This document shows, piece after piece, positions 1 through 64,000 of a DNA stretch of 64,000 bases (positions are counted from its first letter, which is position 1; every line of letters starts with the position of its first letter). The position numbers and the translations under genes were made by a program. The notes beneath the pieces were generated by a model that did no database searches, was not told the origin of the DNA, and saw only the letters and a list, made by a program, of their open reading frames with translations. Origin of the DNA: Colwellia polaris (GTDB taxonomy: Bacteria > Pseudomonadota > Gammaproteobacteria > Enterobacterales > Alteromonadaceae); contig NZ_NBOE01000014.1 of assembly GCF_002104515.1 (NCBI RefSeq), positions 62,001 through 126,000 of the forward strand. The letters run 5' to 3'.

Positions 1-426
1 TTCGCCTGCTGCAACCATAGCGCGGAACAAGCGATTAAACACCTGTGGAAATTCCGCCATGCTCTCAGCCAAACCATAGCCTTCGGTTACTTTAGTACGA
101 ACAGCCATTACCATACTTTTTAAGCTATTTTTATCGCACTGCTCACCAACCGCCATTAACGACTCTTCAATTGGTAAACCCGACTCAACTAACGTTGAAA
201 GTTGCCTAGTGATAAGCGCTAGCTCAGCCGACGATATTTTTGTTCCGCCGCTAAAGAATGACTTCTTATTAGTTTGCTTATTCTTTTGTAAACTTGGCGT
301 TACTTCAATAGGCATTAAGCCTTGTTCGCGAAGTAAATTACGCACATGTCTAGGGGTGTCGCCTTCGATTACCCCTTTTTTATTTTTTCCTCGGCCGTCT
401 ACTGCCTGATAATCAAATGCTGCCAT
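1..426 (-). CDS. gspF: Type II secretion inner-membrane platform protein GspF (5' part only)
   Basis: The reading frame starts at the ATG at 426 and runs off the left edge, so only the first 142 codons are present. The product begins MAAFDYQAVDGRGKNKKGVI, the usual GspF/PilC start, and continues into a cytoplasmic T2SSF domain with the family's SSAELALITRQL stretch (about residues 70-80). GspF is the polytopic membrane protein that couples the GspE ATPase to the pseudopilus in type II secretion. It follows gspC, gspD and gspE on the same strand, which is the conserved operon order, with 77 bases between gspE and gspF. Function is from family knowledge. The C-terminal part and its membrane segments are outside the window. 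Confidence 0.93.
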   Translation of the reverse strand, partial: MAAFDYQAVDGRGKNKKGVIEGDTPRHVRNLLREQGLMPIEVTPSLQKNKQTNKKSFFSGGTKISSAELALITRQLSTLVESGLPIEESLMAVGEQCDKNSLKSMVMAVRTKVTEGYGLAESMAEFPQVFNRLFRAMVAAGE

Positions 427-503
427 AATTTAGGTTTATCTTTATCCAGTTCATTACCAAGTGTGTTTTCATTGGGTGATTATTGTTATCAAAAACGCGA
501 TTA

Positions 504-2090
504 TTAGTCTTCGCGTGTTACCCGCAATACTTCTTCAATAGTGGTTTCGCCTAACATGACTTTGTCAAAACCGTCTCGGCGAATACTTGGTGTTGTTGTA
601 CGAATGAATTTTTCAATTGCTTGCTCACCTTTACCGTTATGGATTAATTCGCGCACTTGTTCGTCAACGACGATTAATTCATGAATACCGGTTCGGCCTC
701 GGTAACCTTTAAAGTTACACTCTTCACAACCCACCGCTTTATATATAGGCGAGTTATCATCAGGTTGTAGTTGTAATAATTTTCGTTCTTCTGCAGAAGT
801 AGCGCAACATTCACGACAATGTGGACATAATGTTCTTACTAATCGTTGTGCTAATACACCTAATAGACTAGAAGAAAGCAAGAAAGGTTCAACGCCCATG
901 TCTTCCATACGAGTTATGGCGCCTGCGGCTGTATTTGTATGCAGTGTAGATAAAACTAAATGACCCGTTAAACTGGCTTGTACACCAATTTGTGCGGTTT
1001 CTAAATCTCGAATTTCACCCACCATCACTACATCGGGATCTTGACGAAGTATGGCACGTAGGCCGCGGGCAAAGGTCATATCAACTTTAGTGTTTACTTG
1101 CGTTTGGCCTATACCTTCAATCGCGTATTCAATCGGGTCTTCTACCGTTAAAATATTACGTTCTTTACTGTCTATTTGACTTAAGCCGGCATAAAGCGTG
1201 GTACTTTTACCTGAGCCTGTTGGACCGGTAACTAAAATAATGCCGTGAGGTTTGTCTATAAGTTCAGAAAAACGAGCACGGTTGCCATCGGTCATGCCTA
1301 AATCTTGTAAGTCTAATCGAGTCGAGTTTTTATCAAGTAAACGTAACACTACGCGTTCACCATGCCCTGTTGGCATAGTTGAAACCCGCACATCAACAGC
1401 ACGACCCGCTATTCTTAATGAAATACGACCATCTTGAGGAATACGTTTTTCGGCGATATCAAGTTTAGCCATAACCTTGATACGTGAAACCAGTAAAGAG
1501 GCTAATTTACGATTAGGTTTTAAAACTTCACGCAAGACACCATCAACACGAAAACGAATTTGCAGTGCTTGTTCAAAAGTTTCAATGTGAATATCAGAAG
1601 CATTCTCTTTAATTGCTTCACTCAACATCGCATTGATTAGTTTGATGATTGGTGCATCGTCTTCGTTTTCTAATAAGTCTTCGGTTTCTGTCATTTCATC
1701 AGCAAGTGAATATAGGTCAACTTCGTTACCTATATCTTCCATCATTTGCTGAGCTTCAGAAGAATCGCGTTGATATGCAATTGTTAATAATTGTTCAAAT
1801 TCAGCGGCACTTTTATAATCAAGCGTAAACGGAGCCTTTAATACTCGACGAACTTCAAGTAAAACATCGGCGTTTAGCAGCTCGGTACAAACTAGGCGTA
1901 ATTCACCGTCGTCATTGGTAACTAATACACTGTTACGTTTGGCGAAACCAAAGGGCAAACGAAAACGAATACCCTCATCAGTTATGATATCGCTTGCTGT
2001 TAATTCTGAAGATTCGTCAAGCGCTGTTTCACGCTCTGCTTCTTCGCTAGCAACAACGAAAGCTTGTGTTTGTGGGTCGATATTACTCAT
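504..2090 (-). CDS. gspE: Type II secretion ATPase GspE
   Basis: This 528-residue protein is the hexameric cytoplasmic ATPase that powers pseudopilus assembly in the type II secretion system. The Walker A motif GPTGSGKST is visible with its lysine at residue 295. It is followed by the Asp box/Walker B region ([14 protein letters not shown]) and the His box ([13 protein letters not shown]). A zinc-binding module with two CxxC pairs (CPHC and CEEC) comes next, as in typical GspE. The N-terminal ~150 residues form the domain that contacts GspL. Length is typical, perhaps slightly long at the N-terminus. The start codon lies 2 bases after the gspD stop, so the two are almost certainly cotranscribed and translationally linked. 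Confidence 0.97.
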
Positions 2091-2092
2091 GG

Positions 2093-4180
2093 CTATTCTT
2101 TTTCACCCGATGTTTTATCTTCATCACGCTTTTTCATGTATTCGTCAAACGATGGCGGCAATGACAGTTGATCATTCCACTCTGGTAAAATCGGTAGCTT
2201 TTCGTCTGATAATAATTCAAGGCCATCTTCTTTCTTTTGAAGTTCTAGCGCGCGAATAAAGTTATATTTTTCTTTACTCAGGTCATTCATTAACTTGCCA
2301 TCACGTACAATAGTTGGACGTAAAAACACCATTAAATTACGTTTACGCTTAGTGTTACTGGTTGATTTAAATAAGTGGCCAAGAAGTGGAATATCGCCAA
2401 GTAACGGTACTTTCTGTACGCTTTCTTGCACGTCTTCATCAATTAAACCACCTAAAATAACCGTTGCGCCGTCATCTGCCATGACCGTGGTTTTAATTTC
2501 ACGTTTGTTAATTGAAATATCAACACCCGTTGCACCACTTACTGAAGAGACTTCTTGCTCAATCGTTAATTGCACACCACTGCCTTCGTTTATTTGTGGT
2601 GTAACTTTTAATTTAATACCGATTTCTTGACGTTCTACCGTTTGGAAAGGGTTACTGTTATTACTGCCGGTTTGTGCGCCGGTAATAATTGGCACTTCTT
2701 GACCAACAATAAAGTAAGCTTCTTCGTTATCAAGCGTAGTGATACTTGGCGTTGAAAGTAAGTTCGAATTAGTGTCTGAACTTACCGCTTGAATAATTGC
2801 GCCCCAATCGTTCTTCACAATTCCGAACAATGTGCCACTAACTGATCCTAACACTTGAGCGGCTAAACTATAGTCACCGTCGATATCGGGTTGATTAGGA
2901 TTCTCTGTAATTACACCGCTTTCTGAGGTAACAGTAGTACCTAATGTACCCTGCGTCGGCTGAGCAGCTTCAGCTGCTGCTGCAATAGAACTTATAGGTG
3001 TAACACCATTGGTAAATTGCGACATAGCACCGGATTCGTGATACCACTGCACACCAAGGTTTACACCGTCACCTTCAAACACTTCAACAATAATGGCTTC
3101 AATAAGTACTTGAGCACGACGAATGTCTAATTGGCGAATAACTGCCTCTAGCGAGCGCAACATATCTGGTTGAGCGGTAATAACGAGAGTATTAGTGTCT
3201 TCATGAGCATCAATACTTACATTACGGGTTTTATTTTTACGCGAAGATGTACTACCTGAAGTAGCTTCAGCTTCAATAGATTCACTAACGCCCTGAAGTA
3301 CTTTCACCATGTCTTCAGATTTAGCGTATTTTAAATGATAAACCCGCGTGTTGCCGTTTGATTCAAGCTCGCTATCTAAACGTGAAACTAATCTTGCTAC
3401 ACGTTCGCGGGCTTTAACTTCACCACTAACAATAACGCTGTTAGTACGTTCGTCGGCCACAATAGTAGGAATTAAAAAGGTCGGTGTTCCAGCGCTTTTA
3501 CCTTGAGTAGATTTGTTCATAGCTTCAACTATGCGAACCATTTCGCCAGCTGATGCATATTGTAAATTAATAATTTGTACGTCTTGGTCACCTGCTTTAT
3601 CTACACGCTCAATAATTTGTACTAAACGATTTACTACTGCTGCAGTGCCCGTAAGCATAATTACGTTTGCTGGATCATAGTTAACAACGTTACCACCGCC
3701 GGCTTGGTCTGATAACTGGCGAAGTAAAGGGGTTAATTCACGTACAGTAACGTTTTTAACTTCTACAACGCGAGTAACCATTTCATCACCCACACCAGGG
3801 TTTTCGTTACCTACCACGGGTATAGATGAGGTTTTAGCATCCTTATTACGAATAATTTTGACAACATTGTTGTCCATTTCAACTGCAGAAAAACCATAAA
3901 CTTCTAATACGTTTAGAAAGAATTGATAGTATTGCTTTTCAGTCAACAGGTCGTAACTGCGCACATTAACTTTGCCACGTACGTTGGGATCAACGATCAT
4001 GGTTTTTTTCAAATTTTTACCAACAATATTAATAAATTCAGCTATTTCTGTGCCTTTGAAATTTGGAGAATATTCAGCGGCATGTACATTTGCAGAGAGC
4101 AAAACACTATTGAGTAAAACTGCGGTAACAACCCCGGTAAGGCTACGCTTATACCAAGGTGCGCTTAATAATTTGCGCAT
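2093..4180 (-). CDS. gspD: Type II secretion outer-membrane secretin GspD
   Basis: This 695-residue protein is the secretin that forms the outer-membrane channel of the type II system. It starts with a signal peptide ([20 protein letters not shown], cleavage near VHA-AEYS). The N0 and three N1-N3 domains follow, each with the recognisable [16 protein letters not shown] or TNSVIVSG type strand. A serine/threonine/alanine-rich linker lies near residues 405-440. The C-terminal secretin domain has the VPIITG and GGLIDED motifs. The tail after residue 650 resembles the S-domain region used for pilotin binding. It sits between gspC and gspE with only 2 to 17 bases between genes. Confidence 0.97.
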
Positions 4181-4197
4181 TTATTATTCCTTTTATT

Positions 4198-5151
4198 CTA
4201 ATTATCGATACTGAAAAGTATTTCTGTCATGTCACCATTACGATCTAGTAATAGTGAAACTTCGCGTTGTTCTCTTAAAGACTTTAGTGCTTGTGCTGCT
4301 TCTCGAGGTTCGGTCAAATCAAAACCATTCATTTGTACTGCTAAATCTCCAGACTTCAGACCTGCACTTTCAAAAAAAGTTGGATCTTTTGCCGGCATTA
4401 ATTGATAACCTATAGTTTTGCCATCTTTTAATTTACGTGAAATTTTTAAATAGTCGGTAATTTTACCGGGATCATTCTCTAAGTCGCTGGTTAATGACTT
4501 AGCAATTTTGGTCAATGATTTATTATCACGTTGGTCAACAACCTGAGTTGATGACAATTTTAATGAATTTTTAGTGCGCCCAGGTGCCGCCTGTTTTTTA
4601 TAGTTTGGCTGAACTGGCTTTACATTTTTATCAAATACTAAGCCTTCAAACATTAAAGTTTCAAAACCACCTGATAGTTTTATAATGACTCGATCGTTAA
4701 AAACATTTTCTAAGGTTGCACGTGTGCCAGTAATGTTTTCACCAATACTGTAGGTTTCTTGTCTGCCAGAGCTTTCAATTACTGCAGCGGCGGTTGCTTT
4801 ATCACTACTAGCAACCACTCCTGTTAACGTTAACTTTAAACGTGTTTCAGGCGCATCTTCAATTACCTCTTCAACGCGCTCTTCTTTTTGTTGAGTAAAA
4901 GCACCGAAAAGATTTAATGCCTGAATACTTTTTACTTCAATTTGTTTTTGCGGTTTTGATGAGGCAGACACTGAGCCTTGTAATGTTACATGAGTATTTT
5001 TAGGAGACTCAGACAAACCTAGCCAAGTTATTTGTGCAAATAAATAAGCGATGTAACAAAGCAATAGCAAAATAATTACTTGAGTAATTTTTCGCTGGGG
5101 AAGCTTGGAAAGCTGTTCAGGCGCGCTTGATAGGTTATTCAATAATGTCAT
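4198..5151 (-). CDS. gspC: Type II secretion protein GspC
   Basis: This 317-residue bitopic inner-membrane protein connects the inner-membrane platform to the secretin. A short cytoplasmic N-terminus precedes one transmembrane helix at about residues 25-45 (QVIILLLLCYIAYLFAQIT). A periplasmic homology region follows (LTLTGVVASSDKATAAAVIE). The C-terminal PDZ-like domain spans about residues 225-315 (YQLMPAKDPTFFESAGLKSG, DLAVQMNGFDLT). It is the first gene of the gsp operon here. The 202 bases upstream separate it from the divergent hslR gene and should hold both promoters. Confidence 0.95.
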   Translation of the reverse strand: MTLLNNLSSAPEQLSKLPQRKITQVIILLLLCYIAYLFAQITWLGLSESPKNTHVTLQGSVSASSKPQKQIEVKSIQALNLFGAFTQQKEERVEEVIEDAPETRLKLTLTGVVASSDKATAAAVIESSGRQETYSIGENITGTRATLENVFNDRVIIKLSGGFETLMFEGLVFDKNVKPVQPNYKKQAAPGRTKNSLKLSSTQVVDQRDNKSLTKIAKSLTSDLENDPGKITDYLKISRKLKDGKTIGYQLMPAKDPTFFESAGLKSGDLAVQMNGFDLTEPREAAQALKSLREQREVSLLLDRNGDMTEILFSIDN

Positions 5152-5353
5152 TTTTTATCGTTTTTTTATTATCTGCAAATTTTGATTCGCTTTGATGATA
5201 CTTGACCAATCGCTTAGCAACAAGACGTCATATCCGTTTTTAACTATAATTAGTTAACAAATTGTAAAGAAATGCATTCGAACTAGCGAAAACACCATCG
5301 TTATGTTAACTTTCGGCAAATTTAAAATGCCGCTATAGAGTACAATTTACGTC

Positions 5354-5767
5354 ATGACTAAAAATCACGAAAATGATGCGCAAGACAAAGTATCCACTCG
5401 TTTAGATAAGTGGTTATGGGCTGCTCGTTTTTATAAAACACGCGCCATTGCAAAGCAAATGATTGACGGCGGTAAAGTATTTTATAATGGGCAACGCAGT
5501 AAATCAGGCAAAGCGGTAGTTTTAGGTGATCGCATTACTATTAGGCAAGGTTTTGAAGAAAAGCATGTCATTGTTGTCGCTTTAGCAGATAGACGTCGCG
5601 ATGCTACTTTTGCCCAAACGCTTTATCAAGAAACCACCGAGAGCATTGAAACTCGTGAAAAAAACAGTTTGGCACGCAAGCAAGGTATTTTACTTAGCCC
5701 AGCCAGTGACACCAAGCCAGATAAGAAACAACGTCGACAAATTCGACATTTAAAAGAAAGGATATAA
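5354..5767 (+). CDS. hslR: Ribosome-associated heat-shock protein Hsp15 (S4 domain)
   Basis: This 137-residue basic protein has an S4 RNA-binding domain at about residues 16-75 (TRLDKWLWAARFYKTRAIAK, then GGKVFYNGQRSKSGKAV). A lysine/arginine-rich C-terminal tail follows, the hallmark of Hsp15. The family binds free 50S subunits that carry a stalled nascent chain after heat shock and helps recycle them. The gene lies 3 bases upstream of hslO, the same arrangement as in Escherichia coli, so the two probably form one heat-inducible operon. I did not find a convincing sigma-32 promoter in the 200 bases upstream. Confidence 0.95.
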   Translation: MTKNHENDAQDKVSTRLDKWLWAARFYKTRAIAKQMIDGGKVFYNGQRSKSGKAVVLGDRITIRQGFEEKHVIVVALADRRRDATFAQTLYQETTESIETREKNSLARKQGILLSPASDTKPDKKQRRQIRHLKERI

Positions 5768-5770
5768 ACA

Positions 5771-6634
5771 GTGGCCATGCAAAAAGATACTTTAAATCGC
5801 TATTTATTTGACAACCTACACGCGCGAGGCGAGTTAGTTAATTTAAGTCAAACTTATCAGGATATTGTTGCTCCACACAATTATTCTCAAGGCGTAAAAC
5901 AATTATTAGGCGAATTAGTTGCCGCCACTTGTTTATTAACAGCAACATTAAAATTTGAAGGTGAAATTGCTGTACAATTGCAAGGTGACGGCCCAATAGG
6001 TTACTTGGCCGTAAATGGTAATAACCTTCAAGAAATGCGCGGTATAGCCCGTATGGCAAGCGAAACCGATGCTACCGCCTTAAAAGACCTTATTGGCAAA
6101 GGTAATATGATTATTACTATTCGCCCAACTGATGGCGAACCTTATCAAGGTGTTGTTGCACTTGAACAAGATACGTTAGCTGATTGTTTAGCACATTACT
6201 TTGAAGTGTCTGAACAGATACCAACAAAAATTTGGTTGTTTGCTGACGAGCAAACATCTCAAATAGCAGGGACTTTGATTCAACTTTTACCTGACAGCGG
6301 TGATAAAGAACAGCAACAGGCAGATTTTGATCACCTATGCCAATTAACCAATACCATTAAACCAGAAGAAATATTCTCCCTAGCGAGTGAAGATTTACTT
6401 TATCGTTTATATCACCAAGAAGAAGTGAGAATTTTTGAGCCACAGGCTGTCAGCTATAAATGCAGTTGTTCTGAAGATAAGTGCTTAAGTACTATTTCTC
6501 AAATAGAGCCTAGCGAGATTGAAAGCATTATTGCAGAGCAAGGGGCGGTATCAATGACTTGTGATTATTGTATGACAACATATAAATTTGAACGTCCTGA
6601 ATTAGCGCAATTCATAGAGGGTAAACCGCATTAA
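5771..6634 (+). CDS. hslO: Redox-regulated molecular chaperone Hsp33
   Basis: This 287-residue protein matches Hsp33, a holdase activated by oxidative unfolding. The four zinc-binding cysteines of the redox switch are present as C231-x-C233 and C264-x2-C267. The globular N-terminal domain contains the typical VQLQGDGPIGYLAV and GRGKxxIT-like stretch (IGKGNMIITI). The GTG start at 5771 is preferred because the AAAGGA ribosome-binding site at 5757-5762 is 8 bases away. The ATG at 5777 would be 14 bases away. It follows hslR directly. No oddities in length or key residues. Confidence 0.96.
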   Translation: MAMQKDTLNRYLFDNLHARGELVNLSQTYQDIVAPHNYSQGVKQLLGELVAATCLLTATLKFEGEIAVQLQGDGPIGYLAVNGNNLQEMRGIARMASETDATALKDLIGKGNMIITIRPTDGEPYQGVVALEQDTLADCLAHYFEVSEQIPTKIWLFADEQTSQIAGTLIQLLPDSGDKEQQQADFDHLCQLTNTIKPEEIFSLASEDLLYRLYHQEEVRIFEPQAVSYKCSCSEDKCLSTISQIEPSEIESIIAEQGAVSMTCDYCMTTYKFERPELAQFIEGKPH

Positions 6635-7144
6635 TTTAGCCTTAAATTAATTTACTTGTTAGTACGTTAGCTGAAGAATTAACCTTTGGCTAACGCATTT
6701 AACATGAAGTTGCGTTTACGGATACTTTGTAAAAATAAATGTAGTTTCACAGATCTCAACATTTCCTCCTCTAACTATCCTAATATTTTTCTCCTTGTTG
6801 CTTAATACTTCTGTTTAAATAACCTCGCTTGCTATTTTGACAAATAATATTGAATTATTTGTCTATAAACTTGGAAAATTTCACCTTCCTATACTTTAAT
6901 TCTACATACCCTAATTAATTAAAGAGGCTACTTTGTAAACACTATTTTCCAATTTAAACGGTGAATTAATTATTTAAGCAAACCTTTGGTGACAAGTTAT
7001 TTACATTATTTTTACATGTGGTATGTTTAATCGTCGCATTCTTGCGTATCTCGTAATATATGATTGGCAAACCGTTGATATAACGGCTTTGCTCACTAAA
7101 AAGTATAAACAAGCACAACAAATGTGCATTTAGGGAGGTTCTTT
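6635..7144. other. 510-base gap between hslO and the protease gene
   Basis: There is no convincing ORF here. A 7-bp perfect stem (CGTTAGC at 6665-6671 with GCTAACG at 6689-6695) lies just after hslO and could act as a weak terminator, although no T-run follows. An imperfect inverted repeat (CAAACCGTT / AACGGCTTTG, 7069-7092) sits about 50 bases before the protease start and could be a regulatory site. The rest is AT-rich and presumably holds the protease promoter. Confidence 0.4.
7133..7138 (+). promoter_or_regulatory. Shine-Dalgarno site that fixes the protease start
   Basis: GGGAGG lies 6 bases before the GTG at 7145. This strong site argues for translation from 7145 and not from the in-frame GTG at 7124. 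The shorter product also begins with a cleaner signal peptide. Confidence 0.85.
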
Positions 7145-10100
7145 GTGAATAACAAAGTAACAATTGCTGTTTCAACAGCGCTATTATCAATGGCCACTAT
7201 GCAGACATCTGCTAGTACTGTGCCTACGCAATATTCGGCTGAATCATTACAATCAGTCGCACCAATTTCTATTAACAAAGGTGGCACATACAATAAAAAA
7301 CAAGCGAAGAAATTCCGTGCTGAAAAGAATTTAGCAGACGGTACTTATACTTATATCGTTCGCCTAAAAGACCAACCAATTGCAACCTATGACGGTTCAA
7401 TTGAAGGTTTAGCAGCTACTAACCCGCAAATTGCCAAAAAATCATTATTCAAGTCATTGGCAAATAGCAATAAGTCTTCACAACAAATTCGAAAAGAGTT
7501 GCGCATAGATTTAGACGCTGCAGAGACAGTAGCTTACAGCAACTACTTGGAAGGCAAGCAACAAACATTTTTAAATAAAGCTTCAAATAAATTAGGTAAC
7601 TACATCGATGTTACTTATAAATATAAGAATGCCTTTAATGGTATGGCGATACGTTTAACACAACAAGAAGCTGAAGCTTTATCAAACCTTGCCGATGTAG
7701 CTTACGTTGAACGTGAGAAAATGGAACGCATGGAAACAGATACCGGCCCAATTCATGTTGGTGCTCCTATGGTATGGGATGGCGAAGGACAAAGTGCTAT
7801 CAACATGGGTGAAGGCGTTATTATCGGTGTAATTGATAGCGGTATTAACTCAGATCATAGTTCATTTGCTGATGTTGGTGATGACGGTTATGACCATACT
7901 AACCCATGGGGTGCTGGCGTTTATGTTGGTGACTGTGCGGGTGATTTCGCATCAATGTGTAACGATAAATTAATCGGTGTTCGTTCATACGCATCTGTTA
8001 CCGATAATTATGACGATGCTGATGTATTTGGAGCTACTCCACCAGCTAAAAATGGTGAAGATTACGGCGGACACGGTTCGCATACTGCCAGTACTGCCGG
8101 CGGTAATATTTTATATGATGTACCATTAGTTGATCCAGAAACTGGTGAAGCTCAAGGCGATGGTATTAATACAACGGGATTTGAATTTGGTCAAATTTCG
8201 GGTGTTGCACCACATGCAAACATTGTTGCTTACCAAATTTGTAATCCTGGAGATCAAGGTGACACATATTCAGGTTGTCCTGGCGCTGCAATTATTGCTG
8301 CTTTAGATGATGCTGTTCGCGATGGTGTAGATATTATTAACTACTCTATTAGTGGCGGTGGTAATCCTTGGGCAAGCTCTACAGAACTAGGTTTCTTAGC
8401 AGCTCAAGAAGCAGGTATATTCTCATCAGTATCTGCTGGTAACGATGGTCCTGATGCTAACACAACCTCAAAAAATGCTCCTTGGTATACTGTTGTAGGT
8501 GCATCTACTCATGGCCGTGAAGTTGCATTTGAAAAAGAAATTGGTGGTTTTACTGGTGGCGACACTGAGCTAGAAGCCATTGAAGGTAAAAGTGCATCTG
8601 GCGGCATTACTGCTAGTATCGTTTGGGCTGGTGACTACCCTAACAGCAACGATCCTGATGGCGACCCTGCACAATGTTTACAACCTTTCCCTGAAGGTAC
8701 TTTTGACGGCGAGATCGTTGTTTGTGATCGCGGTGCTATCGCACGTGTATCTAAAGCAATAAACGCTGAAGCTGGTGGCGCTGGTGGTTTTGTACTTGGT
8801 AATATCGACGGCGGTTCTAACACAGTTGCAAACGACGTTTACGTTGTGCCTGGTATTCATATTACCGCCGAAGATGGTAATGCTTTACGTACTTGGTTAG
8901 CTACAGGTGAAGGACACACAGCAACAATTACTGCTGCTGATGGTGAACTAAAAATTGGTCAAGCTGACGATATGGCTGACTTCTCTTCACGTGGTTCAAA
9001 CAACACAGTTCCTGATATTATGACACCTTCTGTTACTGCACCAGGTGTTTCAATTTATGCTGCATACTCTGATGAACAATACGGCCATGATGAAACAGGA
9101 ACAGCCCCTGCTGATTTCGCTTTCTTACAAGGTACGTCAATGTCAGCTCCACATGTTGCTGGTGCTGGTGCCGTATTAAAATCTGCACACCCAACATGGA
9201 CAGCAGATAACATTCGTTCAGCATTAATGCTAACAGCGGTTACTGATGTTCGCAAAGAAGATGGTGTAACTCCTGCAGACGTATTTGATATGGGTTCAGG
9301 TAGTATTCGTGTGAATTTAGCACACACTACTGGTCTTATCATGAATGAAACAGCAGCAAACTATACTGCTGCAAACCCTAGTGAAGGTGGCGATCCTAAA
9401 ACCTTAAACATTCCTTCAGTATCAAACGCTAACTGTGTTGGTCTTTGTGATTGGACTCGTACAGTAACTGCTACAGCTGCTGGTACTTGGACAGTTGAAG
9501 GCACTGCAATATCTGATGGTTTAGTTATTACAGCAACGCCAGCAACATTTACGCTAGCTGCAGGTGAAAGCCAAACAATAGCAATCAATGTTGATGCGAT
9601 TCGTGCTGAAAGTGACGTTTGGTCTTTTGGTCAAGTTGTTATGACATCTGCCTCACACCCAACAGCTAGAATCCCGGTAAGTGTTCAAGCTTCAAATGGT
9701 AATATTCCAGATGAACTATTTTTGAATGCTAACCGTAATCAAGACAGCTTCTTAATTGAAGATGTTATGGCAGTTGAAATTACAGAGTTTACTAGTCGTT
9801 CATATGGCTTAACTAAAGCAACTCAAACTGAAGCTACATTAGCAGTTGATAGCGATAATAGTGATGCTTACGATGATTTAACTGACGGCATTAACGTTAC
9901 ACTTCATACAGTTCCGGCTGATGCTAAGCGTTTCGTTGCTGAAATTCTTGCTTCTGCATCTCCTGATTTAGATTTACGCGTAGGTCTAGATACTAACGGT
10001 GATGGTCTTCCACAAGAAGATGAAGAGTTAGGCATAAGTGCTACTGGTACAGCGCTTGAAAAAGTTGATTTAGTTCTACCTGAAGCTGGTAGCTACTGGG

Positions 10101-11794
10101 TTTCGGTACAAAACTGGGCGGCTTCTGATAGTGAAGAAGGCACTCAAGATGCTTATACTCTAGCAACAGCTATTGTAGACGGTGAAGCAGGTGATAACTT
10201 AACTGTTGAAGCTGACTCTGCTATTCCTGCATTAACTGAGTTTGACTTACGTGTTAAGTGGTCTCTTGAAGATGCTCAACAAGGTGATGTGTACTATGGT
10301 GCTCTTGACTTAGGTACAAGCATGGAAGATGCGGGTAACTTAGGCCTAGTTTCTGTAGACCTAGTTCGCGCTATCGATGATGTAACTATCTCTAGTAATG
10401 CTGATGCATATATGGAACGTCAAGATCGTGTTGATTATGAAGTTTCTGTACTTGCAAAAACTACTCCAGGTGACCGTACTTACACTGTTAAAGCTACTGT
10501 TCCATCAAGCATGACGCTTGACGAAGAGTCTGTTACTGGCGATGCAACCATTTCAGGTAATGAAATTACTTGGACTGTAGTACAAGAGTCATTACATGGT
10601 TCAGCACCATTTTATACCATGACAACTAATGCTAACGATGCTACATGTGGCATGCCAAACTTCGGTCAAGGTAATGGTTACATTAACCTAGCTGATTTAG
10701 GTGTAGGTATTGGTACTATCGAAGGTAACGACACTGAAGGTACTTACAATATTAGTACTAACTTCCTTGGTAAGTCATTTGACTCATTCACCGTAACTGA
10801 CGATGGTTTTGTTTACTTTAGTGGTACTGCAGGTTCTGCACCATGGAGAAACCAATTATTACCTGATAGCACAGTAGCGAATGATCTAGTAGCTCCAATG
10901 TGGAGAGACGGACATATAGTGATTGGTGCTGAGAGTGGCATATCTGTAGCTAGTAGTTCTGCTTGGGCAATTATCGAGTTTGATGACGCGATGCATTGGT
11001 TAGGTGTTAATGGCTCTGCATCTAATGGCATAGCACCAGGTGATATCACTGATAGTATGGACTTTGAAGTTGTAATTGAAAGAGCTACAGGTAATTTCAT
11101 GTTCGGCTATAGCGACGTAACACACGATTGGGGCTCTGATCTTGGTGCTACAGTTGGCTATGAAGATGCAACAGGCGAAAATGGTTTAACTTCTATTTAC
11201 GCTGAGTCAGTTTGGGGCGGTGCAGAAGGTTCTATTGGTACAGTTGAGTCAATCGAATCTGGTTTAGTTATGTGTTACAGACTAACAGACGTAGCATCTG
11301 ATCCAACAACGTTTAGTTTCTCTACAGAAATTAACGATACTTTCAAAGGTGGTCCAACAACAGTTGTGTTAACTCATAGCACAGATGATGAAAGCACTGC
11401 TGAAGTTGTTAATGATACAAGTGTTGAGATTCAAGTTGAAGGCGCACCTACAGCGATGATTACTGGTAGCACAGCTGTTGTTGAAAAAGAAAGTGTTCAA
11501 CTTTCTGGTTCAAGCTCATCTGATCCAAATGGTGATACCCTTTCTTACACTTGGGTACAATTATCTGGTTCTCCTGTAAGCTTTACAGCTAACGCTGCTT
11601 CAATTAGCTTTACAGCTCCAACAGTGGATAGAGATGAAACTATCGCTTTCCAACTAACAGTTGATGATGGTAATGGCAATACAGATGCTACTACTGCTTC
11701 AGTATCAATTGTGAATAAGAAATCAAGTGGTTCATTTGGTTGGTTAATGTTACTACTAACGCCAATGTTATTTACACGTCGTAAAAAAGCGTAA
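7145..11794 (+). CDS. Large secreted subtilisin-like (S8) serine protease with GlyGly-CTERM-type tail
   Basis: This 1549-residue extracellular peptidase has a signal peptide (residues 1-24) and an I9-type propeptide (about 45-190, ending in VAYVEREK). The S8 catalytic domain has Asp231 (VIDSGI), His310 (GGHGSHTAS) and Ser665 (GTSMSAPHVAG). A PA-type domain is inserted between His and Ser at about residues 475-600. Beyond residue ~730 lie beta-sandwich regions (Fn3-like, pre-peptidase-like), then a PKD/REJ-like domain near 1435-1525. The end is SSGSFGWLMLLLTPMLF followed by RRKKA. That glycine-serine stretch, hydrophobic helix and basic tail is the layout of GlyGly-CTERM signals, which rhombosortase processes after type II secretion. 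The canonical GG is GS here, so the class is probable, not certain. A terminator follows at 11836. Confidence 0.95.
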   Translation: MNNKVTIAVSTALLSMATMQTSASTVPTQYSAESLQSVAPISINKGGTYNKKQAKKFRAEKNLADGTYTYIVRLKDQPIATYDGSIEGLAATNPQIAKKSLFKSLANSNKSSQQIRKELRIDLDAAETVAYSNYLEGKQQTFLNKASNKLGNYIDVTYKYKNAFNGMAIRLTQQEAEALSNLADVAYVEREKMERMETDTGPIHVGAPMVWDGEGQSAINMGEGVIIGVIDSGINSDHSSFADVGDDGYDHTNPWGAGVYVGDCAGDFASMCNDKLIGVRSYASVTDNYDDADVFGATPPAKNGEDYGGHGSHTASTAGGNILYDVPLVDPETGEAQGDGINTTGFEFGQISGVAPHANIVAYQICNPGDQGDTYSGCPGAAIIAALDDAVRDGVDIINYSISGGGNPWASSTELGFLAAQEAGIFSSVSAGNDGPDANTTSKNAPWYTVVGASTHGREVAFEKEIGGFTGGDTELEAIEGKSASGGITASIVWAGDYPNSNDPDGDPAQCLQPFPEGTFDGEIVVCDRGAIARVSKAINAEAGGAGGFVLGNIDGGSNTVANDVYVVPGIHITAEDGNALRTWLATGEGHTATITAADGELKIGQADDMADFSSRGSNNTVPDIMTPSVTAPGVSIYAAYSDEQYGHDETGTAPADFAFLQGTSMSAPHVAGAGAVLKSAHPTWTADNIRSALMLTAVTDVRKEDGVTPADVFDMGSGSIRVNLAHTTGLIMNETAANYTAANPSEGGDPKTLNIPSVSNANCVGLCDWTRTVTATAAGTWTVEGTAISDGLVITATPATFTLAAGESQTIAINVDAIRAESDVWSFGQVVMTSASHPTARIPVSVQASNGNIPDELFLNANRNQDSFLIEDVMAVEITEFTSRSYGLTKATQTEATLAVDSDNSDAYDDLTDGINVTLHTVPADAKRFVAEILASASPDLDLRVGLDTNGDGLPQEDEELGISATGTALEKVDLVLPEAGSYWVSVQNWAASDSEEGTQDAYTLATAIVDGEAGDNLTVEADSAIPALTEFDLRVKWSLEDAQQGDVYYGALDLGTSMEDAGNLGLVSVDLVRAIDDVTISSNADAYMERQDRVDYEVSVLAKTTPGDRTYTVKATVPSSMTLDEESVTGDATISGNEITWTVVQESLHGSAPFYTMTTNANDATCGMPNFGQGNGYINLADLGVGIGTIEGNDTEGTYNISTNFLGKSFDSFTVTDDGFVYFSGTAGSAPWRNQLLPDSTVANDLVAPMWRDGHIVIGAESGISVASSSAWAIIEFDDAMHWLGVNGSASNGIAPGDITDSMDFEVVIERATGNFMFGYSDVTHDWGSDLGATVGYEDATGENGLTSIYAESVWGGAEGSIGTVESIESGLVMCYRLTDVASDPTTFSFSTEINDTFKGGPTTVVLTHSTDDESTAEVVNDTSVEIQVEGAPTAMITGSTAVVEKESVQLSGSSSSDPNGDTLSYTWVQLSGSPVSFTANAASISFTAPTVDRDETIAFQLTVDDGNGNTDATTASVSIVNKKSSGSFGWLMLLLTPMLFTRRKKA

Positions 11795-11835
11795 TTTAAC
11801 CACTTAAGCTTTCTTTTAGAAAGCTTATAAAAACA

Positions 11836-11868
11836 AAAGCCATCAACACTATGTTGATGGCTTTTTTA
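11836..11868 (+). terminator. Rho-independent terminator of the S8 protease gene
   Basis: A 10-bp perfect stem (GCCATCAACA / TGTTGATGGC) with a 3-base loop is followed by six T residues, 42 bases after the protease stop codon. Confidence 0.9.
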
Positions 11869-11909
11869 TTACCTATACTTTAATGTCATACATTTAAGCC
11901 AACCCTTTG

Positions 11910-11989
11910 CTGAATACATTTTTATTCAGTGCAGCATTAAGCTGCGAAGCACCTAGGCTATTATTGCATTGTGTTCTATCTCAATAGCC
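11910..11989. other. Cluster of three consecutive hairpins, function unknown
   Basis: Three inverted repeats follow each other: CTGAAT/ATTCAG (11910-11929), GCAGC/GCTGC (11931-11945) and GGCTATT/AATAGCC (11956-11989). They lie beyond the protease terminator, in a stretch without ORFs. They could be a structured RNA or a decayed repeat. Nothing in the sequence decides between these. Confidence 0.3.
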
Positions 11990-12107
11990 CGTGATTACGG
12001 TTTACACACCTTAAGCTAGTTAGTAAAAGTAGCACACAGCTCTAGCGATGAATTAATAAAAAAACGCTATTTAAAAAAAGTATAATGATCATCTGCGCCA
12101 CTTTTAT

Positions 12108-12159
12108 TAAGCTTTAGGTACACTTGAGTATCAAGCACTCATTATCCAGAGTTCAGGTT
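12108..12159 (-). repeat. Solo left end of the 231-bp MITE-like repeat
   Basis: The last 18 bases (12142-12159) are the exact terminal sequence TTATCCAGAGTTCAGGTT found at the ends of the elements at 25237-25702. The whole 52 bases match the left arm of that element in reverse orientation, with a few mismatches. The central body and the other terminus are missing, so this is a partial or decayed copy. It directly abuts the structured element at 12164-12288. Confidence 0.75.
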
Positions 12160-12163
12160 AAAT

Positions 12164-12288
12164 ATAAGCCCACATTATTAACGTTAGCCGCGCTCGAATA
12201 AGTAAACAAAATGATGTGGAATTAACTTCGTGAAGTGCAACATAAGCGGGTTAACTGTACCATTAGCTGGAACCCTACTAGGGCTTAT
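12164..12288. repeat. 125-bp structured element bounded by ATAAGCCC / GGGCTTAT
   Basis: The ends form an 8-bp perfect inverted repeat (12164-12171 and 12281-12288). Inside are a second pair, CCACATTATT / AATGATGTGG, with one mismatch (12170-12179 and 12211-12220), and a small CCCTA-C-TAGGG hairpin (12273-12283). No ORF lies within it. The architecture suggests a small non-autonomous mobile element or a folded RNA. I do not recognise the family, and I see no second copy in this window. Confidence 0.4.
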
Positions 12289-12449
12289 TTTATTTAAGTG
12301 ACCGCTGAATAACACACGCTATTAATGCAAAGTTAACTTTATGCTGATTTCGATATTGAACATTTAGAATACTTTTTGAAGGTTAACCTCAGAATAAATT
12401 GTCCTCAAAGACATTCCATTGGATAAAAACACTGACATGTAGACAATAA

Positions 12450-12482
12450 AAAAGCAGACCTGATCTCTCAGCTCTGCTTTTT
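12450..12482. terminator. Bidirectional terminator after the TIGR04219-type gene
   Basis: AAAAGCAGA and TCTGCTTTT form a 9-bp stem with flanking A- and T-runs, 22 bases beyond the stop of the minus-strand gene at 12504. It would work on either strand. Confidence 0.8.
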
Positions 12483-12503
12483 GTATTACGCTATTTTATT
12501 GTT

Positions 12504-13259
12504 TTAAAAATGAATTGTTGTGCCCAGAAATACGCCATCAAATTCAATATTAGTATACAGATCGTTTAAATCGTCTAACTCTAACTTAACCGCTCGATAA
12601 CCTGCATTAAGATTTACATCTACAGCAAGGTTATCAATAAGCTCATAACTAACGCCAACTTCATAGTCGTATAGCGTGTGATCATCTATTGATAAAAAGT
12701 TACCTTGAGCATACAAGTTAAAGCCTGTTAAAGGTAAGCCAACATTTGCACGAGCATATAGCATAGGTACAATTTCAGTTACTGAAATACGACCAGATGT
12801 AGATCCTTGGCTCGCTTGCGCAGAAACAGTAACATCGCCGTCAAAATCGCGACCAGTTAAACCTAAATCAAATGAAAGTAAATCGTTATCAAATAACTCA
12901 TAATAGAGTGTGTAATCAACATAACTTATGTTGAAGTCTGCATTAACATTAGCATCTTCACTAAATGTTTCACCTTCAAATTCGAATTCTGTTGTTAGTG
13001 TTGTATTGCCTTCAGTTTCTAATGAAGTAGAGGCAATACGTACATTTGGAATTAACGGAATTGGGTGTTCAAAAGCAATAAAGAAACTATTTTGCTTCTG
13101 ATCCTCTAGATTAAAATCAACTAGAGAGCTGCCATCACCGAGTGTACCTGAAGCTTGATTATCCCAAATTTGTCCGCCTAGATATATCCCCAAAGCATCA
13201 GCCTGCACATTTGTTGATAAGATTGTTGCAAGTGTTACTGCTAGTGCTATTTTTTTCAT
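12504..13259 (-). CDS. Outer-membrane beta-barrel protein, TIGR04219-like
   Basis: This 251-residue protein has a signal peptide (MKKIALAVTLATILSTNVQA, cleaved before DALG). Alternating-hydrophobicity strands typical of a beta barrel follow, and it ends in an aromatic (TTIHF), the usual last-strand signature of outer-membrane proteins. The start DALGIYLGGQIW and the phrase FIAFEHPIPLIPN match my memory of the TIGR04219 family common in Alteromonadales. No enzymatic motif is visible and the function is unknown. It starts 6 bases after the DUF2333 gene's stop codon, so the two may be cotranscribed. A bidirectional terminator follows. Confidence 0.85.
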   Translation of the reverse strand: MKKIALAVTLATILSTNVQADALGIYLGGQIWDNQASGTLGDGSSLVDFNLEDQKQNSFFIAFEHPIPLIPNVRIASTSLETEGNTTLTTEFEFEGETFSEDANVNADFNISYVDYTLYYELFDNDLLSFDLGLTGRDFDGDVTVSAQASQGSTSGRISVTEIVPMLYARANVGLPLTGFNLYAQGNFLSIDDHTLYDYEVGVSYELIDNLAVDVNLNAGYRAVKLELDDLNDLYTNIEFDGVFLGTTIHF

Positions 13260-13265
13260 GTTTAA

Positions 13266-14258
13266 CTACCCTTGACTCAATAAGTCGTTTAAATCGATCA
13301 GTGCAGCATTAGCACGTGATATGTAATTTGCCATTACTAAAGAATGATTAGCAAGCATGCCAAAACCATCGCCATTTAGTACCATTGGGCTCCACATGGC
13401 TTCTTGGCTTGCTTCTAATTCACGAATAATCTGCTGTACGCTAACTTTCGCATTTTTCTGTTCAAGTACATCTTTAAAATCTATTTCAATCGCTTTTAAA
13501 AAGTGTAATAAAGCCCAAGTAGCGCCTCGTGCTTCGTAAAATTCATTATCAATATCCCACCAGCTTGTTTTCAACTGCATACTTGATGAACCCAACGTTG
13601 ACTGTTTAGCAACGCTATCGCCAGCTAAATCAACATTAATCTGTGCTCTACCAACACTGGCACTTAAACGCTGAGAATAGCTCCCTAAACGTTTAGTAGC
13701 CTCCTGTATCCAACCGCGAAGGTTGTCAGAGCGTGCATAAAACTGCGCCGACTGATTATTAACTTGAGATAATGCAGTTCGGTATGCGTAAAGCTCATTA
13801 ATCGCTTTTTGATATTCACCTTCAGCACTTGGAATAGCCCAACTTGTATGGTCAATATTAAGCTGTGGTTGTGCCACTTTTAAATTTTTATTTTCTGCTG
13901 ATTGAGACTGTGAGCGACTAAATTCTTGGCGCATCACCAAGGCCATGTCTCTGATCATCTCTAAAGCACCAAACTCCCACGCAGGAATATTATCTAAAAA
14001 TACTGACGGCGGTAAAGCATCATTAGATAAGTAGCCACCGGGTTTATTTAACAAGGTTTCAGTAACTAAAATAAGCGTTGTAGTTGTAGTATAGCCTACT
14101 ACAGGGCTAACGCCTTCGGCTGTTGCGGCTTTAGTTACCTCAGTACGAATGTCAAACTGTTCTGGCTCAAAACTCCAATAAACACCCAGTAGATACAGCA
14201 CAAAAAATAGTGCTAAGAATGCTGAAACAACAGCTTTGGTCGAAATATTAACTTTCAT
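13266..14258 (-). CDS. DUF2333 family inner-membrane-anchored protein
   Basis: This 330-residue protein has one N-terminal transmembrane helix (about residues 9-30). The conserved phrases GVYWSFEPEQFDI and TLLNKPGGYLSND, with the following DNIPAWEFG, are typical of DUF2333. The remaining ~270 residues are predicted periplasmic and mostly helical. No biochemical role is established for the family that I can name. The gene lies 8 bases after the copper-chaperone-like gene and 6 bases before the barrel gene, so an operon of three envelope proteins is plausible. Confidence 0.85.
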   Translation of the reverse strand: MKVNISTKAVVSAFLALFFVLYLLGVYWSFEPEQFDIRTEVTKAATAEGVSPVVGYTTTTTLILVTETLLNKPGGYLSNDALPPSVFLDNIPAWEFGALEMIRDMALVMRQEFSRSQSQSAENKNLKVAQPQLNIDHTSWAIPSAEGEYQKAINELYAYRTALSQVNNQSAQFYARSDNLRGWIQEATKRLGSYSQRLSASVGRAQINVDLAGDSVAKQSTLGSSSMQLKTSWWDIDNEFYEARGATWALLHFLKAIEIDFKDVLEQKNAKVSVQQIIRELEASQEAMWSPMVLNGDGFGMLANHSLVMANYISRANAALIDLNDLLSQG

Positions 14259-14266
14259 AATGACTC

Positions 14267-14785
14267 CTAGTGGTGATGGTGTTTTTTCTGCTTAAGGCCT
14301 TTAACGGTATAGCTAACATCTACGCTAGATTCATTGTCAAAATGTAGCGTTATAATAATGTTTTCTTTGGCTTTTAGTGGCTGTTTCAAGTTGAAAATCA
14401 TTAAATGAAAACCCGACGGCTGAAAAACAGTACTGTCATTAGCTAAAATATCTACATTATCGCGTTGGCGCATACGCATTAAGCCATCAACCATAGTATG
14501 TTGATGAAGTTCAATACGATCGCTCACCGTGCTTGTTGCTGAAACTAGACGAATGTCGCTTGCTGAAGTGTTTTTTATTGTCATATAAGCTGAAGAAATA
14601 GTTGTACCAGGAATACTTTCTCTAGCATAACCATCTTCAACTACAATATTATGATTTTCACTGGCAGACACATTATTAAATAACGAAATACTCAATAAAA
14701 CTATCAATGACATTACCGGTATGAATACATTCCTCATAAGCTGATATACATCCTTTTTATTCATATTGTGATTCTTAATCACCAT
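14267..14785 (-). CDS. Periplasmic copper chaperone, PCu(A)C family
   Basis: This 172-residue protein has an N-terminal hydrophobic export signal (about residues 22-42) and a PCu(A)C domain. The copper-binding pattern H-x10-M-x-M ... H-x-M is visible as ELHQHTMVDGLMRMRQ followed by SGFHLMIFNL. Such proteins carry Cu(I) to cytochrome oxidase CuA centres in the periplasm. The C-terminus ends in a KKHHHH run, a further potential metal ligand. In-frame ATGs at 14785, 14764 and 14737 make the exact start uncertain. It is the first gene of the three-gene minus-strand cluster. No oxidase genes are nearby, so its partner cannot be inferred from context. Confidence 0.9.
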   Translation of the reverse strand: MVIKNHNMNKKDVYQLMRNVFIPVMSLIVLLSISLFNNVSASENHNIVVEDGYARESIPGTTISSAYMTIKNTSASDIRLVSATSTVSDRIELHQHTMVDGLMRMRQRDNVDILANDSTVFQPSGFHLMIFNLKQPLKAKENIIITLHFDNESSVDVSYTVKGLKQKKHHHH

Positions 14786-14963
14786 TGTAACTAAGCTTGA
14801 GGTAAATGGATAATTTAATTGTTTTAAAAGAGCACATTGCTGAGTTTATTACTCTGTACAATCGGGCTGATCACGCTGCATCTGCTGAATTTTTTTAATA
14901 GTATTAACCCTTGGTTTTTATAAATTTATCATTTATCTCAGCATTACACTTAATACTCCGAAC

Positions 14964-15302
14964 TTAGCATTGTACTTGGCGTTTGTCGCGAGCAACCAAC
15001 CAAATTGCACCAGCGATTAAAAATATAGGCCAAAAAACACCAAGTAATAACATAGCGCCACCGCCTATTACTAACATGGCAATAAAAATTAATGTACCAA
15101 ATACACTCATAGCTATCGCCAAGGCTACTAGAACAAGCAATACAACCACTAATGCTGAAAAACTTATCGCTTTTAAAGGCTCGATTACTTCTGCATCCAT
15201 GTAAATGTCTACATTAAGTAACTCCATAAAGCTAACACCTAAAGCATAGGTTAAAAACAGGGTCGCAAAAATAGCTAAACACAGTGATTTAAAAAATGAC
15301 AT
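14964..15302 (-). CDS. Small polytopic membrane protein in the psp-type operon
   Basis: This 112-residue, very hydrophobic protein has an N-terminal helix (about 5-25) and two or three more between residues 47 and 103 (AISFSALVVVLLVLVALAIA, then a glycine-rich GGGAMLLLGVFWP segment). It ends in a basic tail (ARDKRQVQC). I do not recognise a named family. It lies 29 bases downstream of the PspC gene on the same strand, which suggests a role in the envelope-stress response encoded there. That is inference from position only. Confidence 0.75.
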   Translation of the reverse strand: MSFFKSLCLAIFATLFLTYALGVSFMELLNVDIYMDAEVIEPLKAISFSALVVVLLVLVALAIAMSVFGTLIFIAMLVIGGGAMLLLGVFWPIFLIAGAIWLVARDKRQVQC

Positions 15303-15331
15303 AACTTGCTCCTTTGTATATCAGATTAATT

Positions 15332-15544
15332 TTAAGCTTTATTAGGTATTAATAATGAAGCAACAACATAAGCAACCCCAGTGGCTACCGGAAACATTAA
15401 TAAAGCAAATATAGCTCCAAGCCTTACCGCCAGACGCGGCAGTTCGTAATGTCTTGCAATACCACCACAAACACCTGACAATTTTTTATTTACTCGGTCT
15501 TTAGTTAACGTTTTATGCACTGAATATTCTCGTTGGTAACTCAT
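15332..15544 (-). CDS. pspC: PspC domain envelope-stress protein
   Basis: This 70-residue protein is essentially a bare PspC domain. It has the LSGVCGGIARHYELPRLAVR signature, then one hydrophobic helix (IFALLMFPVATGVAYVVASL). In enterobacteria PspC is an inner-membrane partner of PspA that relays envelope stress. This protein is much shorter than E. coli PspC (about 119 residues) and lacks its C-terminal periplasmic part. No pspB is found beside it. It lies between pspA and the 112-residue membrane protein, all on the minus strand. Confidence 0.88.
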   Translation of the reverse strand: MSYQREYSVHKTLTKDRVNKKLSGVCGGIARHYELPRLAVRLGAIFALLMFPVATGVAYVVASLLIPNKA

Positions 15545-15620
15545 TATTTACTCCTGTAGCTCAGCGGGTGAGCATTTATATTGTCGCTAAACATTTATCG
15601 TGTTCAGATCAGAAATCATC

Positions 15621-15645
15621 ACGGGTGCCTTTATATAACACCCGT
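15621..15645 (-). other. Intercistronic hairpin between pspA and pspC
   Basis: ACGGGTG (15621-15627) and CACCCGT (15639-15645) form a perfect 7-bp stem, 9 bases after the pspA stop. No T-run follows on the minus strand. It looks more like an attenuator or an RNA-processing/stability hairpin than a full terminator, and could set PspA well above PspC. Confidence 0.45.
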
Positions 15646-15653
15646 TTATACTG

Positions 15654-16316
15654 TTAACCATTAGCAACTTTTTGTTTTAATTGCTCAAGCTCTTGCTCAA
15701 CATTTTCATCACTTTCTAAAGCACGAAACTGACTATCGAGATCATTTGATGAGGTCATATCGTAAGCCTCAACCTCAGCTTCAACACGGTCAATTTTTTG
15801 CTGATATCGTTCAAATTTATTAATCGCTTCATCAATATTATGAATTACTGCTTTTTCACGTACTTTTAAACGAACTTCGGCAGATTGTTGGCGAAGAGCA
15901 AATGCTTCTTGCTTACGTTTTGCCTCTGATAACTTATCTTGTAAACGTTGGCTATCTTGTTGGACCGCAATTAAATGTTCATCAATTTGAACTAGTTCTT
16001 CATTAAATTCAGCGAGTTTTTGTGTGCACGTTTGCTTTTCTACTAGTGCTGACTTAGCAAGATCTTCCCGGCCTTTGGTTAAAGCCAGTTCTGCTTTTGT
16101 ATGCCAATTAGTAACACGATTTTCCATATCACGAATATTGCGCATAATTGTTTTCTTTTCAGCAATATATTTTGCCGCTGATGAGCGAACTTCGACCAGT
16201 GTTTCTTCCATTTCATTAATGATCAACTTGATCATTTTTTCTGGCTCTTCAGCCTTATCTAACATTGCATTGATGTTAGCGTTAATAATATCGGTAAATC
16301 TTGAAAACATGCCCAT
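15654..16316 (-). CDS. pspA: Phage shock protein A (PspA/IM30/ESCRT-III-like)
   Basis: This 220-residue protein starts MGMFSRFTDIINANINAMLD, the classical PspA start with its amphipathic membrane-binding helix. Long coiled coils follow (about residues 25-190, including EKMIKLIINEMEETLVEVRS). PspA oligomers protect a damaged inner membrane and, in enterobacteria, inhibit the activator PspF. The ATG at 16316 is chosen because AGGAG lies close upstream (around 16324-16328) and homology begins there. An upstream in-frame start at 16382 would add 22 atypical residues. It is preceded by a 97-residue exported protein 13 bases away and followed by pspC. No pspF is adjacent. Confidence 0.95.
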   Translation of the reverse strand: MGMFSRFTDIINANINAMLDKAEEPEKMIKLIINEMEETLVEVRSSAAKYIAEKKTIMRNIRDMENRVTNWHTKAELALTKGREDLAKSALVEKQTCTQKLAEFNEELVQIDEHLIAVQQDSQRLQDKLSEAKRKQEAFALRQQSAEVRLKVREKAVIHNIDEAINKFERYQQKIDRVEAEVEAYDMTSSNDLDSQFRALESDENVEQELEQLKQKVANG

Positions 16317-16329
16317 GGTGTTTCTCCTA

Positions 16330-16623
16330 TTAATACTTCGTCGTTTGTGGTTTTGATAAATTTGATTTCTTTGGCTCAACAACAGCAGCTAACTCTTGAG
16401 TTTCTTCAGTGCTGAACTTCATTGAAAATCGATTTAACTCAGCTTTGATTGAATGCGATAACTCTGCAGATAAATCATGAAGCACTTTTTGTCCTTGTGC
16501 TTGTACTGTTGCTGCTAAGCTTTTTTCTAGTGACACTTCTTGTGCAGAAGTAGTAGCTGTAAGTAGCAACGTACAAGATAATAAAACGGTGCTTAATATG
16601 TGTTTAGTTTGTAATAGTTTCAT
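16330..16623 (-). CDS. Small exported protein, first gene of the psp-type operon
   Basis: This 97-residue protein has a signal peptide (about residues 1-27, leader core HILSTVLLSCTLLLTATTSA with cleavage before QEVS). A short charged, probably helical periplasmic part follows (LSAELSHSIKAELNRFSMKF). No family is recognised. It ends 13 bases before pspA and is the first gene after the sigma-54-like promoter at 16696-16712. It is therefore likely co-induced with pspA under envelope stress. I infer a periplasmic accessory role, with no direct evidence for a specific function. Confidence 0.75.
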   Translation of the reverse strand: MKLLQTKHILSTVLLSCTLLLTATTSAQEVSLEKSLAATVQAQGQKVLHDLSAELSHSIKAELNRFSMKFSTEETQELAAVVEPKKSNLSKPQTTKY

Positions 16624-16695
16624 TATTTATATCCTTGTGTAAGTAACATGAAATGTGATTATTCAACTCATCATGTTGGTAATTGATATAGGTAT

Positions 16696-16712
16696 TACAA
16701 GTGCTGTGCCAA
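16696..16712 (-). promoter_or_regulatory. Sigma-54-type promoter of the psp operon
   Basis: On the minus strand the sequence reads TTGGCACAGCACTTGTA. This is a perfect -24 box (TGGCAC), a 5-base spacer and TTGT in place of the usual TTGC -12 box. It lies 73 bases before the first gene of the psp-type operon. In enterobacteria psp operons use sigma-54 with the activator PspF, which fits. No activator site was identified. Confidence 0.75.
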
Positions 16713-16995
16713 GAAATGAAAAAACCGTAAGTCACTGTTAATTAATAATTTAATAAAAACAGTGCTTGAATGAAAAAATAAGACATATTATGTCATACTA
16801 ATAATTGGTCAATTTTCACACATTAAATAGTGAAAATGACCAATTATATTTTTTAACTTTAGGGAAGGAAATTAGCATGAGTGGCTAAACTCTATTTAGC
16901 CGTTTTCAGGTCTATTTTTAATTTTTAATTTTTAAAACGACAAGTATTAGCTATGCTTTACTTATTGTATCTAGAAGCTGGAAGGTATTAGTTTT

Positions 16996-17859
16996 TTACT
17001 TTGAGGTGCTATCAACTTTTGTATTTGGTAAAGCTCCCCACTCACTCCAAGAGCCATCATATACTCGCACTGCTTGTGAACCAGTAATGTCTGCAGCTAG
17101 GGCTAATATACAGGCCGTAACACCTGAACCGCACGTCATGATCATAGCTTTATCTTCACGATTAATTTGCGTAAATATTTTTTTAAGTTCTTCTGCTGAC
17201 TTGAACAAGCCTTCTTTTAATAGGTCGCTGTAAGGTAAGTTTTTCGCATTTGGCATATGTCCACTTCGAACACCTGCACGAGGCTCTGCATCTAAGCCTT
17301 TAAATCTTCGGCTCCCCCTTGCATCAAGTATAAGATCCTCTTGAGATTGTGTTTGAGTTTCAACATATTGCCAATCACAAAAAAAACTATCCCGCTGGTT
17401 AGCAGTAAAGTCTCCTTCAACAATATTTTTAGTCATATTTGATGTTATAGATTCCTCTGTAGGCTTTTTCAGCTTTATCCACATAGGCAAGCCACCATCT
17501 AAAACAGCCACTTTTTTATGACCCATGGCTTTAAACATATACCAAGCCCGTGCGGCAGAAAACAACCCTAAATCATCATAAACCACAATCTGACTTTGCT
17601 GACTAATGCCTAGCCCTTTGGCTGCTTGCTCAAAATGTTCAATGCTCGGCATCGTGTGCGGAAGAGTACTGGTGGGATCTGAGAAGTCTTTATTTAAGTC
17701 GAAGTAACGAGCATTGGGAATGCTATAATCTGGCCAACTGTATTGTGGAGCAGCCATATTACCTATGGGTGGAATACTGGCATCGAGTATCACTAAGTCT
17801 TTGCTACCAAGTATTGCGTGTAAATCTACACAGGAAATTAATTGCTGAAAATTCATCAT
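16996..17859 (-). CDS. sseA: Two-domain rhodanese-type sulfurtransferase (3-mercaptopyruvate sulfurtransferase-like)
   Basis: This 287-residue protein has two rhodanese domains (about 8-130 and 160-280). The active-site loop is CGSGVTAC with the nucleophile at Cys243. The CGSGVT sequence is typical of 3-mercaptopyruvate sulfurtransferases, which transfer sulfane sulfur from mercaptopyruvate to thiols or cyanide. Plain thiosulfate rhodaneses carry a different loop. The N-terminal domain has the VVYDDLGLFSAARAWYMF stretch of the inactive repeat. An AGG 8 bases before the ATG supports the start. It is monocistronic between two sigma-54-like units. E. coli psp loci also carry a rhodanese (pspE), but PspE is a small single-domain protein, so equivalence is not implied. 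Confidence 0.9.
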   Translation of the reverse strand: MMNFQQLISCVDLHAILGSKDLVILDASIPPIGNMAAPQYSWPDYSIPNARYFDLNKDFSDPTSTLPHTMPSIEHFEQAAKGLGISQQSQIVVYDDLGLFSAARAWYMFKAMGHKKVAVLDGGLPMWIKLKKPTEESITSNMTKNIVEGDFTANQRDSFFCDWQYVETQTQSQEDLILDARGSRRFKGLDAEPRAGVRSGHMPNAKNLPYSDLLKEGLFKSAEELKKIFTQINREDKAMIMTCGSGVTACILALAADITGSQAVRVYDGSWSEWGALPNTKVDSTSK

Positions 17860-18049
17860 AAATTAAACCTAACTGAAATGTTCGGTAAATATATGCAAAA
17901 TTAGCTGAGTTCTGTAACAAAGTACAGTCGTTAACAAAAGGGAATTGGGTGTTGTGGGTCAAATAGAAATGTAAACAATGAGTCGAATTAAAAGCAAATT
18001 TAACGCTTAACTTTCGTTAATAGCGCACTTTAATAACGTAATAATACAA

Positions 18050-18084
18050 CCGCTAATGCTATCGAGTTCATATAGCAATAACGG
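18050..18084 (-). terminator. Hairpin directly after the 32-residue ORF
   Basis: A 13-bp stem with two mismatches (18050-18062 with 18072-18084) starts at the base following the stop codon of the small minus-strand ORF. A T-rich tail (TTGTATTATTA) follows. It looks like a modest terminator and supports the idea that the small ORF is its own transcription unit. Confidence 0.55.
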
Positions 18085-18183
18085 TTACTTTCCTTGCTCT
18101 AAATGAGCAACAATAAACGACGTGGCTAGCAAACAAATACTCGGTAACATAAACAGAGTAAATAAAATGGTTAAACTTGGCAT
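18085..18183 (-). CDS. Putative 32-residue single-helix membrane protein behind a sigma-54-like promoter
   Basis: The ORF encodes a 32-residue peptide that starts MPSLTILFTLFMLPSICLLA and ends VAHLEQGK. It has one continuous hydrophobic helix and a short charged tail. A good ribosome-binding site (AAAAGGA) lies 8 bases before the ATG. A sigma-54-like promoter almost identical to that of the psp operon lies 71 bases upstream, and a hairpin follows the stop codon directly. These four signals together make a real small gene likely. The shared promoter type suggests an envelope-stress microprotein, as an inference. It resembles no named protein I know. Confidence 0.6.
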   Translation of the reverse strand: MPSLTILFTLFMLPSICLLATSFIVAHLEQGK

Positions 18184-18253
18184 AACATCAATCCTTTTAA
18201 GCTATTTTGAGCGCGGCATTTAAAATGTGCTATTGGTTAAGTAGCGTAAACAG

Positions 18254-18272
18254 TTACAAAGGTTGTGCCAAA
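18254..18272 (-). promoter_or_regulatory. Second sigma-54-type promoter, before the 32-residue ORF
   Basis: The minus strand reads TTTGGCACAACCTTTGTAA: TGGCAC, 5-base spacer, TTGT, A. The -24 box, the spacer length and the unusual TTGTA -12 box all match the psp-operon promoter at 16696-16712. The start codon of the small ORF is 71 bases downstream, comparable to the 73 bases at the psp operon. Confidence 0.7.
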
Positions 18273-18479
18273 GATTGAAAAAACGATTAAACCATTGATT
18301 TAAAATGTTATTTATTTTATTCGTAAATAAATCAACAAGTATAAAAATATTAAAAAAACGCTGAAGTGGTTAAATTTACTAATTTATAGTGAGGTTTGTG
18401 CCAAAAAGCTTATAAAAGCAAAAGACGTTTATACTTTAAAAATTTCGATATTTAAGCGTAATGCTAAATTATAAAAACC

Positions 18480-18541
18480 GAGAATAAAGGTAAGCAATAA
18501 AGACAGAGAATAAAGGTAAGCAATAAAGACAGAGAATAAAG
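18480..18541. repeat. 26-bp tandem repeat, about 2.4 copies
   Basis: The unit beginning GAGAATAAAGGTAAGCAATA starts at 18480 and 18506, and a partial third copy starts at 18532. It is non-coding, purine-rich and probably a slippage product. Confidence 0.85.
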
Positions 18542-18658
18542 TCAAAGTGTAAAATTGAAAAAAGCACTCACCTCCATTACCAAATAACCTTTTTTCGATA
18601 ATGGAGATTTAACACTTGCAGCACTAGCAACACTTATACGTTTGGTCGTCAGAAATAA

Positions 18659-19645
18659 CTAAATTAGGTTCAAATCAGGGTTAAGTTGCAAGACTTTCTC
18701 GAACGCTTGCTGCAACACTTCACCACCAACATTCTCGCCATTAGCATTTTCACTTAAATAACGTCGAAATTGCTTCGCCCCTGCCAAACCATTACATAAA
18801 CCAAGCATATGCCTAGCAACATGCCACGCTCTGCCACCGCTAGCAACGTGACGATCAACATATTCAATCATTTCATTTAGAACCACTTGGCGTGATTTTA
18901 TCTCAGTATTGGCCTGCCAAATTTCATTGTCGGCCTGGGTTAGCATATATGGATTTTGATAAACCTCACGACCAATCATTACCCCATCTAAATGTTGCAT
19001 ATGGTCATTTGCTTGTGCAAACGTTGTAATACCGCCATTAATAGAAATTTCAATGTTAGGAAAGTCTTGTTTAATTTGATAAACACGTTGGTAATCTAAA
19101 GGTGGAATATCTCTGTTTTGTTTAGGGCTTAAACCACTTAACCAAGCTTTACGCGCATGAATAATAAAATGCTGACACCCTGCTGCGCTAACCGTTGTTA
19201 AAAACTGGTGCAAAAATTCATAACTGTCGAGATCGTCAATACCAATACGAGATTTTACCGTTGTAGGAATCTTCGTTGCGTTTTGCATGCTGGCAACACA
19301 ATCAGCCACAAGTTGCGGTTCAGCCATTAAACAAGCACCAAACTTACCATTTTGCACACGATCTGACGGGCAACCAACATTAATGTTGATTTCATCATAG
19401 CCCTGCTGTTCAGCAATTTTTGCACATTCTGTCATCGCAGCAACATCACTACCACCAAGCTGCAATACCAAAGGATGCTCTGCTTCGTTATAAGCTAAAT
19501 AATTACCTTTACCATGCAATATTGCGCCTGTTGTTACCATTTCGGTATACAACACGGTTTGTTTTGACATTACGCGATAAAAATAACGGCAATGACGATC
19601 TGTCCAATCAAGCATAGGTGCAATGGAAAGTTTGTGAGAAATCAT
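18659..19645 (-). CDS. dusA: tRNA-dihydrouridine synthase A
   Basis: This 328-residue FMN enzyme reduces uridines 20/20a in the tRNA D-loop. The TIM barrel starts with LSIAPMLDWTDRHCRYFYR, the characteristic DusA opening. The catalytic cysteine is C92 in NVGCPSDRVQNG, followed by GACLM. The FMN/phosphate-binding segments ISINGGI and DGVMIGREVYQNPYML are present. The length matches DusA from other gammaproteobacteria. It is monocistronic on the minus strand. Confidence 0.96.
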   Translation of the reverse strand: MISHKLSIAPMLDWTDRHCRYFYRVMSKQTVLYTEMVTTGAILHGKGNYLAYNEAEHPLVLQLGGSDVAAMTECAKIAEQQGYDEININVGCPSDRVQNGKFGACLMAEPQLVADCVASMQNATKIPTTVKSRIGIDDLDSYEFLHQFLTTVSAAGCQHFIIHARKAWLSGLSPKQNRDIPPLDYQRVYQIKQDFPNIEISINGGITTFAQANDHMQHLDGVMIGREVYQNPYMLTQADNEIWQANTEIKSRQVVLNEMIEYVDRHVASGGRAWHVARHMLGLCNGLAGAKQFRRYLSENANGENVGGEVLQQAFEKVLQLNPDLNLI

Positions 19646-19790
19646 AAAGTAATAAAAAACCTTTAAGTTTAATGCGAATATAGCTGTAAATTAGTACAAC
19701 GGGAATATTCGCCAATTATAAAGGCTTTGGGGATGCTAAACAAAAGAAAAAATTCTCAGTTAATCTTGGCTATTTTATCTTACTACTAGC

Positions 19791-20333
19791 TTACGCGTGT
19801 TCTGAAAGCTTTGCCCTTAAATCTTCGTTAGCTTGACTCAATATAGCTATATCAGCTTGCGCTATATCTAATTCAGCTTGTACTGCCAACATTTTGTTTA
19901 TTGTGGCATTTTTATCTGTTTGAGCAGCCGTTTCACGTGCTTTTACTTTCGCTAATTCTGCTTTAGTATCTTCTAGTAATGCCAATAAACGCAGCACATC
20001 TTTATTCTCTGTAAATACTTGATCACTACCTATTTTGGCTTCAATGGGTTCATCAGCTTCAATAAAGTTATCGGTTTTATTCACTAAATATAAAAATGCT
20101 AACCTTAAAATAAAAAACAAAATCGTGAGGCATAGCACTGTGCCGTATTGAAATGAGTGCTCTGTTAAAGCTTGAGCTAACTTTTCACTAAAGCTACCGC
20201 TAAAAACTACAAGAGTAATAAAAAATTGATTATGCCAGGCCAATGCAATTAAGGCATAAACCAAAATAAAATTAGGTGCTTGGTTTTGTGAGCGATTAAA
20301 AACCAGAACAGATTTGAGAAAGCTTGAAAACAT
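19791..20333 (-). CDS. Membrane protein with two helices and a C-terminal coiled coil
   Basis: This 180-residue protein has two hydrophobic segments (about residues 22-45 and 56-78). An acidic linker follows, then a coiled coil from about residue 112 to the end (LLALLEDTKAELAKVKARET, AQAELDIAQADIAILSQANE). It resembles proteins sometimes annotated as chromosome partitioning ATPase-like or uncharacterised membrane proteins. I cannot assign a family. It is monocistronic, and no neighbour suggests a function. Confidence 0.65.
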   Translation of the reverse strand: MFSSFLKSVLVFNRSQNQAPNFILVYALIALAWHNQFFITLVVFSGSFSEKLAQALTEHSFQYGTVLCLTILFFILRLAFLYLVNKTDNFIEADEPIEAKIGSDQVFTENKDVLRLLALLEDTKAELAKVKARETAAQTDKNATINKMLAVQAELDIAQADIAILSQANEDLRAKLSEHA

Positions 20334-20480
20334 AAAAATCCTTTTTTAAAAATATAACTACCCAGGTAGTTTTTAACATTAAACACTGAGCATTAAACAC
20401 TGTATTGTTTTTACTATTAAATTAACGAAAATCGTTAAGACCGAGAGACTTGTTACTGTATAATGCGGCGAAACTGTTGT

Positions 20481-20504
20481 CGATGACAATTTAAATTGTC
20501 ATCG
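20481..20504. promoter_or_regulatory. 24-bp perfect palindrome upstream of the chemoreceptor gene
   Basis: The half-site CGATGACAATTT is followed directly by its exact reverse complement, with no spacer. It lies between two divergently oriented genes (19791-20333, minus; 20651-22117, plus), which suits an operator for a dimeric regulator. A second small inverted repeat (AACTACC-CA-GGTAGTT, 20356-20371) lies closer to the minus-strand gene. The regulator is unknown. Confidence 0.5.
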
Positions 20505-20650
20505 TTATTCAAGTGATTTAATATTCTCAGCCTTTTAAATTAGATACAAATTTAAGTGGCTAACGCTTTTATACACCATATATTCAGCAATTCCTGACAG
20601 TGAAGTTAGGTTCATTGATATACATACAATCCTATACTTTCAAGGTCAAA

Positions 20651-22117
20651 ATGAATAAAACTAATAAAATATTTATCTATTTACTCAGTGCATTGTTTAT
20701 TGAGAGTTTGTTTCTCTCCTTTTTCTACGATTCTTATTTACCTACTTTTATCATCGGATTACCCGCTTTAATTGTGCCAATTTTTTTCAACAAAACGGCC
20801 CCAAATTTAGCGATTACTCGTCATGTTTCTGCTATAGCTTTAATGATTTTTTCAGCTTTGCATATTCATCAAACAAACGGGTTAATCGAAACGCACTTTG
20901 AAGTGTTTATTTTAATGGCCTTCTTAATTATTTATCAAGATTGGCGAGTGTTTATAACTGCTCTACTTGTTGTATGTATACATCACATTTCTTTTTATAT
21001 CCTGCAAACGAATAATCTTGGTGTCTTTGTTTTCACTCAAGATAGATTGGCCTCAACAACGGTGATTATTCATGCTGTTTATGCAGCAACAGAAGCACTT
21101 ATAGCCGGCTACATTGCAAATATGATGGCGAAAGTAAATAGAATAGGTCAAGAGTTAGCACTTGTTACTAAACAATTAACTCGAGACACTCATGCTATTG
21201 ATTTAAATATTAAAACTGATGCAAGAGAAGACAGCACTTTGCTTTCATTTAACGATTTACTTGCGTTATTGTCGCGTGTTATTGGCAGTGTAAAAGTGCA
21301 AATTGTTGAACTAAACAGTAATTCACAAAAACTCATTCAAACAAAAGAAGAGTTGGAGGGTTTGTCACAACAGAGGCAACTTGAAACAGAGGCTATTGCC
21401 ACATCTGCAGAAGAACTATCTTACACAGTTACGTCGATTTCTGAAGAAACACACTTGCTAAGTAATCAAATGCAAGAGGCTAATAATTACACTCAAGCAA
21501 CAAACGAAGATATCGTTGAAATTAACAATCACAATAAACACTTAACTATCGCGCTTGAAAAAACGAGCGAACAAGTAACAGAATTAGCGAACTCTACTGA
21601 AGCAATTTCAAATGTATTATCTGAAATTACCAGCATTGCTGATCAAACGAATTTATTAGCATTAAATGCCGCTATTGAAGCAGCCAGAGCTGGTGAACAG
21701 GGCCGAGGCTTTGCTGTAGTAGCTGACGAAGTTAGAGCACTGGCAAACAGAACAAAAGAAAGTACCGATAAAATTGGCGCAACTTTAGATATTCTTCAAA
21801 CATACTCGAAATCTACCACTGACTCTATGGGAAGTAGCTTAAAAATAGTGCAATCTGTTATCGACAGCGCTAGTAACGCTGAAGGTAAAATAGTTAAAGC
21901 GTCTGATTTAGTTGCGCTAGCAAGCAATGTTTCAATCAATGTTGCTGCCGCGGTAGAACAACAGGCAAACACAACAAGCGCAATTGCAAAAAGTGTAGAA
22001 ATACTAAAAAGCACAGTTCAAACGGATATTGAAAAAATAAAAATATTAGATCAGGAGTCACTAAAATTATCAAACAGCGCAATTGATATGGAAGGTAATA
22101 TTGCCCGCTTTAAATAA
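20651..22117 (+). CDS. Methyl-accepting chemotaxis protein with polytopic N-terminal membrane region
   Basis: This 488-residue chemoreceptor has about six N-terminal transmembrane segments (residues 1-165) in place of a periplasmic sensor loop. A cytoplasmic coiled coil and the MCP signalling domain follow. The highly conserved hairpin tip [20 protein letters not shown] is present around residues 344-363. There is no obvious HAMP motif. The N-terminal segment includes a [16 protein letters not shown]-like membrane pattern seen in other membrane-sensing receptors. The ATG at 20651 with AAGG 5 bases upstream is preferred over a GTG at 20600. It overlaps the next gene by 17 bases. Confidence 0.9.
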
Positions 22118-22619
22118 AAGTATTACGCCTATCCAAATAGCGGTATTTGTTATTTGGATAGTGCTAACCCTTGCAGCTTTTGCTTATTTTATTGATAGCA
22201 AGCTGGTTAATTTTAATGATGGCACGAAAATAACTTACCTGGATCCTCAAAAATTATCAGCTTCACTAACACAATATATTGAACCAAGCAGTCGTAGTTC
22301 GATTTTGCATTTTAATCAAGCTAATTGTCAGTGCCAACAATATAGTGAAGCACATATTAAAGATATCAACGATATCGCTACAGCAAATAACTTCAACGTT
22401 AAGCATATTAGTCTTGAAGACCATACTATATTACCTGCAACCCCCTCGGTCGCCATTCTAAACAGCCTTGGAGAAGTGGTATATTATGGTCCTTATGGTG
22501 AAGGGCTAGCTTGCTCACAAACATCTGGGTTTGCACAAACCATGTTATCTAACTTTATTAAAGGGTATTCAGCTGATCTTATTATTAAAGAAGCGCAAGG
22601 CTGTTACTGTAAGGTATAA
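22101..22619 (+). CDS. Membrane-anchored thioredoxin-like protein, DUF6436-like
   Basis: This 172-residue protein has one N-terminal helix (about residues 7-30) and then a domain with thioredoxin-like strand order. [16 protein letters not shown] occupies the usual active-site position, with CQC in place of CxxC. The C-terminus carries CYCKV. The best start is TTG at 22101: GGAAGG (22090-22095) lies 5 bases upstream and inside the end of the chemoreceptor gene, so the genes overlap by 17 bases and are translationally coupled. I match it to DUF6436 from memory, with moderate confidence. A redox or metal-sensing role beside a chemoreceptor is speculation. Confidence 0.75.
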
Positions 22620-22741
22620 AAAAAGTAATGCTATTGACTTTAAACACTCCTTTTTAAGCGCTATCGGTTCTCCCCTTTCTAGCCTGCTTACCCGGTAAAT
22701 ATTAACCTCAACTATTAGATAAATACCGCCAGCCCATTTAA

Positions 22742-23012
22742 ATTTATGCAAATGATGCTATTCATTGGGTGTTGTTTGACGAAAATGCTTCTTTTTCTTA
22801 GTCAAAACCATTTATACAAGAGGTCAGCATGTTTGCTCAACTTATCGAACATAATATTGATAACACTTTAACAGGTCTTAATAACTCATAGTTTGTTAAC
22901 AGCGTATTATCCAAAACAAGTGAATATAGTTAATTTTAACGATAAACAGATAAAAGGTAGCCTAACTTTCAATAGATCAGTTATTATTAATGAAATACAA
23001 AATAGTAATTAA
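22742..23012 (+). pseudogene. Probable decayed gene remnant with in-frame stop and frameshift
   Basis: Two protein-like stretches are joined by a frameshift. The first frame (from 22742) reads IYANDAIHWVLFDENASFS, is broken by TAG at 22799, then continues through SKPFIQEVSMFAQLIEHN to another stop near 22890. The other frame (about 22878-23012) continues with LLTAYYPKQVNIVNFNDKQ and ends INEIQNSN before TAA. The residue composition looks coding, not random. I cannot name the parent family. An alternative is a chance run of open codons in AT-rich DNA. Confidence 0.3.
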
Positions 23013-23088
23013 TGCTGCTCGATATTAATTTTGCTCTACAATAAGCAAAATAACGTCATTTTATTAAACTGAGCCTTTGGAAAAATTC

Positions 23089-23553
23089 ATGAATGTAGAG
23101 TTTATTAACCCCTTTCTTTCTTCGATGCTTAACGTAATGTCTACCATGGCACAAATGGAACTTACACCTGAAAAACCTCGTTTGAAAAAAAATGAAATTG
23201 CTAAAGGCGATGTTTCAGGATTAATTGGTATGGTTAGTGAACAAACTAAAGGTTCATTATCTATTACCTTTGAAGGTAAGTTAGCACTCGCTACAATGAA
23301 AAAAATGGTTGGCGAAGGACCAGATGAAATCAATGAAGAAATTACGGATCTCGTTGGCGAAATTACCAATATGGTTACCGGCGGCGCGAAACGCATGTTG
23401 AGTGAAAAAGGCATAGAGTTTGATATGGCAACACCTATGGTAGTTTCAGGCCCTGCCCATTCAATTCATCATATGGCTGACGGTCCCATTGTTATTATTG
23501 CACTTACGTCAGAATTTGGTAATGCGTATATTGAATTTAGTTTTGATAAATAA
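23089..23553 (+). CDS. cheX: CheX-family chemotaxis phosphatase-like protein
   Basis: This 154-residue single-domain protein matches the CheC/CheX/FliY fold. It carries the active-site pattern E-x2-N in DLVGEITNMVTGGAK and the preceding EITDLVGE helix. CheX proteins dephosphorylate CheY-P or related receivers. The sequence starts MNVEFINPFLSSMLNVMSTM. The ATG at 23089 is favoured over TTG at 23077, because GGA lies 7 bases before the ATG. It lies downstream of a chemoreceptor gene but is separated from it by over 400 bases. It has its own terminator, so joint regulation is not shown. Confidence 0.9.
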   Translation: MNVEFINPFLSSMLNVMSTMAQMELTPEKPRLKKNEIAKGDVSGLIGMVSEQTKGSLSITFEGKLALATMKKMVGEGPDEINEEITDLVGEITNMVTGGAKRMLSEKGIEFDMATPMVVSGPAHSIHHMADGPIVIIALTSEFGNAYIEFSFDK

Positions 23554-23574
23554 TTCAGTTCAATATTGAAAGTT

Positions 23575-23599
23575 AGCCTCGTTAATACGGGGCTTTTTT
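23575..23599 (+). terminator. Terminator after cheX
   Basis: AGCCTCG pairs with CGGGGCT (one G-T wobble) around a 6-base loop, then T6 follows. It starts 22 bases after the cheX stop. Confidence 0.75.
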
Positions 23600-23722
23600 A
23601 TGCACAAAACAATACTGATTAGCGCGTTAATCGCTTCAACATTTTCATGGGCGCATACTCAACATATTCACCAACCTCAACTAGACTTTATTCCTAAATT
23701 ACATAGTGGTGTGTCTTCTTAA
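23600..23722 (+). CDS. Possible 40-residue exported peptide (doubtful)
   Basis: The ORF encodes MHKTILISALIASTFSWAHT and about 20 more residues rich in His and Gln. It looks like a signal peptide plus a very short mature part. However, its ATG starts directly at the end of the cheX terminator T-run and has no ribosome-binding site. It may be chance or the remnant of a larger gene. Confidence 0.25.
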   Translation: MHKTILISALIASTFSWAHTQHIHQPQLDFIPKLHSGVSS

Positions 23723-23764
23723 ACAAACTGCAATTATATTTATAATATAAGAGTAACTAAAATT

Positions 23765-24184
23765 ATGTGGCAACAAGTAGAGATAGAACTCAAGCCTTAC
23801 TCTCGAGGCTTTCATTTAATCACTGAAGAAATTGAACAAGCGATTATTAATTTTCCACGTGTTCGGTGTGGTTTGTTACATGTTTTCATTAAGCATTCAT
23901 CCGCATCGCTTACGATTAATGAAAATGCAGATCCAACAGTTCGAGATGATATGGAGCGCCACTTTAACCAGTTTATCCCTGAAAATGCACCTTATTATCG
24001 TCATACATATGAAGGGCCAGACGATATGCCTGCTCATATTAAAGCGAGTACGCTAGGAAGTAGCGTTACGATTCCATTAAAAAATGGCAAAATTAATTTA
24101 GGTCTTTGGCAAGGCATTTATCTTGGCGAACATAGAGATTATGGTGGTTCAAGAACCATAGTAATTACTATAAACGGCGAATAA
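23765..24184 (+). CDS. yjbQ: YjbQ family protein (UPF0047, secondary thiamine-phosphate synthase activity)
   Basis: This 139-residue protein is a full-length YjbQ/UPF0047 member. Recognisable family segments are RGFHLITEEI, GLLHVFIKHSSASLTINENA and the C-terminal GTWQGIYLGEHR-type phrase (here LGLWQGIYLGEHRDYGGSRT). The conserved His and Glu residues of the putative metal-binding site are present. Family members can substitute weakly for thiamine-phosphate synthase, but the physiological role is uncertain. A purine-rich AAGAG lies 11 bases upstream of the ATG. It is monocistronic. Confidence 0.93.
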   Translation: MWQQVEIELKPYSRGFHLITEEIEQAIINFPRVRCGLLHVFIKHSSASLTINENADPTVRDDMERHFNQFIPENAPYYRHTYEGPDDMPAHIKASTLGSSVTIPLKNGKINLGLWQGIYLGEHRDYGGSRTIVITINGE

Positions 24185-24282
24185 GCCATGTTAAATAGCT
24201 CATTTACTTTGCATATGCGGTGGTAAAAAATTGTCTTTCACAAGATAACTTGTTAAATTTTTTTGTCGATTGAAGTTAATCA

Positions 24283-24294
24283 TACCATTAGGTA
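24283..24294. promoter_or_regulatory. TACC-N4-GGTA palindrome before tetR
   Basis: TACCATTAGGTA lies 25 bases before the tetR start. The same TACC-N4-GGTA pattern occurs twice before the AhpD-like gene at 25902. This fits autoregulation plus control of a neighbouring operon by the TetR-family protein encoded here. Confidence 0.65.
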
Positions 24295-24318
24295 CAATAT
24301 TAATATTCAGTAAAATAA

Positions 24319-24981
24319 ATGGTGATTATTGTGGTTAGCGGACGCAAACGAAAATTTGATGAACAAACAGCATTGCATGCCGCAATGGAAGTTTTTTGGG
24401 CTAAAGGCTTTGTTGGCGCTTCTTTAGCAGACTTAACAAAAAGCATGAACATTAATAAACCTAGCATGTATAGCACGTTCGGTAATAAAGAAGCTCTATT
24501 TATTAAGGCCACTCAATATTACATTGAAAATAAAATGAAGGTGCATCTAGATGCTTTATTTACTCCTGATACGCCGTTAAAAACTCGCCTAAAAAACTAT
24601 ATGATGTCGATCGTTGGTATGCAATGTAGTACAGAGCAGCCTAAAGGTTGTTACCTTGTATTATGCCAATCAGAAATTGCTGGCGGAGATATACCAGAAG
24701 AAGCATCAAAGTTACTTATCGATATAGACGTTTTACCAAAAACGTTATTTGTAGACTTATTTACTACCGATAAAGAAGCAATATCATTGGGCTTACATCA
24801 TCATGCACAAGGGAATTCATTAAGCTTATATACTGCTTTAAAAGGTTGTGCTGCAATGGCCCGCTCTAAAGTGTCATCAACCGAATTAGCATTTGTTATT
24901 GATACTATTTTGGCTGGTGTATTCGCTGGTAACAATGAACAAACAAAAGTCGGAACCATTACAACGAATACAATTCAGTAG
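24319..24981 (+). CDS. TetR/AcrR family transcriptional regulator
   Basis: This 220-residue regulator has an N-terminal helix-turn-helix (about residues 12-62: GFVGASLADLTKSMNINKPS followed by MYSTFGNKEALF). A helical ligand-binding domain of TetR_C type follows. The start may be the ATG at 24319 or the GTG at 24331. The family usually represses a neighbouring or divergent operon and responds to small molecules. Palindromes of one type before this gene and before the AhpD-like/DsbA-like pair at 25902 suggest they form one regulon, possibly responding to electrophiles or peroxides. That link is inferred. Confidence 0.9.
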   Translation: MVIIVVSGRKRKFDEQTALHAAMEVFWAKGFVGASLADLTKSMNINKPSMYSTFGNKEALFIKATQYYIENKMKVHLDALFTPDTPLKTRLKNYMMSIVGMQCSTEQPKGCYLVLCQSEIAGGDIPEEASKLLIDIDVLPKTLFVDLFTTDKEAISLGLHHHAQGNSLSLYTALKGCAAMARSKVSSTELAFVIDTILAGVFAGNNEQTKVGTITTNTIQ

Positions 24982-25044
24982 TGTTTATTATTTTATATTT
25001 TCACAACGCTGTTTAACGATTACTTCATAACTCCCTACTCTATA

Positions 25045-25086
25045 ATTAACTGTAAGCTGCCCCCTCAAACTTAACTTACAGTTAAT
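25045..25086 (+). terminator. Strong inverted repeat after tetR
   Basis: A 12-bp perfect stem (ATTAACTGTAAG at 25045-25056 with CTTACAGTTAAT at 25075-25086) encloses an 18-base loop and is followed by AT-rich sequence with short T-runs. It is probably the tetR terminator, although no long T-run follows. Confidence 0.6.
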
Positions 25087-25110
25087 ATATTAATTTTATT
25101 TACCTCTTTT

Positions 25111-25150
25111 CACTTTTTTCACTTTTTTCACTTTTTTCACTTTTTTCACT
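25111..25150. repeat. 9-bp microsatellite (CACTTTTTT), about 4.4 copies
   Basis: Units start at 25111, 25120, 25129 and 25138, with a partial one at 25147. It is non-coding, between tetR and the MITE cluster, and a likely slippage hotspot. Confidence 0.9.
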
Positions 25151-25236
25151 TACTTTTTACTTCGAACCTAGCGAGTACAAGCTCAACGCTATATAACAAG
25201 CGAATGTATTAACGCTTAATTCTTCATGATTTAAAT

Positions 25237-25702
25237 AACCTGAACTCTGGATAATGAGTACTTGAAACTCAAGTGAACCAAAAGCTTAGGTAACCTGAAC
25301 TCTGGATAATGAGTGCTTGAAACTCAAGTGAACCAAAAGCTTAGGTAATAAAGTAAATGCTATAGCCAGGTGCACATCACGAATAGATATCATCAATGCT
25401 TCATTTTATGCCATTTCCAAGGCAAAACGTTTATGAATAGCGCGCTATTTATCGACGTTTTAACGCAGAAAATGGCTTAAAAGGGAACATTGAGCAAGTG
25501 CTGCTTATCCAGAGTTCAGGTTAGGTAATAAAGTAAATGCCATAGCCAGGTGAACATCACGAATAGATATCATCAATGCTTCATTTTATGCCATTTCCAA
25601 GGCAAAACGTTTATGAATAGCGGGCTATTTTTCAACGTTTTAACGCAGAAAATGGCTTAAAAGGGAGCATTGATCAAGTGCTGCTTATCCAGAGTTCAGG
25701 TT
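25237..25702. mobile_element. Rearranged cluster of a 231-bp MITE-like element (L-L-body-body)
   Basis: A complete element spans 25292-25522. It is 231 bp with 18-bp perfect terminal inverted repeats, AACCTGAACTCTGGATAA and its reverse complement. The left 55 bp are present twice in tandem (25237-25291 and 25292-25346). The remaining 180 bp, including the right terminus, are also present twice (25343-25522 and 25523-25702). It has no coding capacity, so it is a non-autonomous element. An inverted second copy of the same length lies at 30139-30369 and a solo left arm at 12108-12159. No transposase gene with these ends is in the window. Confidence 0.85.
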
Positions 25703-25809
25703 AAATAACAACAATATTTGAAACGTTATTTTACGCATCCAGCACCTGTGAATAAAGCACAGTTAATACTCATAAAAAATTATTGTTCGGATAGTGGTTG
25801 ACTTATAAA

Positions 25810-25847
25810 TACCGATCGGTACAATACCAATTAATTACCAACTGGTA
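25810..25847. promoter_or_regulatory. Two TACC-N4-GGTA palindromes before the AhpD-like gene
   Basis: TACCGATCGGTA (25810-25821, a perfect 12-bp palindrome) and TACCAACTGGTA (25836-25847) have centres 26 bp apart, 55-92 bases before the ATG at 25902. They match the site before tetR at 24283-24294 and are probable TetR-type operators. Confidence 0.7.
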
Positions 25848-25901
25848 TAAAAAACTTTTGAGCTAGAAACTTTACAACATAATTTATTAAGGCACTTTGA
25901 T

Positions 25902-26459
25902 ATGACTACATTAACGACACATACAATTGAATCTGCACCAGAAGCAAGTAAAGCACTTTTAGAGAAATCTGTTAGCGCATATGGCATGTTACCTAATTTA
26001 CATGGCGTGTTAGCTAGCGCGCCAAATGTATTAGATGCTTATCAAATTTTGCATGAACTTTTCCTTAATACATCATTCAACGCAGAAGAATTAACCGTAG
26101 TATGGCAAGGCATTAATGTTGAGCATGGCTGTAACTATTGTGTACCTGCCCATACTGCCATTGCACACTCTATGAAAGTAGATGCTGATTTAATTGAAGC
26201 ATTACGCGATGAAAAGCCAATGCCAACAGCAAAATTACAAGCTTTACTTGATACAACATTAATTCTTGTTCGTAATCGTGGCCATATATCAGCTGAAGAA
26301 TTAGCAAACTTTTATGCCGCAGGTTACGCCGAGCAACAAGTTTTAGAAATTCTTTTAGGCTTATCTCAAAAAGTGATCAGCAACTATACTAATCACATTG
26401 CTTCAACGGAAGTTGACGCACCTTTTAATAAATTTGCTTGGGAAAAAAAAGCTAAATAA
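25902..26459 (+). CDS. AhpD-like carboxymuconolactone decarboxylase family protein
   Basis: This 185-residue helical protein has the CxxC active site of AhpD-type alkylhydroperoxidases (C77-N-Y-C80, then His84 in VPAHTA). It starts with MTTLTTHTIESAPEASKALL. The family uses the cysteine pair to reduce peroxides or serves as a reductant for AhpC-like partners, but many members have unknown substrates. The gene lies behind two putative TetR operators and is followed, across a terminator-like hairpin, by a DsbA/FrnE-like oxidoreductase. A shared thiol-redox or electrophile response is likely by context. Confidence 0.92.
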   Translation: MTTLTTHTIESAPEASKALLEKSVSAYGMLPNLHGVLASAPNVLDAYQILHELFLNTSFNAEELTVVWQGINVEHGCNYCVPAHTAIAHSMKVDADLIEALRDEKPMPTAKLQALLDTTLILVRNRGHISAEELANFYAAGYAEQQVLEILLGLSQKVISNYTNHIASTEVDAPFNKFAWEKKAK

Positions 26460-26475
26460 CTTTAAATAAGCTAGC

Positions 26476-26508
26476 AAGCCAATGCTTAATGTTAGGTATT
26501 GGCTTTTT
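26476..26508 (+). terminator. Terminator after the AhpD-like gene
   Basis: AGCCAAT and ATTGGCT form the stem around an imperfectly paired interior and are followed by T6, 17 bases after the stop codon. Confidence 0.75.
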
Positions 26509-26649
26509 TAGCTTCACTACTTAACGTTAAATCTAAATATCTAGTATTCCCACTCTCGGGTTAGTTAATTACATGAAGAAAGTAGGCAATGATTTAGCAC
26601 TTAATTATTGCTGGTTTTTAATATCGACAACGTTTTGAAGAGAAATAAA

Positions 26650-27297
26650 ATGAGTAATAAAATCAAAATAGATATCATTTCAGATGTGGTATGTCCGTGG
26701 TGCATTATCGGTTACGGTAACTTAAAAAAAGCAATAACTGAATTAGCACTTGAAGACAAAGTAGAGATAGAATGGCAACCCTTTGAGCTAAATCCTAATA
26801 TGCCTTTAGAAGGCGAGGAATTAAGTGCACATTCAGCACGTAAATACGGCTCTACCCCCGAAAGTAGTGCAAAATTTAGAACAGAAATGACCGCGCATGG
26901 TAAAACTGTTGATTTTGACTTTAACTTCTTTGAAGGAATGAAAATAGTTAATACGCGTGACGCGCATATTTTATTGGAATACGCAAAATCACAAGGCAAG
27001 CAAACCGCGTTAAAATTACGCTTATTCTCGGCATTTTTTACAGAAAAAAAAGATGTTTCTGATCGGGAAATTTTAGCTCAAGAATTAGCAGTTGTTGGAC
27101 TTAATGTTGAAGAAGCAATGGCTAAGTTGCAAAGTAATCAAGCAATAGAAACGCTAATAGATCAAGAGTCTTATTGGCAAAAGCTTGGTGTTTCTTCGGT
27201 ACCTACCGTGGTTTTTAATGGTAAAAGTGCGCTAGCAGGTGCACAGCCTGTTGAAGCATTCATACAAATACTAGTTGAACAACTTAAAAACACATAA
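26650..27297 (+). CDS. DsbA/FrnE-like thiol oxidoreductase
   Basis: This 215-residue protein has a thioredoxin fold with a helical insertion, as in the FrnE/2-hydroxychromene-2-carboxylate isomerase-like branch of the DsbA family. The active site is CPWC (C15-C18) directly after IDIISDVV, and the cis-Pro loop is SSVPTVVFNG. There is no signal peptide, so it acts in the cytoplasm. The ATG at 26650 is chosen over an upstream in-frame start at 26608, because homology and a purine-rich GAAGAG site begin there. It follows the AhpD-like gene on the same strand, which suggests a redox-stress module under the TetR-family regulator. It is convergent with alr. Confidence 0.92.
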   Translation: MSNKIKIDIISDVVCPWCIIGYGNLKKAITELALEDKVEIEWQPFELNPNMPLEGEELSAHSARKYGSTPESSAKFRTEMTAHGKTVDFDFNFFEGMKIVNTRDAHILLEYAKSQGKQTALKLRLFSAFFTEKKDVSDREILAQELAVVGLNVEEAMAKLQSNQAIETLIDQESYWQKLGVSSVPTVVFNGKSALAGAQPVEAFIQILVEQLKNT

Positions 27298-27350
27298 AAA
27301 CACATAAAAACTTAAGTTAAATAAATATTAAGCTAAACGAAAATTAAACC

Positions 27351-27393
27351 TAAGCCACTGTATTGAAGAAGTTTAAAATTGAACAGTGGCTTA
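27351..27393. terminator. Bidirectional terminator between the DsbA-like gene and alr
   Basis: An 11-bp perfect stem (TAAGCCACTGT / ACAGTGGCTTA) lies between two convergent genes. Flanking A/T tracts could serve both directions. Confidence 0.7.
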
Positions 27394-27435
27394 AATTTAA
27401 AACGTAGAAACGTTAATTAATTAAATTAACAATAA

Positions 27436-28515
27436 TTACTCTGCTAATTGAACATGTACCCGACGCGTAATATTACACAAAAGCTCGTATGGGATGGTTG
27501 TTGCAAAGACGGCAACTTCCTCAACAGGTAAACCTTTACCCCACAGAGTAGCAATATCGCCTACTTGATCTAGACTGTTTTCCCCTAAATCTACCGAGAT
27601 CATATCCATAGAAACACGGCCTATTAACGGCACACGACGGCCATTTATAAGAACGGGAGTGCCGTTAGCAGCATGGCGAGGATAACCATCTCCATACCCT
27701 ATGGCAACAACACCTATCCTAGTATTTTTCTCACTCGTCCAAGTGCCGCTATACCCTACAGATTCTCCTGCCGCTATTTCGCGTACCGATATTAAACTAG
27801 ACTGTAAAGTCATGACAGGTTCAATACCTTCAATGTTAATACCAGCAGCTAGTGGTGAAACGCCATACATTAATAAGCCTGGTCTGATCCATTGATAGTG
27901 ACTTTCTGGCCACTGTAAAACACCAGCAGAGTTAGCCATACTTTTTTCTGAAGGTAATGCTGAGGTTAACTCGTTAAATAAGCTTATTTGTTGAGAAGTT
28001 TTTGGATTGTTTTTATCATCTGCGCAACCTAAATGACTCATTAATATTATTGGCTGCTGCACATTTTTCGATTGTATTAACGCTTGATAAAACCTTGCTA
28101 GTTGCTCAGGGTTAATACCTAACCTGTGCATGCCAGTATCTATTTTCAACCAAACCTTTAATGGCGAATCTACATTAGCGTTAACAATAGCAGAAAGCTG
28201 TTGCTCGTTATGTACTATCGTTTGTAAGTTGTTAACAGATAAAGTTTCTATATCTTCTTTAGCAAAAAAACCTTCAAGTAATACTATCGGTTTTTCTATG
28301 CCTGCCGCTCTGAGGGCAAGCGCTTCATCAATACGCGCCACACCAAAAGCATCAGCGTCAGGAAGCGCATTAGCAATACGCTCTAAACCATGACCATAAC
28401 CATTTGCTTTAAGTACCGCTAAAATTTTAGCATCAGGCGAAAGCGATTTAATTAACTGATAATTATTACTTAAAGCATGTAAATCAATAACCGCGGTTGC
28501 TGTGTGTAACGCCAT
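27436..28515 (-). CDS. alr: Alanine racemase
   Basis: This 359-residue PLP enzyme makes D-alanine for peptidoglycan. The PLP lysine is K36 in VLKANGYGHG. The catalytic tyrosine lies in the SVGYSGTW stretch, and the RPGLLMYGVSP and RVSMDMISVDLG motifs are typical. The length is normal. It starts 6 bases after the dnaB stop, forming the dnaB-alr operon often seen in gammaproteobacteria. Confidence 0.97.
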   Translation of the reverse strand: MALHTATAVIDLHALSNNYQLIKSLSPDAKILAVLKANGYGHGLERIANALPDADAFGVARIDEALALRAAGIEKPIVLLEGFFAKEDIETLSVNNLQTIVHNEQQLSAIVNANVDSPLKVWLKIDTGMHRLGINPEQLARFYQALIQSKNVQQPIILMSHLGCADDKNNPKTSQQISLFNELTSALPSEKSMANSAGVLQWPESHYQWIRPGLLMYGVSPLAAGINIEGIEPVMTLQSSLISVREIAAGESVGYSGTWTSEKNTRIGVVAIGYGDGYPRHAANGTPVLINGRRVPLIGRVSMDMISVDLGENSLDQVGDIATLWGKGLPVEEVAVFATTIPYELLCNITRRVHVQLAE

Positions 28516-28521
28516 AATTGT

Positions 28522-29940
28522 TTAGTCTTCATCCAAAACATGCGGGCCAGCGTAATTATCAAAACGAGAAAATTGCCCTTGGAAGGTTAACGGCACACGA
28601 CCAATTGGGCCGTTACGTTGTTTACCGATAATAATTTCAGCCATACCTTTGTATTCAGAATCATCGTGATAAACCTCGTCACGATAAATAAACATGATTA
28701 AATCCGCATCTTGCTCAATCGAGCCTGACTCACGTAAATCGGAGTTAATTGGGCGTTTATCTGCTCGTTGCTCCAAGCCACGGTTAAGCTGCGAAAGCGC
28801 AACAACAGGCACTTGTAATTCTTTGGCTAAAGCTTTTAATGAGCGAGATATTTCAGCGATTTCTAAGGTTCGGTTATCGGAAAACTGTGGTGCACGCATC
28901 AATTGAAGGTAATCGATCATAATTAAGCTAATGCCACCATGATCACGCGCAATTCGTCTTGCTCTTGAACGCACATCGGTTGGCGTTAAACCTGCAGCAT
29001 CATCGATATACATTTTGCCTTTTTCGATTAATAACCCCATGGTTGACGATAAGCGCGCCCAGTCTTCATCTTCTAATTGGCCGGTACGAATTTTAGTTTG
29101 ATCTATGCGGCCAAGCGAGGCCAACATTCTCATCATCAGCTGTTCAGAAGGCATCTCTAAACTGAAAATTAGTGCAGGTTTATCTTCTGTCATGGCGGCA
29201 TTTTCTGCCAAGTTCATCGCGAAGGTCGTTTTACCCATTGATGGACGACCAGCAACAATAATTAAATCTGATTTTTGAAAGCCAGCCGTCATTTTATCAA
29301 GATCAGTAAAGCCACTTGAAACACCGGTAACACCGTTAGTTGGAGATGCACAAAGTTTTTCAATACGATCAACGGTTTTTTCTAATACTGAGCTGATGTT
29401 TTCAGGGCCTTCAGACTTATTTGCTCGTTGTTCTGCAATCGCGAAAATTTTGGTTTCAGCAAAATCGAGTAAATCAGCACTGGTACGGCCTTGAGTATCA
29501 TAACCGGCTTCAGCAACTTCATTCGCTACGCTGATCATTTCACGGGTAACCGCGCGCTCTCTTACAATATCAGCATAAGCAGTAATATTGGCAGCACTTG
29601 GCGTGTTTTTCATCATTTCAGCGAGATAGACAAAACCACCCGCATCATCAAGCATTTGATCGTTATCTAGTGCTTCAGATAAGGTGATCAAATCAACCGG
29701 ATTACCTAGTTCAATTAAGCGACCAACCGTTTCAAAAGTAATTCGATGAGAGCGACTGTAAAAGTCTTGTGCTACTACACGTTCACTGACTCGGTCCCAA
29801 GTTTCATTATCTAATAATAAACCACCCAGCACCGATTGCTCTGCCTCTAATGAATGCGGCGGAACTTTTAACTCATCAATTTGTTTGTCACGAGGAAATT
29901 GGTTATTTTTGCTGAACTTGGCTGGCTTGCGATCGGCCAT
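28522..29940 (-). CDS. dnaB: Replicative DNA helicase DnaB
   Basis: This 472-residue hexameric helicase unwinds DNA at the replication fork. The N-terminal DnaB domain opens with KVPPHSLEAEQSVLGGLLLD. The RecA-like C-terminal domain has Walker A GRPSMGKTTFA and Walker B LIMIDYLQLM. An ELRESGSIEQDAD-type motif (here SDLRESGSIEQDADLIMFIY) follows. There is no intein, and the length is typical. It is cotranscribed with alr. The upstream 535-base gap holds a MITE-like element and not the rplI/rpsR operon usual in other gammaproteobacteria. Confidence 0.98.
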   Translation of the reverse strand: MADRKPAKFSKNNQFPRDKQIDELKVPPHSLEAEQSVLGGLLLDNETWDRVSERVVAQDFYSRSHRITFETVGRLIELGNPVDLITLSEALDNDQMLDDAGGFVYLAEMMKNTPSAANITAYADIVRERAVTREMISVANEVAEAGYDTQGRTSADLLDFAETKIFAIAEQRANKSEGPENISSVLEKTVDRIEKLCASPTNGVTGVSSGFTDLDKMTAGFQKSDLIIVAGRPSMGKTTFAMNLAENAAMTEDKPALIFSLEMPSEQLMMRMLASLGRIDQTKIRTGQLEDEDWARLSSTMGLLIEKGKMYIDDAAGLTPTDVRSRARRIARDHGGISLIMIDYLQLMRAPQFSDNRTLEIAEISRSLKALAKELQVPVVALSQLNRGLEQRADKRPINSDLRESGSIEQDADLIMFIYRDEVYHDDSEYKGMAEIIIGKQRNGPIGRVPLTFQGQFSRFDNYAGPHVLDED

Positions 29941-30138
29941 ATCACACCCTAAATGCTTGGCGATAATCTCTGTTATTGAGAAAAATTATGCCTCAATAAC
30001 GTTATAAAATTATTCGAAAATAAAGAGAGCTAATGTAGCAGAAATTCACCTTAAGCAAAATGAAAAACGAAAAGATTTATTTCAATATATTTCACTGAAC
30101 ACATTTTAAATAAAGGTGATTTCGATAAGCTTATAGAT

Positions 30139-30369
30139 AATCTTAATTCTGGATAAGCAGCACTTACTCAATGCTCCCTTTTACCCCATTATCTGCATTA
30201 AAACGTCAATAAATAGCTCGCTAGTCATAAATATTTTGCCTTGGAAATGGCATAAAATGAAGCATTGCTGGTGTCTATTCGAGATGTTCACCTTACTATA
30301 GCATTTACTTTACTACCTAAGTTTTTGAATCACTTGAGTATCAAGCACTCATTATTCAGCGTTCAGGTT
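30139..30369 (-). mobile_element. Second copy of the 231-bp MITE-like element, inverted
   Basis: The element has the same 231-bp length as the complete copy at 25292-25522 but lies in the opposite orientation. Its termini are degenerate: AATCTTAATTCTGGATAA on the left (three changes) and TTATTCAGCGTTCAGGTT on the right (two changes). The internal sequence is clearly homologous, for example the region around TGGAAATGGCATAAAATGAA. It sits between dnaB and the DUF4097 operon. Confidence 0.85.
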
Positions 30370-30447
30370 AGATAAGGTATTTAACAATAAAATCGCGGGG
30401 TTTATCAGGATATGTTCGCAGCATTAATATGCTCTAGCAAAGATTAA

Positions 30448-30466
30448 CGCCTCTATAAAAGAGGCG
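30448..30466 (-). terminator. Hairpin after the DUF4097 gene
   Basis: CGCCTCT-ATAAA-AGAGGCG is a perfect 7-bp stem, 9 bases beyond the minus-strand stop at 30476. The tail TTAATCTTT is only partly T-rich, so termination strength is uncertain. Confidence 0.65.
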
Positions 30467-30475
30467 CTACTATAG

Positions 30476-31417
30476 TTATTTTACTTCTATACGCCCACTA
30501 ACCGTACTTGCTCGAACTGAACTACTGGCGTTACCCGTTTCAAAAGATAATTTAGCACTTGGGCCATACTTTGCGCGCTTCGCTTTTGCTGAGGTTAGTT
30601 CATTGACAATATTGCCTCCAGCATTGGTTTTTAAATTAAAGCTGGCTTGCACTTCATTTTTAAAGTCGAGAGTTAAATCTCCACTGACACTCGACATTTT
30701 CACCAAGCCATTGTCATTTAATGATAACTGACTGAAAAATTCTCCACTCACCGTTGAAACAATTAATTCATCAACTTTCGCAAGTTTTAACTCTATGTCG
30801 CCCGATACGGTATTAGCTGATATCTCATTCGCACTAGAGTTAGCGTTTAAATTACCGCTGACGGTTTTAAACAATGCTCTGCCTGAAGAGTTTCGGTCAT
30901 CAATATCGCCACTCACTGCTGACAAACGCAATTTCCCTGAGAGATTCTTGCTTTCGATATTACCGCTAACCGTTGCAAGCTCTACCTGTTGCATAAGGTT
31001 TTTAGCGTTAATATCACCGCTAACCGTTTGAATTTCACTGCCATGTGTAAAGTCGCTAATGTTAATATTTGAAGATACACCTTTAAAGCTAACCCGCACA
31101 TGTTTAGGTATTACAATAGTCAAATCTGAGCCGTCTTCGCCCCAACTATTATGACTATTGTTGGGTACTTCAACTTTAATAATAATTCGTGATCCTGAAC
31201 GTTCAAACGTTAACCCTTGTGCTTTATCGTCTAACTCGCCCGATACGGTTACCGTATCACCGCTGTTCCCTATAACACTTACTTCACCGCGTAAATTTTC
31301 AATAGTTACATTGGTAATATTCCCCAATAGCATTGACTCGTCGACTCGCTCACCGGCCTTACTTGGCAAGGCAGCTATTAACAGCAACAGGGATAAATAA
31401 TTACGTAAGCTTCTCAT
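30476..31417 (-). CDS. DUF4097-type beta-repeat exported protein
   Basis: This 313-residue protein has a signal peptide (about residues 1-21) and then a right-handed beta-solenoid-like series of short repeats of the form TVSGDI/SGNIESKN/AVSGDIDDRN. Such phrases recur about every 20 residues between residues 40 and 310. This is the DUF4097 (adhesin-like/LiaG-like) signature. Function is unknown. It is the last gene of a three-gene operon behind an ECF sigma factor and a one-TM protein. It is probably controlled by that sigma factor, as part of an envelope-stress output (inference). AAGAGG lies a few bases before the ATG. Confidence 0.85.
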   Translation of the reverse strand: MRSLRNYLSLLLLIAALPSKAGERVDESMLLGNITNVTIENLRGEVSVIGNSGDTVTVSGELDDKAQGLTFERSGSRIIIKVEVPNNSHNSWGEDGSDLTIVIPKHVRVSFKGVSSNINISDFTHGSEIQTVSGDINAKNLMQQVELATVSGNIESKNLSGKLRLSAVSGDIDDRNSSGRALFKTVSGNLNANSSANEISANTVSGDIELKLAKVDELIVSTVSGEFFSQLSLNDNGLVKMSSVSGDLTLDFKNEVQASFNLKTNAGGNIVNELTSAKAKRAKYGPSAKLSFETGNASSSVRASTVSGRIEVK

Positions 31418-31447
31418 GTTAACCTCTTATCTCGACTATCATCACGA

Positions 31448-31969
31448 TTAAATTGTTTGCCACTGAGGGCTATATAATTGATTCAGCAAGTCTAACTCTT
31501 GCTGCTGTGTCCAACGTAATAAATTTAATAAATCACTATTATTAGGATCATCCGCTAAGGCCTTGCTAATCGTGTTTTGTGCAGAACTTAGCTTAACTAA
31601 TTCAGTTTGCATTGCTACTGGTAATTGCTTAATGTCTGGCGCGCCAAAATTCACTAACATTGTTTGTTTTTGTTGTTCAAAGTCTTGCTGCATTGCTGCT
31701 ACTAAGTTTATCTGAGGTTTGCTAGTAAGCTGTTCAGGCCCTAGAGTTACCCAAGTTAATAATACTGCAGCAACTATTGAAGCTGCCCATGCAACAGGTG
31801 TAAAGGCTTTTTTCTTGTCATTATTGTCTGCCAATGTAGCACTTTGATTAATGGCTTTGTCGATACCCGACCATAAATCTCGCTCTGGCACTATTTCTTT
31901 GGGAAGCTGTGCAATTGCCGCTTGCAAACTCATTTCAGCATTCTTATCAGCATTCATCGTTTCTTTCAT
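31448..31969 (-). CDS. One-TM protein, candidate anti-sigma factor
   Basis: This 173-residue protein has a cytoplasmic N-terminal part (about 1-65, acidic and helical), one transmembrane segment (about residues 66-84, VAWAASIVAAVLLTWVTLG) and a periplasmic helical part rich in Gln and Leu. Position directly after an ECF sigma gene and the single-TM layout are typical of membrane anti-sigma factors. No ASD or zinc motif (HxxxCxxC) is visible, so the assignment is tentative. The start may be the ATG at 31969 or the one at 31957. It lies 3 bases after the sigma gene. Confidence 0.7.
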   Translation of the reverse strand: MKETMNADKNAEMSLQAAIAQLPKEIVPERDLWSGIDKAINQSATLADNNDKKKAFTPVAWAASIVAAVLLTWVTLGPEQLTSKPQINLVAAMQQDFEQQKQTMLVNFGAPDIKQLPVAMQTELVKLSSAQNTISKALADDPNNSDLLNLLRWTQQQELDLLNQLYSPQWQTI

Positions 31970-31972
31970 TTT

Positions 31973-32548
31973 TTACTCACTTAACGACTCGCGTAATAAA
32001 GTTCTAGCTCTATGATACTGAGCTTTACTTGTGCCTACTGCCATACCTAACATATTAGCGATTTCTTCATGGCGATAGCCTTCGATGGCAAATAAAACAA
32101 ACACCAGGCGTGCCCTTTCAGGCAAGGTTTGAATTTTTTGATCTAAGTTTGAACATTCTGGCATTTCTACCATAGTGTCTTTTACCGGTTGATCTTCAAT
32201 ACTAAAAATTCGTTGTATCCAAGTTTTATTTTTACGAATATGTCCTAAAACAATATTGGTTGCGACACTGTGCAGCCAAGTTGAAAACTTACTTTCGCCG
32301 CGAAAATTACTTATTTTTTGCCAAAGCTGAACAAAAACTTCTTGGCAAACATCTTCAGCACTGTCTTTATCGGCCATCATGCGCCAGCACAGTGCGTATA
32401 TACGACGGTGATAACTTTGATAAAGGTGATGAAACGCCTGCTGATCACCCTGCTGAGCTTGTGCTATCCATTGCGGCTCAAGATCTGGGCTAAAACATTT
32501 ATTGGCATCAATAATTTTTAACTTATCCAAAAAGTAAATTCTCGACAA
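31973..32548 (-). CDS. ECF-type RNA polymerase sigma factor
   Basis: This 191-residue sigma factor has region 2 (about residues 30-100, including AEDVCQEVFVQLWQKISNFR) and region 4 (about 130-185, with LPERARLVFVLFAIEGYRHE and MLGMAVGTSKAQYHRARTLL). That is the sigma-70 family ECF layout without regions 1 and 3. The TTG at 32548 is the first possible start, but there is no clear ribosome-binding site, so the true N-terminus may be a few codons downstream. It begins an operon with a likely anti-sigma protein and a DUF4097 protein. I see no clear ECF promoter motif upstream. Confidence 0.9.
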   Translation of the reverse strand: MSRIYFLDKLKIIDANKCFSPDLEPQWIAQAQQGDQQAFHHLYQSYHRRIYALCWRMMADKDSAEDVCQEVFVQLWQKISNFRGESKFSTWLHSVATNIVLGHIRKNKTWIQRIFSIEDQPVKDTMVEMPECSNLDQKIQTLPERARLVFVLFAIEGYRHEEIANMLGMAVGTSKAQYHRARTLLRESLSE

Positions 32549-32701
32549 TTTCTTAATTATTAAGTTAGATGCAGTATGCCGTAAAAGGGTTTAAAGAGAA
32601 GTAAAAATAAAATAATTATTTTCTGAGGAGCAGATAAGTACTGTATAAAAGCTGAGGAATAACAATGCAATACCAAGTCTATTCACCAAGATATCGTTAT
32701 G

Positions 32702-32745
32702 TTTTTTTACCTAAAATTAAATAAACTTAATTTTAGGTAAAAAAA
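32702..32745. terminator. Long bidirectional terminator hairpin
   Basis: A 19-bp perfect stem, T7-ACCTAAAATTAA and its complement, has a 6-base loop and A/T-runs on both sides. It separates the sigma-factor operon and the rpmE region and would terminate in both directions. Confidence 0.85.
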
Positions 32746-32747
32746 AA

Positions 32748-32766
32748 GCACCAAAGGTGCTTTTTT
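32748..32766 (-). terminator. Terminator of rpmE
   Basis: GCACC-AAA-GGTGC is flanked by T6 on one side and an A-run on the other. On the minus strand it gives a compact hairpin plus a T-run, about 20 bases after the rpmE stop. Confidence 0.85.
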
Positions 32767-32786
32767 CATCTGGTATATTAGCAGAA

Positions 32787-32999
32787 TTACTTCTTGCTAA
32801 GAGCACCAAAACGCTTGTTGAATTTATCAACACGACCACCAGTCTCAGCAGCTTTTTGCTTACCAGTGTAGAATGGGTGACATTCTGAACATACGTCTAA
32901 ATGTAAGTCTTTACCTACAGTTGAACGAGTTGTAATAACGTTACCACAAGAACAAGTTGCCTTGAACTCTACATAATTTGGATGAATACCGTCTTTCAT
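32787..32999 (-). CDS. rpmE: 50S ribosomal protein L31, zinc-binding type
   Basis: This 70-residue ribosomal protein starts [20 protein letters not shown]. Four cysteines (C16, C18, C37, C40) show that it is the zinc-containing C+ form, not the zinc-free paralogue used under zinc starvation. The length is standard. It is monocistronic, divergent from priA and followed by its own terminator. Confidence 0.97.
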
Positions 33000-33234
33000 G
33001 GGAAACCTCTGTTAAGGCCGTATCGCCACTTGATCAGTCATTATTGCTGCCAAGCACCATACGAGTTAAAAATAATGGAGGCGAATGTTATAGGATCATT
33101 ATCGCTATAGCAATAAAAATCGCTAAAAATTTAAGCAACTCTTAACTTTATTTCATAAAAATACCGATAGCGCGATTTTCTGGCTTGGCATTGCGTAATT
33201 TAGCAGTAGAATAAGCACAACATTTGGTTTTAAT

Positions 33235-35463
33235 ATGACAACATTTTTGGCAACCCCTTCTACAGAAATATACGTACAAGTTGCAATACCGGTGCCGATG
33301 CGCCAATTGTTTACTTATAAAGTACCTGCCGAATTGAATAGTAAACCCATCAGCTTAGGCGAACGTATGATTGTACCCTTTGGCTCTCGACAAGTTGTTG
33401 CCATTGTATTGTCGGTAGATGAAAGCACAGAATATTCGCCAGCAAAAATAAAGTCGATATTAAGTAGAGTTACCGACAACTTTAATTTTTCACCAACATT
33501 ACTTAGTTTTATCCAGCGCTGCAGTGATTATTACCACCACCCTATTGGCGATGTTTTCCAACAAGCGCTTCCTGTGCTTTTACGACAAATTAAACAGCCC
33601 GATGTTGAACTGCCACAAATTTGGTTAACAAAAGCAGAATTAACCGAAGAAGAACAAGCCAATACCGCTAAGCGCTCGCCGAAGCAGGCTGAGTTATTAG
33701 CTATGCTCAAGCAACACCAAGGCATGACATGGTCTGAACTATTAACGCTTGGTTTTAATAAAGCACAGCTTAATGCTTTAGAAAAAAAACAACTTATTTA
33801 TAGCAAAACTCGTCCAGTCTCAAAGTTTACCTGGCAGCCAGAAGCACTTCAGCAAGAAAACAGACTGACTTTATCAGCCGAACAAGCCATGATTGTTGCT
33901 ACAGTCAAAGAAATGCAGTCGCAGTTTTCTTGTCATTTAGTCGACGGCATAACCGGCAGTGGTAAAACTGAGGTGTATTTACAAGCCATTGAGCAGGTAT
34001 TAGCTAAAAATCAGCAAGTGTTAGTATTAGTACCTGAAATTGGCTTAACGCCTCAAACACTTAGCCGCTTCGAGCAACGCTTTAATGTGCCAATTAGCCT
34101 ACATCATTCAGGGCTGAACGATAAAGAGCGCTTGCAAACTTGGTTAGAAGCCCAACGTGGCAGCGCCGCAATTGTTATCGGCACACGTTCGGCAATATTC
34201 TCACCTTTACATGATTTAGGCTTAATTATTGTAGATGAAGAACACGATGCTTCATTTAAACAACAAGACAGTTTTCGTTATCATGCACGCGATATTGCCA
34301 TACTCAGGGCTAGACAACTTAATATTCCTATTATTTTAGGTACAGCAACACCGAGTTTCGAGTCATTGCAAAATGCCTTAACTGGCAAATACCATTACCA
34401 CAAACTACGTAAACGTGCGGGCAATGCTTCGACAGCCAAAATTACCTTAATTGATGTAGCACAACAACAAATGGAACATGGCCTTTCTGGTACGTTAAAA
34501 CAAGCAATTAAAAACACCCTTGCCCGCGGCGAGCAAGCCTTAATATTTCTTAATCGTCGTGGTTATGCACCGGCGATTAACTGCCAAGAATGTCATTGGG
34601 TGGCTGATTGTCAGCGTTGTAATAAGCCTTATACACTTCATCAAGGTCAAGGGTTACTTATCTGCCATCATTGCGGTAGCCAAAAACGTATTCCTCCGCA
34701 ATGTCCAAGTTGTGGTAGCGTACGCATTAAGCCTATCGGCCAAGGTACAGAGCAGTTAGAAGAAAAAATTAGTGCGCTGTTTCCTGAATATTCAACCGTG
34801 CGTATAGATCGCGATAGCACTCGTAAAAAAGGCGCTTTAGCCAAGTTATTAACCGAAGTAAGTAATAAAGAGCACCAACTGTTAATTGGCACGCAAATGC
34901 TGGCAAAAGGTCATCACTTTCCTGACGTTACTTTAGTGGCTGTGCTTGATGTTGACGGCGCACTTTTTAGTTATGACTTTCGTGCGGCTGAACATATGGC
35001 GCAATTACTGGTGCAGGTATCAGGACGTGCAGGTCGAGCAAGTAAACCGGGTAAAGTAATGGTACAAAGTAATTTTCCTGATCATCCCTTGTTGCAAGAT
35101 TTAGTGCACAATGGTTATCAACATTTCGCTAAACAAGCGCTTATCGAGCGTCAACAAGCTTTATTGCCTCCCTTTAGTTTTCAAGCTTTATTTAGAGCCG
35201 AAGCGAATTACCCTTCTTATCCAGAGAAATTTTTACGCGCCATGACAGAAATACCTTTCGAAGGTTGTCAGTTTGCGGGCCCGGTGCCTGCAGCAATGGA
35301 GAAAAAAGCCGGCAAATTTCGTTTTCATTTAATTTTGCAGGCTAAATCACGCAAGCACCTGCACCAAGCCGTGTTTAAACTTATTCATCAAAGCGCAACA
35401 AATGAGTGGCAAGCTAAAGTGAGATGGTCAATTGATATCGACCCAGTGGACTTAAGCTGGTAG
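33235..35463 (+). CDS. priA: Primosomal replication protein N' (PriA helicase)
   Basis: This 742-residue helicase restarts stalled replication forks. The N-terminal DNA-binding domain (YVQVAIPVPMRQLFTYKVP) is followed by Walker A GITGSGKTEVYLQA and the DEEH box IIVDEEHDASFKQQD. The cysteine-rich zinc module contains CQECHWVADCQRC and CHHCGSQKRIPPQCPSCGS. The C-terminal helicase motif region has VSGRAGRASKPGKV. Length is close to the E. coli protein. It is divergent from rpmE, as in many gammaproteobacteria. Confidence 0.97.
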   Translation: MTTFLATPSTEIYVQVAIPVPMRQLFTYKVPAELNSKPISLGERMIVPFGSRQVVAIVLSVDESTEYSPAKIKSILSRVTDNFNFSPTLLSFIQRCSDYYHHPIGDVFQQALPVLLRQIKQPDVELPQIWLTKAELTEEEQANTAKRSPKQAELLAMLKQHQGMTWSELLTLGFNKAQLNALEKKQLIYSKTRPVSKFTWQPEALQQENRLTLSAEQAMIVATVKEMQSQFSCHLVDGITGSGKTEVYLQAIEQVLAKNQQVLVLVPEIGLTPQTLSRFEQRFNVPISLHHSGLNDKERLQTWLEAQRGSAAIVIGTRSAIFSPLHDLGLIIVDEEHDASFKQQDSFRYHARDIAILRARQLNIPIILGTATPSFESLQNALTGKYHYHKLRKRAGNASTAKITLIDVAQQQMEHGLSGTLKQAIKNTLARGEQALIFLNRRGYAPAINCQECHWVADCQRCNKPYTLHQGQGLLICHHCGSQKRIPPQCPSCGSVRIKPIGQGTEQLEEKISALFPEYSTVRIDRDSTRKKGALAKLLTEVSNKEHQLLIGTQMLAKGHHFPDVTLVAVLDVDGALFSYDFRAAEHMAQLLVQVSGRAGRASKPGKVMVQSNFPDHPLLQDLVHNGYQHFAKQALIERQQALLPPFSFQALFRAEANYPSYPEKFLRAMTEIPFEGCQFAGPVPAAMEKKAGKFRFHLILQAKSRKHLHQAVFKLIHQSATNEWQAKVRWSIDIDPVDLSW

Positions 35464-35494
35464 TTGAGGGGACCGCACGCGCCCTAAAACCCTA

Positions 35495-36116
35495 TTTAAC
35501 AGGGAGAAAAACAGGAGCACCGCAAGAGGAAAGTACCGCAAAAGCAATATTAAAAACTTATTTTAACTTACTGACAGCTGACAGCTGACAGCTAAAAACT
35601 ATCTTTATCCCTACTCATTCTTTTCTCATTATTTCCTCCTTGTACATAAACAGTTTTAACAGGAAGAAAAACAGGAGAACCGCAAGAGGAAAGTACCGAA
35701 AAAACAATATTAAAAACTTATTTTAACTTACTGATAGCTGACAGCTGACAGCTAAAAACTATCTTTATCCCTACTCATTCTTTTCTCATTGTTTCCTCCT
35801 TGTACATAAACAGTTTTAACAGGAAGAAAAACAGGAGAACCGCAAGAGGAAAGTACCGAAAAAACAATATTAAAAACTTATTTTAACTTACTGATAGCTG
35901 ACAGCTGACAGCTAAAAACTATCTTTATCCCTACTCATTCTTTTCTCATTGTTTCCTCCTTGTACATAAACAGTTTTAACAGGGAGAAAAACAGGAGAAC
36001 CGCAGGAGGAAAGTACCGCAAAACCAATATTAAAAACTTATTTTAACTTACTGACAGCTGACAGCTAAAAACTATCTTTATCCCTACTCATTCTTTTCTC
36101 ATTGTTTCCTCCCTGT
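35495..36116. repeat. Four tandem copies of a 160-bp non-coding unit
   Basis: Units start at 35495, 35655, 35815 and 35975, with exact 160-base spacing (for example CGCAAGAGGA at 35521, 35681, 35841). The last copy is shortened by one internal 7-base repeat and lacks the final bases. Each unit contains a heptad array (CTGACAG)n, TTTCCTC and GAGGAAA halves of a possible stem, and a TCCTCCTTGT / ACAGGAAGA hairpin. There is no ORF. It lies between priA and the ftsN-like gene. A remnant occurs at 36838-36862. Confidence 0.9.
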
Positions 36117-36249
36117 AAAAATAAAAATCTATTTCAAAGAGAAAAATAAGATAGCGTAGAATATGTTTTATGCAATTAATACACTCAATGGGTGATCTTT
36201 CTTTATCAGTTGGTTAGAATTGGCGAAAGTCTTCAGGTATAAATTTTCC

Positions 36250-36801
36250 ATGGCACATCAAGATTACGTTTCCCGCTCAAGAGCGAAAAATAAAAAGCAA
36301 AGTCCCTACAAAAAAAATGAGCAACCAGCTCAAGGTAAGCCAACAAAAGTTAAACTAATTGCAGCCTTTTTGATTATCGCAATACCTAGTTTTGGCTATA
36401 TGTTATGGAGTATTAAAGATAAACAGCCTGAACCTATAGTAGAAACTAAAATAGTTAAACCTAAAAAAACAACCGAGCTACCTGAGTTACCTGAAGAAAA
36501 ATGGACTTATGTAGACGATCTAAAAAGCAAAGAAGTTGAAGTGGGCGAATATAAAGTTACTCAAAAAGGCCCATACAAAATGCAATGTGGGTCTTTTAGA
36601 ACCCGTAAACAAGCCGAATCTTTAAAAGCTAAAATTGCTTTTACGGGTTTAGAAGCACAAGTAAGTAAAGCCACAGGCACTTCATCAGTTTGGTATAAAG
36701 TGTACTTGGGCCCTTACCCGAAAAAACGTGAAGCAGAAAAAGATAAACACAAATTAAAAAATAATTCAGTGCATGGCTGCAAAATATGGGGCTGGGATTA
36801 A
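36250..36801 (+). CDS. ftsN: FtsN-like cell-division protein with SPOR domain
   Basis: This 183-residue bitopic protein starts MAHQDYVSRSRAKNKKQSP, very similar to FtsN of gammaproteobacteria. It has a basic cytoplasmic tail, one transmembrane helix (about residues 33-55, KLIAAFLIIAIPSFGYMLWS) and a C-terminal peptidoglycan-binding SPOR domain (about 100-180, containing YKMQCGSFRTRKQAESLKAK). FtsN triggers septal peptidoglycan synthesis and is recruited late to the divisome. It is shorter than the E. coli protein (319 aa), because the periplasmic linker is reduced. The ATG at 36250 is preferred over TTG at 36220 by homology. It lies downstream of priA. Confidence 0.88.
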   Translation: MAHQDYVSRSRAKNKKQSPYKKNEQPAQGKPTKVKLIAAFLIIAIPSFGYMLWSIKDKQPEPIVETKIVKPKKTTELPELPEEKWTYVDDLKSKEVEVGEYKVTQKGPYKMQCGSFRTRKQAESLKAKIAFTGLEAQVSKATGTSSVWYKVYLGPYPKKREAEKDKHKLKNNSVHGCKIWGWD

Positions 36802-36837
36802 GCAAGCAAGATCACAACCTATAGCAAAAATAATAGT

Positions 36838-36862
36838 AAAACTGATAGCTGACAGCTAAGAA
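36838..36862. repeat. Remnant of the 160-bp repeat unit
   Basis: CTGATAGCTGACAGCTAAGA matches the heptad segment of the units at 35495-36116, which lie beyond the ftsN-like gene. It suggests the gene is flanked by copies of the same repeat. Confidence 0.5.
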
Positions 36863-36918
36863 CTAACAGCTATCCCTGCGTTTATTAATCCCTACTTGTT
36901 ATTAATAAACGCCGTTCC

Positions 36919-36947
36919 CTTGAAAAAGCCTTCCATCTCCCTTATCT
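36919..36947 (+). promoter_or_regulatory. Sigma-32 (heat-shock) type promoter of hslVU
   Basis: CTTGAAA (36919-36925, the -35 consensus) is followed after 13 bases by CCCTTATCT (36939-36947), similar to the CCCCATnT -10 box. It lies 55 bases before the hslV GTG. hslVU is a classical sigma-32 operon. Confidence 0.75.
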
Positions 36948-37001
36948 ATTCTACATTAGACAAGCCGACTATCTCAGTTGGCAATATGTAAGAGGTTAAT
37001 T

Positions 37002-37520
37002 GTGACTACTATTGTTTCTGTCAGACGTAATGGCAAAGTTGCCATTGGTGGTGATGGTCAAGTTTCCCTTGGCAACACTGTAATGAAAGGTAATGCACGT
37101 AAAGTGCGTCGTTTATATAATGGCAAAGTACTTGCTGGTTTTGCTGGCGGCACAGCTGATGCCTTCACACTATTTGAACGCTTTGAAAGCAAGTTAGAAA
37201 TGCATCAAGGCCATTTAACGAAAGCAGCGGTTGAATTAGCCAAAGATTGGCGTAGCGACCGAGCTTTGCGCAAACTAGAAGCATTATTAGCCGTTGCTGA
37301 TGAAACCGCATCACTGATCATTACGGGTAATGGCGATGTTGTGCAACCTGAGCATGATCTTATTGCTATTGGTAGCGGTGGCAACTTTGCTCAGTCTGCA
37401 GCGACTGCACTATTAGAGAACACCGAACTTTCTGCGAAAGAAATTGTTGAAAAATCATTAAAAATTGCCGGTGACATTTGTGTGTTTACCAATCAGCAAC
37501 ACGTAATTGACGAACTATAA
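37002..37520 (+). CDS. hslV: ATP-dependent protease peptidase subunit HslV
   Basis: This 172-residue proteasome-like peptidase has its catalytic Thr directly after the initiator residue ([20 protein letters not shown]). GTG at 37002 is the start: AAGAGG lies 6 bases upstream, and removal of the initiator Met exposes Thr. The frame can be extended to TTG at 36978, which would hide the catalytic Thr and is rejected. It precedes hslU by 23 bases and has a heat-shock promoter upstream. Confidence 0.97.
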
Positions 37521-37543
37521 CGGCAAATTTGTAAGGAATTATT

Positions 37544-38872
37544 ATGTCGAATATGACACCACGTGAAATTGTTCACGAACTTGATAGCCACATTGTTGGG
37601 CAAGCCGATGCTAAACGTGCCGTTGCCATTGCACTAAGAAATCGCTGGCGTAGAATGCAACTTAACGAAGAGTTGCGTGCTGAAGTTACCCCTAAAAATA
37701 TTTTGATGATTGGCCCTACAGGTGTTGGTAAAACAGAAATTGCTCGACGCTTAGCCAAGTTAGCCAATGCCCCTTTTATTAAAGTAGAAGCAACTAAATT
37801 CACTGAAGTGGGTTATGTTGGTAAAGAAGTAGAAACCATTATTCGTGATCTTGCAGATATGGCCATTAAAATGACCAAAGAGCAAGAAATGGCACGTGTT
37901 AAGCACTTAGCTGAAGAAGCGGCTGAAGAGCGCATTTTAGATGTTTTATTACCGCAAGCCCGCGATGGTTTTGGTAATGATGAAAAAGCTGAAAACTCTT
38001 CAACACGACAAGTTTTCCGTAAAAAATTACGCGAAGGTCAGCTTGACGATAAAGAAATTGAACTCGATTTAGCTGCACCACAAATGGGCGTTGAGATCAT
38101 GGCTCCTCCAGGCATGGAAGACATGACATCGCAATTACAAAACATGTTTCAAAGCATGTCGAGTGACAAAACTAAAAAGCGTAAATTAAAAATCAAAGAT
38201 GCTTTCAAAGCCTTGCAAGAAGAAGAGGCCGCGAAAATTGTTAATCAAGACGACATTAAAGAAAAAGCGATTTATGCCGTTGAACAAAACGGTATCGTAT
38301 TTATTGATGAAATTGACAAAATTTGTAAACGCGGCGACAGCTCTGGCCCTGACGTTTCAAGAGAAGGTGTGCAACGCGATTTACTACCATTAGTTGAAGG
38401 TTCAACGGTTAGTACTAAACACGGTATGGTAAAAACGGATCATATTCTTTTCATTGCTTCTGGCGCATTTCAAATGTCAAAGCCATCTGACTTGATCCCT
38501 GAATTACAAGGTCGTTTGCCAATTCGCGTTGAGTTACAAGCATTAACCACTAACGACTTTGTTAGAATATTAACCGAGCCTAATGCTTCATTAACCGAGC
38601 AATATATTGCTTTATTAGCCACTGAAGGTGTAAATATTTCATTTAGTGAAGATGGTATTCAAGCAATTGCGAATGCAGCATGGCAAGTAAACGAAAGTAC
38701 TGAAAACATTGGCGCTCGTCGTTTACATACTATGATGGAGCGCTTAATTGAAGAGCTTTCATTTACCGCAAACGATCGCACAGGAGAAACCATTCTCATT
38801 GATGCTGACTTTGTTGCTAATATTTTATCTGATCTAGTTAAAGATGAAGACTTAAGCCGCTTTATTCTCTAA
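37544..38872 (+). CDS. hslU: ATP-dependent protease ATPase subunit HslU
   Basis: This 442-residue AAA+ unfoldase docks on HslV. The Walker A is [15 protein letters not shown], and the Walker B/sensor region is [11 protein letters not shown]. The variable I domain (about 110-245) includes the methionine-rich [18 protein letters not shown] stretch. The C-terminal tail DEDLSRFIL is the conserved peptide that inserts between HslV subunits and activates them. It follows hslV. Downstream, the start of a DUF971 gene repeats the SRFIL codons (see separate entry). Confidence 0.97.
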
Positions 38873-38924
38873 TGAACTATTAGCACAGGAGTTATACATG
38901 CGTAATATTAGCCGCTTTATTCTC
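38855..38924 (+). repeat. 15-bp direct repeat joining the end of hslU and the start of the DUF971 gene
   Basis: AGCCGCTTTATTCTC occurs at 38855-38869 and at 38910-38924, in both cases read in frame as S-R-F-I-L. The first copy encodes the HslU C-terminal activation tail. The second encodes residues 5-9 of the next protein. Confidence 0.85.
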
Positions 38925-39284
38925 AATAAAACTGCTTCAGCTTTATCCATTTCTTTTGAAAAGGATAAACAAAGCAGCCCTACAACTATTGAGTTAAGTA
39001 TTGAATATTTACGTGTGTACGCTCCAACTGATGACAAAGGTAAAGCAATAGGTGAAATACCTAAGGTCTATCACAAGAAGCAAGTACAGCTATTAAACAT
39101 TGAATCGGTAGGCAAGCATGGCTACCGATTCATTTTTGATGATGGCCATAGCAATATTTATAACGAAGATTATTTACTCACCTTAGCGACTGAATACCAA
39201 CAACGCTGGCAGCGTTACTTATCGAGTACTAGCACAGTAAGCAATAGCCGTGAGGCAATGATAGAAATTAAAGAAGTTAAGTAA
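38898..39284 (+). CDS. DUF971 domain protein
   Basis: This 128-residue protein is a DUF971 domain, similar to the N-terminal domain of gamma-butyrobetaine hydroxylase. It has IELSIEYLRVYAPTDDKG (the usual LRv.sPsAe block) and GYRFIFDDGHSNIYNEDYLL (the usual Y.i.f.DGH..GIY.w.yL block). Function is not established; some members are linked to Fe-S metabolism. The ATG at 38898 has a strong AGGAG 6 bases upstream. The first residues, MRNISRFIL, repeat the HslU tail sequence. It follows hslU by 25 bases, the common order hslV-hslU-DUF971 in gammaproteobacteria. Confidence 0.9.
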   Translation: MRNISRFILNKTASALSISFEKDKQSSPTTIELSIEYLRVYAPTDDKGKAIGEIPKVYHKKQVQLLNIESVGKHGYRFIFDDGHSNIYNEDYLLTLATEYQQRWQRYLSSTSTVSNSREAMIEIKEVK

Positions 39285-39376
39285 TTTCAGCGATAGACGA
39301 AACGCTATTGTTATATCAATTGGTATTACAGGGTCTAATAATCATTACCTTAAAGAGTTATTGAGTTTAGCTACCG

Positions 39377-41377
39377 CTATTTTCTGGTTAAGTATTTAGC
39401 AAACGCTTCTTCACTAATTGGCTTACTAACAAAAAAACCTTGAACGGCATCACAGCCAATATTACGCAATAACTGCAGCTGTTCTTTTGTCTCAACACCT
39501 TCCGCTAAAACACGCTTACCTAAACCATGAGATAATTCAACCATGGTTTTTACTATGGTTAAGTCTGAGTCGTTAGTGGTGACTTCTTGAATAAAGCTGC
39601 GATCTATCTTTATTTTATCAATAGGCAATCTTCTTAAGTAGGCTAATGAAGAGTAACCGGTACCAAAGTCATCTATCGATACTTTAATTCCCATGCTTTG
39701 CAACTCAACAATAATTTTCATGACTAATTCAATATCCGTTATAACCACATTCTCTGTAACTTCCAATTCGAGATAAATCGGAGGAATATTATATTTTTTA
39801 AGTAGTTTTTGTATAGTTTGGATAAAGTTAGGGCTCTGAAACTCATCTGCGGTAATATTAATCGCTAAAGGAATACGCCTTTTATAAGTTTTATACCAGC
39901 TATCGATAGTCTGACATGTTTTTTCTAATACGTAATTATCTAGTTCACTAAATAAATTTAAAGCTTGAATGTCATCAAAAAACTGACCAGGTGCTAACAA
40001 CCCCTTTTCAGGATGCTGCCAACGCACTAATACTTCAGCAGCCTCTAAACGGTTTCTCTTCAAATTTAACTGCGGCTGAAAGTGTAAAATAAACTCTTCA
40101 TTTGCAATAGCATGACGAATTTCTTTTTCCACCGTTACTAAATGTCGGCCGTGAGCCTGCATACCTGTTTCATATTTAACACTATGCATATTGGTACTTT
40201 CAGCTTGAAAAAGCGCTAGATTAGATTTTTGTAATAGTTCGTCTGCATTGTCTGCATCGCTAGGGTATTCACAATACCCTACACTGCATTGTAGATGTAC
40301 TTCATGTTGATCAATTTGATAAGGATCTGCAATTATTGCATGTAAATGTTCAGCTGCGGTCAATTGTTGTTGCTCACTTGTATAATCAATAACATACACA
40401 AATGAGTCGCCACTCAAACGTCCAACTACTTTGGGTTGCAAAATACTCTCGGTTAATCGGCGAGCCGTTTCACCTAAAATTAAATCTCCAACTTTTAAAC
40501 CATAAGTATCATTCACAAATTTGAAGCGTTTTATGTCGAGTAAATAAATACAAAGTTTTTGTTCACTGTCGCCAGCAATTTTCATTTCGTATGTTAGTTT
40601 TTCAATAACCTGTTCGCGATTTAAAGCACCTGTTAACGCATCATGTTCATCTAAATATTTTACTCGATTAATCGCTTTATCAGCAATATGCCTTTCTGCA
40701 CCTTGCATCCATATAAGTATAATAAAACCTAAAACAGTATGAATACCAAGATCAACATAGATCAACCACTCAGTTAACTCTCTAAACCAACTTTCTGTTA
40801 ATGAAATAATAGAAGCAAATGAAAAAGCTAAAAAACGCACTCCTGCAAACATGCAAAAATACAATAAAATTTTACCTGAAAAATGTTCAATATTAGCGGA
40901 ATAGAAATAACAAGCGGCAATAATAAAACCACAACCAAAAATAAAAGCAGCCATACTTTCGCGTAAATAAAAGCGATTAAAAACACTACTACTATCAAAC
41001 CCATAAGGCAGCACTGCAGTAGCACTTATTACAATAATAACGAGCAAACCTACAGTAATAACGCTAGGAGGAATTGTTTTTTGCTTTGTTGCGCTAAATA
41101 TACCCAACATTAAAAACATAAAGTAGAGATAGTGGCTAACTTGCCGTAATAGCGCTAACGATATATCAATAAAACTACCAACAGCTTGTTGGTTAAAAAT
41201 GCTTTCAAGCGTTAATGAAAAGTGGTGGGCAGATAACGCCACTAAACTTAACATCCAGTACTTTACATACGTGCGACCCAGGCCACGATAGTAAGCAAGA
41301 AGAAGTAAAGCAAGAATACTGAAAATGAGAGTTTCTGTAGAATAAATTAAGCTATGGGTGAATTCCCGAACAGCCAT
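39377..41377 (-). CDS. Membrane GGDEF-EAL protein, likely c-di-GMP phosphodiesterase
   Basis: This 666-residue protein has about seven N-terminal transmembrane helices (residues 10-222), a degenerate GGDEF domain (about 235-395) and an EAL domain (about 410-660). In GGDEF the signature is SGDSF (GRLSGDSFVYVID), so cyclase activity is unlikely. The EAL signature is EVL in AAEVLVRWQHP. The catalytic glutamates and Asp pairs (LEVTENVVI, DDFGTGYSSLAYLRRL, KIDRSFI, AEGVETKEQL) remain. It is therefore probably an active c-di-GMP phosphodiesterase with a membrane sensor. It is convergent with the DUF971 gene and divergent from rraA. Confidence 0.92.
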   Translation of the reverse strand: MAVREFTHSLIYSTETLIFSILALLLLAYYRGLGRTYVKYWMLSLVALSAHHFSLTLESIFNQQAVGSFIDISLALLRQVSHYLYFMFLMLGIFSATKQKTIPPSVITVGLLVIIVISATAVLPYGFDSSSVFNRFYLRESMAAFIFGCGFIIAACYFYSANIEHFSGKILLYFCMFAGVRFLAFSFASIISLTESWFRELTEWLIYVDLGIHTVLGFIILIWMQGAERHIADKAINRVKYLDEHDALTGALNREQVIEKLTYEMKIAGDSEQKLCIYLLDIKRFKFVNDTYGLKVGDLILGETARRLTESILQPKVVGRLSGDSFVYVIDYTSEQQQLTAAEHLHAIIADPYQIDQHEVHLQCSVGYCEYPSDADNADELLQKSNLALFQAESTNMHSVKYETGMQAHGRHLVTVEKEIRHAIANEEFILHFQPQLNLKRNRLEAAEVLVRWQHPEKGLLAPGQFFDDIQALNLFSELDNYVLEKTCQTIDSWYKTYKRRIPLAINITADEFQSPNFIQTIQKLLKKYNIPPIYLELEVTENVVITDIELVMKIIVELQSMGIKVSIDDFGTGYSSLAYLRRLPIDKIKIDRSFIQEVTTNDSDLTIVKTMVELSHGLGKRVLAEGVETKEQLQLLRNIGCDAVQGFFVSKPISEEAFAKYLTRK

Positions 41378-41546
41378 AAAAAAAACTCTTAATAAAAAAT
41401 AGTGTTGGCTATTAAATAATGTTTTTTAATGAATTACAAGTTTGTATAAATTTCATTATTTTAGTCGCTATAACAGCTTAGTAGTTGTGCCTTGGTATTG
41501 AGCAGTTATACTAGTTAACATTAGACATTATGAGGAAATACTTACA

Positions 41547-42032
41547 ATGGAATACAACACTTCAGAGTTATGTGATATTTACACTGATTTAATCGATGTT
41601 CTTGAGCCCGTATTTAGCAATTACGGTGGTAGAAGTTCATTTGGCGGTAAGGTTGTGACAATAAAGTGTTTCGAAGATAATGGCCTAATTGCCGAAGTAG
41701 TTAACACTGACGGTACAGGTAAAGTACTGGTTATTGATGGCGGTGGCTCTACTCGTAGAGCACTTATTGATATTAACATAGCTGAACAAGCTGCAAAGAA
41801 TAACTGGGAAGGCATAGTTTGCTATGGCAGTGTTAGGGATGTTGACGCCTTAGAAGATATTGATATTGGCATTCAAGGCTTACTCTCTATTCCTGTTGGC
41901 GCTAGTGCGAATAATATCGGAGAAAGTGACCTCGCGATAAACTTTGCCGGCGTTACTTTTTTACCTGACGATCACATTTATGCCGACAACACTGGGATTA
42001 TTCTTTCACCTGAGCCCTTAGATTTAGAGTAA
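41547..42032 (+). CDS. rraA: Regulator of RNase E activity RraA
   Basis: This 161-residue protein is a full-length RraA, a trimeric inhibitor of RNase E in gammaproteobacteria. It begins [20 protein letters not shown] and has [17 protein letters not shown], the glycine-rich [15 protein letters not shown] and the conserved [14 protein letters not shown] segments. RraA binds the RNase E C-terminal scaffold and changes degradosome activity. It sits between two GGDEF/EAL genes that read in the opposite direction. No functional link is implied. Confidence 0.96.
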
Positions 42033-42059
42033 TAGTTTCCTTAACCGCCCCTTGGTTAG

Positions 42060-44147
42060 TTAACTCTGTTCAGGATATTGCTTGCGCCACGCTACAAGCC
42101 AGTGTGGCAACTCTTCTTGCGTTATACCTAGGCTATATCGCTGACCTTGAGCAAACTCTCCGCCCATTGCGATAAACATTTCTTCAATGGCAATAACATT
42201 AATGTTCGTGCCAATTAAAGGTAAACCCATTTTACGTGTCAGCGTTATTAACGTGTTAATAATAGCTTTATCTGATGAACCTGGTGTAGCTTTAGCCAAC
42301 GAATAACAGTCTATTTTTATACCACTGACTGCCATACGACGAATATAGCGCAGTGCTTCATAACTTCCTGAAAATTGATCTATAACAATGCTGACATCCA
42401 ATGACTTTAACTGATCGATACTAGCTTTAGCTTGTGGTGAAGACATTAAAAGAATAGCTTCTTGCACCTCAACAGTAAGGAGCTCGCAATCAACGCCATA
42501 TGTATTAGATTGCTGCTCAATGTAATCAACAAGATCGGGTTCAAGTAAACTATTGTCTGACAGCTTTATTGCTATCGGAATTCTTATATCTAAGCTTTGA
42601 AGCGCTATAATTGCTTTAAATGCATGGTTCACTATTTGTAGACTTAAGGCATAAGTATCGCCACTTTGTTCCGCAATTAGCAGTATTTCCTCTAAACTAA
42701 GTAGCTCACTGTCTTGTTGCTGCCAACTCACCTGCAATTCGAAACCTGTCAGTTGTTTACTCTGAACATTCACTTGCGGATGTAGATGCCATTGTAAATT
42801 ATCTTGCACAATCGCCGATTTTAGCTGCTCCATTTTAAGTAACTGCTGTTGGTTAAAAAGTGCGAGCTCTTGATTAAAAAAACTAACAAGTATTTGTTGT
42901 TTTTCAGCTTGTAATAACGCATCTTCAGCGCACGCTATTACTTCAGTAACGCTTTGACTATTTTTTCCAACAAAGGCAACACCAAACGCTAATTTAAAAT
43001 ATGACGAAAAGCTTTTAAAGCTCATAGGGCCAGGTACCGCAAGAGCAAGTTCTTTACAAAGTTGCTCAATAACAATCTCTTCATTATAGCTAGTTTGAGA
43101 AACATCCATCACCATAAAAAATTGCAGCCCTTGCAAACGTGCAATTCTAATGGGTGAATCTATAGAGGAAAAGTTAAGTAATGTGGCGTTATGAGTAAGC
43201 GACTTCTGCAAGCTGTACACCAACTGCGACAGTAAAATGTCAGAATTATGGTGGCCTAGTATCGCATTTATTTGTTGAAAATCTGTTGGCTTACATATTA
43301 TTACGGCATAACGTGCAGACTCATTCGTTGCAATATTGTGTTCAAATACAGATAACGCAAATTGATAATTAGGCAGGTTTGTCGTTGGATCATATGAAAC
43401 TTGTAACTGAGGTTGAGTGGCTAAAACGGCTTGTTCATTTTCGCGAGTAATTAATGTAGTCACAATATGCCAACAACCGTTCGCCATAGCTAATAAGTAG
43501 GTAACAACACTTATTCCGACAATTAAATTAAATGATAAGCGCCCGGTAAGCCAACAATAAATACTCATGGCGAAAGCAAGGTTAATAATCAATAAGGATA
43601 CCGAGCGCAGATTCACTTCATTACTCTTGTGGCGAGATAACCAGACATAACTTGCAGTAATCACAACTTGTACGCTAGCCAAAATTCCCCATGCAATAGG
43701 AGTACTCACTATTTTCGACCATAGTAACAATACAAATAGCAGAAAAGTCGCGACAAAAAAGCTATGCTTCAACACTAGGTTAATGGTTGATGTACTGTCG
43801 TTGAATTGATAATTGCACGACCAATAACTGATGGTTTGAAACATCAAACCGCTAAAAATCAAGCTGAGATATAAATAGTTTTCAGGATTGAAATTAAGAC
43901 AATAAAGTAGCCCCAATAAGGTAACGGTTAATAATACAGGAAGTCTTTTTTGAATGGCGGGTCTAGCTTTAATAATAAAAACAATCAGCAATACTGGTAG
44001 GCTAAGCCCTAAAACGAAAGCAATATTAAACTCAACAAATGAGAAAGATTCACTTGCAGCATTCGCCTCAAAAGATATAAAACTACAACCGAATAAAGCA
44101 CTAATTAATAAAAGTATTACAAGGCGTGTAGCACTGAAACTAGCCAT
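42060..44147 (-). CDS. Membrane protein with degenerate GGDEF and EAL domains
   Basis: This 695-residue protein has a signal-anchor and about seven further helices (residues 1-225), then GGDEF- and EAL-like domains. Both are degenerate. At the GGDEF signature position it reads RLQGLQFFMVMD, without GGDEF or an I-site. The EAL motif is replaced by ELQ (GFELQVSWQ), and the usual DDFG loop is DQFSGSYEALRYIRRM. The catalytic metal-binding residues are therefore mostly lost, so it is likely a c-di-GMP receptor, an inactive regulator or a protein-interaction scaffold. It resembles degenerate composite proteins such as CsrD in layout, but identity is not claimed. It is convergent with rraA. Confidence 0.85.
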   Translation of the reverse strand: MASFSATRLVILLLISALFGCSFISFEANAASESFSFVEFNIAFVLGLSLPVLLIVFIIKARPAIQKRLPVLLTVTLLGLLYCLNFNPENYLYLSLIFSGLMFQTISYWSCNYQFNDSTSTINLVLKHSFFVATFLLFVLLLWSKIVSTPIAWGILASVQVVITASYVWLSRHKSNEVNLRSVSLLIINLAFAMSIYCWLTGRLSFNLIVGISVVTYLLAMANGCWHIVTTLITRENEQAVLATQPQLQVSYDPTTNLPNYQFALSVFEHNIATNESARYAVIICKPTDFQQINAILGHHNSDILLSQLVYSLQKSLTHNATLLNFSSIDSPIRIARLQGLQFFMVMDVSQTSYNEEIVIEQLCKELALAVPGPMSFKSFSSYFKLAFGVAFVGKNSQSVTEVIACAEDALLQAEKQQILVSFFNQELALFNQQQLLKMEQLKSAIVQDNLQWHLHPQVNVQSKQLTGFELQVSWQQQDSELLSLEEILLIAEQSGDTYALSLQIVNHAFKAIIALQSLDIRIPIAIKLSDNSLLEPDLVDYIEQQSNTYGVDCELLTVEVQEAILLMSSPQAKASIDQLKSLDVSIVIDQFSGSYEALRYIRRMAVSGIKIDCYSLAKATPGSSDKAIINTLITLTRKMGLPLIGTNINVIAIEEMFIAMGGEFAQGQRYSLGITQEELPHWLVAWRKQYPEQS

Positions 44148-44242
44148 ATAAAAACCTAAAACGACAACATTAACTAAGACTAATCAATCTGTTTGCTTTT
44201 GTACAGTTACATGGTTTATTTATGCTAAGCTTTTGTTATACC

Positions 44243-45478
44243 TTAAATAACTATTTTTCCTGCTTGTATTAAATTAACTAGCGGGTTAACACCAAACTGA
44301 TAACATAGCTCTGCTGGTTGTTCGATATCCCAACAAGCAATATCAGCGTCATAGCCAAGAGCTAACTGCCCTTTAGTGGCTGACAACCCTAACGCTTTCG
44401 CACCATTACAAGTAACACCCGCCAGCGCCTCAACAGGGGTTAATCTAAATAATGTACATGCCATATTTAACATAAGTTGAATTGAACAAATGGGCGATGA
44501 ACCTGGATTGGCATCTGTTGCTATTGCCATATTTACCCCATGTTTACGCAATAAGTCCATGGGTGGCAATTGGGTTTCACGAAGAAAATAAAAAGCCCCT
44601 GGTAATAAAACAGCAGTCATATTTGCCGCTTTCATGGCTTTAATGCCAGCTTCATCTAAAAATTCGATATGATCAGAAGACAAGGCCTGATATTGCGCAG
44701 CTAATTCAGTACCACCAAGGTTTGATAACTGTTCAGCATGTACTTTAATCGGTAAGTTATGTGCCTTGGCAGCAGCAAACACTTTTTCCGTTTGGCTTAA
44801 ATTAAAACCAATGCCCTCACAAAAAACGTCAACCGCATCCGCAAGGCTTTTAGCCGATATTTTCGGTATCATGTCATTGCAAACGAGATCAATGTACTCA
44901 TCTGCACGGTCTTTATACTCAACAGGTAAGGCGTGCGCGCCAAGAAAGGTTTTTAATACCGTTACGGGTAGCGCTTGCCCTAAACTTTTGGCAACCTTTA
45001 ACATTTTAATTTCGTTGTCAGTATCTAAACCATAGCCCGATTTAATCTCAATACTGGTAACACCTTGCTGATGTAATGCCGTTAAACGTTTTAAAGCACT
45101 TTGGAATAAGCTTTGCTCACTTGCTGATCGTGTAGCTTTAACCGTTGAAACAATGCCACCGCCAGCATTCGCTATTTCTTCATAGCTCTTACCTTCAAGG
45201 CGCATTTCAAATTCATTCGCTCGATTACCGCCATAAACAATATGTGTATGACAATCAACTAAACCTGGCGTTAACCATTTGCCACCACCGTCAATTACCT
45301 CAACAGTATCTACATCAAACCTTGGCAATTGAGCTTGTGAACCTAGCCAAGCAATTTTGCCATCAGCAATAGCGATAGCGCCATTTTCAATAGTGCCATA
45401 GCCCTTAGCTTCTTCGGTCATGGTCGCTAGATTGACGTTAATCCAAAGAGTCTGCCATGCAGTTGTATTTATTGACAT
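44243..45478 (-). CDS. hutI: Imidazolonepropionase HutI
   Basis: This 411-residue amidohydrolase catalyses the third step of histidine degradation, imidazolone-5-propionate to N-formimino-glutamate. It has the metal-binding motif [12 protein letters not shown], the downstream HAEQLSNLG and the [12 protein letters not shown] loop that carries the catalytic Asp. The length is normal. It is divergent from hutC-hutH-hutU. The shared intergenic region holds two HutC-type operators, so it is probably repressed by HutC and induced by urocanate. Confidence 0.96.
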
Positions 45479-45596
45479 AAAAATTCCAAATTACCTGTTT
45501 AAAGCAAATGTATATTTGATGAGTGAGTTCGGCCGCAGGGCTTAGTGACTGATGTTTCTGACGAATACTTTAACTGATAGTATTTTAACAAGCAAG

Positions 45597-45650
45597 CTTG
45601 TATATACAAGTGTTGACCTAAGCGTTAAAAAATGAGATTGTATATACAAG
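45597..45650. promoter_or_regulatory. Two HutC operators (CTTGTATATACAAG)
   Basis: CTTGTATATACAAG (45597-45610, a perfect 14-bp palindrome) and ATTGTATATACAAG (45637-45650) are near-identical sites between hutI and hutC, with 26 bases between them. The TTGTATATACAA core matches the known HutC box of gammaproteobacteria. They would repress both divergent hut units and autoregulate hutC. Confidence 0.88.
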
Positions 45651-45685
45651 TAAAAGTTTACTCTGCATATTATCTAGTATTGGGC

Positions 45686-46402
45686 ATGACAATGACACAA
45701 GTAAAAACAGCAAAATATAATATAATTAAACAGCATATTTGTGAAAATATTGAATCTGGTGACTGGCTTGAACACAGTAAAGTGCCTTCAGAAAATGAAC
45801 TAGCCGAGCAATTTTCAGTCAGTCGTATGACTGCACGTCGTGCTTTACAAGAACTCACCGAGCAAGGTTTATTAGTACGTTCTCAAGGCTCTGGTACCTT
45901 CGTAGCCACTTTTAAGTCGCAATCTTCACTATTAGAAATTCGTAATATTGCCGATGAAATAAACGACCGTGGTCATCAATATCATGCCGAACAACTCAGC
46001 TTAGAAAGTGTACAAGTAAATGATGAAGTCGCCATATTGTTAGCGCTAAAGAAAGGCGAAACTGCTTTTTATTCAAGCGTACTTCACTTTGAGAATAATG
46101 CCCCGATACAACTAGAACAACGTTTCGTTAATCCAAAGTTAATCCCGCATTACCTTAAGCAAAACTTTACTAAAATAACCCCTCATGAATATTTATCATC
46201 TGAAGCGCCATTAACTGAAGCAACTCATGAAGTTGAAGCCGTTATCGCTAAAGATGACATCAACCAATTATTAGCCATTAATAACACTACCCCTTGTTTG
46301 CAAGTTAAACGTCGAACTTGGTCGAGCCAAGGTGTTGTTAGCTTAGCTATATTAACGGCACCCGGTAATAAGTACCGCTTAGGTAGCCATTTAGTCTTTT
46401 AG
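45686..46402 (+). CDS. hutC: Histidine utilization repressor HutC (GntR family, UTRA domain)
   Basis: This 238-residue regulator has an N-terminal winged helix (about residues 10-70: SGDWLEHSKVPSENELAEQF, VSRMTARRALQELTEQG, LLVRSQGSGTFVA) and a UTRA ligand-binding domain (about 90-235). Urocanate binding relieves repression of hut genes. An in-frame ATG at 45632 exists but overlaps an operator. The ATG at 45686 (or 45692, MTQVKTAKYN) fits homologous starts better. It is the first gene of the hutC-hutH-hutU operon. Confidence 0.92.
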   Translation: MTMTQVKTAKYNIIKQHICENIESGDWLEHSKVPSENELAEQFSVSRMTARRALQELTEQGLLVRSQGSGTFVATFKSQSSLLEIRNIADEINDRGHQYHAEQLSLESVQVNDEVAILLALKKGETAFYSSVLHFENNAPIQLEQRFVNPKLIPHYLKQNFTKITPHEYLSSEAPLTEATHEVEAVIAKDDINQLLAINNTTPCLQVKRRTWSSQGVVSLAILTAPGNKYRLGSHLVF

Positions 46403-46417
46403 TTTAGGAGCGTTTAG

Positions 46418-47935
46418 ATGAAATTTAAATACGGTATCGACCATTTAGATCTTGATATTGTTAACGGTATTGCCAACGGCAGTATCCAAGCAGAGCTTTG
46501 CCAAGAAGCATTAGATAACATTAATGTTAGCCGCCAAAGAGTAGAAAAAATGGCAGCTTCAGATAAAGCGGTGTACGGTATTAATACTGGCTTTGGTCCA
46601 TTATGTGATACACAAATTACCCCTGAAGAAACCAACCTGCTACAAACCAATTTGCTGATCACACACGCTGTAGGTGTTGGTGAGCCAATAGCGAAAGAAA
46701 TTTCAAAATTAATGCTGATCACCAAAGTACATGCCCTAAGCAAAGGTTTTTCAGGTATACGCTTAGAAACCGTTGAAAGAATGCTAGCGTTTATTGAATT
46801 AGATCTTATCCCCGTAGTACCAGAGCAAGGCTCAGTTGGGGCTTCTGGTGATTTAGCTCCGCTTTCGCATTTATTTTTACCCTTACTCGGTGTCGGTGAG
46901 TTTTGGCAAAGCAACGCTGGTCAACCTGACTCAATAGTACCTGCAGCACAAGCTTTAAAAGAGCACGGCTTAACGCCAATGGAGTTACATGCAAAAGAAG
47001 GCTTGGCATTAATTAACGGCACACAATTTATCTTATCGCATGCTATTACGGGCTTAACTAAGATGCGTTACTTGCTAGATTTAGCTGACTTAACGGGTGC
47101 TATGAGTATCGAAGGTATGCAAGGCAGCCAATCACCATTTAGAGCTGAGCTACATGCAACTCGACCATTTCCTGGTAATGTTGAAGTCGCATCGCGCATG
47201 CGTGAATTCTTTACCGGCTCTGAAAATATGTCATCGCACACTAACTGTGATCGTGTACAAGACCCCTATTCACTCAGATGTATTCCACAAGTACATGGCG
47301 CCTCAAGAAACGCTTTTAAGCATTTAAATGAATTAGCAGAAATTGAAATGAACTCTGTCACTGATAACCCTATTGTTATCAGTAGCGAAGAAGCTATTTC
47401 TGGTGGTAACTTCCACGGCCAACCGTTAGCTATGGTACTTGACTATGCTTCTATTGCCGCAGCTGAATTAGGTAATATTTCAGACCGTCGTTGTTATTTA
47501 TTACTAGAAGGTTTGCATGGTTTACCTCGCCTATTAACTGCTTCAGGCGGCCTAAATTCAGGCATGATGATCCCACAATACACTACAGCAGCGTTAGTAA
47601 CCGAAAACAAATCACTTTGTTTCCCACCATCTGCTGATAGTGTACCAACATCAATGGGACAAGAAGATCATGTTTCTATGGGCAGTATCTCAAGCCGCCA
47701 GTTTAATCAAATATTGGGTAATTTAGAGAAAGTTTTAGCGATTGAATTGATGTATGCCGCGCAAGCCATTGAGTTTAGACGCCCTAATAAATGCTCAGAT
47801 ATTATAGAAAAGAACTTTCAAGTAATCCGAGAAAAAGTTGCAAAACTTGAAGAAGACAGATTACTGAAACCTGATATTGATGCCATGATCGCTTTAGTAC
47901 GTTCACAAGCATTTACCGTTAGTTTTACAGCATAA
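46418..47935 (+). CDS. hutH: Histidine ammonia-lyase HutH
   Basis: This 505-residue enzyme converts histidine to urocanate and ammonia. The autocatalytic MIO prosthetic group forms from A142-S143-G144 in GSVGASGDLAPLSH. Other conserved parts are YGINTGFGPL, the SVTDNPIV loop (here NSVTDNPIVISS) and the QEDHVSMGS segment. Length is typical. It lies 15 bases downstream of hutC and 18 upstream of the hutU ATG, in the usual catabolic order. Confidence 0.97.
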   Translation: MKFKYGIDHLDLDIVNGIANGSIQAELCQEALDNINVSRQRVEKMAASDKAVYGINTGFGPLCDTQITPEETNLLQTNLLITHAVGVGEPIAKEISKLMLITKVHALSKGFSGIRLETVERMLAFIELDLIPVVPEQGSVGASGDLAPLSHLFLPLLGVGEFWQSNAGQPDSIVPAAQALKEHGLTPMELHAKEGLALINGTQFILSHAITGLTKMRYLLDLADLTGAMSIEGMQGSQSPFRAELHATRPFPGNVEVASRMREFFTGSENMSSHTNCDRVQDPYSLRCIPQVHGASRNAFKHLNELAEIEMNSVTDNPIVISSEEAISGGNFHGQPLAMVLDYASIAAAELGNISDRRCYLLLEGLHGLPRLLTASGGLNSGMMIPQYTTAALVTENKSLCFPPSADSVPTSMGQEDHVSMGSISSRQFNQILGNLEKVLAIELMYAAQAIEFRRPNKCSDIIEKNFQVIREKVAKLEEDRLLKPDIDAMIALVRSQAFTVSFTA

Positions 47936-47953
47936 TTAGGGGAGTTGATAACA

Positions 47954-49966
47954 ATGGAAACAGCCATTAATTTTCAAGATGAAATAAAACAAGGTATTCC
48001 TAGTGAACTACCTAAAGCCAAACCATATCCTATTGATGCTAATCGTGCCCCAAAACGTAAAGATATCTTATCAGGAGAAGAAAAACAGTTAGCTGTTAGA
48101 AACGCCCTGCGCTATTTCCCGAAAGAGTGGCATCAAGAGCTTGCCACTGAATTCGCACAAGAGTTAACAGACTTTGGCCGTATTTATATGTACCGCTTTA
48201 AACCAAGTTATCACTTAAAAGCGCGTTCTATTGCTGACTACCCAGCTAAGTGCCAGCAAGCTGCTGCGATTATGCTGATGGTTGAAAATAACTTAGATCC
48301 TGCCGTTGCGCAGCATCCAGAAGAGTTAATTACCTACGGCGGTAACGGTGCCGTGTTCCAAAACTGGGCACAGTACTTACTCGCCATGAAGTATTTAAGT
48401 GAAATGGAAAGCGATCAAACGCTACATTTATACTCTGGTCATCCAATGGGTTTGTTCCCATCATCAGAAGATGCTCCACGCGTAGTAGTGACCAACGGTA
48501 TGATGATCCCGAACTATTCGCAGCCTGACGACTGGGAAAAATTCAACGCATTAGGGGTTACTCAGTATGGTCAAATGACCGCCGGCTCATTCATGTATAT
48601 TGGCCCACAAGGCATAGTACACGGTACAACCATTACAGTAATGAATGCCTTTCGTAAGGTGCTTGATAAAGATGATAGCCCGCGAGGAAAAATATTCCTT
48701 ACCGCTGGTTTGGGCGGCATGAGTGGCGCACAACCTAAAGCGGGTAACATTGCTAACTGTGTTACGGTTTGTGCTGAAGTTAATGCAAAAGCCGCAACTA
48801 AGCGTCATCAGCAAGGTTGGGTTGATGAGTTAATCGATAATATGGCTGAGCTAGTCGCCCGTGTTAAAACAGCACAAGCAAATGAAGAAGTGGTTTCAAT
48901 TGCTTATATCGGCAACATTGTTGACGTATGGGAAAACTTTTATGAGCAAGAGATATTTATTCACTTAGGCTCAGACCAAACGTCATTACACAACCCGTGG
49001 TCAGGCGGATACTACCCGGTAGATATTAGCTACGAAGAATCAAATCGTTTAATTCGTGAAGCGCCAGCAGTATTTAAAGAAAAAGTACAAGCAACGTTAA
49101 TACGTCACGCCAATGCCGTTAATAAGCACACCGCACGTGGTACTTACTTCTTTGACTACGGTAATGCTTTCTTACTTGAAGCATCACGCGCCGGCGGCGA
49201 TGTGATGGCAGAAAATGGTATCGATTTTAAATACCCATCTTACGTGCAAGATATTTTAGGCCCAATGTGTTTTGACTATGGTTTTGGTCCGTTTCGTTGG
49301 GTTTGTGCTTCGGGTGATTCGCAAGATTTAGATAAGACCGATGCTATTGCCGCCAGTGTATTGAAAAAAATCATGCAAGAGTCGCCTGAAGAAATTCAGC
49401 AGCAAATGCAAGACAACATCACTTGGATTGAAGATGCTAAGCAAAACAAGCTAGTGGTTGGCTCACAAGCCCGCATTCTATACGCTGATGCACAAGGTAG
49501 AATGGACATTGCTAAAGCCTTTAATGATGCCATTAATAGCGGTGAAATTGGCCCTGTTGTTCTTGGTCGTGATCATCACGATGTAAGTGGCACTGACTCT
49601 CCATTTCGTGAAACCTCAAACATCTATGATGGCAGTCGTTTCACTGCAGATATGGCGATTCACAACGTTATTGGTGACAGCTTCCGTGGTGCGACTTGGG
49701 TGTCAATCCACAATGGCGGCGGCGTAGGCTGGGGTGAAGTGGTTAACGGTGGTTTCGGTATGTTGCTTGACGGCAGTGCAGCCGCTGAACGTCGTTTAAA
49801 ATCCATGCTATTGTTTGATGTTAACAACGGTATTGCTCGTCGCAGTTGGGCACGTAACGCTGAAGCTAACTTCGCAATTAAACGTGAAATGGCCCGTACG
49901 CCTAAGCTTAAAGTAACGTTAGCTAACTTAGTTGATGATGATATTTTAGATAACTTATCGCTTTAA
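47954..49966 (+). CDS. hutU: Urocanate hydratase HutU (long form)
   Basis: This 670-residue protein is a urocanase, the NAD-dependent second step of histidine degradation. Landmarks are ITYGGNGAVFQNWAQYLLAM, LYSGHPMGLFPS, TAGLGGMSGAQPKA (the NAD-binding region), the catalytic cysteine in GPFRWVCASGD, and VSIHNGGGVGWGEVVNGGFG near the end. The classical enterobacterial/pseudomonad HutU is about 555-560 residues. This one is about 110 longer, with an extended N-terminus and insertions. The ATG at 47954 has AGGGGAG 9 bases upstream; TTG at 47945 is less likely. Confidence 0.95.
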   Translation: METAINFQDEIKQGIPSELPKAKPYPIDANRAPKRKDILSGEEKQLAVRNALRYFPKEWHQELATEFAQELTDFGRIYMYRFKPSYHLKARSIADYPAKCQQAAAIMLMVENNLDPAVAQHPEELITYGGNGAVFQNWAQYLLAMKYLSEMESDQTLHLYSGHPMGLFPSSEDAPRVVVTNGMMIPNYSQPDDWEKFNALGVTQYGQMTAGSFMYIGPQGIVHGTTITVMNAFRKVLDKDDSPRGKIFLTAGLGGMSGAQPKAGNIANCVTVCAEVNAKAATKRHQQGWVDELIDNMAELVARVKTAQANEEVVSIAYIGNIVDVWENFYEQEIFIHLGSDQTSLHNPWSGGYYPVDISYEESNRLIREAPAVFKEKVQATLIRHANAVNKHTARGTYFFDYGNAFLLEASRAGGDVMAENGIDFKYPSYVQDILGPMCFDYGFGPFRWVCASGDSQDLDKTDAIAASVLKKIMQESPEEIQQQMQDNITWIEDAKQNKLVVGSQARILYADAQGRMDIAKAFNDAINSGEIGPVVLGRDHHDVSGTDSPFRETSNIYDGSRFTADMAIHNVIGDSFRGATWVSIHNGGGVGWGEVVNGGFGMLLDGSAAAERRLKSMLLFDVNNGIARRSWARNAEANFAIKREMARTPKLKVTLANLVDDDILDNLSL

Positions 49967-50047
49967 TTTTAGTCTATTAAAAATAGAAAACTTAAGTTTT
50001 GCTAAACTAAATCTCGTTGCTTAGCATTAAGTTTATAGCTAAAAAAT

Positions 50048-50072
50048 AAAACCGACATCTGTCGGTTTTTTT
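50048..50072 (+). terminator. Terminator after hutU
   Basis: AAAACCGAC-ATCT-GTCGGTTTT with a further T-run forms a compact hairpin, 81 bases after the hutU stop. It would close the hutCHU operon. Confidence 0.9.
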
Positions 50073-50232
50073 ATCTTCATAAAATGTTATGTGCTGTAAG
50101 GCTAGATGAAGTATTAACCAATAAAGCTCAGAGATAAACAAAGCAACCTGCTTGACATAATATGTCATACTTGCTACTTTGAATAAATCACTGTTAACCT
50201 TACATTAACAGTATTTAATCTTGGAGGTGGTA

Positions 50233-50685
50233 ATGGAATACATACTATTTTTTGAAACATGGATTATCTTGGCCATTCTATTTGCCTGCTTAGAAATTTT
50301 CGTACCCGGCGGAATTTTACTTAATCTAGGCATTGCCTCATTACTCGTTGCTATTGGCGTTCAACAAGAAATTCTTGATACCTGGATAATAACCTTAACC
50401 ACATGGTTTATCCTCGCAACCTTCCTACTCGTTGTTGTCTACTTTGTTACCCAACGGTATTTCCCCGGTGAAACGACCATTGAAAATATTTATGAAGAAG
50501 TAGATATCTACGGAAAATCTGTACTCGTATTAGAGCAAATAGGCCCGGGAACACAACCAGGTAGGGTTGAATATCAAGGTACAACGTGGTCAGCATTAAG
50601 TGATGGTTCTATCATCGAAGCTGGCAGGCATGCTGCGATTGTCTGCAAAGAAAATATTTCATTAGTGGTTGAGCCAACAAAATAG
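50233..50685 (+). CDS. NfeD-like membrane protein
   Basis: This 150-residue protein has an N-terminal helical membrane part (about residues 5-80) and a C-terminal OB-fold-like domain (about 95-148). The glycine-proline turn IFVPGGILLNLGIASLLVAI is typical of short NfeD/YbbK-partner proteins. The ATG at 50233 follows GGAGG at 50223-50227. NfeD proteins are encoded beside SPFH proteins and help organise membrane microdomains. Here two SPFH genes follow, the first after 65 bases. Confidence 0.9.
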   Translation: MEYILFFETWIILAILFACLEIFVPGGILLNLGIASLLVAIGVQQEILDTWIITLTTWFILATFLLVVVYFVTQRYFPGETTIENIYEEVDIYGKSVLVLEQIGPGTQPGRVEYQGTTWSALSDGSIIEAGRHAAIVCKENISLVVEPTK

Positions 50686-50750
50686 TCTTAATTACATTAA
50701 ACACTTAGCTAAATTAACCTAATAACACTTATAAAAATAGGAGAATACCT

Positions 50751-51671
50751 ATGTTAGCTACAATTACATTTGTATTTCTAGCGTTACTCTTTATTGTTTT
50801 AAAACTTGTGCTGGTAGTGCAAATGAAAGAAGTTTGTGTCATCGAAAGACTCGGTAAATTTCGTGCCGTTTTAGCGCCAGGTTTACATTTTTTAATTCCC
50901 TTTGTTGACCGAGTTGCTTATCGTCACGAAACCCGCGAACAAGTGCTAGATATACCCGCCCAAAGCTGTATTTCACGCGATAACATTCAAATCAATGTTG
51001 ATGGTTTAGTGTATATTCAAGTAATGGATGGTGCTAAAGCCAGTTACGGTATTGAAGATTACAGTCGCGCCAGCGTTAATTTAGCCCAAACCACGATGCG
51101 CTCTGAAATTGGTAAATTAAATCTGAGCCAAACCTTTTCTGAGCGCGACAAGTTAAATGAAACGATTGTTCGTGAAATAGATAAAGCTTCTGATCCTTGG
51201 GGGATAAAAGTAATGCGTTATGAAGTACGTAATATTACTCCGTCTGACAATGTTATTCATACACTAGAAAAACAAATGGAGGCTGAACGCCAAAAGCGTG
51301 CTGAAATAACCCTAGCAGAAGCAGAAAAAGAATCGACCATTAACCTGTCTGAAGGCGAGCGCCAAGAAGCAATTAATTTATCTGAAGGCGACAAACAAAA
51401 ACAAATCAATGAAGCCCACGGTCGAGCCCAAGAAATTGCCATTCTTACTCAAGCTTCAGCAGAAGGTATTAATTTAATTGCCAAAGCCGCTGCCATGCCA
51501 AGTGGCGATCAAGCGATTAAAATGCGCTTATTAGAACAGTTTATTTCGCAAACTAGCAATATATTGAAAAGTGCCGATGTTTCTATTGTCCCAAGCGAAG
51601 TAGCGAAACTAGAAGGCTTCTTCCAAGGTATGGAAAAAGTAACAGAAAATATTCAAGGAGCAAAGTCATGA
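50751..51671 (+). CDS. SPFH/Band 7 (stomatin-like) protein 1
   Basis: This 306-residue protein has an N-terminal hydrophobic segment (about residues 1-25) and an SPFH domain (about 25-190: VIERLGKFRAVLAPGLHFLIP, then REQVLDIPAQSCISRDNIQI). A charged coiled coil follows (about 190-260, RQEAINLSEGDKQKQINEAH). This matches the QmcA/YbbK subgroup. The family forms ring-like membrane scaffolds and flotillin-like domains and may modulate FtsH-type proteolysis. It overlaps the next SPFH gene by four bases (ATGA). Confidence 0.92.
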   Translation: MLATITFVFLALLFIVLKLVLVVQMKEVCVIERLGKFRAVLAPGLHFLIPFVDRVAYRHETREQVLDIPAQSCISRDNIQINVDGLVYIQVMDGAKASYGIEDYSRASVNLAQTTMRSEIGKLNLSQTFSERDKLNETIVREIDKASDPWGIKVMRYEVRNITPSDNVIHTLEKQMEAERQKRAEITLAEAEKESTINLSEGERQEAINLSEGDKQKQINEAHGRAQEIAILTQASAEGINLIAKAAAMPSGDQAIKMRLLEQFISQTSNILKSADVSIVPSEVAKLEGFFQGMEKVTENIQGAKS

Positions 51672-52606
51672 TAGCTGTTGATGGTAATACCTTAGATTTA
51701 GCTGTGCTGGCCGTTTGGGCATTTATCTTTTTATTTCTTGCCTATAAATTTTTCCAAGCGATTTGTTTAGTGCCAACAAAATCTGCCTATATTGTAGAGC
51801 GCTTAGGTAAATATCGTTGCACCTTAGAAGCGGGTTTTCACTTATTATTACCCTTTATTGACCGTGTGGCGTTTATCCAAGATCTAAAAGAAGAAACAAT
51901 AGAAGTACCACCACAAGAGTGTTTCTCAAAAGATGAAGTTAATGTTGAAGTTGATGGCGTTATTTATATTCAGGTTATCGATGCCATAAAAGCAAGTTAC
52001 GGCATTACCGATTATCGCTTTGCAGCCATGCAGCTAGCACAAACCACAACTCGTTCAGTTATTGGTACTTTAGAGCTAGACCGCACCTTTGAAGAGCGAG
52101 ACATTATCAGCGCAAAAGTGGTAGAAGTGCTTGATAAAGCGGGTGAAAGTTGGGGCATAAGAGTGCATCGCTATGAAATAAAAAATATTACCCCACCAAT
52201 AACAGTTAGAAATGCGATGGAAATGCAAGTAAATGCTGAGCGAGAACGTCGCGCTATTTTAGCTAAAAGTTTAGGAGATAGAGCCAGTCGTATTAATCGC
52301 TCAGAAGGACAAATGACCGAGTTAATTAATTTGTCTGAAGGTGAAAAGCAACGCAGAATTAACTCCGCTGAAGGTAAAGCAGCAGAAATATTAGCCATTG
52401 CACAAGCAACGGGCGACTCTATCAGCAAGCTAGCGGCTGCCATTGAGCAACCCGGTGGACAACAAGCTTTAGACATGCAATTAAGTGAACAATACTTGCA
52501 ACAAATGAAAGGGTTAAGCCAGGCATCAACCAAAGTTATTCTGCCAGCCAACTTACTCGACTTTAAACAATGGTTAGCAACCGCCGGCATTCATAACAAG
52601 CTTTAA
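51668..52606 (+). CDS. SPFH/Band 7 (stomatin-like) protein 2
   Basis: This 312-residue paralogue of the preceding protein has one N-terminal helix (about residues 12-32), an SPFH domain (VERLGKYRCTLEAGFHLLLP, EETIEVPPQECFSKDEVNVE) and a similar coiled-coil tail (about 200-250, RINRSEGQMTELINLSEGEK). The ATG lies inside the stop region of the first SPFH gene, so the two are translationally coupled and the proteins probably act as a hetero-oligomer. This resembles HflK/HflC pairing, but both belong to the QmcA-like branch. A terminator follows. Confidence 0.92.
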   Translation: MIAVDGNTLDLAVLAVWAFIFLFLAYKFFQAICLVPTKSAYIVERLGKYRCTLEAGFHLLLPFIDRVAFIQDLKEETIEVPPQECFSKDEVNVEVDGVIYIQVIDAIKASYGITDYRFAAMQLAQTTTRSVIGTLELDRTFEERDIISAKVVEVLDKAGESWGIRVHRYEIKNITPPITVRNAMEMQVNAERERRAILAKSLGDRASRINRSEGQMTELINLSEGEKQRRINSAEGKAAEILAIAQATGDSISKLAAAIEQPGGQQALDMQLSEQYLQQMKGLSQASTKVILPANLLDFKQWLATAGIHNKL

Positions 52607-52643
52607 CATCGCCTTATTAATGATTAATACTTTTGCTAAATGT

Positions 52644-52672
52644 AAAAACCGACTTAACTAGTCGGTTTTTTT
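52644..52672 (+). terminator. Terminator after the SPFH operon
   Basis: AAAAACCGAC and GTCGGTTTTT form the stem around a short loop, followed by T2, 38 bases after the second SPFH stop. The stem is nearly the same as that of the hutU terminator at 50048-50072. Confidence 0.9.
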
Positions 52673-52732
52673 GCGAAAAATTTAATAGCAAAATAACCTT
52701 GATTGAGTCGCTATTATAAAGTTTTTAGAGGA

Positions 52733-53056
52733 TTAAATAAGCACAAAGGTAATTGACGCAATTAAAAGGATAGAACAAAGTAGCCAAATTTTATCAGATA
52801 TTTTTACTTTTTTATTACGATTAAACTCTCGGCACTTGCTCACCATTAAAAAAAATAAAGTGGTTATCAGTGCAATAAGAAAATGCGTTTGAATAGTAAT
52901 TAATTGTGCATTTTGCTCCCAGAGGAAAACTGGTCCGCTGTAATTTACAAAAAACAAATTTAACAACGAAACATGCGCCCATAACACAACAAACAATAAT
53001 GCCATTTTATATTGGTAAATTGCTTTTAATGTTTTTGTAATAATGTTTTTCGCCAT
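52733..53056 (-). CDS. Small hypothetical membrane protein
   Basis: This 107-residue protein has three or so hydrophobic segments (about residues 18-40, 52-70 and 87-107), with a basic loop between the second and third (KCREFNRNKKVKISDK). No family recognised. It is monocistronic on the minus strand, between the SPFH terminator and an SDR gene. Confidence 0.65.
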   Translation of the reverse strand: MAKNIITKTLKAIYQYKMALLFVVLWAHVSLLNLFFVNYSGPVFLWEQNAQLITIQTHFLIALITTLFFLMVSKCREFNRNKKVKISDKIWLLCSILLIASITFVLI

Positions 53057-53133
53057 AACTTTTAACCTTGCTTTACACTTTACTTTAAATCCTGACTTTA
53101 ACCTAAGTTACTAGCCTATTCGCTTTAATGAGC

Positions 53134-53991
53134 TTAACTACTTTCTTTTAACCACACTAATAGCTCGTCTTGCTGATAACGGTAATCTAATACTGCTCTT
53201 AATTTTTCACCGATAATTTTTTTACCTGTAGCAGGCTGTTGATCACAAACAAAATTTGGTACGGGTAAATTTAACGCAGCTGCAGCTACTTGATAATATT
53301 GCTGTCGATTACTATCAGTATTACTAACAACATTATAAGTGCAATGCTCCATATCAAGATTACTTGAGTCGATGAGTTGTTCAATAATGTTAACCACATC
53401 AATTTGGTGTACTAAATTAACTGGCGCATTCGGATTTTCGAACACACGCTTAGCTTGTAAAAATTTCCCTGGGTGGCGATTAGGCCCAACTAGCCCAGCG
53501 AGTCTTAAAATAGTTAAACGTTTAGTAAATTTTTCAGCTGCCTGTTCTGCCGCAACTAAACTGGCAACTTTTTCTGCACTTAACTCTAACTTACTTGTTT
53601 CATCAACCCGCCCTTGTAAGCCATTATAGATAGCGGTCGAATTCAATAAAATTATATGTTGTGTACCACCTAGCTCGGCTAAATGTATTAATTGTTGAAT
53701 TTTCAGCGGATAATCTACCCGGCCTTTCTTTAATTGCGGCGGTATCGCAATAATCAGCACAGATTGTTGAAACAAACTAACATCAACGTTGGTTATACTA
53801 TCGAGGTTATCAGCCGTTATCGCCTCCTCACTCAATGGTAAAACTAGCTTAGTTGCCGGTATAGCCAGATCGGCGAGTTTGTCAGACGTTTTTTTTGATT
53901 GATAACTGGCGATGATATCGATTTTATTTGCCATTAAACGTGTTGCTAGCGCTTGCCCTAGCCAGCCGCAACCAATAATACTAACACTCAT
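53134..53991 (-). CDS. NAD(P)-binding epimerase-like SDR protein (YeeZ-like)
   Basis: This 285-residue protein has an N-terminal Rossmann motif (SIIGCGWLGQALATRLMANK, the GxGxxG-like CGWLG pattern). An atypical extended-SDR layout follows, with LLNSTAIYNGLQGRVDETSK around the expected catalytic Ser/Tyr region. The later LAGLVGPNRHPGKFL segment is typical of YeeZ-like epimerase-related proteins of unknown substrate. No biosynthetic neighbours are present. Family placement is fairly secure; the reaction is unknown. Confidence 0.85.
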   Translation of the reverse strand: MSVSIIGCGWLGQALATRLMANKIDIIASYQSKKTSDKLADLAIPATKLVLPLSEEAITADNLDSITNVDVSLFQQSVLIIAIPPQLKKGRVDYPLKIQQLIHLAELGGTQHIILLNSTAIYNGLQGRVDETSKLELSAEKVASLVAAEQAAEKFTKRLTILRLAGLVGPNRHPGKFLQAKRVFENPNAPVNLVHQIDVVNIIEQLIDSSNLDMEHCTYNVVSNTDSNRQQYYQVAAAALNLPVPNFVCDQQPATGKKIIGEKLRAVLDYRYQQDELLVWLKESS

Positions 53992-54041
53992 TTTTAATAT
54001 TTCTCCGATACGAACAGAATATCAATTGTAAAAAGCTGCAT

Positions 54042-54536
54042 TTATTGCGTAATTGATCTGTGCTCTTTTATTGATTCAACCACTTCCTGGGCAACAGCAT
54101 TTGGCACTACAATAGTTAAATTATATTGCAATATTTTCCAGCCTTTTGGGGTGTTAATTAACACGCCAGTGCCTCGGCACAAACCGTAATTATCATTCTC
54201 TAATAACTCGTCAAAAAAAACGATATGGTTTGCTTGTGTGCCAGTGATATTTCGCTCGGTTGGTCGGTATAACCAACCTTTTCCTTCGTTGAAGTAAGAT
54301 TTTACAAACTCAGAAAATTCAGTTTTATTCCAGCGCTCGCTACTATCAGTGCCTAGAAAAATTGCACCTTGAGCTAATTGACCTAAATACTGTTCAACGT
54401 TTGCCTCACTTGCCGCTTGATGAAAATTGTCGAGTACAATATCGATCTCACCTTGAACAGTGTTCGTTAATGTTGCTGCATTTACTGTTTGGGTGAATAG
54501 ACTAAAAAATATAAACCCGAATATTATTTTAAACAT
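54042..54536 (-). CDS. Exported NTF2/SnoaL-like protein
   Basis: This 164-residue protein has a signal peptide (MFKIIFGFIFFSLFTQTVNA) and then a compact alpha+beta cone fold. The pattern FHQAASEANVEQYLGQLAQG with ERWNKTEFSEFVKSYFNEGK is typical of SnoaL/DUF4440-like nuclear-transport-factor-2 domains. Catalytic function is not evident. The ATG at 54536 is chosen because AGAGG lies 9 bases upstream; the frame is open to 54569. Neighbours give no clue to function. Confidence 0.8.
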   Translation of the reverse strand: MFKIIFGFIFFSLFTQTVNAATLTNTVQGEIDIVLDNFHQAASEANVEQYLGQLAQGAIFLGTDSSERWNKTEFSEFVKSYFNEGKGWLYRPTERNITGTQANHIVFFDELLENDNYGLCRGTGVLINTPKGWKILQYNLTIVVPNAVAQEVVESIKEHRSITQ

Positions 54537-54628
54537 AACCATCAGCCTCTTGTTTAAGTATTTCGTCATAATAACTTAATTATAATTTTTGAATAAACTA
54601 TCTATATTGGTTGAATGCAACATGTCAG

Positions 54629-55525
54629 CTATGTGCGCTTGGCCATTGCAACATAAGATCCGGTAAACACCGCAGCAACTTTGTCACCACAACATACTTC
54701 AACATCAATATTAAAACGAGCATTTTTACCTTCAGCTAGTGGCTCAGTATTACCTTCAACTAACCGTAACAAGGTTTGGGCATGAGCTACGCCCTCAAGC
54801 GGTGCAAGGTATTTAATATTGCCTTTTGCTAGCACTATGTCGGCATGCTGCGTTTGTGCCTGTAAAACAAAATATACCCATGCCCAGCCAGTTAAGGTCG
54901 CCATAGTATAAATACTGCCAGCAAACATAGTGTTATGCAGATTTTTATTAAAGCTAGGCTCGCACGTAGTCAGTAGTTTTTCTTGGTCAAAAAAAGCAAC
55001 ATTCATATTCATTGCTTTACTTAGTGGAATAGTTTCATGCCAAAGCTGTTGTAAATTATCGGCTATTTTTGTTAAATGTTGCATAGGGACTGCAATATTT
55101 TTGATCATTTTAACGTGGCTAACAGCATTATAAAGCGTATGAGAATAGCCCACATTGATGTAGTTACTTTTCTGATAAAAACCAATCGCTTTTTCACGAG
55201 CATTTAACTCAATGGTTTTCACACCCACTTGAGCAGCTAAAAGCTCTAACTCATCAATAAGTAACTTTCCTAGACCTTCGCCATGTAATTCATCCGATAT
55301 TGCCATATAGCGAATTTGTGCATGAAATTGGCTAGTTTTATGTAGCCGGCCAACACCAACAATGTTATCCGTATCGTCAACAATCACACGGTGGTATGAT
55401 TGTGATTCTAGCTCATCCTTTTCGCTACCTAGCGGTTGCTGCCATGGTTTGCGAAGAGCTTGCCATCGCAGTTGATAATATTTTGCTAACTCAGCTTTAT
55501 TTTTTGGTGCTCTACATTTGTACAT
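54629..55525 (-). CDS. Fused GNAT acetyltransferase and YiiD-type thioesterase
   Basis: This 298-residue two-domain protein has an N-terminal GNAT domain (about residues 1-140, with the acetyl-CoA loop in SDELHGEGLGKLLIDELELL). A C-terminal hotdog thioesterase-like YiiD_C domain follows (about 150-295: NLHNTMFAGSIYTMATLTGW, VLAKGNIKYLAPL). The same fusion is known from E. coli YiiD/FabY, where the C-terminal half is a putative thioesterase involved in fatty acid initiation. The reaction here is unproven. It is monocistronic and divergent from the spermidine-synthase-like gene. Confidence 0.88.
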   Translation of the reverse strand: MYKCRAPKNKAELAKYYQLRWQALRKPWQQPLGSEKDELESQSYHRVIVDDTDNIVGVGRLHKTSQFHAQIRYMAISDELHGEGLGKLLIDELELLAAQVGVKTIELNAREKAIGFYQKSNYINVGYSHTLYNAVSHVKMIKNIAVPMQHLTKIADNLQQLWHETIPLSKAMNMNVAFFDQEKLLTTCEPSFNKNLHNTMFAGSIYTMATLTGWAWVYFVLQAQTQHADIVLAKGNIKYLAPLEGVAHAQTLLRLVEGNTEPLAEGKNARFNIDVEVCCGDKVAAVFTGSYVAMAKRT

Positions 55526-55580
55526 TGTCTATGATTAATCTTATGCCAATGAAAAATTCATTTTAGGAGTTTAATAACAC

Positions 55581-56351
55581 GTGAAACTAACTCAACATGT
55601 TAACCAAGGCCAACTAGTTTACCTGAGTAACACAGAAGACCAAATAACCATTAACGAAAATTCGTATTATCGTTGGTTAGCTTTTGATGACGTAATTCAA
55701 AGTGTTATGCATTTACGCTGCCCTGCTAAATTAACCTTACCGCACCACTATGCGGTTTTAATGCCTTTATTGTTTTTTAAGCCCGAAAAAGTAATAGAGT
55801 TAGGACTCGGCGGAGGTAATTTAAGTCGATTTTTAAGCGCTTTACAGCCAGGTATTGATATAATAAGTGTTGAGTTATCTCAAACGGTTATCGACTGTTT
55901 TCAAGGTTATTTCAACCCACTAAAGTACGCCATTAAAATCGAAAAAAATGAAGCATTAAAGTGGCTACAGCAAGAGCATTCTTCAACAACACGGGCTGCT
56001 GACTGGCTCATATGTGACGTTTATCAGCATCATGCAAAAAGCTTCCAAAGCCGTGTTAATCTTTTAACGGCTTTAATAGAAAATTTGCAAGAAAATGGCT
56101 GTTTAACTATTAATTTACCTGATCTTGACGATCACGAAATTAATCTCTGTTTAACGATTTTAAAACAACTACAAAGTTCACATCATATTATTTATTTTCA
56201 TATTCCGCGTTATCTTAATGTAGTTATACACTTGCTACCAAAACATTGGCTTATTGATAACCTAAAAAAACGCTCAAAAAAAACTTATTTATCTCCTACA
56301 CAATACCTTAGGTGGAAAAGTTTTTTTAGCCATTATATGAATGCAAATTAA
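55581..56351 (+). CDS. Spermidine-synthase-like methyltransferase-fold protein
   Basis: This 256-residue protein has a Rossmann-like SAM/dcSAM-binding fold with motif I as VIELGLGGGNLSRFLSAL and a later WLICDVYQHHAKSF strand. The order resembles spermidine synthases (SpeE) but is shorter and divergent. The typical SpeE DGG loop is not clear, and no speD lies nearby, so true polyamine synthesis is doubtful. The start is the GTG at 55581, with AGGAG about 11 bases upstream. It is convergent with dtd, 3 bases apart. Confidence 0.82.
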   Translation: MKLTQHVNQGQLVYLSNTEDQITINENSYYRWLAFDDVIQSVMHLRCPAKLTLPHHYAVLMPLLFFKPEKVIELGLGGGNLSRFLSALQPGIDIISVELSQTVIDCFQGYFNPLKYAIKIEKNEALKWLQQEHSSTTRAADWLICDVYQHHAKSFQSRVNLLTALIENLQENGCLTINLPDLDDHEINLCLTILKQLQSSHHIIYFHIPRYLNVVIHLLPKHWLIDNLKKRSKKTYLSPTQYLRWKSFFSHYMNAN

Positions 56352-56354
56352 CAA

Positions 56355-56792
56355 TCAAGCCTGTAAATTAATGGTAACAGGGCCATCGTTTAACAACCTA
56401 ACTTGCATATCTGCACCGAACACTCCGGTTGGTACTTTAAAACCTAAGTTACGCAATTGTGAACAAAAATATTGATACAATTTATCGCTTAACTCTGCTG
56501 GTGCAGCCCGGGTGAAGCTTGGGCGTAAACCTTTTGTAGTATTTGCTGCCAACGTAAACTGTGAAACTACCAGTATTTCGCCACCAACTTGTTTAACATT
56601 TAAGTTCATTTTGCCATTTTCATCAGAGAAAATTCTATAACCTGCCACACGCTCAGCTAAGCGCTTAGCTTTTACCTCAGTATCTTCAGGTTCAATAGCT
56701 AATAATACCAATAAGCCCTGTTCAATTTCACCGACAATATTATTATTAACACTGACACTTGCTTCGGTAACTCTTTGCAATAATGCGATCAT
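56355..56792 (-). CDS. dtd: D-aminoacyl-tRNA deacylase
   Basis: This 145-residue enzyme removes D-amino acids and glycine mischarged onto tRNA. It begins [20 protein letters not shown]. It has the [17 protein letters not shown] motif and the C-terminal NDGPVTINL, i.e. the Gly-cisPro site. Its start codon directly abuts the stop codon of the preceding pip gene, so the two are cotranscribed. Confidence 0.97.
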
Positions 56793-57767
56793 TTACTCAA
56801 CGCTCTGTTCTGCAATAAAATTTGCCATAGTATCTGCTGCCTTACAGAATCCATCAATAGTTTGTAATTCAAAACCACTATGCCCAGCTTGCGGCAAAAT
56901 TTGTAACTGTGCGCTTGGCCAATGTTGTACCAATTTATCAGCACTATGCAGAGGACAAACCATGTCATAACGACCGTGAAGAATGATGGCAGGAATATCT
57001 TTAATATTATCAATTGAAGCGAGGATTTCACCTTCGTCAATAAAACAATGATTGACGAAGTAATGACTCGATATTTTTGCCATACACAATGCGCGATGGG
57101 GGTAATCATCATCTTGAATTTCTGCAGGGCTATGTGGTGCTAGAGTTGACAGCCTTAGCTCCCATAAACACCAAGCTTTACTTGCGGCTATTGCAGCAAT
57201 TTCGTTAGGTCCCGTCAATACATCGTAATAACCTTGAAGCACACTTACATTGTTAATGTTAGCAACTTGCTCGGTGAATTCTCGATAATATTCTGGAAAA
57301 AAACTCGCCGCACCACTGGCGTTATATAGCCAGTTGTACTCTGCTTTTGTACCAAGGAAAATACCACGTAAAATAAAACCTAATATTGCCTGCGGATACT
57401 TAATTCCATAAAGCAAAGCCAATGTGGTTCCCCAGGAGCCTCCTGAAACTAGCCAACGTGATATAGATAAATGTTTTCTAATAACTTCAAGATCAGCGAC
57501 TAAATGATGTGGCGTATTATCATTTAGGCTCGGCGATGGTTTAGAGCGGCCACAACCACGTTGATCGAATAAAATGATACGATATTTTTCTGGGTCAAAA
57601 TAACGCCGATGATTTTTACTTGAACCGCCACCAGGGCCACCATGAAGGTAAACAACTGCGATACCATTTGGGTTGCCCGATTGTTCTATATAGAGCTGAT
57701 GTCCGTCACCAACATCAAGCCACTCTTGATGATAAACCGCAATATTTGGAAAAAGCACTCTCGACAT
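56793..57767 (-). CDS. pip: Prolyl aminopeptidase (alpha/beta hydrolase)
   Basis: This 324-residue S33 peptidase removes N-terminal proline from peptides. It has the oxyanion-hole VVYLHGGPGGGSSKNHRRYF, the FDQRGCGRSKP block and the nucleophile elbow GGSWGTTLALLYG. The distal catalytic Asp lies in ILHGRYDMVCP and the His in LPQAGHSG. Length and motifs are typical for proteobacterial Pip. It is followed immediately by dtd. Confidence 0.96.
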   Translation of the reverse strand: MSRVLFPNIAVYHQEWLDVGDGHQLYIEQSGNPNGIAVVYLHGGPGGGSSKNHRRYFDPEKYRIILFDQRGCGRSKPSPSLNDNTPHHLVADLEVIRKHLSISRWLVSGGSWGTTLALLYGIKYPQAILGFILRGIFLGTKAEYNWLYNASGAASFFPEYYREFTEQVANINNVSVLQGYYDVLTGPNEIAAIAASKAWCLWELRLSTLAPHSPAEIQDDDYPHRALCMAKISSHYFVNHCFIDEGEILASIDNIKDIPAIILHGRYDMVCPLHSADKLVQHWPSAQLQILPQAGHSGFELQTIDGFCKAADTMANFIAEQSVE

Positions 57768-57820
57768 ATACCGTTCCTTTTATTAGCTCTACTCGCTTTG
57801 TAGTTATCAGATTATAGGGG

Positions 57821-58699
57821 TTAATCAACCTCTTGCTCAGATAATTCAGCTTTTTGTTGGTCATCAAAGTCTTCTAACGAAACAGTAAATAGTGCGCCAA
57901 TCAATACCACTAGCCAACTCAAATACACCCATAAAAATAAAATAGGAATACTTGATAATGCGCCATATATCGCCTGATAAGACGGTATTTGTGTTACATA
58001 CTCAGCAAAGGCTTTTTTGGCGATTTCAAATAATATTGCTGCTAATACCGCTCCTGCTATAGCAAACTTAACTGGAATAATCTTATTCGGCACAACCATA
58101 TATAAAATAAAAAAGGCTGTAGTAGATGCGATTAAAGGCAAGGCTCGAACAAAAACATTCGTTATACCCAATAAGTCATAATCGCCTATCGAGACTAGCG
58201 AAATTATATAGGAGCTAATGACGAGGCTACTACCAACTAATACTGGCCCTAAAGTTAACACCATCCAATACATGGAAAACGAAGTAATAATTCTGCGCTT
58301 TTCAGTAACTCGCCATAATTTATTTAAACACTTATCTATAGCCGAAATAAGCATCATGGCCAAAATGAATAATGCACTAATCGCTACCGCAGACATTTTA
58401 GAAGCATTACTGACGAAGCCTGTAATATGCTCTTGAACTACATCGCCTGAAGCAGGTACAAAATTAATATAGACGAAGTTTTCGATTAACTCTCTAATAT
58501 CGGAAAATATAGGAAAAGCCGTCATCATGGACAACATCACTACCATTAAAGGTACTAATGACATCAAGGTAACATAAGATAAATACCCTGCGGTGACATG
58601 AATACGCTCTGATTGAAAGTTTTCTACAAACAAGCGTAAAAAACCAAGCCCTTGCTCTACGAAACGATGTTGTTTTATTTTTTCTAATTTAGAATGCAT
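57821..58699 (-). CDS. YihY/BrkB family inner-membrane protein
   Basis: This 292-residue protein has about six transmembrane helices of the YihY (virulence factor BrkB) family. The opening [20 protein letters not shown] and the later [15 protein letters not shown] and [21 protein letters not shown] stretches are conserved. The family was once misnamed RNase BN. Its function is not firmly known (possibly lipid or solute related). It ends in an acidic tail. Monocistronic, 53 bases beyond the pip start. Confidence 0.93.
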
Positions 58700-59062
58700 A
58701 TATATTACTAGTTAACACTATTAACTTTATATTAAGGCAATGAATAAAATAACGGTAGTGATAATCGCATAATTTTCCTTTTAAGCTACTGAATAAACTG
58801 AACTAGCCTTTTTTATCAATTTTTTGGTTGTTATATTTACAGGTAAGCTACCGATAAGATTCAGCTATAGGATAGCTAATCCCCATCAGTGAAGGCTAAA
58901 TAAGAGCGTCTCGATTGATATAATGTTTGCATTTACTGCTTAACTCAGACCATTAAAAATAGTTTTAATATTTTGAGCTATTTAGATGTTAGTTGTTTGA
59001 TATCTATAAAAAAGGAGTAGGCAATAACTTAACTACTGTTCTAACATTTTTTAAAAAGATGA
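58700..59062. other. 363-base gap, nothing recognised
   Basis: AT-rich sequence between the YihY-family gene and the small ORF at 59063. I find no credible ORF, repeat or hairpin. It presumably contains the promoter of the YihY-family gene and the end of the small-ORF transcript. Confidence 0.4.
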
Positions 59063-59227
59063 TTAATACAAAGGGGGGAGTTTCGCTATATCTTCTTCAG
59101 GCCAGTTAGATAGTTGATTAATTTCTGCAAGTAACGTCGAGAGTTGTTTGATATGATTCTGACTTGCAATACCTTGTTCAAATAAATCGCTTAATTTTTG
59201 TAACTTTCTTAGTTGTTCGGGTGACAT
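59063..59227 (-). CDS. Small helical protein A (54 residues)
   Basis: The 54-residue ORF starts MSPEQLRKLQKLSDLFEQGI and ends KLPPLY. It has AAGGA about 9 bases before the ATG. The sequence is predicted to be amphipathic helical. The L-x-K-L-x-x-L-F-E segment is shared with the next small ORF upstream (59276-59458, LTRLNCLFEK), so the two are likely paralogues. I recognise no family, and it is too short for functional assignment. Confidence 0.6.
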   Translation of the reverse strand: MSPEQLRKLQKLSDLFEQGIASQNHIKQLSTLLAEINQLSNWPEEDIAKLPPLY

Positions 59228-59275
59228 TAGAAATTTTCCTTTTTCTATTGTTATTTTTCATTGCATAATTAAATG

Positions 59276-59458
59276 CTAAATAGCGGTTTTTACTACTTTA
59301 AAGGGTAAAGTAATTACTTTACTTTTATTCTGATTTCTTCCCTCATTAACATATTCATTATATAGCTGTTTTAACTCATGTTGCTCTACTAATTTTGCAT
59401 TATTGTCTAAAGCTTTCTCAAATAAGCAATTAAGCCTAGTTAATTTAATTGCATCCAT
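59276..59458 (-). CDS. Small helical protein B (60 residues)
   Basis: This 60-residue protein starts MDAIKLTRLNCLFEKALDNN. It has a very strong GGGAGG ribosome-binding site 8 bases upstream, which favours ATG 59458 over the longer frame up to 59527. The C-terminal end is basic with a hydrophobic tip (VITLPFKVVKTAI). It lies 48 bases before the ATG of small protein A on the same strand and shares the L-R/K-L-x-x-LFE motif with it. They may form a two-gene operon of related microproteins; the role is unknown. Confidence 0.65.
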   Translation of the reverse strand: MDAIKLTRLNCLFEKALDNNAKLVEQHELKQLYNEYVNEGRNQNKSKVITLPFKVVKTAI

Positions 59459-59728
59459 GGTAATTACCTCCCTAATATCCAAACAATAACTAACACCACA
59501 TTCATTAAATATAGCAGTTATTACCATTTCTAAAAGGTAGACAAAAATAATTATATAATTATTTTAATATCATTGATAACTCACCACCAAAACATGACTA
59601 TATTCCATTGATTTTATTAAACTTAATCGAGTGAGTTAACAAGAAAAAACAATTCGGTAAGTAAGTACTTGAGACATGTCTTACATTAGTTGCTGCTTTA
59701 ACTTCCCTTTTAAATGAACAGAAACAAA

Positions 59729-59758
59729 AAAGCCATCTGAATTAATTCAGATGGCTTT
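59729..59758 (-). terminator. Terminator of typA
   Basis: AAAGCCATCTGAATT and AATTCAGATGGCTTT form a fully palindromic 15-bp stem, 21 bases beyond the typA stop, with an A-run that becomes a T-run on the minus strand. Confidence 0.9.
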
Positions 59759-59779
59759 ATATAAGTTGTTGTAGCTTAG

Positions 59780-61597
59780 TTACTTAGCAGCACGACCTTC
59801 ACGTTTACGATCGCTTTCTTTTAAGAACTTTTTACGAATACGAATATTGTCCGGTGTAACTTCCACTAACTCATCATTATCAATAAACTCAAGCGCTTGC
59901 TCAAGTGACATAATGATAGGTGGCGTTAACGTTTGTGCTTCATCAGTACCTGATGAACGAACGTTTGTTAATTGCTTACCTTTAAGTGCGTTTACGGTTA
60001 AATCGTTATCTCTGCTATGAATACCAATAACTTGGCCTTCATAAATATCAACACCATGACCAATCAACATACGACCACGAGATTGTAAGTTGAATATCGC
60101 GTTAGTTAGTGCTTTACCGGTAGCGTTAGCGATCATTACACCATTTTTACGTTGACCAATATCGCCGCCTTTATGTGGGCCATATTCGAAGAATGTATGG
60201 TAAATCAAGCCAGAGCCTGAAGTTAATGTCATAAACTCGGTTTGGAAACCAATCAAGCCACGACTTGGCATGATGAAATCCATACGAATACGACCCGTAC
60301 CGTCTGGTGCCATATCAGTTAACTCAGCTTTACGAACACCCATTCTTTCCATGATAGGACCTTGATGCTGTTCTTCAACATCAATAGTAACGGTTTCATA
60401 AGGTTCTTGTAATTCGCCATTTACTTCACGAATAATAACTTCTGGACGTGATACTGCAATTTCAAAACCTTCACGACGCATGTTTTCAATTAGGATACCT
60501 AAGTGAAGTTCACCGCGGCCTGATACTTTAAATTTATCTGCATCTTCTAATTGCTCAACACGTAAAGCAACGTTATGCACTAACTCTTTATCTAAACGGT
60601 CTTTGATATTACGAGAAGTAACAAATTTACCTTCTTTACCACAAAATGGTGAAGTATTTACTTGGAAAGTCATGTTGATAGTTGGTTCATCAACAGACAG
60701 CGCAGGTAAGCCTTCAACTTCTGTTGGACAACATATTGTATCAGAGATTTTTAACTCACCTAAGCCTGTAATAGCAATAATATCACCAGCAAAGCCTTCA
60801 GCGATATCATGACGTTCTAAACCTAAATAGCCAAATACTTTACCTACTTTAGCATTATGAACGCCACCGTTAGCTAAGTTAATGGTTACTTGTTGGTTTG
60901 GTTTAACAGAACCACGCGTAATACGACCAACACCGATAACACCCAAATATGAGCTGTAATCAAGTTGAGATATTTGCATTTGGAATGGGCCGTCAGGATC
61001 CGCTTTTGGTGCAGGCACTTCATTAAGGATAGTGTCGAACAAAGGGGTCATGTCAGTGCCAGTTTCGCCCTCTTCAAGCGAAGCCCAACCATTAATTGCT
61101 GATGCGTAAACAACTTTAAAGTCAAGTTGTTCATCAGTAGCACCAAGGTTATCGAATAATTCGAAAACTTGATCCATAACCCAATCAGGACGAGAGCCCG
61201 GCTTATCAACTTTATTGATAACCACGATCGGCTTTAAACCTTGAGCAAACGCTTTTTTCGTTACGAAACGCGTTTGAGGCATAGGACCTTCTTGTGCATC
61301 TACAATAAGTAGCACTGAGTCTACCATTGACATAACACGCTCTACTTCGCCACCGAAGTCAGCATGGCCAGGAGTATCTACAATATTTACACGATAGTCG
61401 TTCCAGTTAATAGCCGTGTTTTTAGCTAAGATTGTGATACCACGTTCTTTTTCGATATCGTTCGAGTCCATCGTACGTTCTTCTAGACCGCCACGCGCAT
61501 CTAGTGTACCTGACTGCTCAAGTAATTTATCAACTAAAGTGGTTTTTCCGTGGTCAACGTGAGCAATAATTGCCACATTTCTTAATTTATCTAACAC
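59780..61597 (-). CDS. typA: Translational GTPase TypA/BipA
   Basis: This 605-residue ribosome-binding GTPase is needed for stress and low-temperature growth and 50S assembly. It has G1 [16 protein letters not shown]2 ERGITI, G3 [20 protein letters not shown] and G4 [16 protein letters not shown]-terminal TypA-specific domain follows ([20 protein letters not shown]). Length is normal. It is divergent from glnA across a 345-base region that holds the glnA control sites, as in many gammaproteobacteria. Confidence 0.97.
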
Positions 61598-61792
61598 AGG
61601 CGTTACTCGCTGTTACTATCGTTTATTGCTATTCCAAGCAGTTAAACGAAATAGGGCTACAATTGGGCGCGTATTATACAGTAGAAGTCTTCGCAAAGAC
61701 ACCAGATAATAAAATTTAACCAACAAAATAAATTACCACTGATATACTAAGATAATTAAATCAGTGCAGGCGCACCACAATGCAGCACGCAG

Positions 61793-61809
61793 TGCACAGT
61801 TACAGTGCA
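61793..61809. promoter_or_regulatory. NtrC-type enhancer site upstream of glnA
   Basis: TGCACAGTTACAGTGCA is a TGCAC-N7-GTGCA palindrome, the NtrC (GlnG) binding consensus. It is centred about 60 bases before the -24 element. A weaker half-matching site (CGCAC-N7-CAGCA, 61771-61787) lies one or two helical turns upstream. Confidence 0.8.
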
Positions 61810-61859
61810 AGCAAAAGCAGTTAAAAATACTAAAGCTATATATATCAACAACTTTAGTG

Positions 61860-61876
61860 TTGGCACAGTATTCGCT
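61860..61876 (+). promoter_or_regulatory. Sigma-54 promoter of glnA
   Basis: TTGGCACAGTATTCGCT: TGGCAC at -24, a 5-base spacer and TCGC at -12 (consensus TTGC). It lies 66 bases before the glnA ATG and downstream of an NtrC-type site, the classical nitrogen-regulated arrangement. Confidence 0.8.
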
Positions 61877-61942
61877 TTAGCACTAATATTATAAAATTAA
61901 GTTTTTCAAAAATTTAAGCAATAACTTCACTGGAGACTTTCA

Positions 61943-63349
61943 ATGTCAAACGCAGTTTTAGATTTAATTAAAGAACATGATGTCAAATTCGTTGATTTAC
62001 GTTTTACGGATTCAAAAGGTAAAGAGCAACACGTTTCAATTCCTCACCATCAAGTAACCGAAGATTTTTTTGAAGACGGTAAAATGTTTGACGGTTCTTC
62101 TATTCAAGGATGGAAAGGTATTGATGAGTCAGACATGGTAATGATGCCTATAGCTGAATCTGCTGTACTTGACCCATTTACTGAAGCAGTAACATTAAAC
62201 ATTCGTTGTGACATTCTTGAGCCTGCAACAATGCAAGGTTACAGTCGTGACCCTCGTTCAGTAGCAAAACGTGCTGAAGATTATATGCGTAGCACAGGTA
62301 TTGCAGACACTGTATTGATTGGTCCTGAGCCTGAGTTCTTCGTTTTTGATGATGTACGTTTCCACACAGACATGAGTGGCTCTTTCTACAAAATTGATGA
62401 TAAAGAAGCCGTTTGGAATTCTGGCACAGAATACGAAGAAGGCAATATGGGACATCGTCCTGGCGTAAAAGGTGGTTATTTCCCAACTTCACCTGTAGAT
62501 TCGTCGCAAGATTTGCGTTCAGCTATGTGTTTAGTGATGGAAGAAATGGGCTTAGTCGTTGAAGCACATCACCACGAAGTTGCTACTGCAGGACAAAACG
62601 AAATCGCTTGTCGCTTTAACACTATGGTATTAAAAGCCGATGAAGTGCAAATATACAAATATGTTGTTCATAACGTTGCTCATGCTTACGGAAAAACAGC
62701 TACGTTTATGCCTAAGCCAATAGTTGGTGATAACGGTACAGGTATGCATGTTCATCAATCTTTAGCTAAAGACGGTGTTAACTTATTCTCAGGTGACAAA
62801 TATGGCGGATTGTCTGAAACGGCACTTTACTATGTTGGTGGTATTATCAAACATGCTAAAGCACTTAACGCCTTTACCAATGCATCAACTAACTCTTACA
62901 AACGCTTAGTTCCTGGTTTTGAGGCTCCTGTAATGCTAGCTTACTCTGCGCGTAACCGCTCAGCGTCAATTCGTATTCCAATTGTACCATCACCTAAAGC
63001 TATGCGAATTGAAGTACGTTTCCCTGATCCTACAATGAACCCTTACTTAGGTTTCTCAGCAATGTTAATGGCTGGCCTTGACGGAATCAAAAACAAAATC
63101 CATCCTGGCGATGCTATGGATAAAGATTTATATGACCTACCAGCAGAGGAAGCAGCGGAAATTCCACAAGTTGCATCATCATTAACAGAAGCGTTAGATG
63201 CTTTAGAGAATGACATGGACTTCTTAACTGCGGGTGATGTTATGGATAAAGATATGATCCAAGCTTACATCGACATTAAACGAGCAGATGTAGAGCTATT
63301 AAACTCAACAACACATCCTGTTGAATTTGATATGTACTACAGCGTGTAG
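61943..63349 (+). CDS. glnA: Glutamine synthetase type I
   Basis: This 468-residue enzyme makes glutamine from glutamate and ammonia. It has the [18 protein letters not shown] signature, the EPEFFVFDD metal-binding strand and the [17 protein letters not shown] segment. The adenylylation tyrosine is at residue 397 in KDLYDLP, exactly the canonical GlnA position, so it is of the ATase-regulated GS-I-beta type. It has a sigma-54 promoter and NtrC site upstream, and a terminator downstream. A DUF4124 gene follows on the same strand. Confidence 0.98.
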
Positions 63350-63371
63350 GGATTTCAAATAGATAGATATC

Positions 63372-63400
63372 AAAAAAGCTCACTTAGGTGAGCTTTTTTT
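63372..63400 (+). terminator. Terminator of glnA
   Basis: AAAAAAGCTCAC-TTAG-GTGAGCTTTTTTT is a perfect stem followed by a long T-run, 22 bases after the glnA stop. Confidence 0.92.
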
Positions 63401-63472
63401 GTGGCACATTTGTAATAATTTGGATAGATTATACTTAATAAAGACAAAACCTACGGAACAGGAATAGCACTT

Positions 63473-64000
63473 TTGATTCACATTGCTCGTTTTTACATAT
63501 TTTATATGTTGTTTACTCAAGCTTTTTCTGCTTTTGCAGGATCTGCTAAAGTATACGTGTGGCGAAACGAACAAGGTGTGTTAGTTTTTTCAGATAGTCC
63601 TAAACCTGGTGCTGAAGAAGTCGATATAAAAGAACCAAATACAATAAAGTCCTCAGTAGATACCAGCATTTTAGACATTAAGCCTAAAGTCATCGAAAAT
63701 AATTTCAAAGTCGAAATAATTCAACCTGAAAACAACGCTACAATAAGAGATAACACTGGCTCTGCCTATGTTTCTGCCCGTATAAAGCCTATTTTCAAAC
63801 GTGGTCTGAAAATACAATTATATTTAGACGACAAACCCTATAAAGATCCCCAAACTCACTCAATGTTTGTACTGAGAAATATAGACAGAGGCGAGCATCA
63901 AATAAAAATGTCATTGCTTGACGATAAAGGCAAGATTATTGCAACGTCATCTCCAGTAACGTTTTATATGCATAGAATATCGGTTAATAAAGCAAACTAG
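63473..64000 (+). CDS. DUF4124-domain exported protein
   Basis: This 175-residue protein has a signal peptide (MIHIARFYIFYMLFTQAFSA, cleavage after FAG or similar) and an N-terminal DUF4124 domain (KVYVWRNEQGVLVFSDSPKP). A beta-rich region follows (about 75-165, VEIIQPENNATIRDNTGSAY). The start is TTG at 63473, with AGGA about 9 bases upstream, and the stop TAG ends exactly at the window edge. DUF4124 proteins are periplasmic and of unknown function. Between glnA and the usual downstream ntrB/ntrC this gene is commonly found, so ntrBC may follow outside the window. Confidence 0.85.
   Translation: MIHIARFYIFYMLFTQAFSAFAGSAKVYVWRNEQGVLVFSDSPKPGAEEVDIKEPNTIKSSVDTSILDIKPKVIENNFKVEIIQPENNATIRDNTGSAYVSARIKPIFKRGLKIQLYLDDKPYKDPQTHSMFVLRNIDRGEHQIKMSLLDDKGKIIATSSPVTFYMHRISVNKAN

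Follow-up and report, generated by a model that had tools for sequence, protein, structure and literature searches.

The locus described here raises the question of how a psp-type operon is controlled when no pspF gene lies beside it, and of what this operon shares with a very small reading frame that follows a near-identical promoter. Within the window, that is, the whole 64-kb stretch of DNA that was analysed, the pattern TTGGCAC-N5-TTGTA has two exact matches, both on the minus strand and here called P and D, compared with a mean of 0.02 and a maximum of 1 in 100 dinucleotide shuffles of the window. An initial annotation had pointed to these two motifs, each about 70 bases ahead of a start codon, as sigma-54 promoters that are probably co-regulated by PspF. 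The pair was correctly recognized, and the distances from the -12 box to the ATG are 71 and 72 bases; the coordinates given for P (16696-16712) are exact and those for D (18254-18272) were one base too wide on each side. The description of the TTGT -12 box as unusual did not hold, as the E. coli pspA promoter (TTGGCAC-GCAAA-TTGTA) and pspG promoter (TTGGCAT-GATTC-TTGTA) carry the same box, and TTGTA at -12 is a psp signature. Both P and D have the sigma-54 layout, with GG at -24 and the fixed spacing, GT replacing GC at -12.

The motif on its own has limits. At two mismatches the window contains 10 matches versus 9.28 expected, which is the chance level, so that only the exact pair is notable; and a scan of the whole genome (4.43 Mb in 28 contigs), which the annotation had proposed along with a search for pspF, gave three exact matches against two for a reversed control pattern, so that the pattern alone is not specific genome-wide. 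The third exact copy lies within a gene for an RcsF-family lipoprotein, on the opposite strand. The case for the promoters is made by position and conservation, not by the genome-wide pattern, and from it we consider it highly probable that P and D depend on sigma-54 and on activation by PspF and belong to an enlarged phage-shock regulon.

The gene content that had been read behind P, comprising a 97-aa exported protein, PspA, PspC and a membrane protein, is confirmed by reading frames and profile matches, as is the sulfurtransferase gene between the two units (Table 1). The genome encodes three PspA/IM30 proteins. PspA2 of the window is 51% identical to the canonical PspA, whose locus on contig C12 has pspF divergent from pspA, followed by pspB and pspC, and the third PspA gene adjoins a DUF2170 gene on contig C25 (L030). 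In the window operon there is no pspB-sized minus-strand reading frame between pspA2 and pspC2 and no adjacent pspF; the divergent pspF and the pspB that mark a canonical pspABC locus are found on C12, and the window holds a second, additional psp operon. The earlier remark that no pspF is adjacent was thus accurate, and a homologue is present as had been suspected, but the enterobacterial layout is not missing, as it stands on another contig. For the exported protein, structure prediction gave one long helix only (mean pLDDT 68.9, pTM 0.37), and the 112-aa membrane protein had no Pfam match up to E = 1. The identification of the latter as PspG is unsupported (profile probability 20.9%, over a short stretch), and that of the sulfurtransferase as PspE was rejected, the protein being SseA-like, 287 aa long, encoded outside the pspA2 operon and with no PspE model among its NCBIfam matches. 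A terminator-like hairpin, possibly an attenuator, lies between pspA2 and pspC2 (15621-15645).

Table 1. Coordinates of the features discussed; positions are those of the window unless a contig is named.
Feature	Position	Strand	Remarks
112-aa membrane protein, last gene of pspA2 operon	14964..15302	-	conserved in relatives
pspC2, 70-aa PspC-domain protein	15332..15544	-	PF04024, 54.9 bits
pspA2, second PspA of the genome	15654..16316	-	TIGR02977, 271.2 bits (cut-off 242.95)
97-aa exported protein, first gene of pspA2 operon	16330..16623	-	one predicted helix, preceded by a signal peptide (by reading)
P, sigma-54 -24/-12 promoter of pspA2 operon	16696..16712	-	TTGGCACAGCACTTGTA, exact match
Palindrome, putative operator of a second regulator	16782..16794		GACATATTATGTC; within P, between enhancer and promoter
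Weaker proximal enhancer-like site of P	16805..16821	-	at -109; 7.2 bits
Distal PspF-type enhancer of P	16827..16843	-	TTGGTCATTTTCACTAT; -131 from -24 box; 13.9 bits, rank 2 of 63984
SseA-like sulfurtransferase, 287 aa, between the two units	16996..17859	-	two rhodanese stretches
orf32, 32-aa putative single-span membrane protein in pspG position	18085..18183	-	RBS-like AAAAGGA before ATG (by reading)
D, sigma-54 -24/-12 promoter downstream of dusA	18255..18271	-	TTGGCACAACCTTTGTA
PspF-type enhancer of D	18366..18382	-	TTAGTAAATTTAACCAC; at -111; 19.6 bits, rank 1 of 63984 window positions
dusA, marker of the dusA-pspG position	18659..19645	-	PF01207, 310.7 bits
pspF	C12:435071-436111		553.1 bits (cut-off 443.55)
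DUF2884 promoter	L132 (G000:C2:125137-125153)		TTGGCAT-N5-TTGTA; enhancer-like site, 6.7 bits, at -109

Conservation was followed in 36 loci, those of the window and of 35 relatives (16 from its own genus); Colwellia and Cognaticolwellia are among the relatives and supply the closest named relatives of PspA2. The D and P sites of the relatives were chosen by hand from a list of sigma-54-like sites. By tblastn, 15 of the 16 genus relatives share the gene order dusA, orf32, sseA, exported gene, pspA2, pspC2 and membrane gene, and the exception, L076, has no orf32. The annotation had named non-conservation of the two -24/-12 pairs in close relatives as the outcome that would speak against its reading, and the pairs are conserved: all 17 genomes of the genus, counting the window, have P in its exact form, and 12 of them have D in its exact form; four more have D with one substitution, and D is absent from L076 alone, the sole genus genome that is also without orf32. 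When the genus sequences are aligned, all 17 columns of P are invariant, spacer included, versus 65 of 262 other columns, and 14 of the 17 columns of D are invariant versus 34 of 314 others in the 16 genomes having D. Across the full set of 36 loci, 23 have an exact P and the remainder a near match. Every one of these loci has a site with at least 13 of 15 for the -24/-12 elements upstream of pspA or its operon, and such a site stands behind dusA in 30 of the 32 loci having that gene. Seven further named genomes, taken from 68 named loci after 12 duplicates of sampled genomes and 49 distant loci (27-35% identity) were set aside, have P with its enhancer in seven cases and D in five.

The gene upstream of orf32, dusA, had been absent from the annotation, and it places D at a familiar site: its product is 62% identical to E. 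coli DusA, the E. coli gene order is dusA-pspG, and dusA lies beside pspG in four of six PspG-bearing relatives. PspG itself (PF09583) has no match in this genome, and it matches in 6 of the 98 genomes searched, own included. With only 32 aa and in the place of pspG, orf32 might be a decayed pspG or a spurious reading frame and D a relic, a scenario that is highly improbable in view of how the family varies. Its 21 aligned members, of 32-55 aa, share one invariant proline; the variable columns at the three codon positions number 13, 4 and 24 of 30 each; and codon differences are synonymous in 1052 cases versus 610 others (pairwise counts, uncorrected for relatedness), where random single changes would be synonymous at a frequency of 0.22. 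Judged by this codon pattern of purifying selection, orf32 is a conserved gene, which adds to the 32-aa membrane-protein frame originally noted behind the second promoter. Its identification as a remnant of PspG was rejected, profile comparison giving a probability of 0.9%. Between orf32 and sseA there is no terminator-like site among those predicted, and sseA may for this reason be read through from D.

In several other genera the psp-type promoter behind dusA precedes an exported protein and then a small protein, and a small protein directly after D is also seen in other genera (L082, L085, L087 and L088, for example). The exported family at D is homologous to that of the pspA2 operon (profile comparison 96.7%, E 3.5e-10). 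The simplest history would be that promoter and exported gene were duplicated together and that the exported gene was later lost at D in the genus of the window. Two loci, L091 and L097, have two D-like sites each; there the sigma-54 promoter, accompanied by an exported gene, recurs near dusA.

If D and P are indeed served by PspF, enhancers should resemble those of known PspF promoters. Upstream sites of the form TRGT-N7-RCYA recur in the relatives, mostly near -130 and -109 at P, with both present in several of them, and near -110 at D. When searched with a strict regular expression, 23 of the 30 D promoters and 29 of the 36 P promoters yield an enhancer; the P site of the window is missed. 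A matrix built from 38 sites of relatives, window excluded, places the enhancers of D and P at the first two ranks of the window, ranks that are partly circular as the matrix was trained on orthologous promoters; the independent part is the result in E. coli. There, the same matrix puts two sites of the pspF-pspA gap at ranks 1 and 2 of 6 kb, with a two-base overlap between one of them and the pspF start, and the dusA-pspG gap supplies the top site of another 6 kb; this transfer, a comparison between sequences, is the strongest evidence pointing to PspF. In the genome's own pspF-pspA1 gap the matrix site ranks first of 9 kb (12.1 bits). The pspA1 promoter there (L029, ~4267) has a conserved odd -12 box, TTGGCGC-N5-GTGAA or similar, though it lies beside pspF. 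Of the 13 window sites with a sigma-54-like score of at least 14, none but D and P lies within 170 bp of an enhancer that exceeds 10 bits, and in random 170-bp window stretches outside the locus 12 bits are reached with a frequency of 0.005. The P enhancer is hardly above the background maximum of the window, at 13.92 bits versus 13.88 for the third-ranked position (50705), which weakens the PspF reading very slightly.

The genome supplies the proteins that such promoters would need. RpoN is encoded (PF04552, 241.9 bits), and PspF shares 62% identity with its E. coli counterpart, retaining GAFTGA and much of the C-terminal HTH. Given that 13 strong sigma-54 activator domains are encoded, P and D might instead be sigma-54-dependent promoters that answer to another enhancer-binding protein of this genome; this is very unlikely, in that a single regulator scores above the PspF cut-off (553 bits, with 290 for the runner-up), the upstream sites match those ahead of pspA and pspG in E. 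coli, and the gene under control is a pspA. On these sequence comparisons the pspA2 operon is probably controlled in trans by PspF, and the co-regulation first suspected gains support from conservation, from the enhancers upstream of both promoters and from the presence of pspF and rpoN.

The loosened pattern TTGGCAYNNNNNTTGWA has six matches in the genome versus nine for the reversed control, so that on its own it is at the chance level. The six are P, D, the promoter of a DUF2884 gene and three sites inside genes of the chaperonin, CcmF and RcsF families; the three intragenic sites were rejected as further targets, having no strong enhancer. The DUF2884 product is an exported protein, and the sigma-54 box of its gene is conserved in the genus. 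Twenty presumed orthologous promoters were compared (17 of the genus and three others, own included), of which 19 score 15 of 15 on a loosened sigma-54 consensus and one scores 14. An enhancer of at least 6 bits precedes 17 of the 20, mostly near -109, and in the other three the best score is below 0 bits. These promoter sequences make the DUF2884 gene a likely further PspF target. We take yggN of E. coli to be a member of DUF2884. That gene stands in the sigma-E table of PMC2731931, which also states that PspF overproduction raised further E. coli genes.

A second element complicates the regulation of P. The palindrome GACATAWTATGTC is present in the P of 29 of 36 loci and in the D of none of 30, and within the genus it is nearly as conserved as the promoter. 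It occurs at seven places in the genome, the reversed control at none. Besides pspA2, it precedes an NfeD-SPFH unit (window 50154-50166), an NhaA-type antiporter and an M48 peptidase read as HtpX, with two sites before DUF2170-pspA3; it also precedes a putative lipoprotein and DUF350 unit, beside a gene that by eye is GlnE-like (loci elsewhere in the genome include L121, L122, L123 and L125). The set of pspA2, nfeD-SPFH, nhaA, htpX and DUF2170-pspA3 units is reminiscent of the Bacillus sigma-W regulon. Each genome of the genus (17 in all) carries 6-9 palindrome sites. Over 60 genomes, own included, at least one site is found in 32 and none in 28, with no control match in any of the 60. In four genomes of other families, searched by tblastn with the proteins of this genome, the palindrome lies near htpX and DUF2170/pspA3 in all four, near SPFH in three and near nhaA in two; 12 of the 26 palindrome regions in these genomes hold no query protein, and neither do 4 of 14 further hand-picked regions.

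The conservation of the palindrome at P within the genus and its occurrence at other envelope genes could mean that the pspA2 operon is driven mainly by the regulator of the palindrome, perhaps together with a vegetative promoter, PspF only adding to it. We regard this as unlikely, since every genome of the genus has the -24/-12 box of P unchanged, the palindrome never accompanies the promoter at D, and in L090 and L093-L098 a P-like promoter is retained but the palindrome is not. With PspF retained as the activator, we lean slightly towards the pspA2 promoter being a meeting point of PspF/sigma-54 and a second regulator at GACATAWTATGTC, which would control the htpX, nfeD-SPFH, nhaA, DUF2170-pspA3 and pspA2 units in several gammaproteobacterial families, the PspF arm using new periplasmic and single-span effectors. 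An Lrp/AsnC-type regulator (L121 827-1297) is divergent from nhaA with the palindrome between them, and by this position it is a candidate for the palindrome-binding protein. A full-text literature search for the palindrome 13-mers returned one unrelated plant match and no related one. According to PMC12802237, CpxR of E. coli and P. aeruginosa binds GTAAA-N5-GTAAA, a site unlike GACATAWTATGTC, and AmgRS regulates htpX in P. aeruginosa. AmgRS is accordingly a tentative lead for the palindrome regulator.

The following scenario can be proposed. In E. coli, PspF is kept inactive by PspA as long as the inner membrane is free of stress; once stress sets in, PspF drives sigma-54 polymerase from enhancers. 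Inner-membrane stress would likewise free PspF, encoded on the other contig beside the canonical pspABC genes, from PspA, and the freed PspF would bind the enhancers roughly 110-130 bp upstream of the -24 boxes and open sigma-54 RNA polymerase. Transcription from P would yield the exported helical protein, PspA2, the short PspC and the membrane protein, and that from D the 32-aa membrane protein, made from the chromosomal position of E. coli pspG. A likely consequence is that PspA1, PspA2, the exported helix protein, the small membrane protein and the DUF2884 protein would rise together, while a second regulator may act at the conserved palindrome of P.

In the relatives of Colwellia the PspF regulon is accordingly predicted, from promoter and enhancer sequences, to comprise at least four transcription units (pspA1, pspA2, orf32 and DUF2884). 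A literature search conducted mostly outside subscription journals found no report of pspA2, orf32 or DUF2884 as extra PspF targets. Three protein families with no Pfam match at cut-off become candidate effectors of the regulon; to judge from the dusA-linked position, a psp promoter may persist while the protein it drives is exchanged; and the second operator offers a route to the envelope-stress regulator behind the palindrome.

This returns us to the known systems. We take PA3732 of P. aeruginosa to be a DUF2170 protein. The bac cluster of that species, as described in PMC10948618, includes the PspA-like PA3731 and a proposed sigma-54 site, and is thus similar in being an additional PspA cluster with such a site; its likely counterpart here is the third PspA operon with DUF2170 (L030), which bears the palindrome. 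According to a comparative study (PMC11237479), pspF shares its promoter region with pspABC in most Gammaproteobacteria. The closest parallel is the E. coli PspF/sigma-54 regulon (pspF, pspABCDE and pspG), with which the present system shares the promoter box, the type of upstream site, a PspF orthologue, PspA and PspC, as well as a psp promoter behind dusA that precedes the gene of a small membrane protein. In E. coli the pspA promoter has two enhancers and that of pspG a single one (PMC3709507); here there are two at P, one of them weak, and one at D. The genome differs from that of E. coli in having a pair of such PspA operons, genes for exported helical proteins in first place, a window operon that lacks pspB, no Pfam match to PspG and an additional DUF2884 target. 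In orf32 likeness and difference meet: like PspG (PF09583), it encodes a small membrane protein directly behind dusA and under a psp-type sigma-54 promoter, but it is non-homologous by profile and has 32-55 aa and one likely span, versus about 69-80 aa in the PspG proteins aligned.
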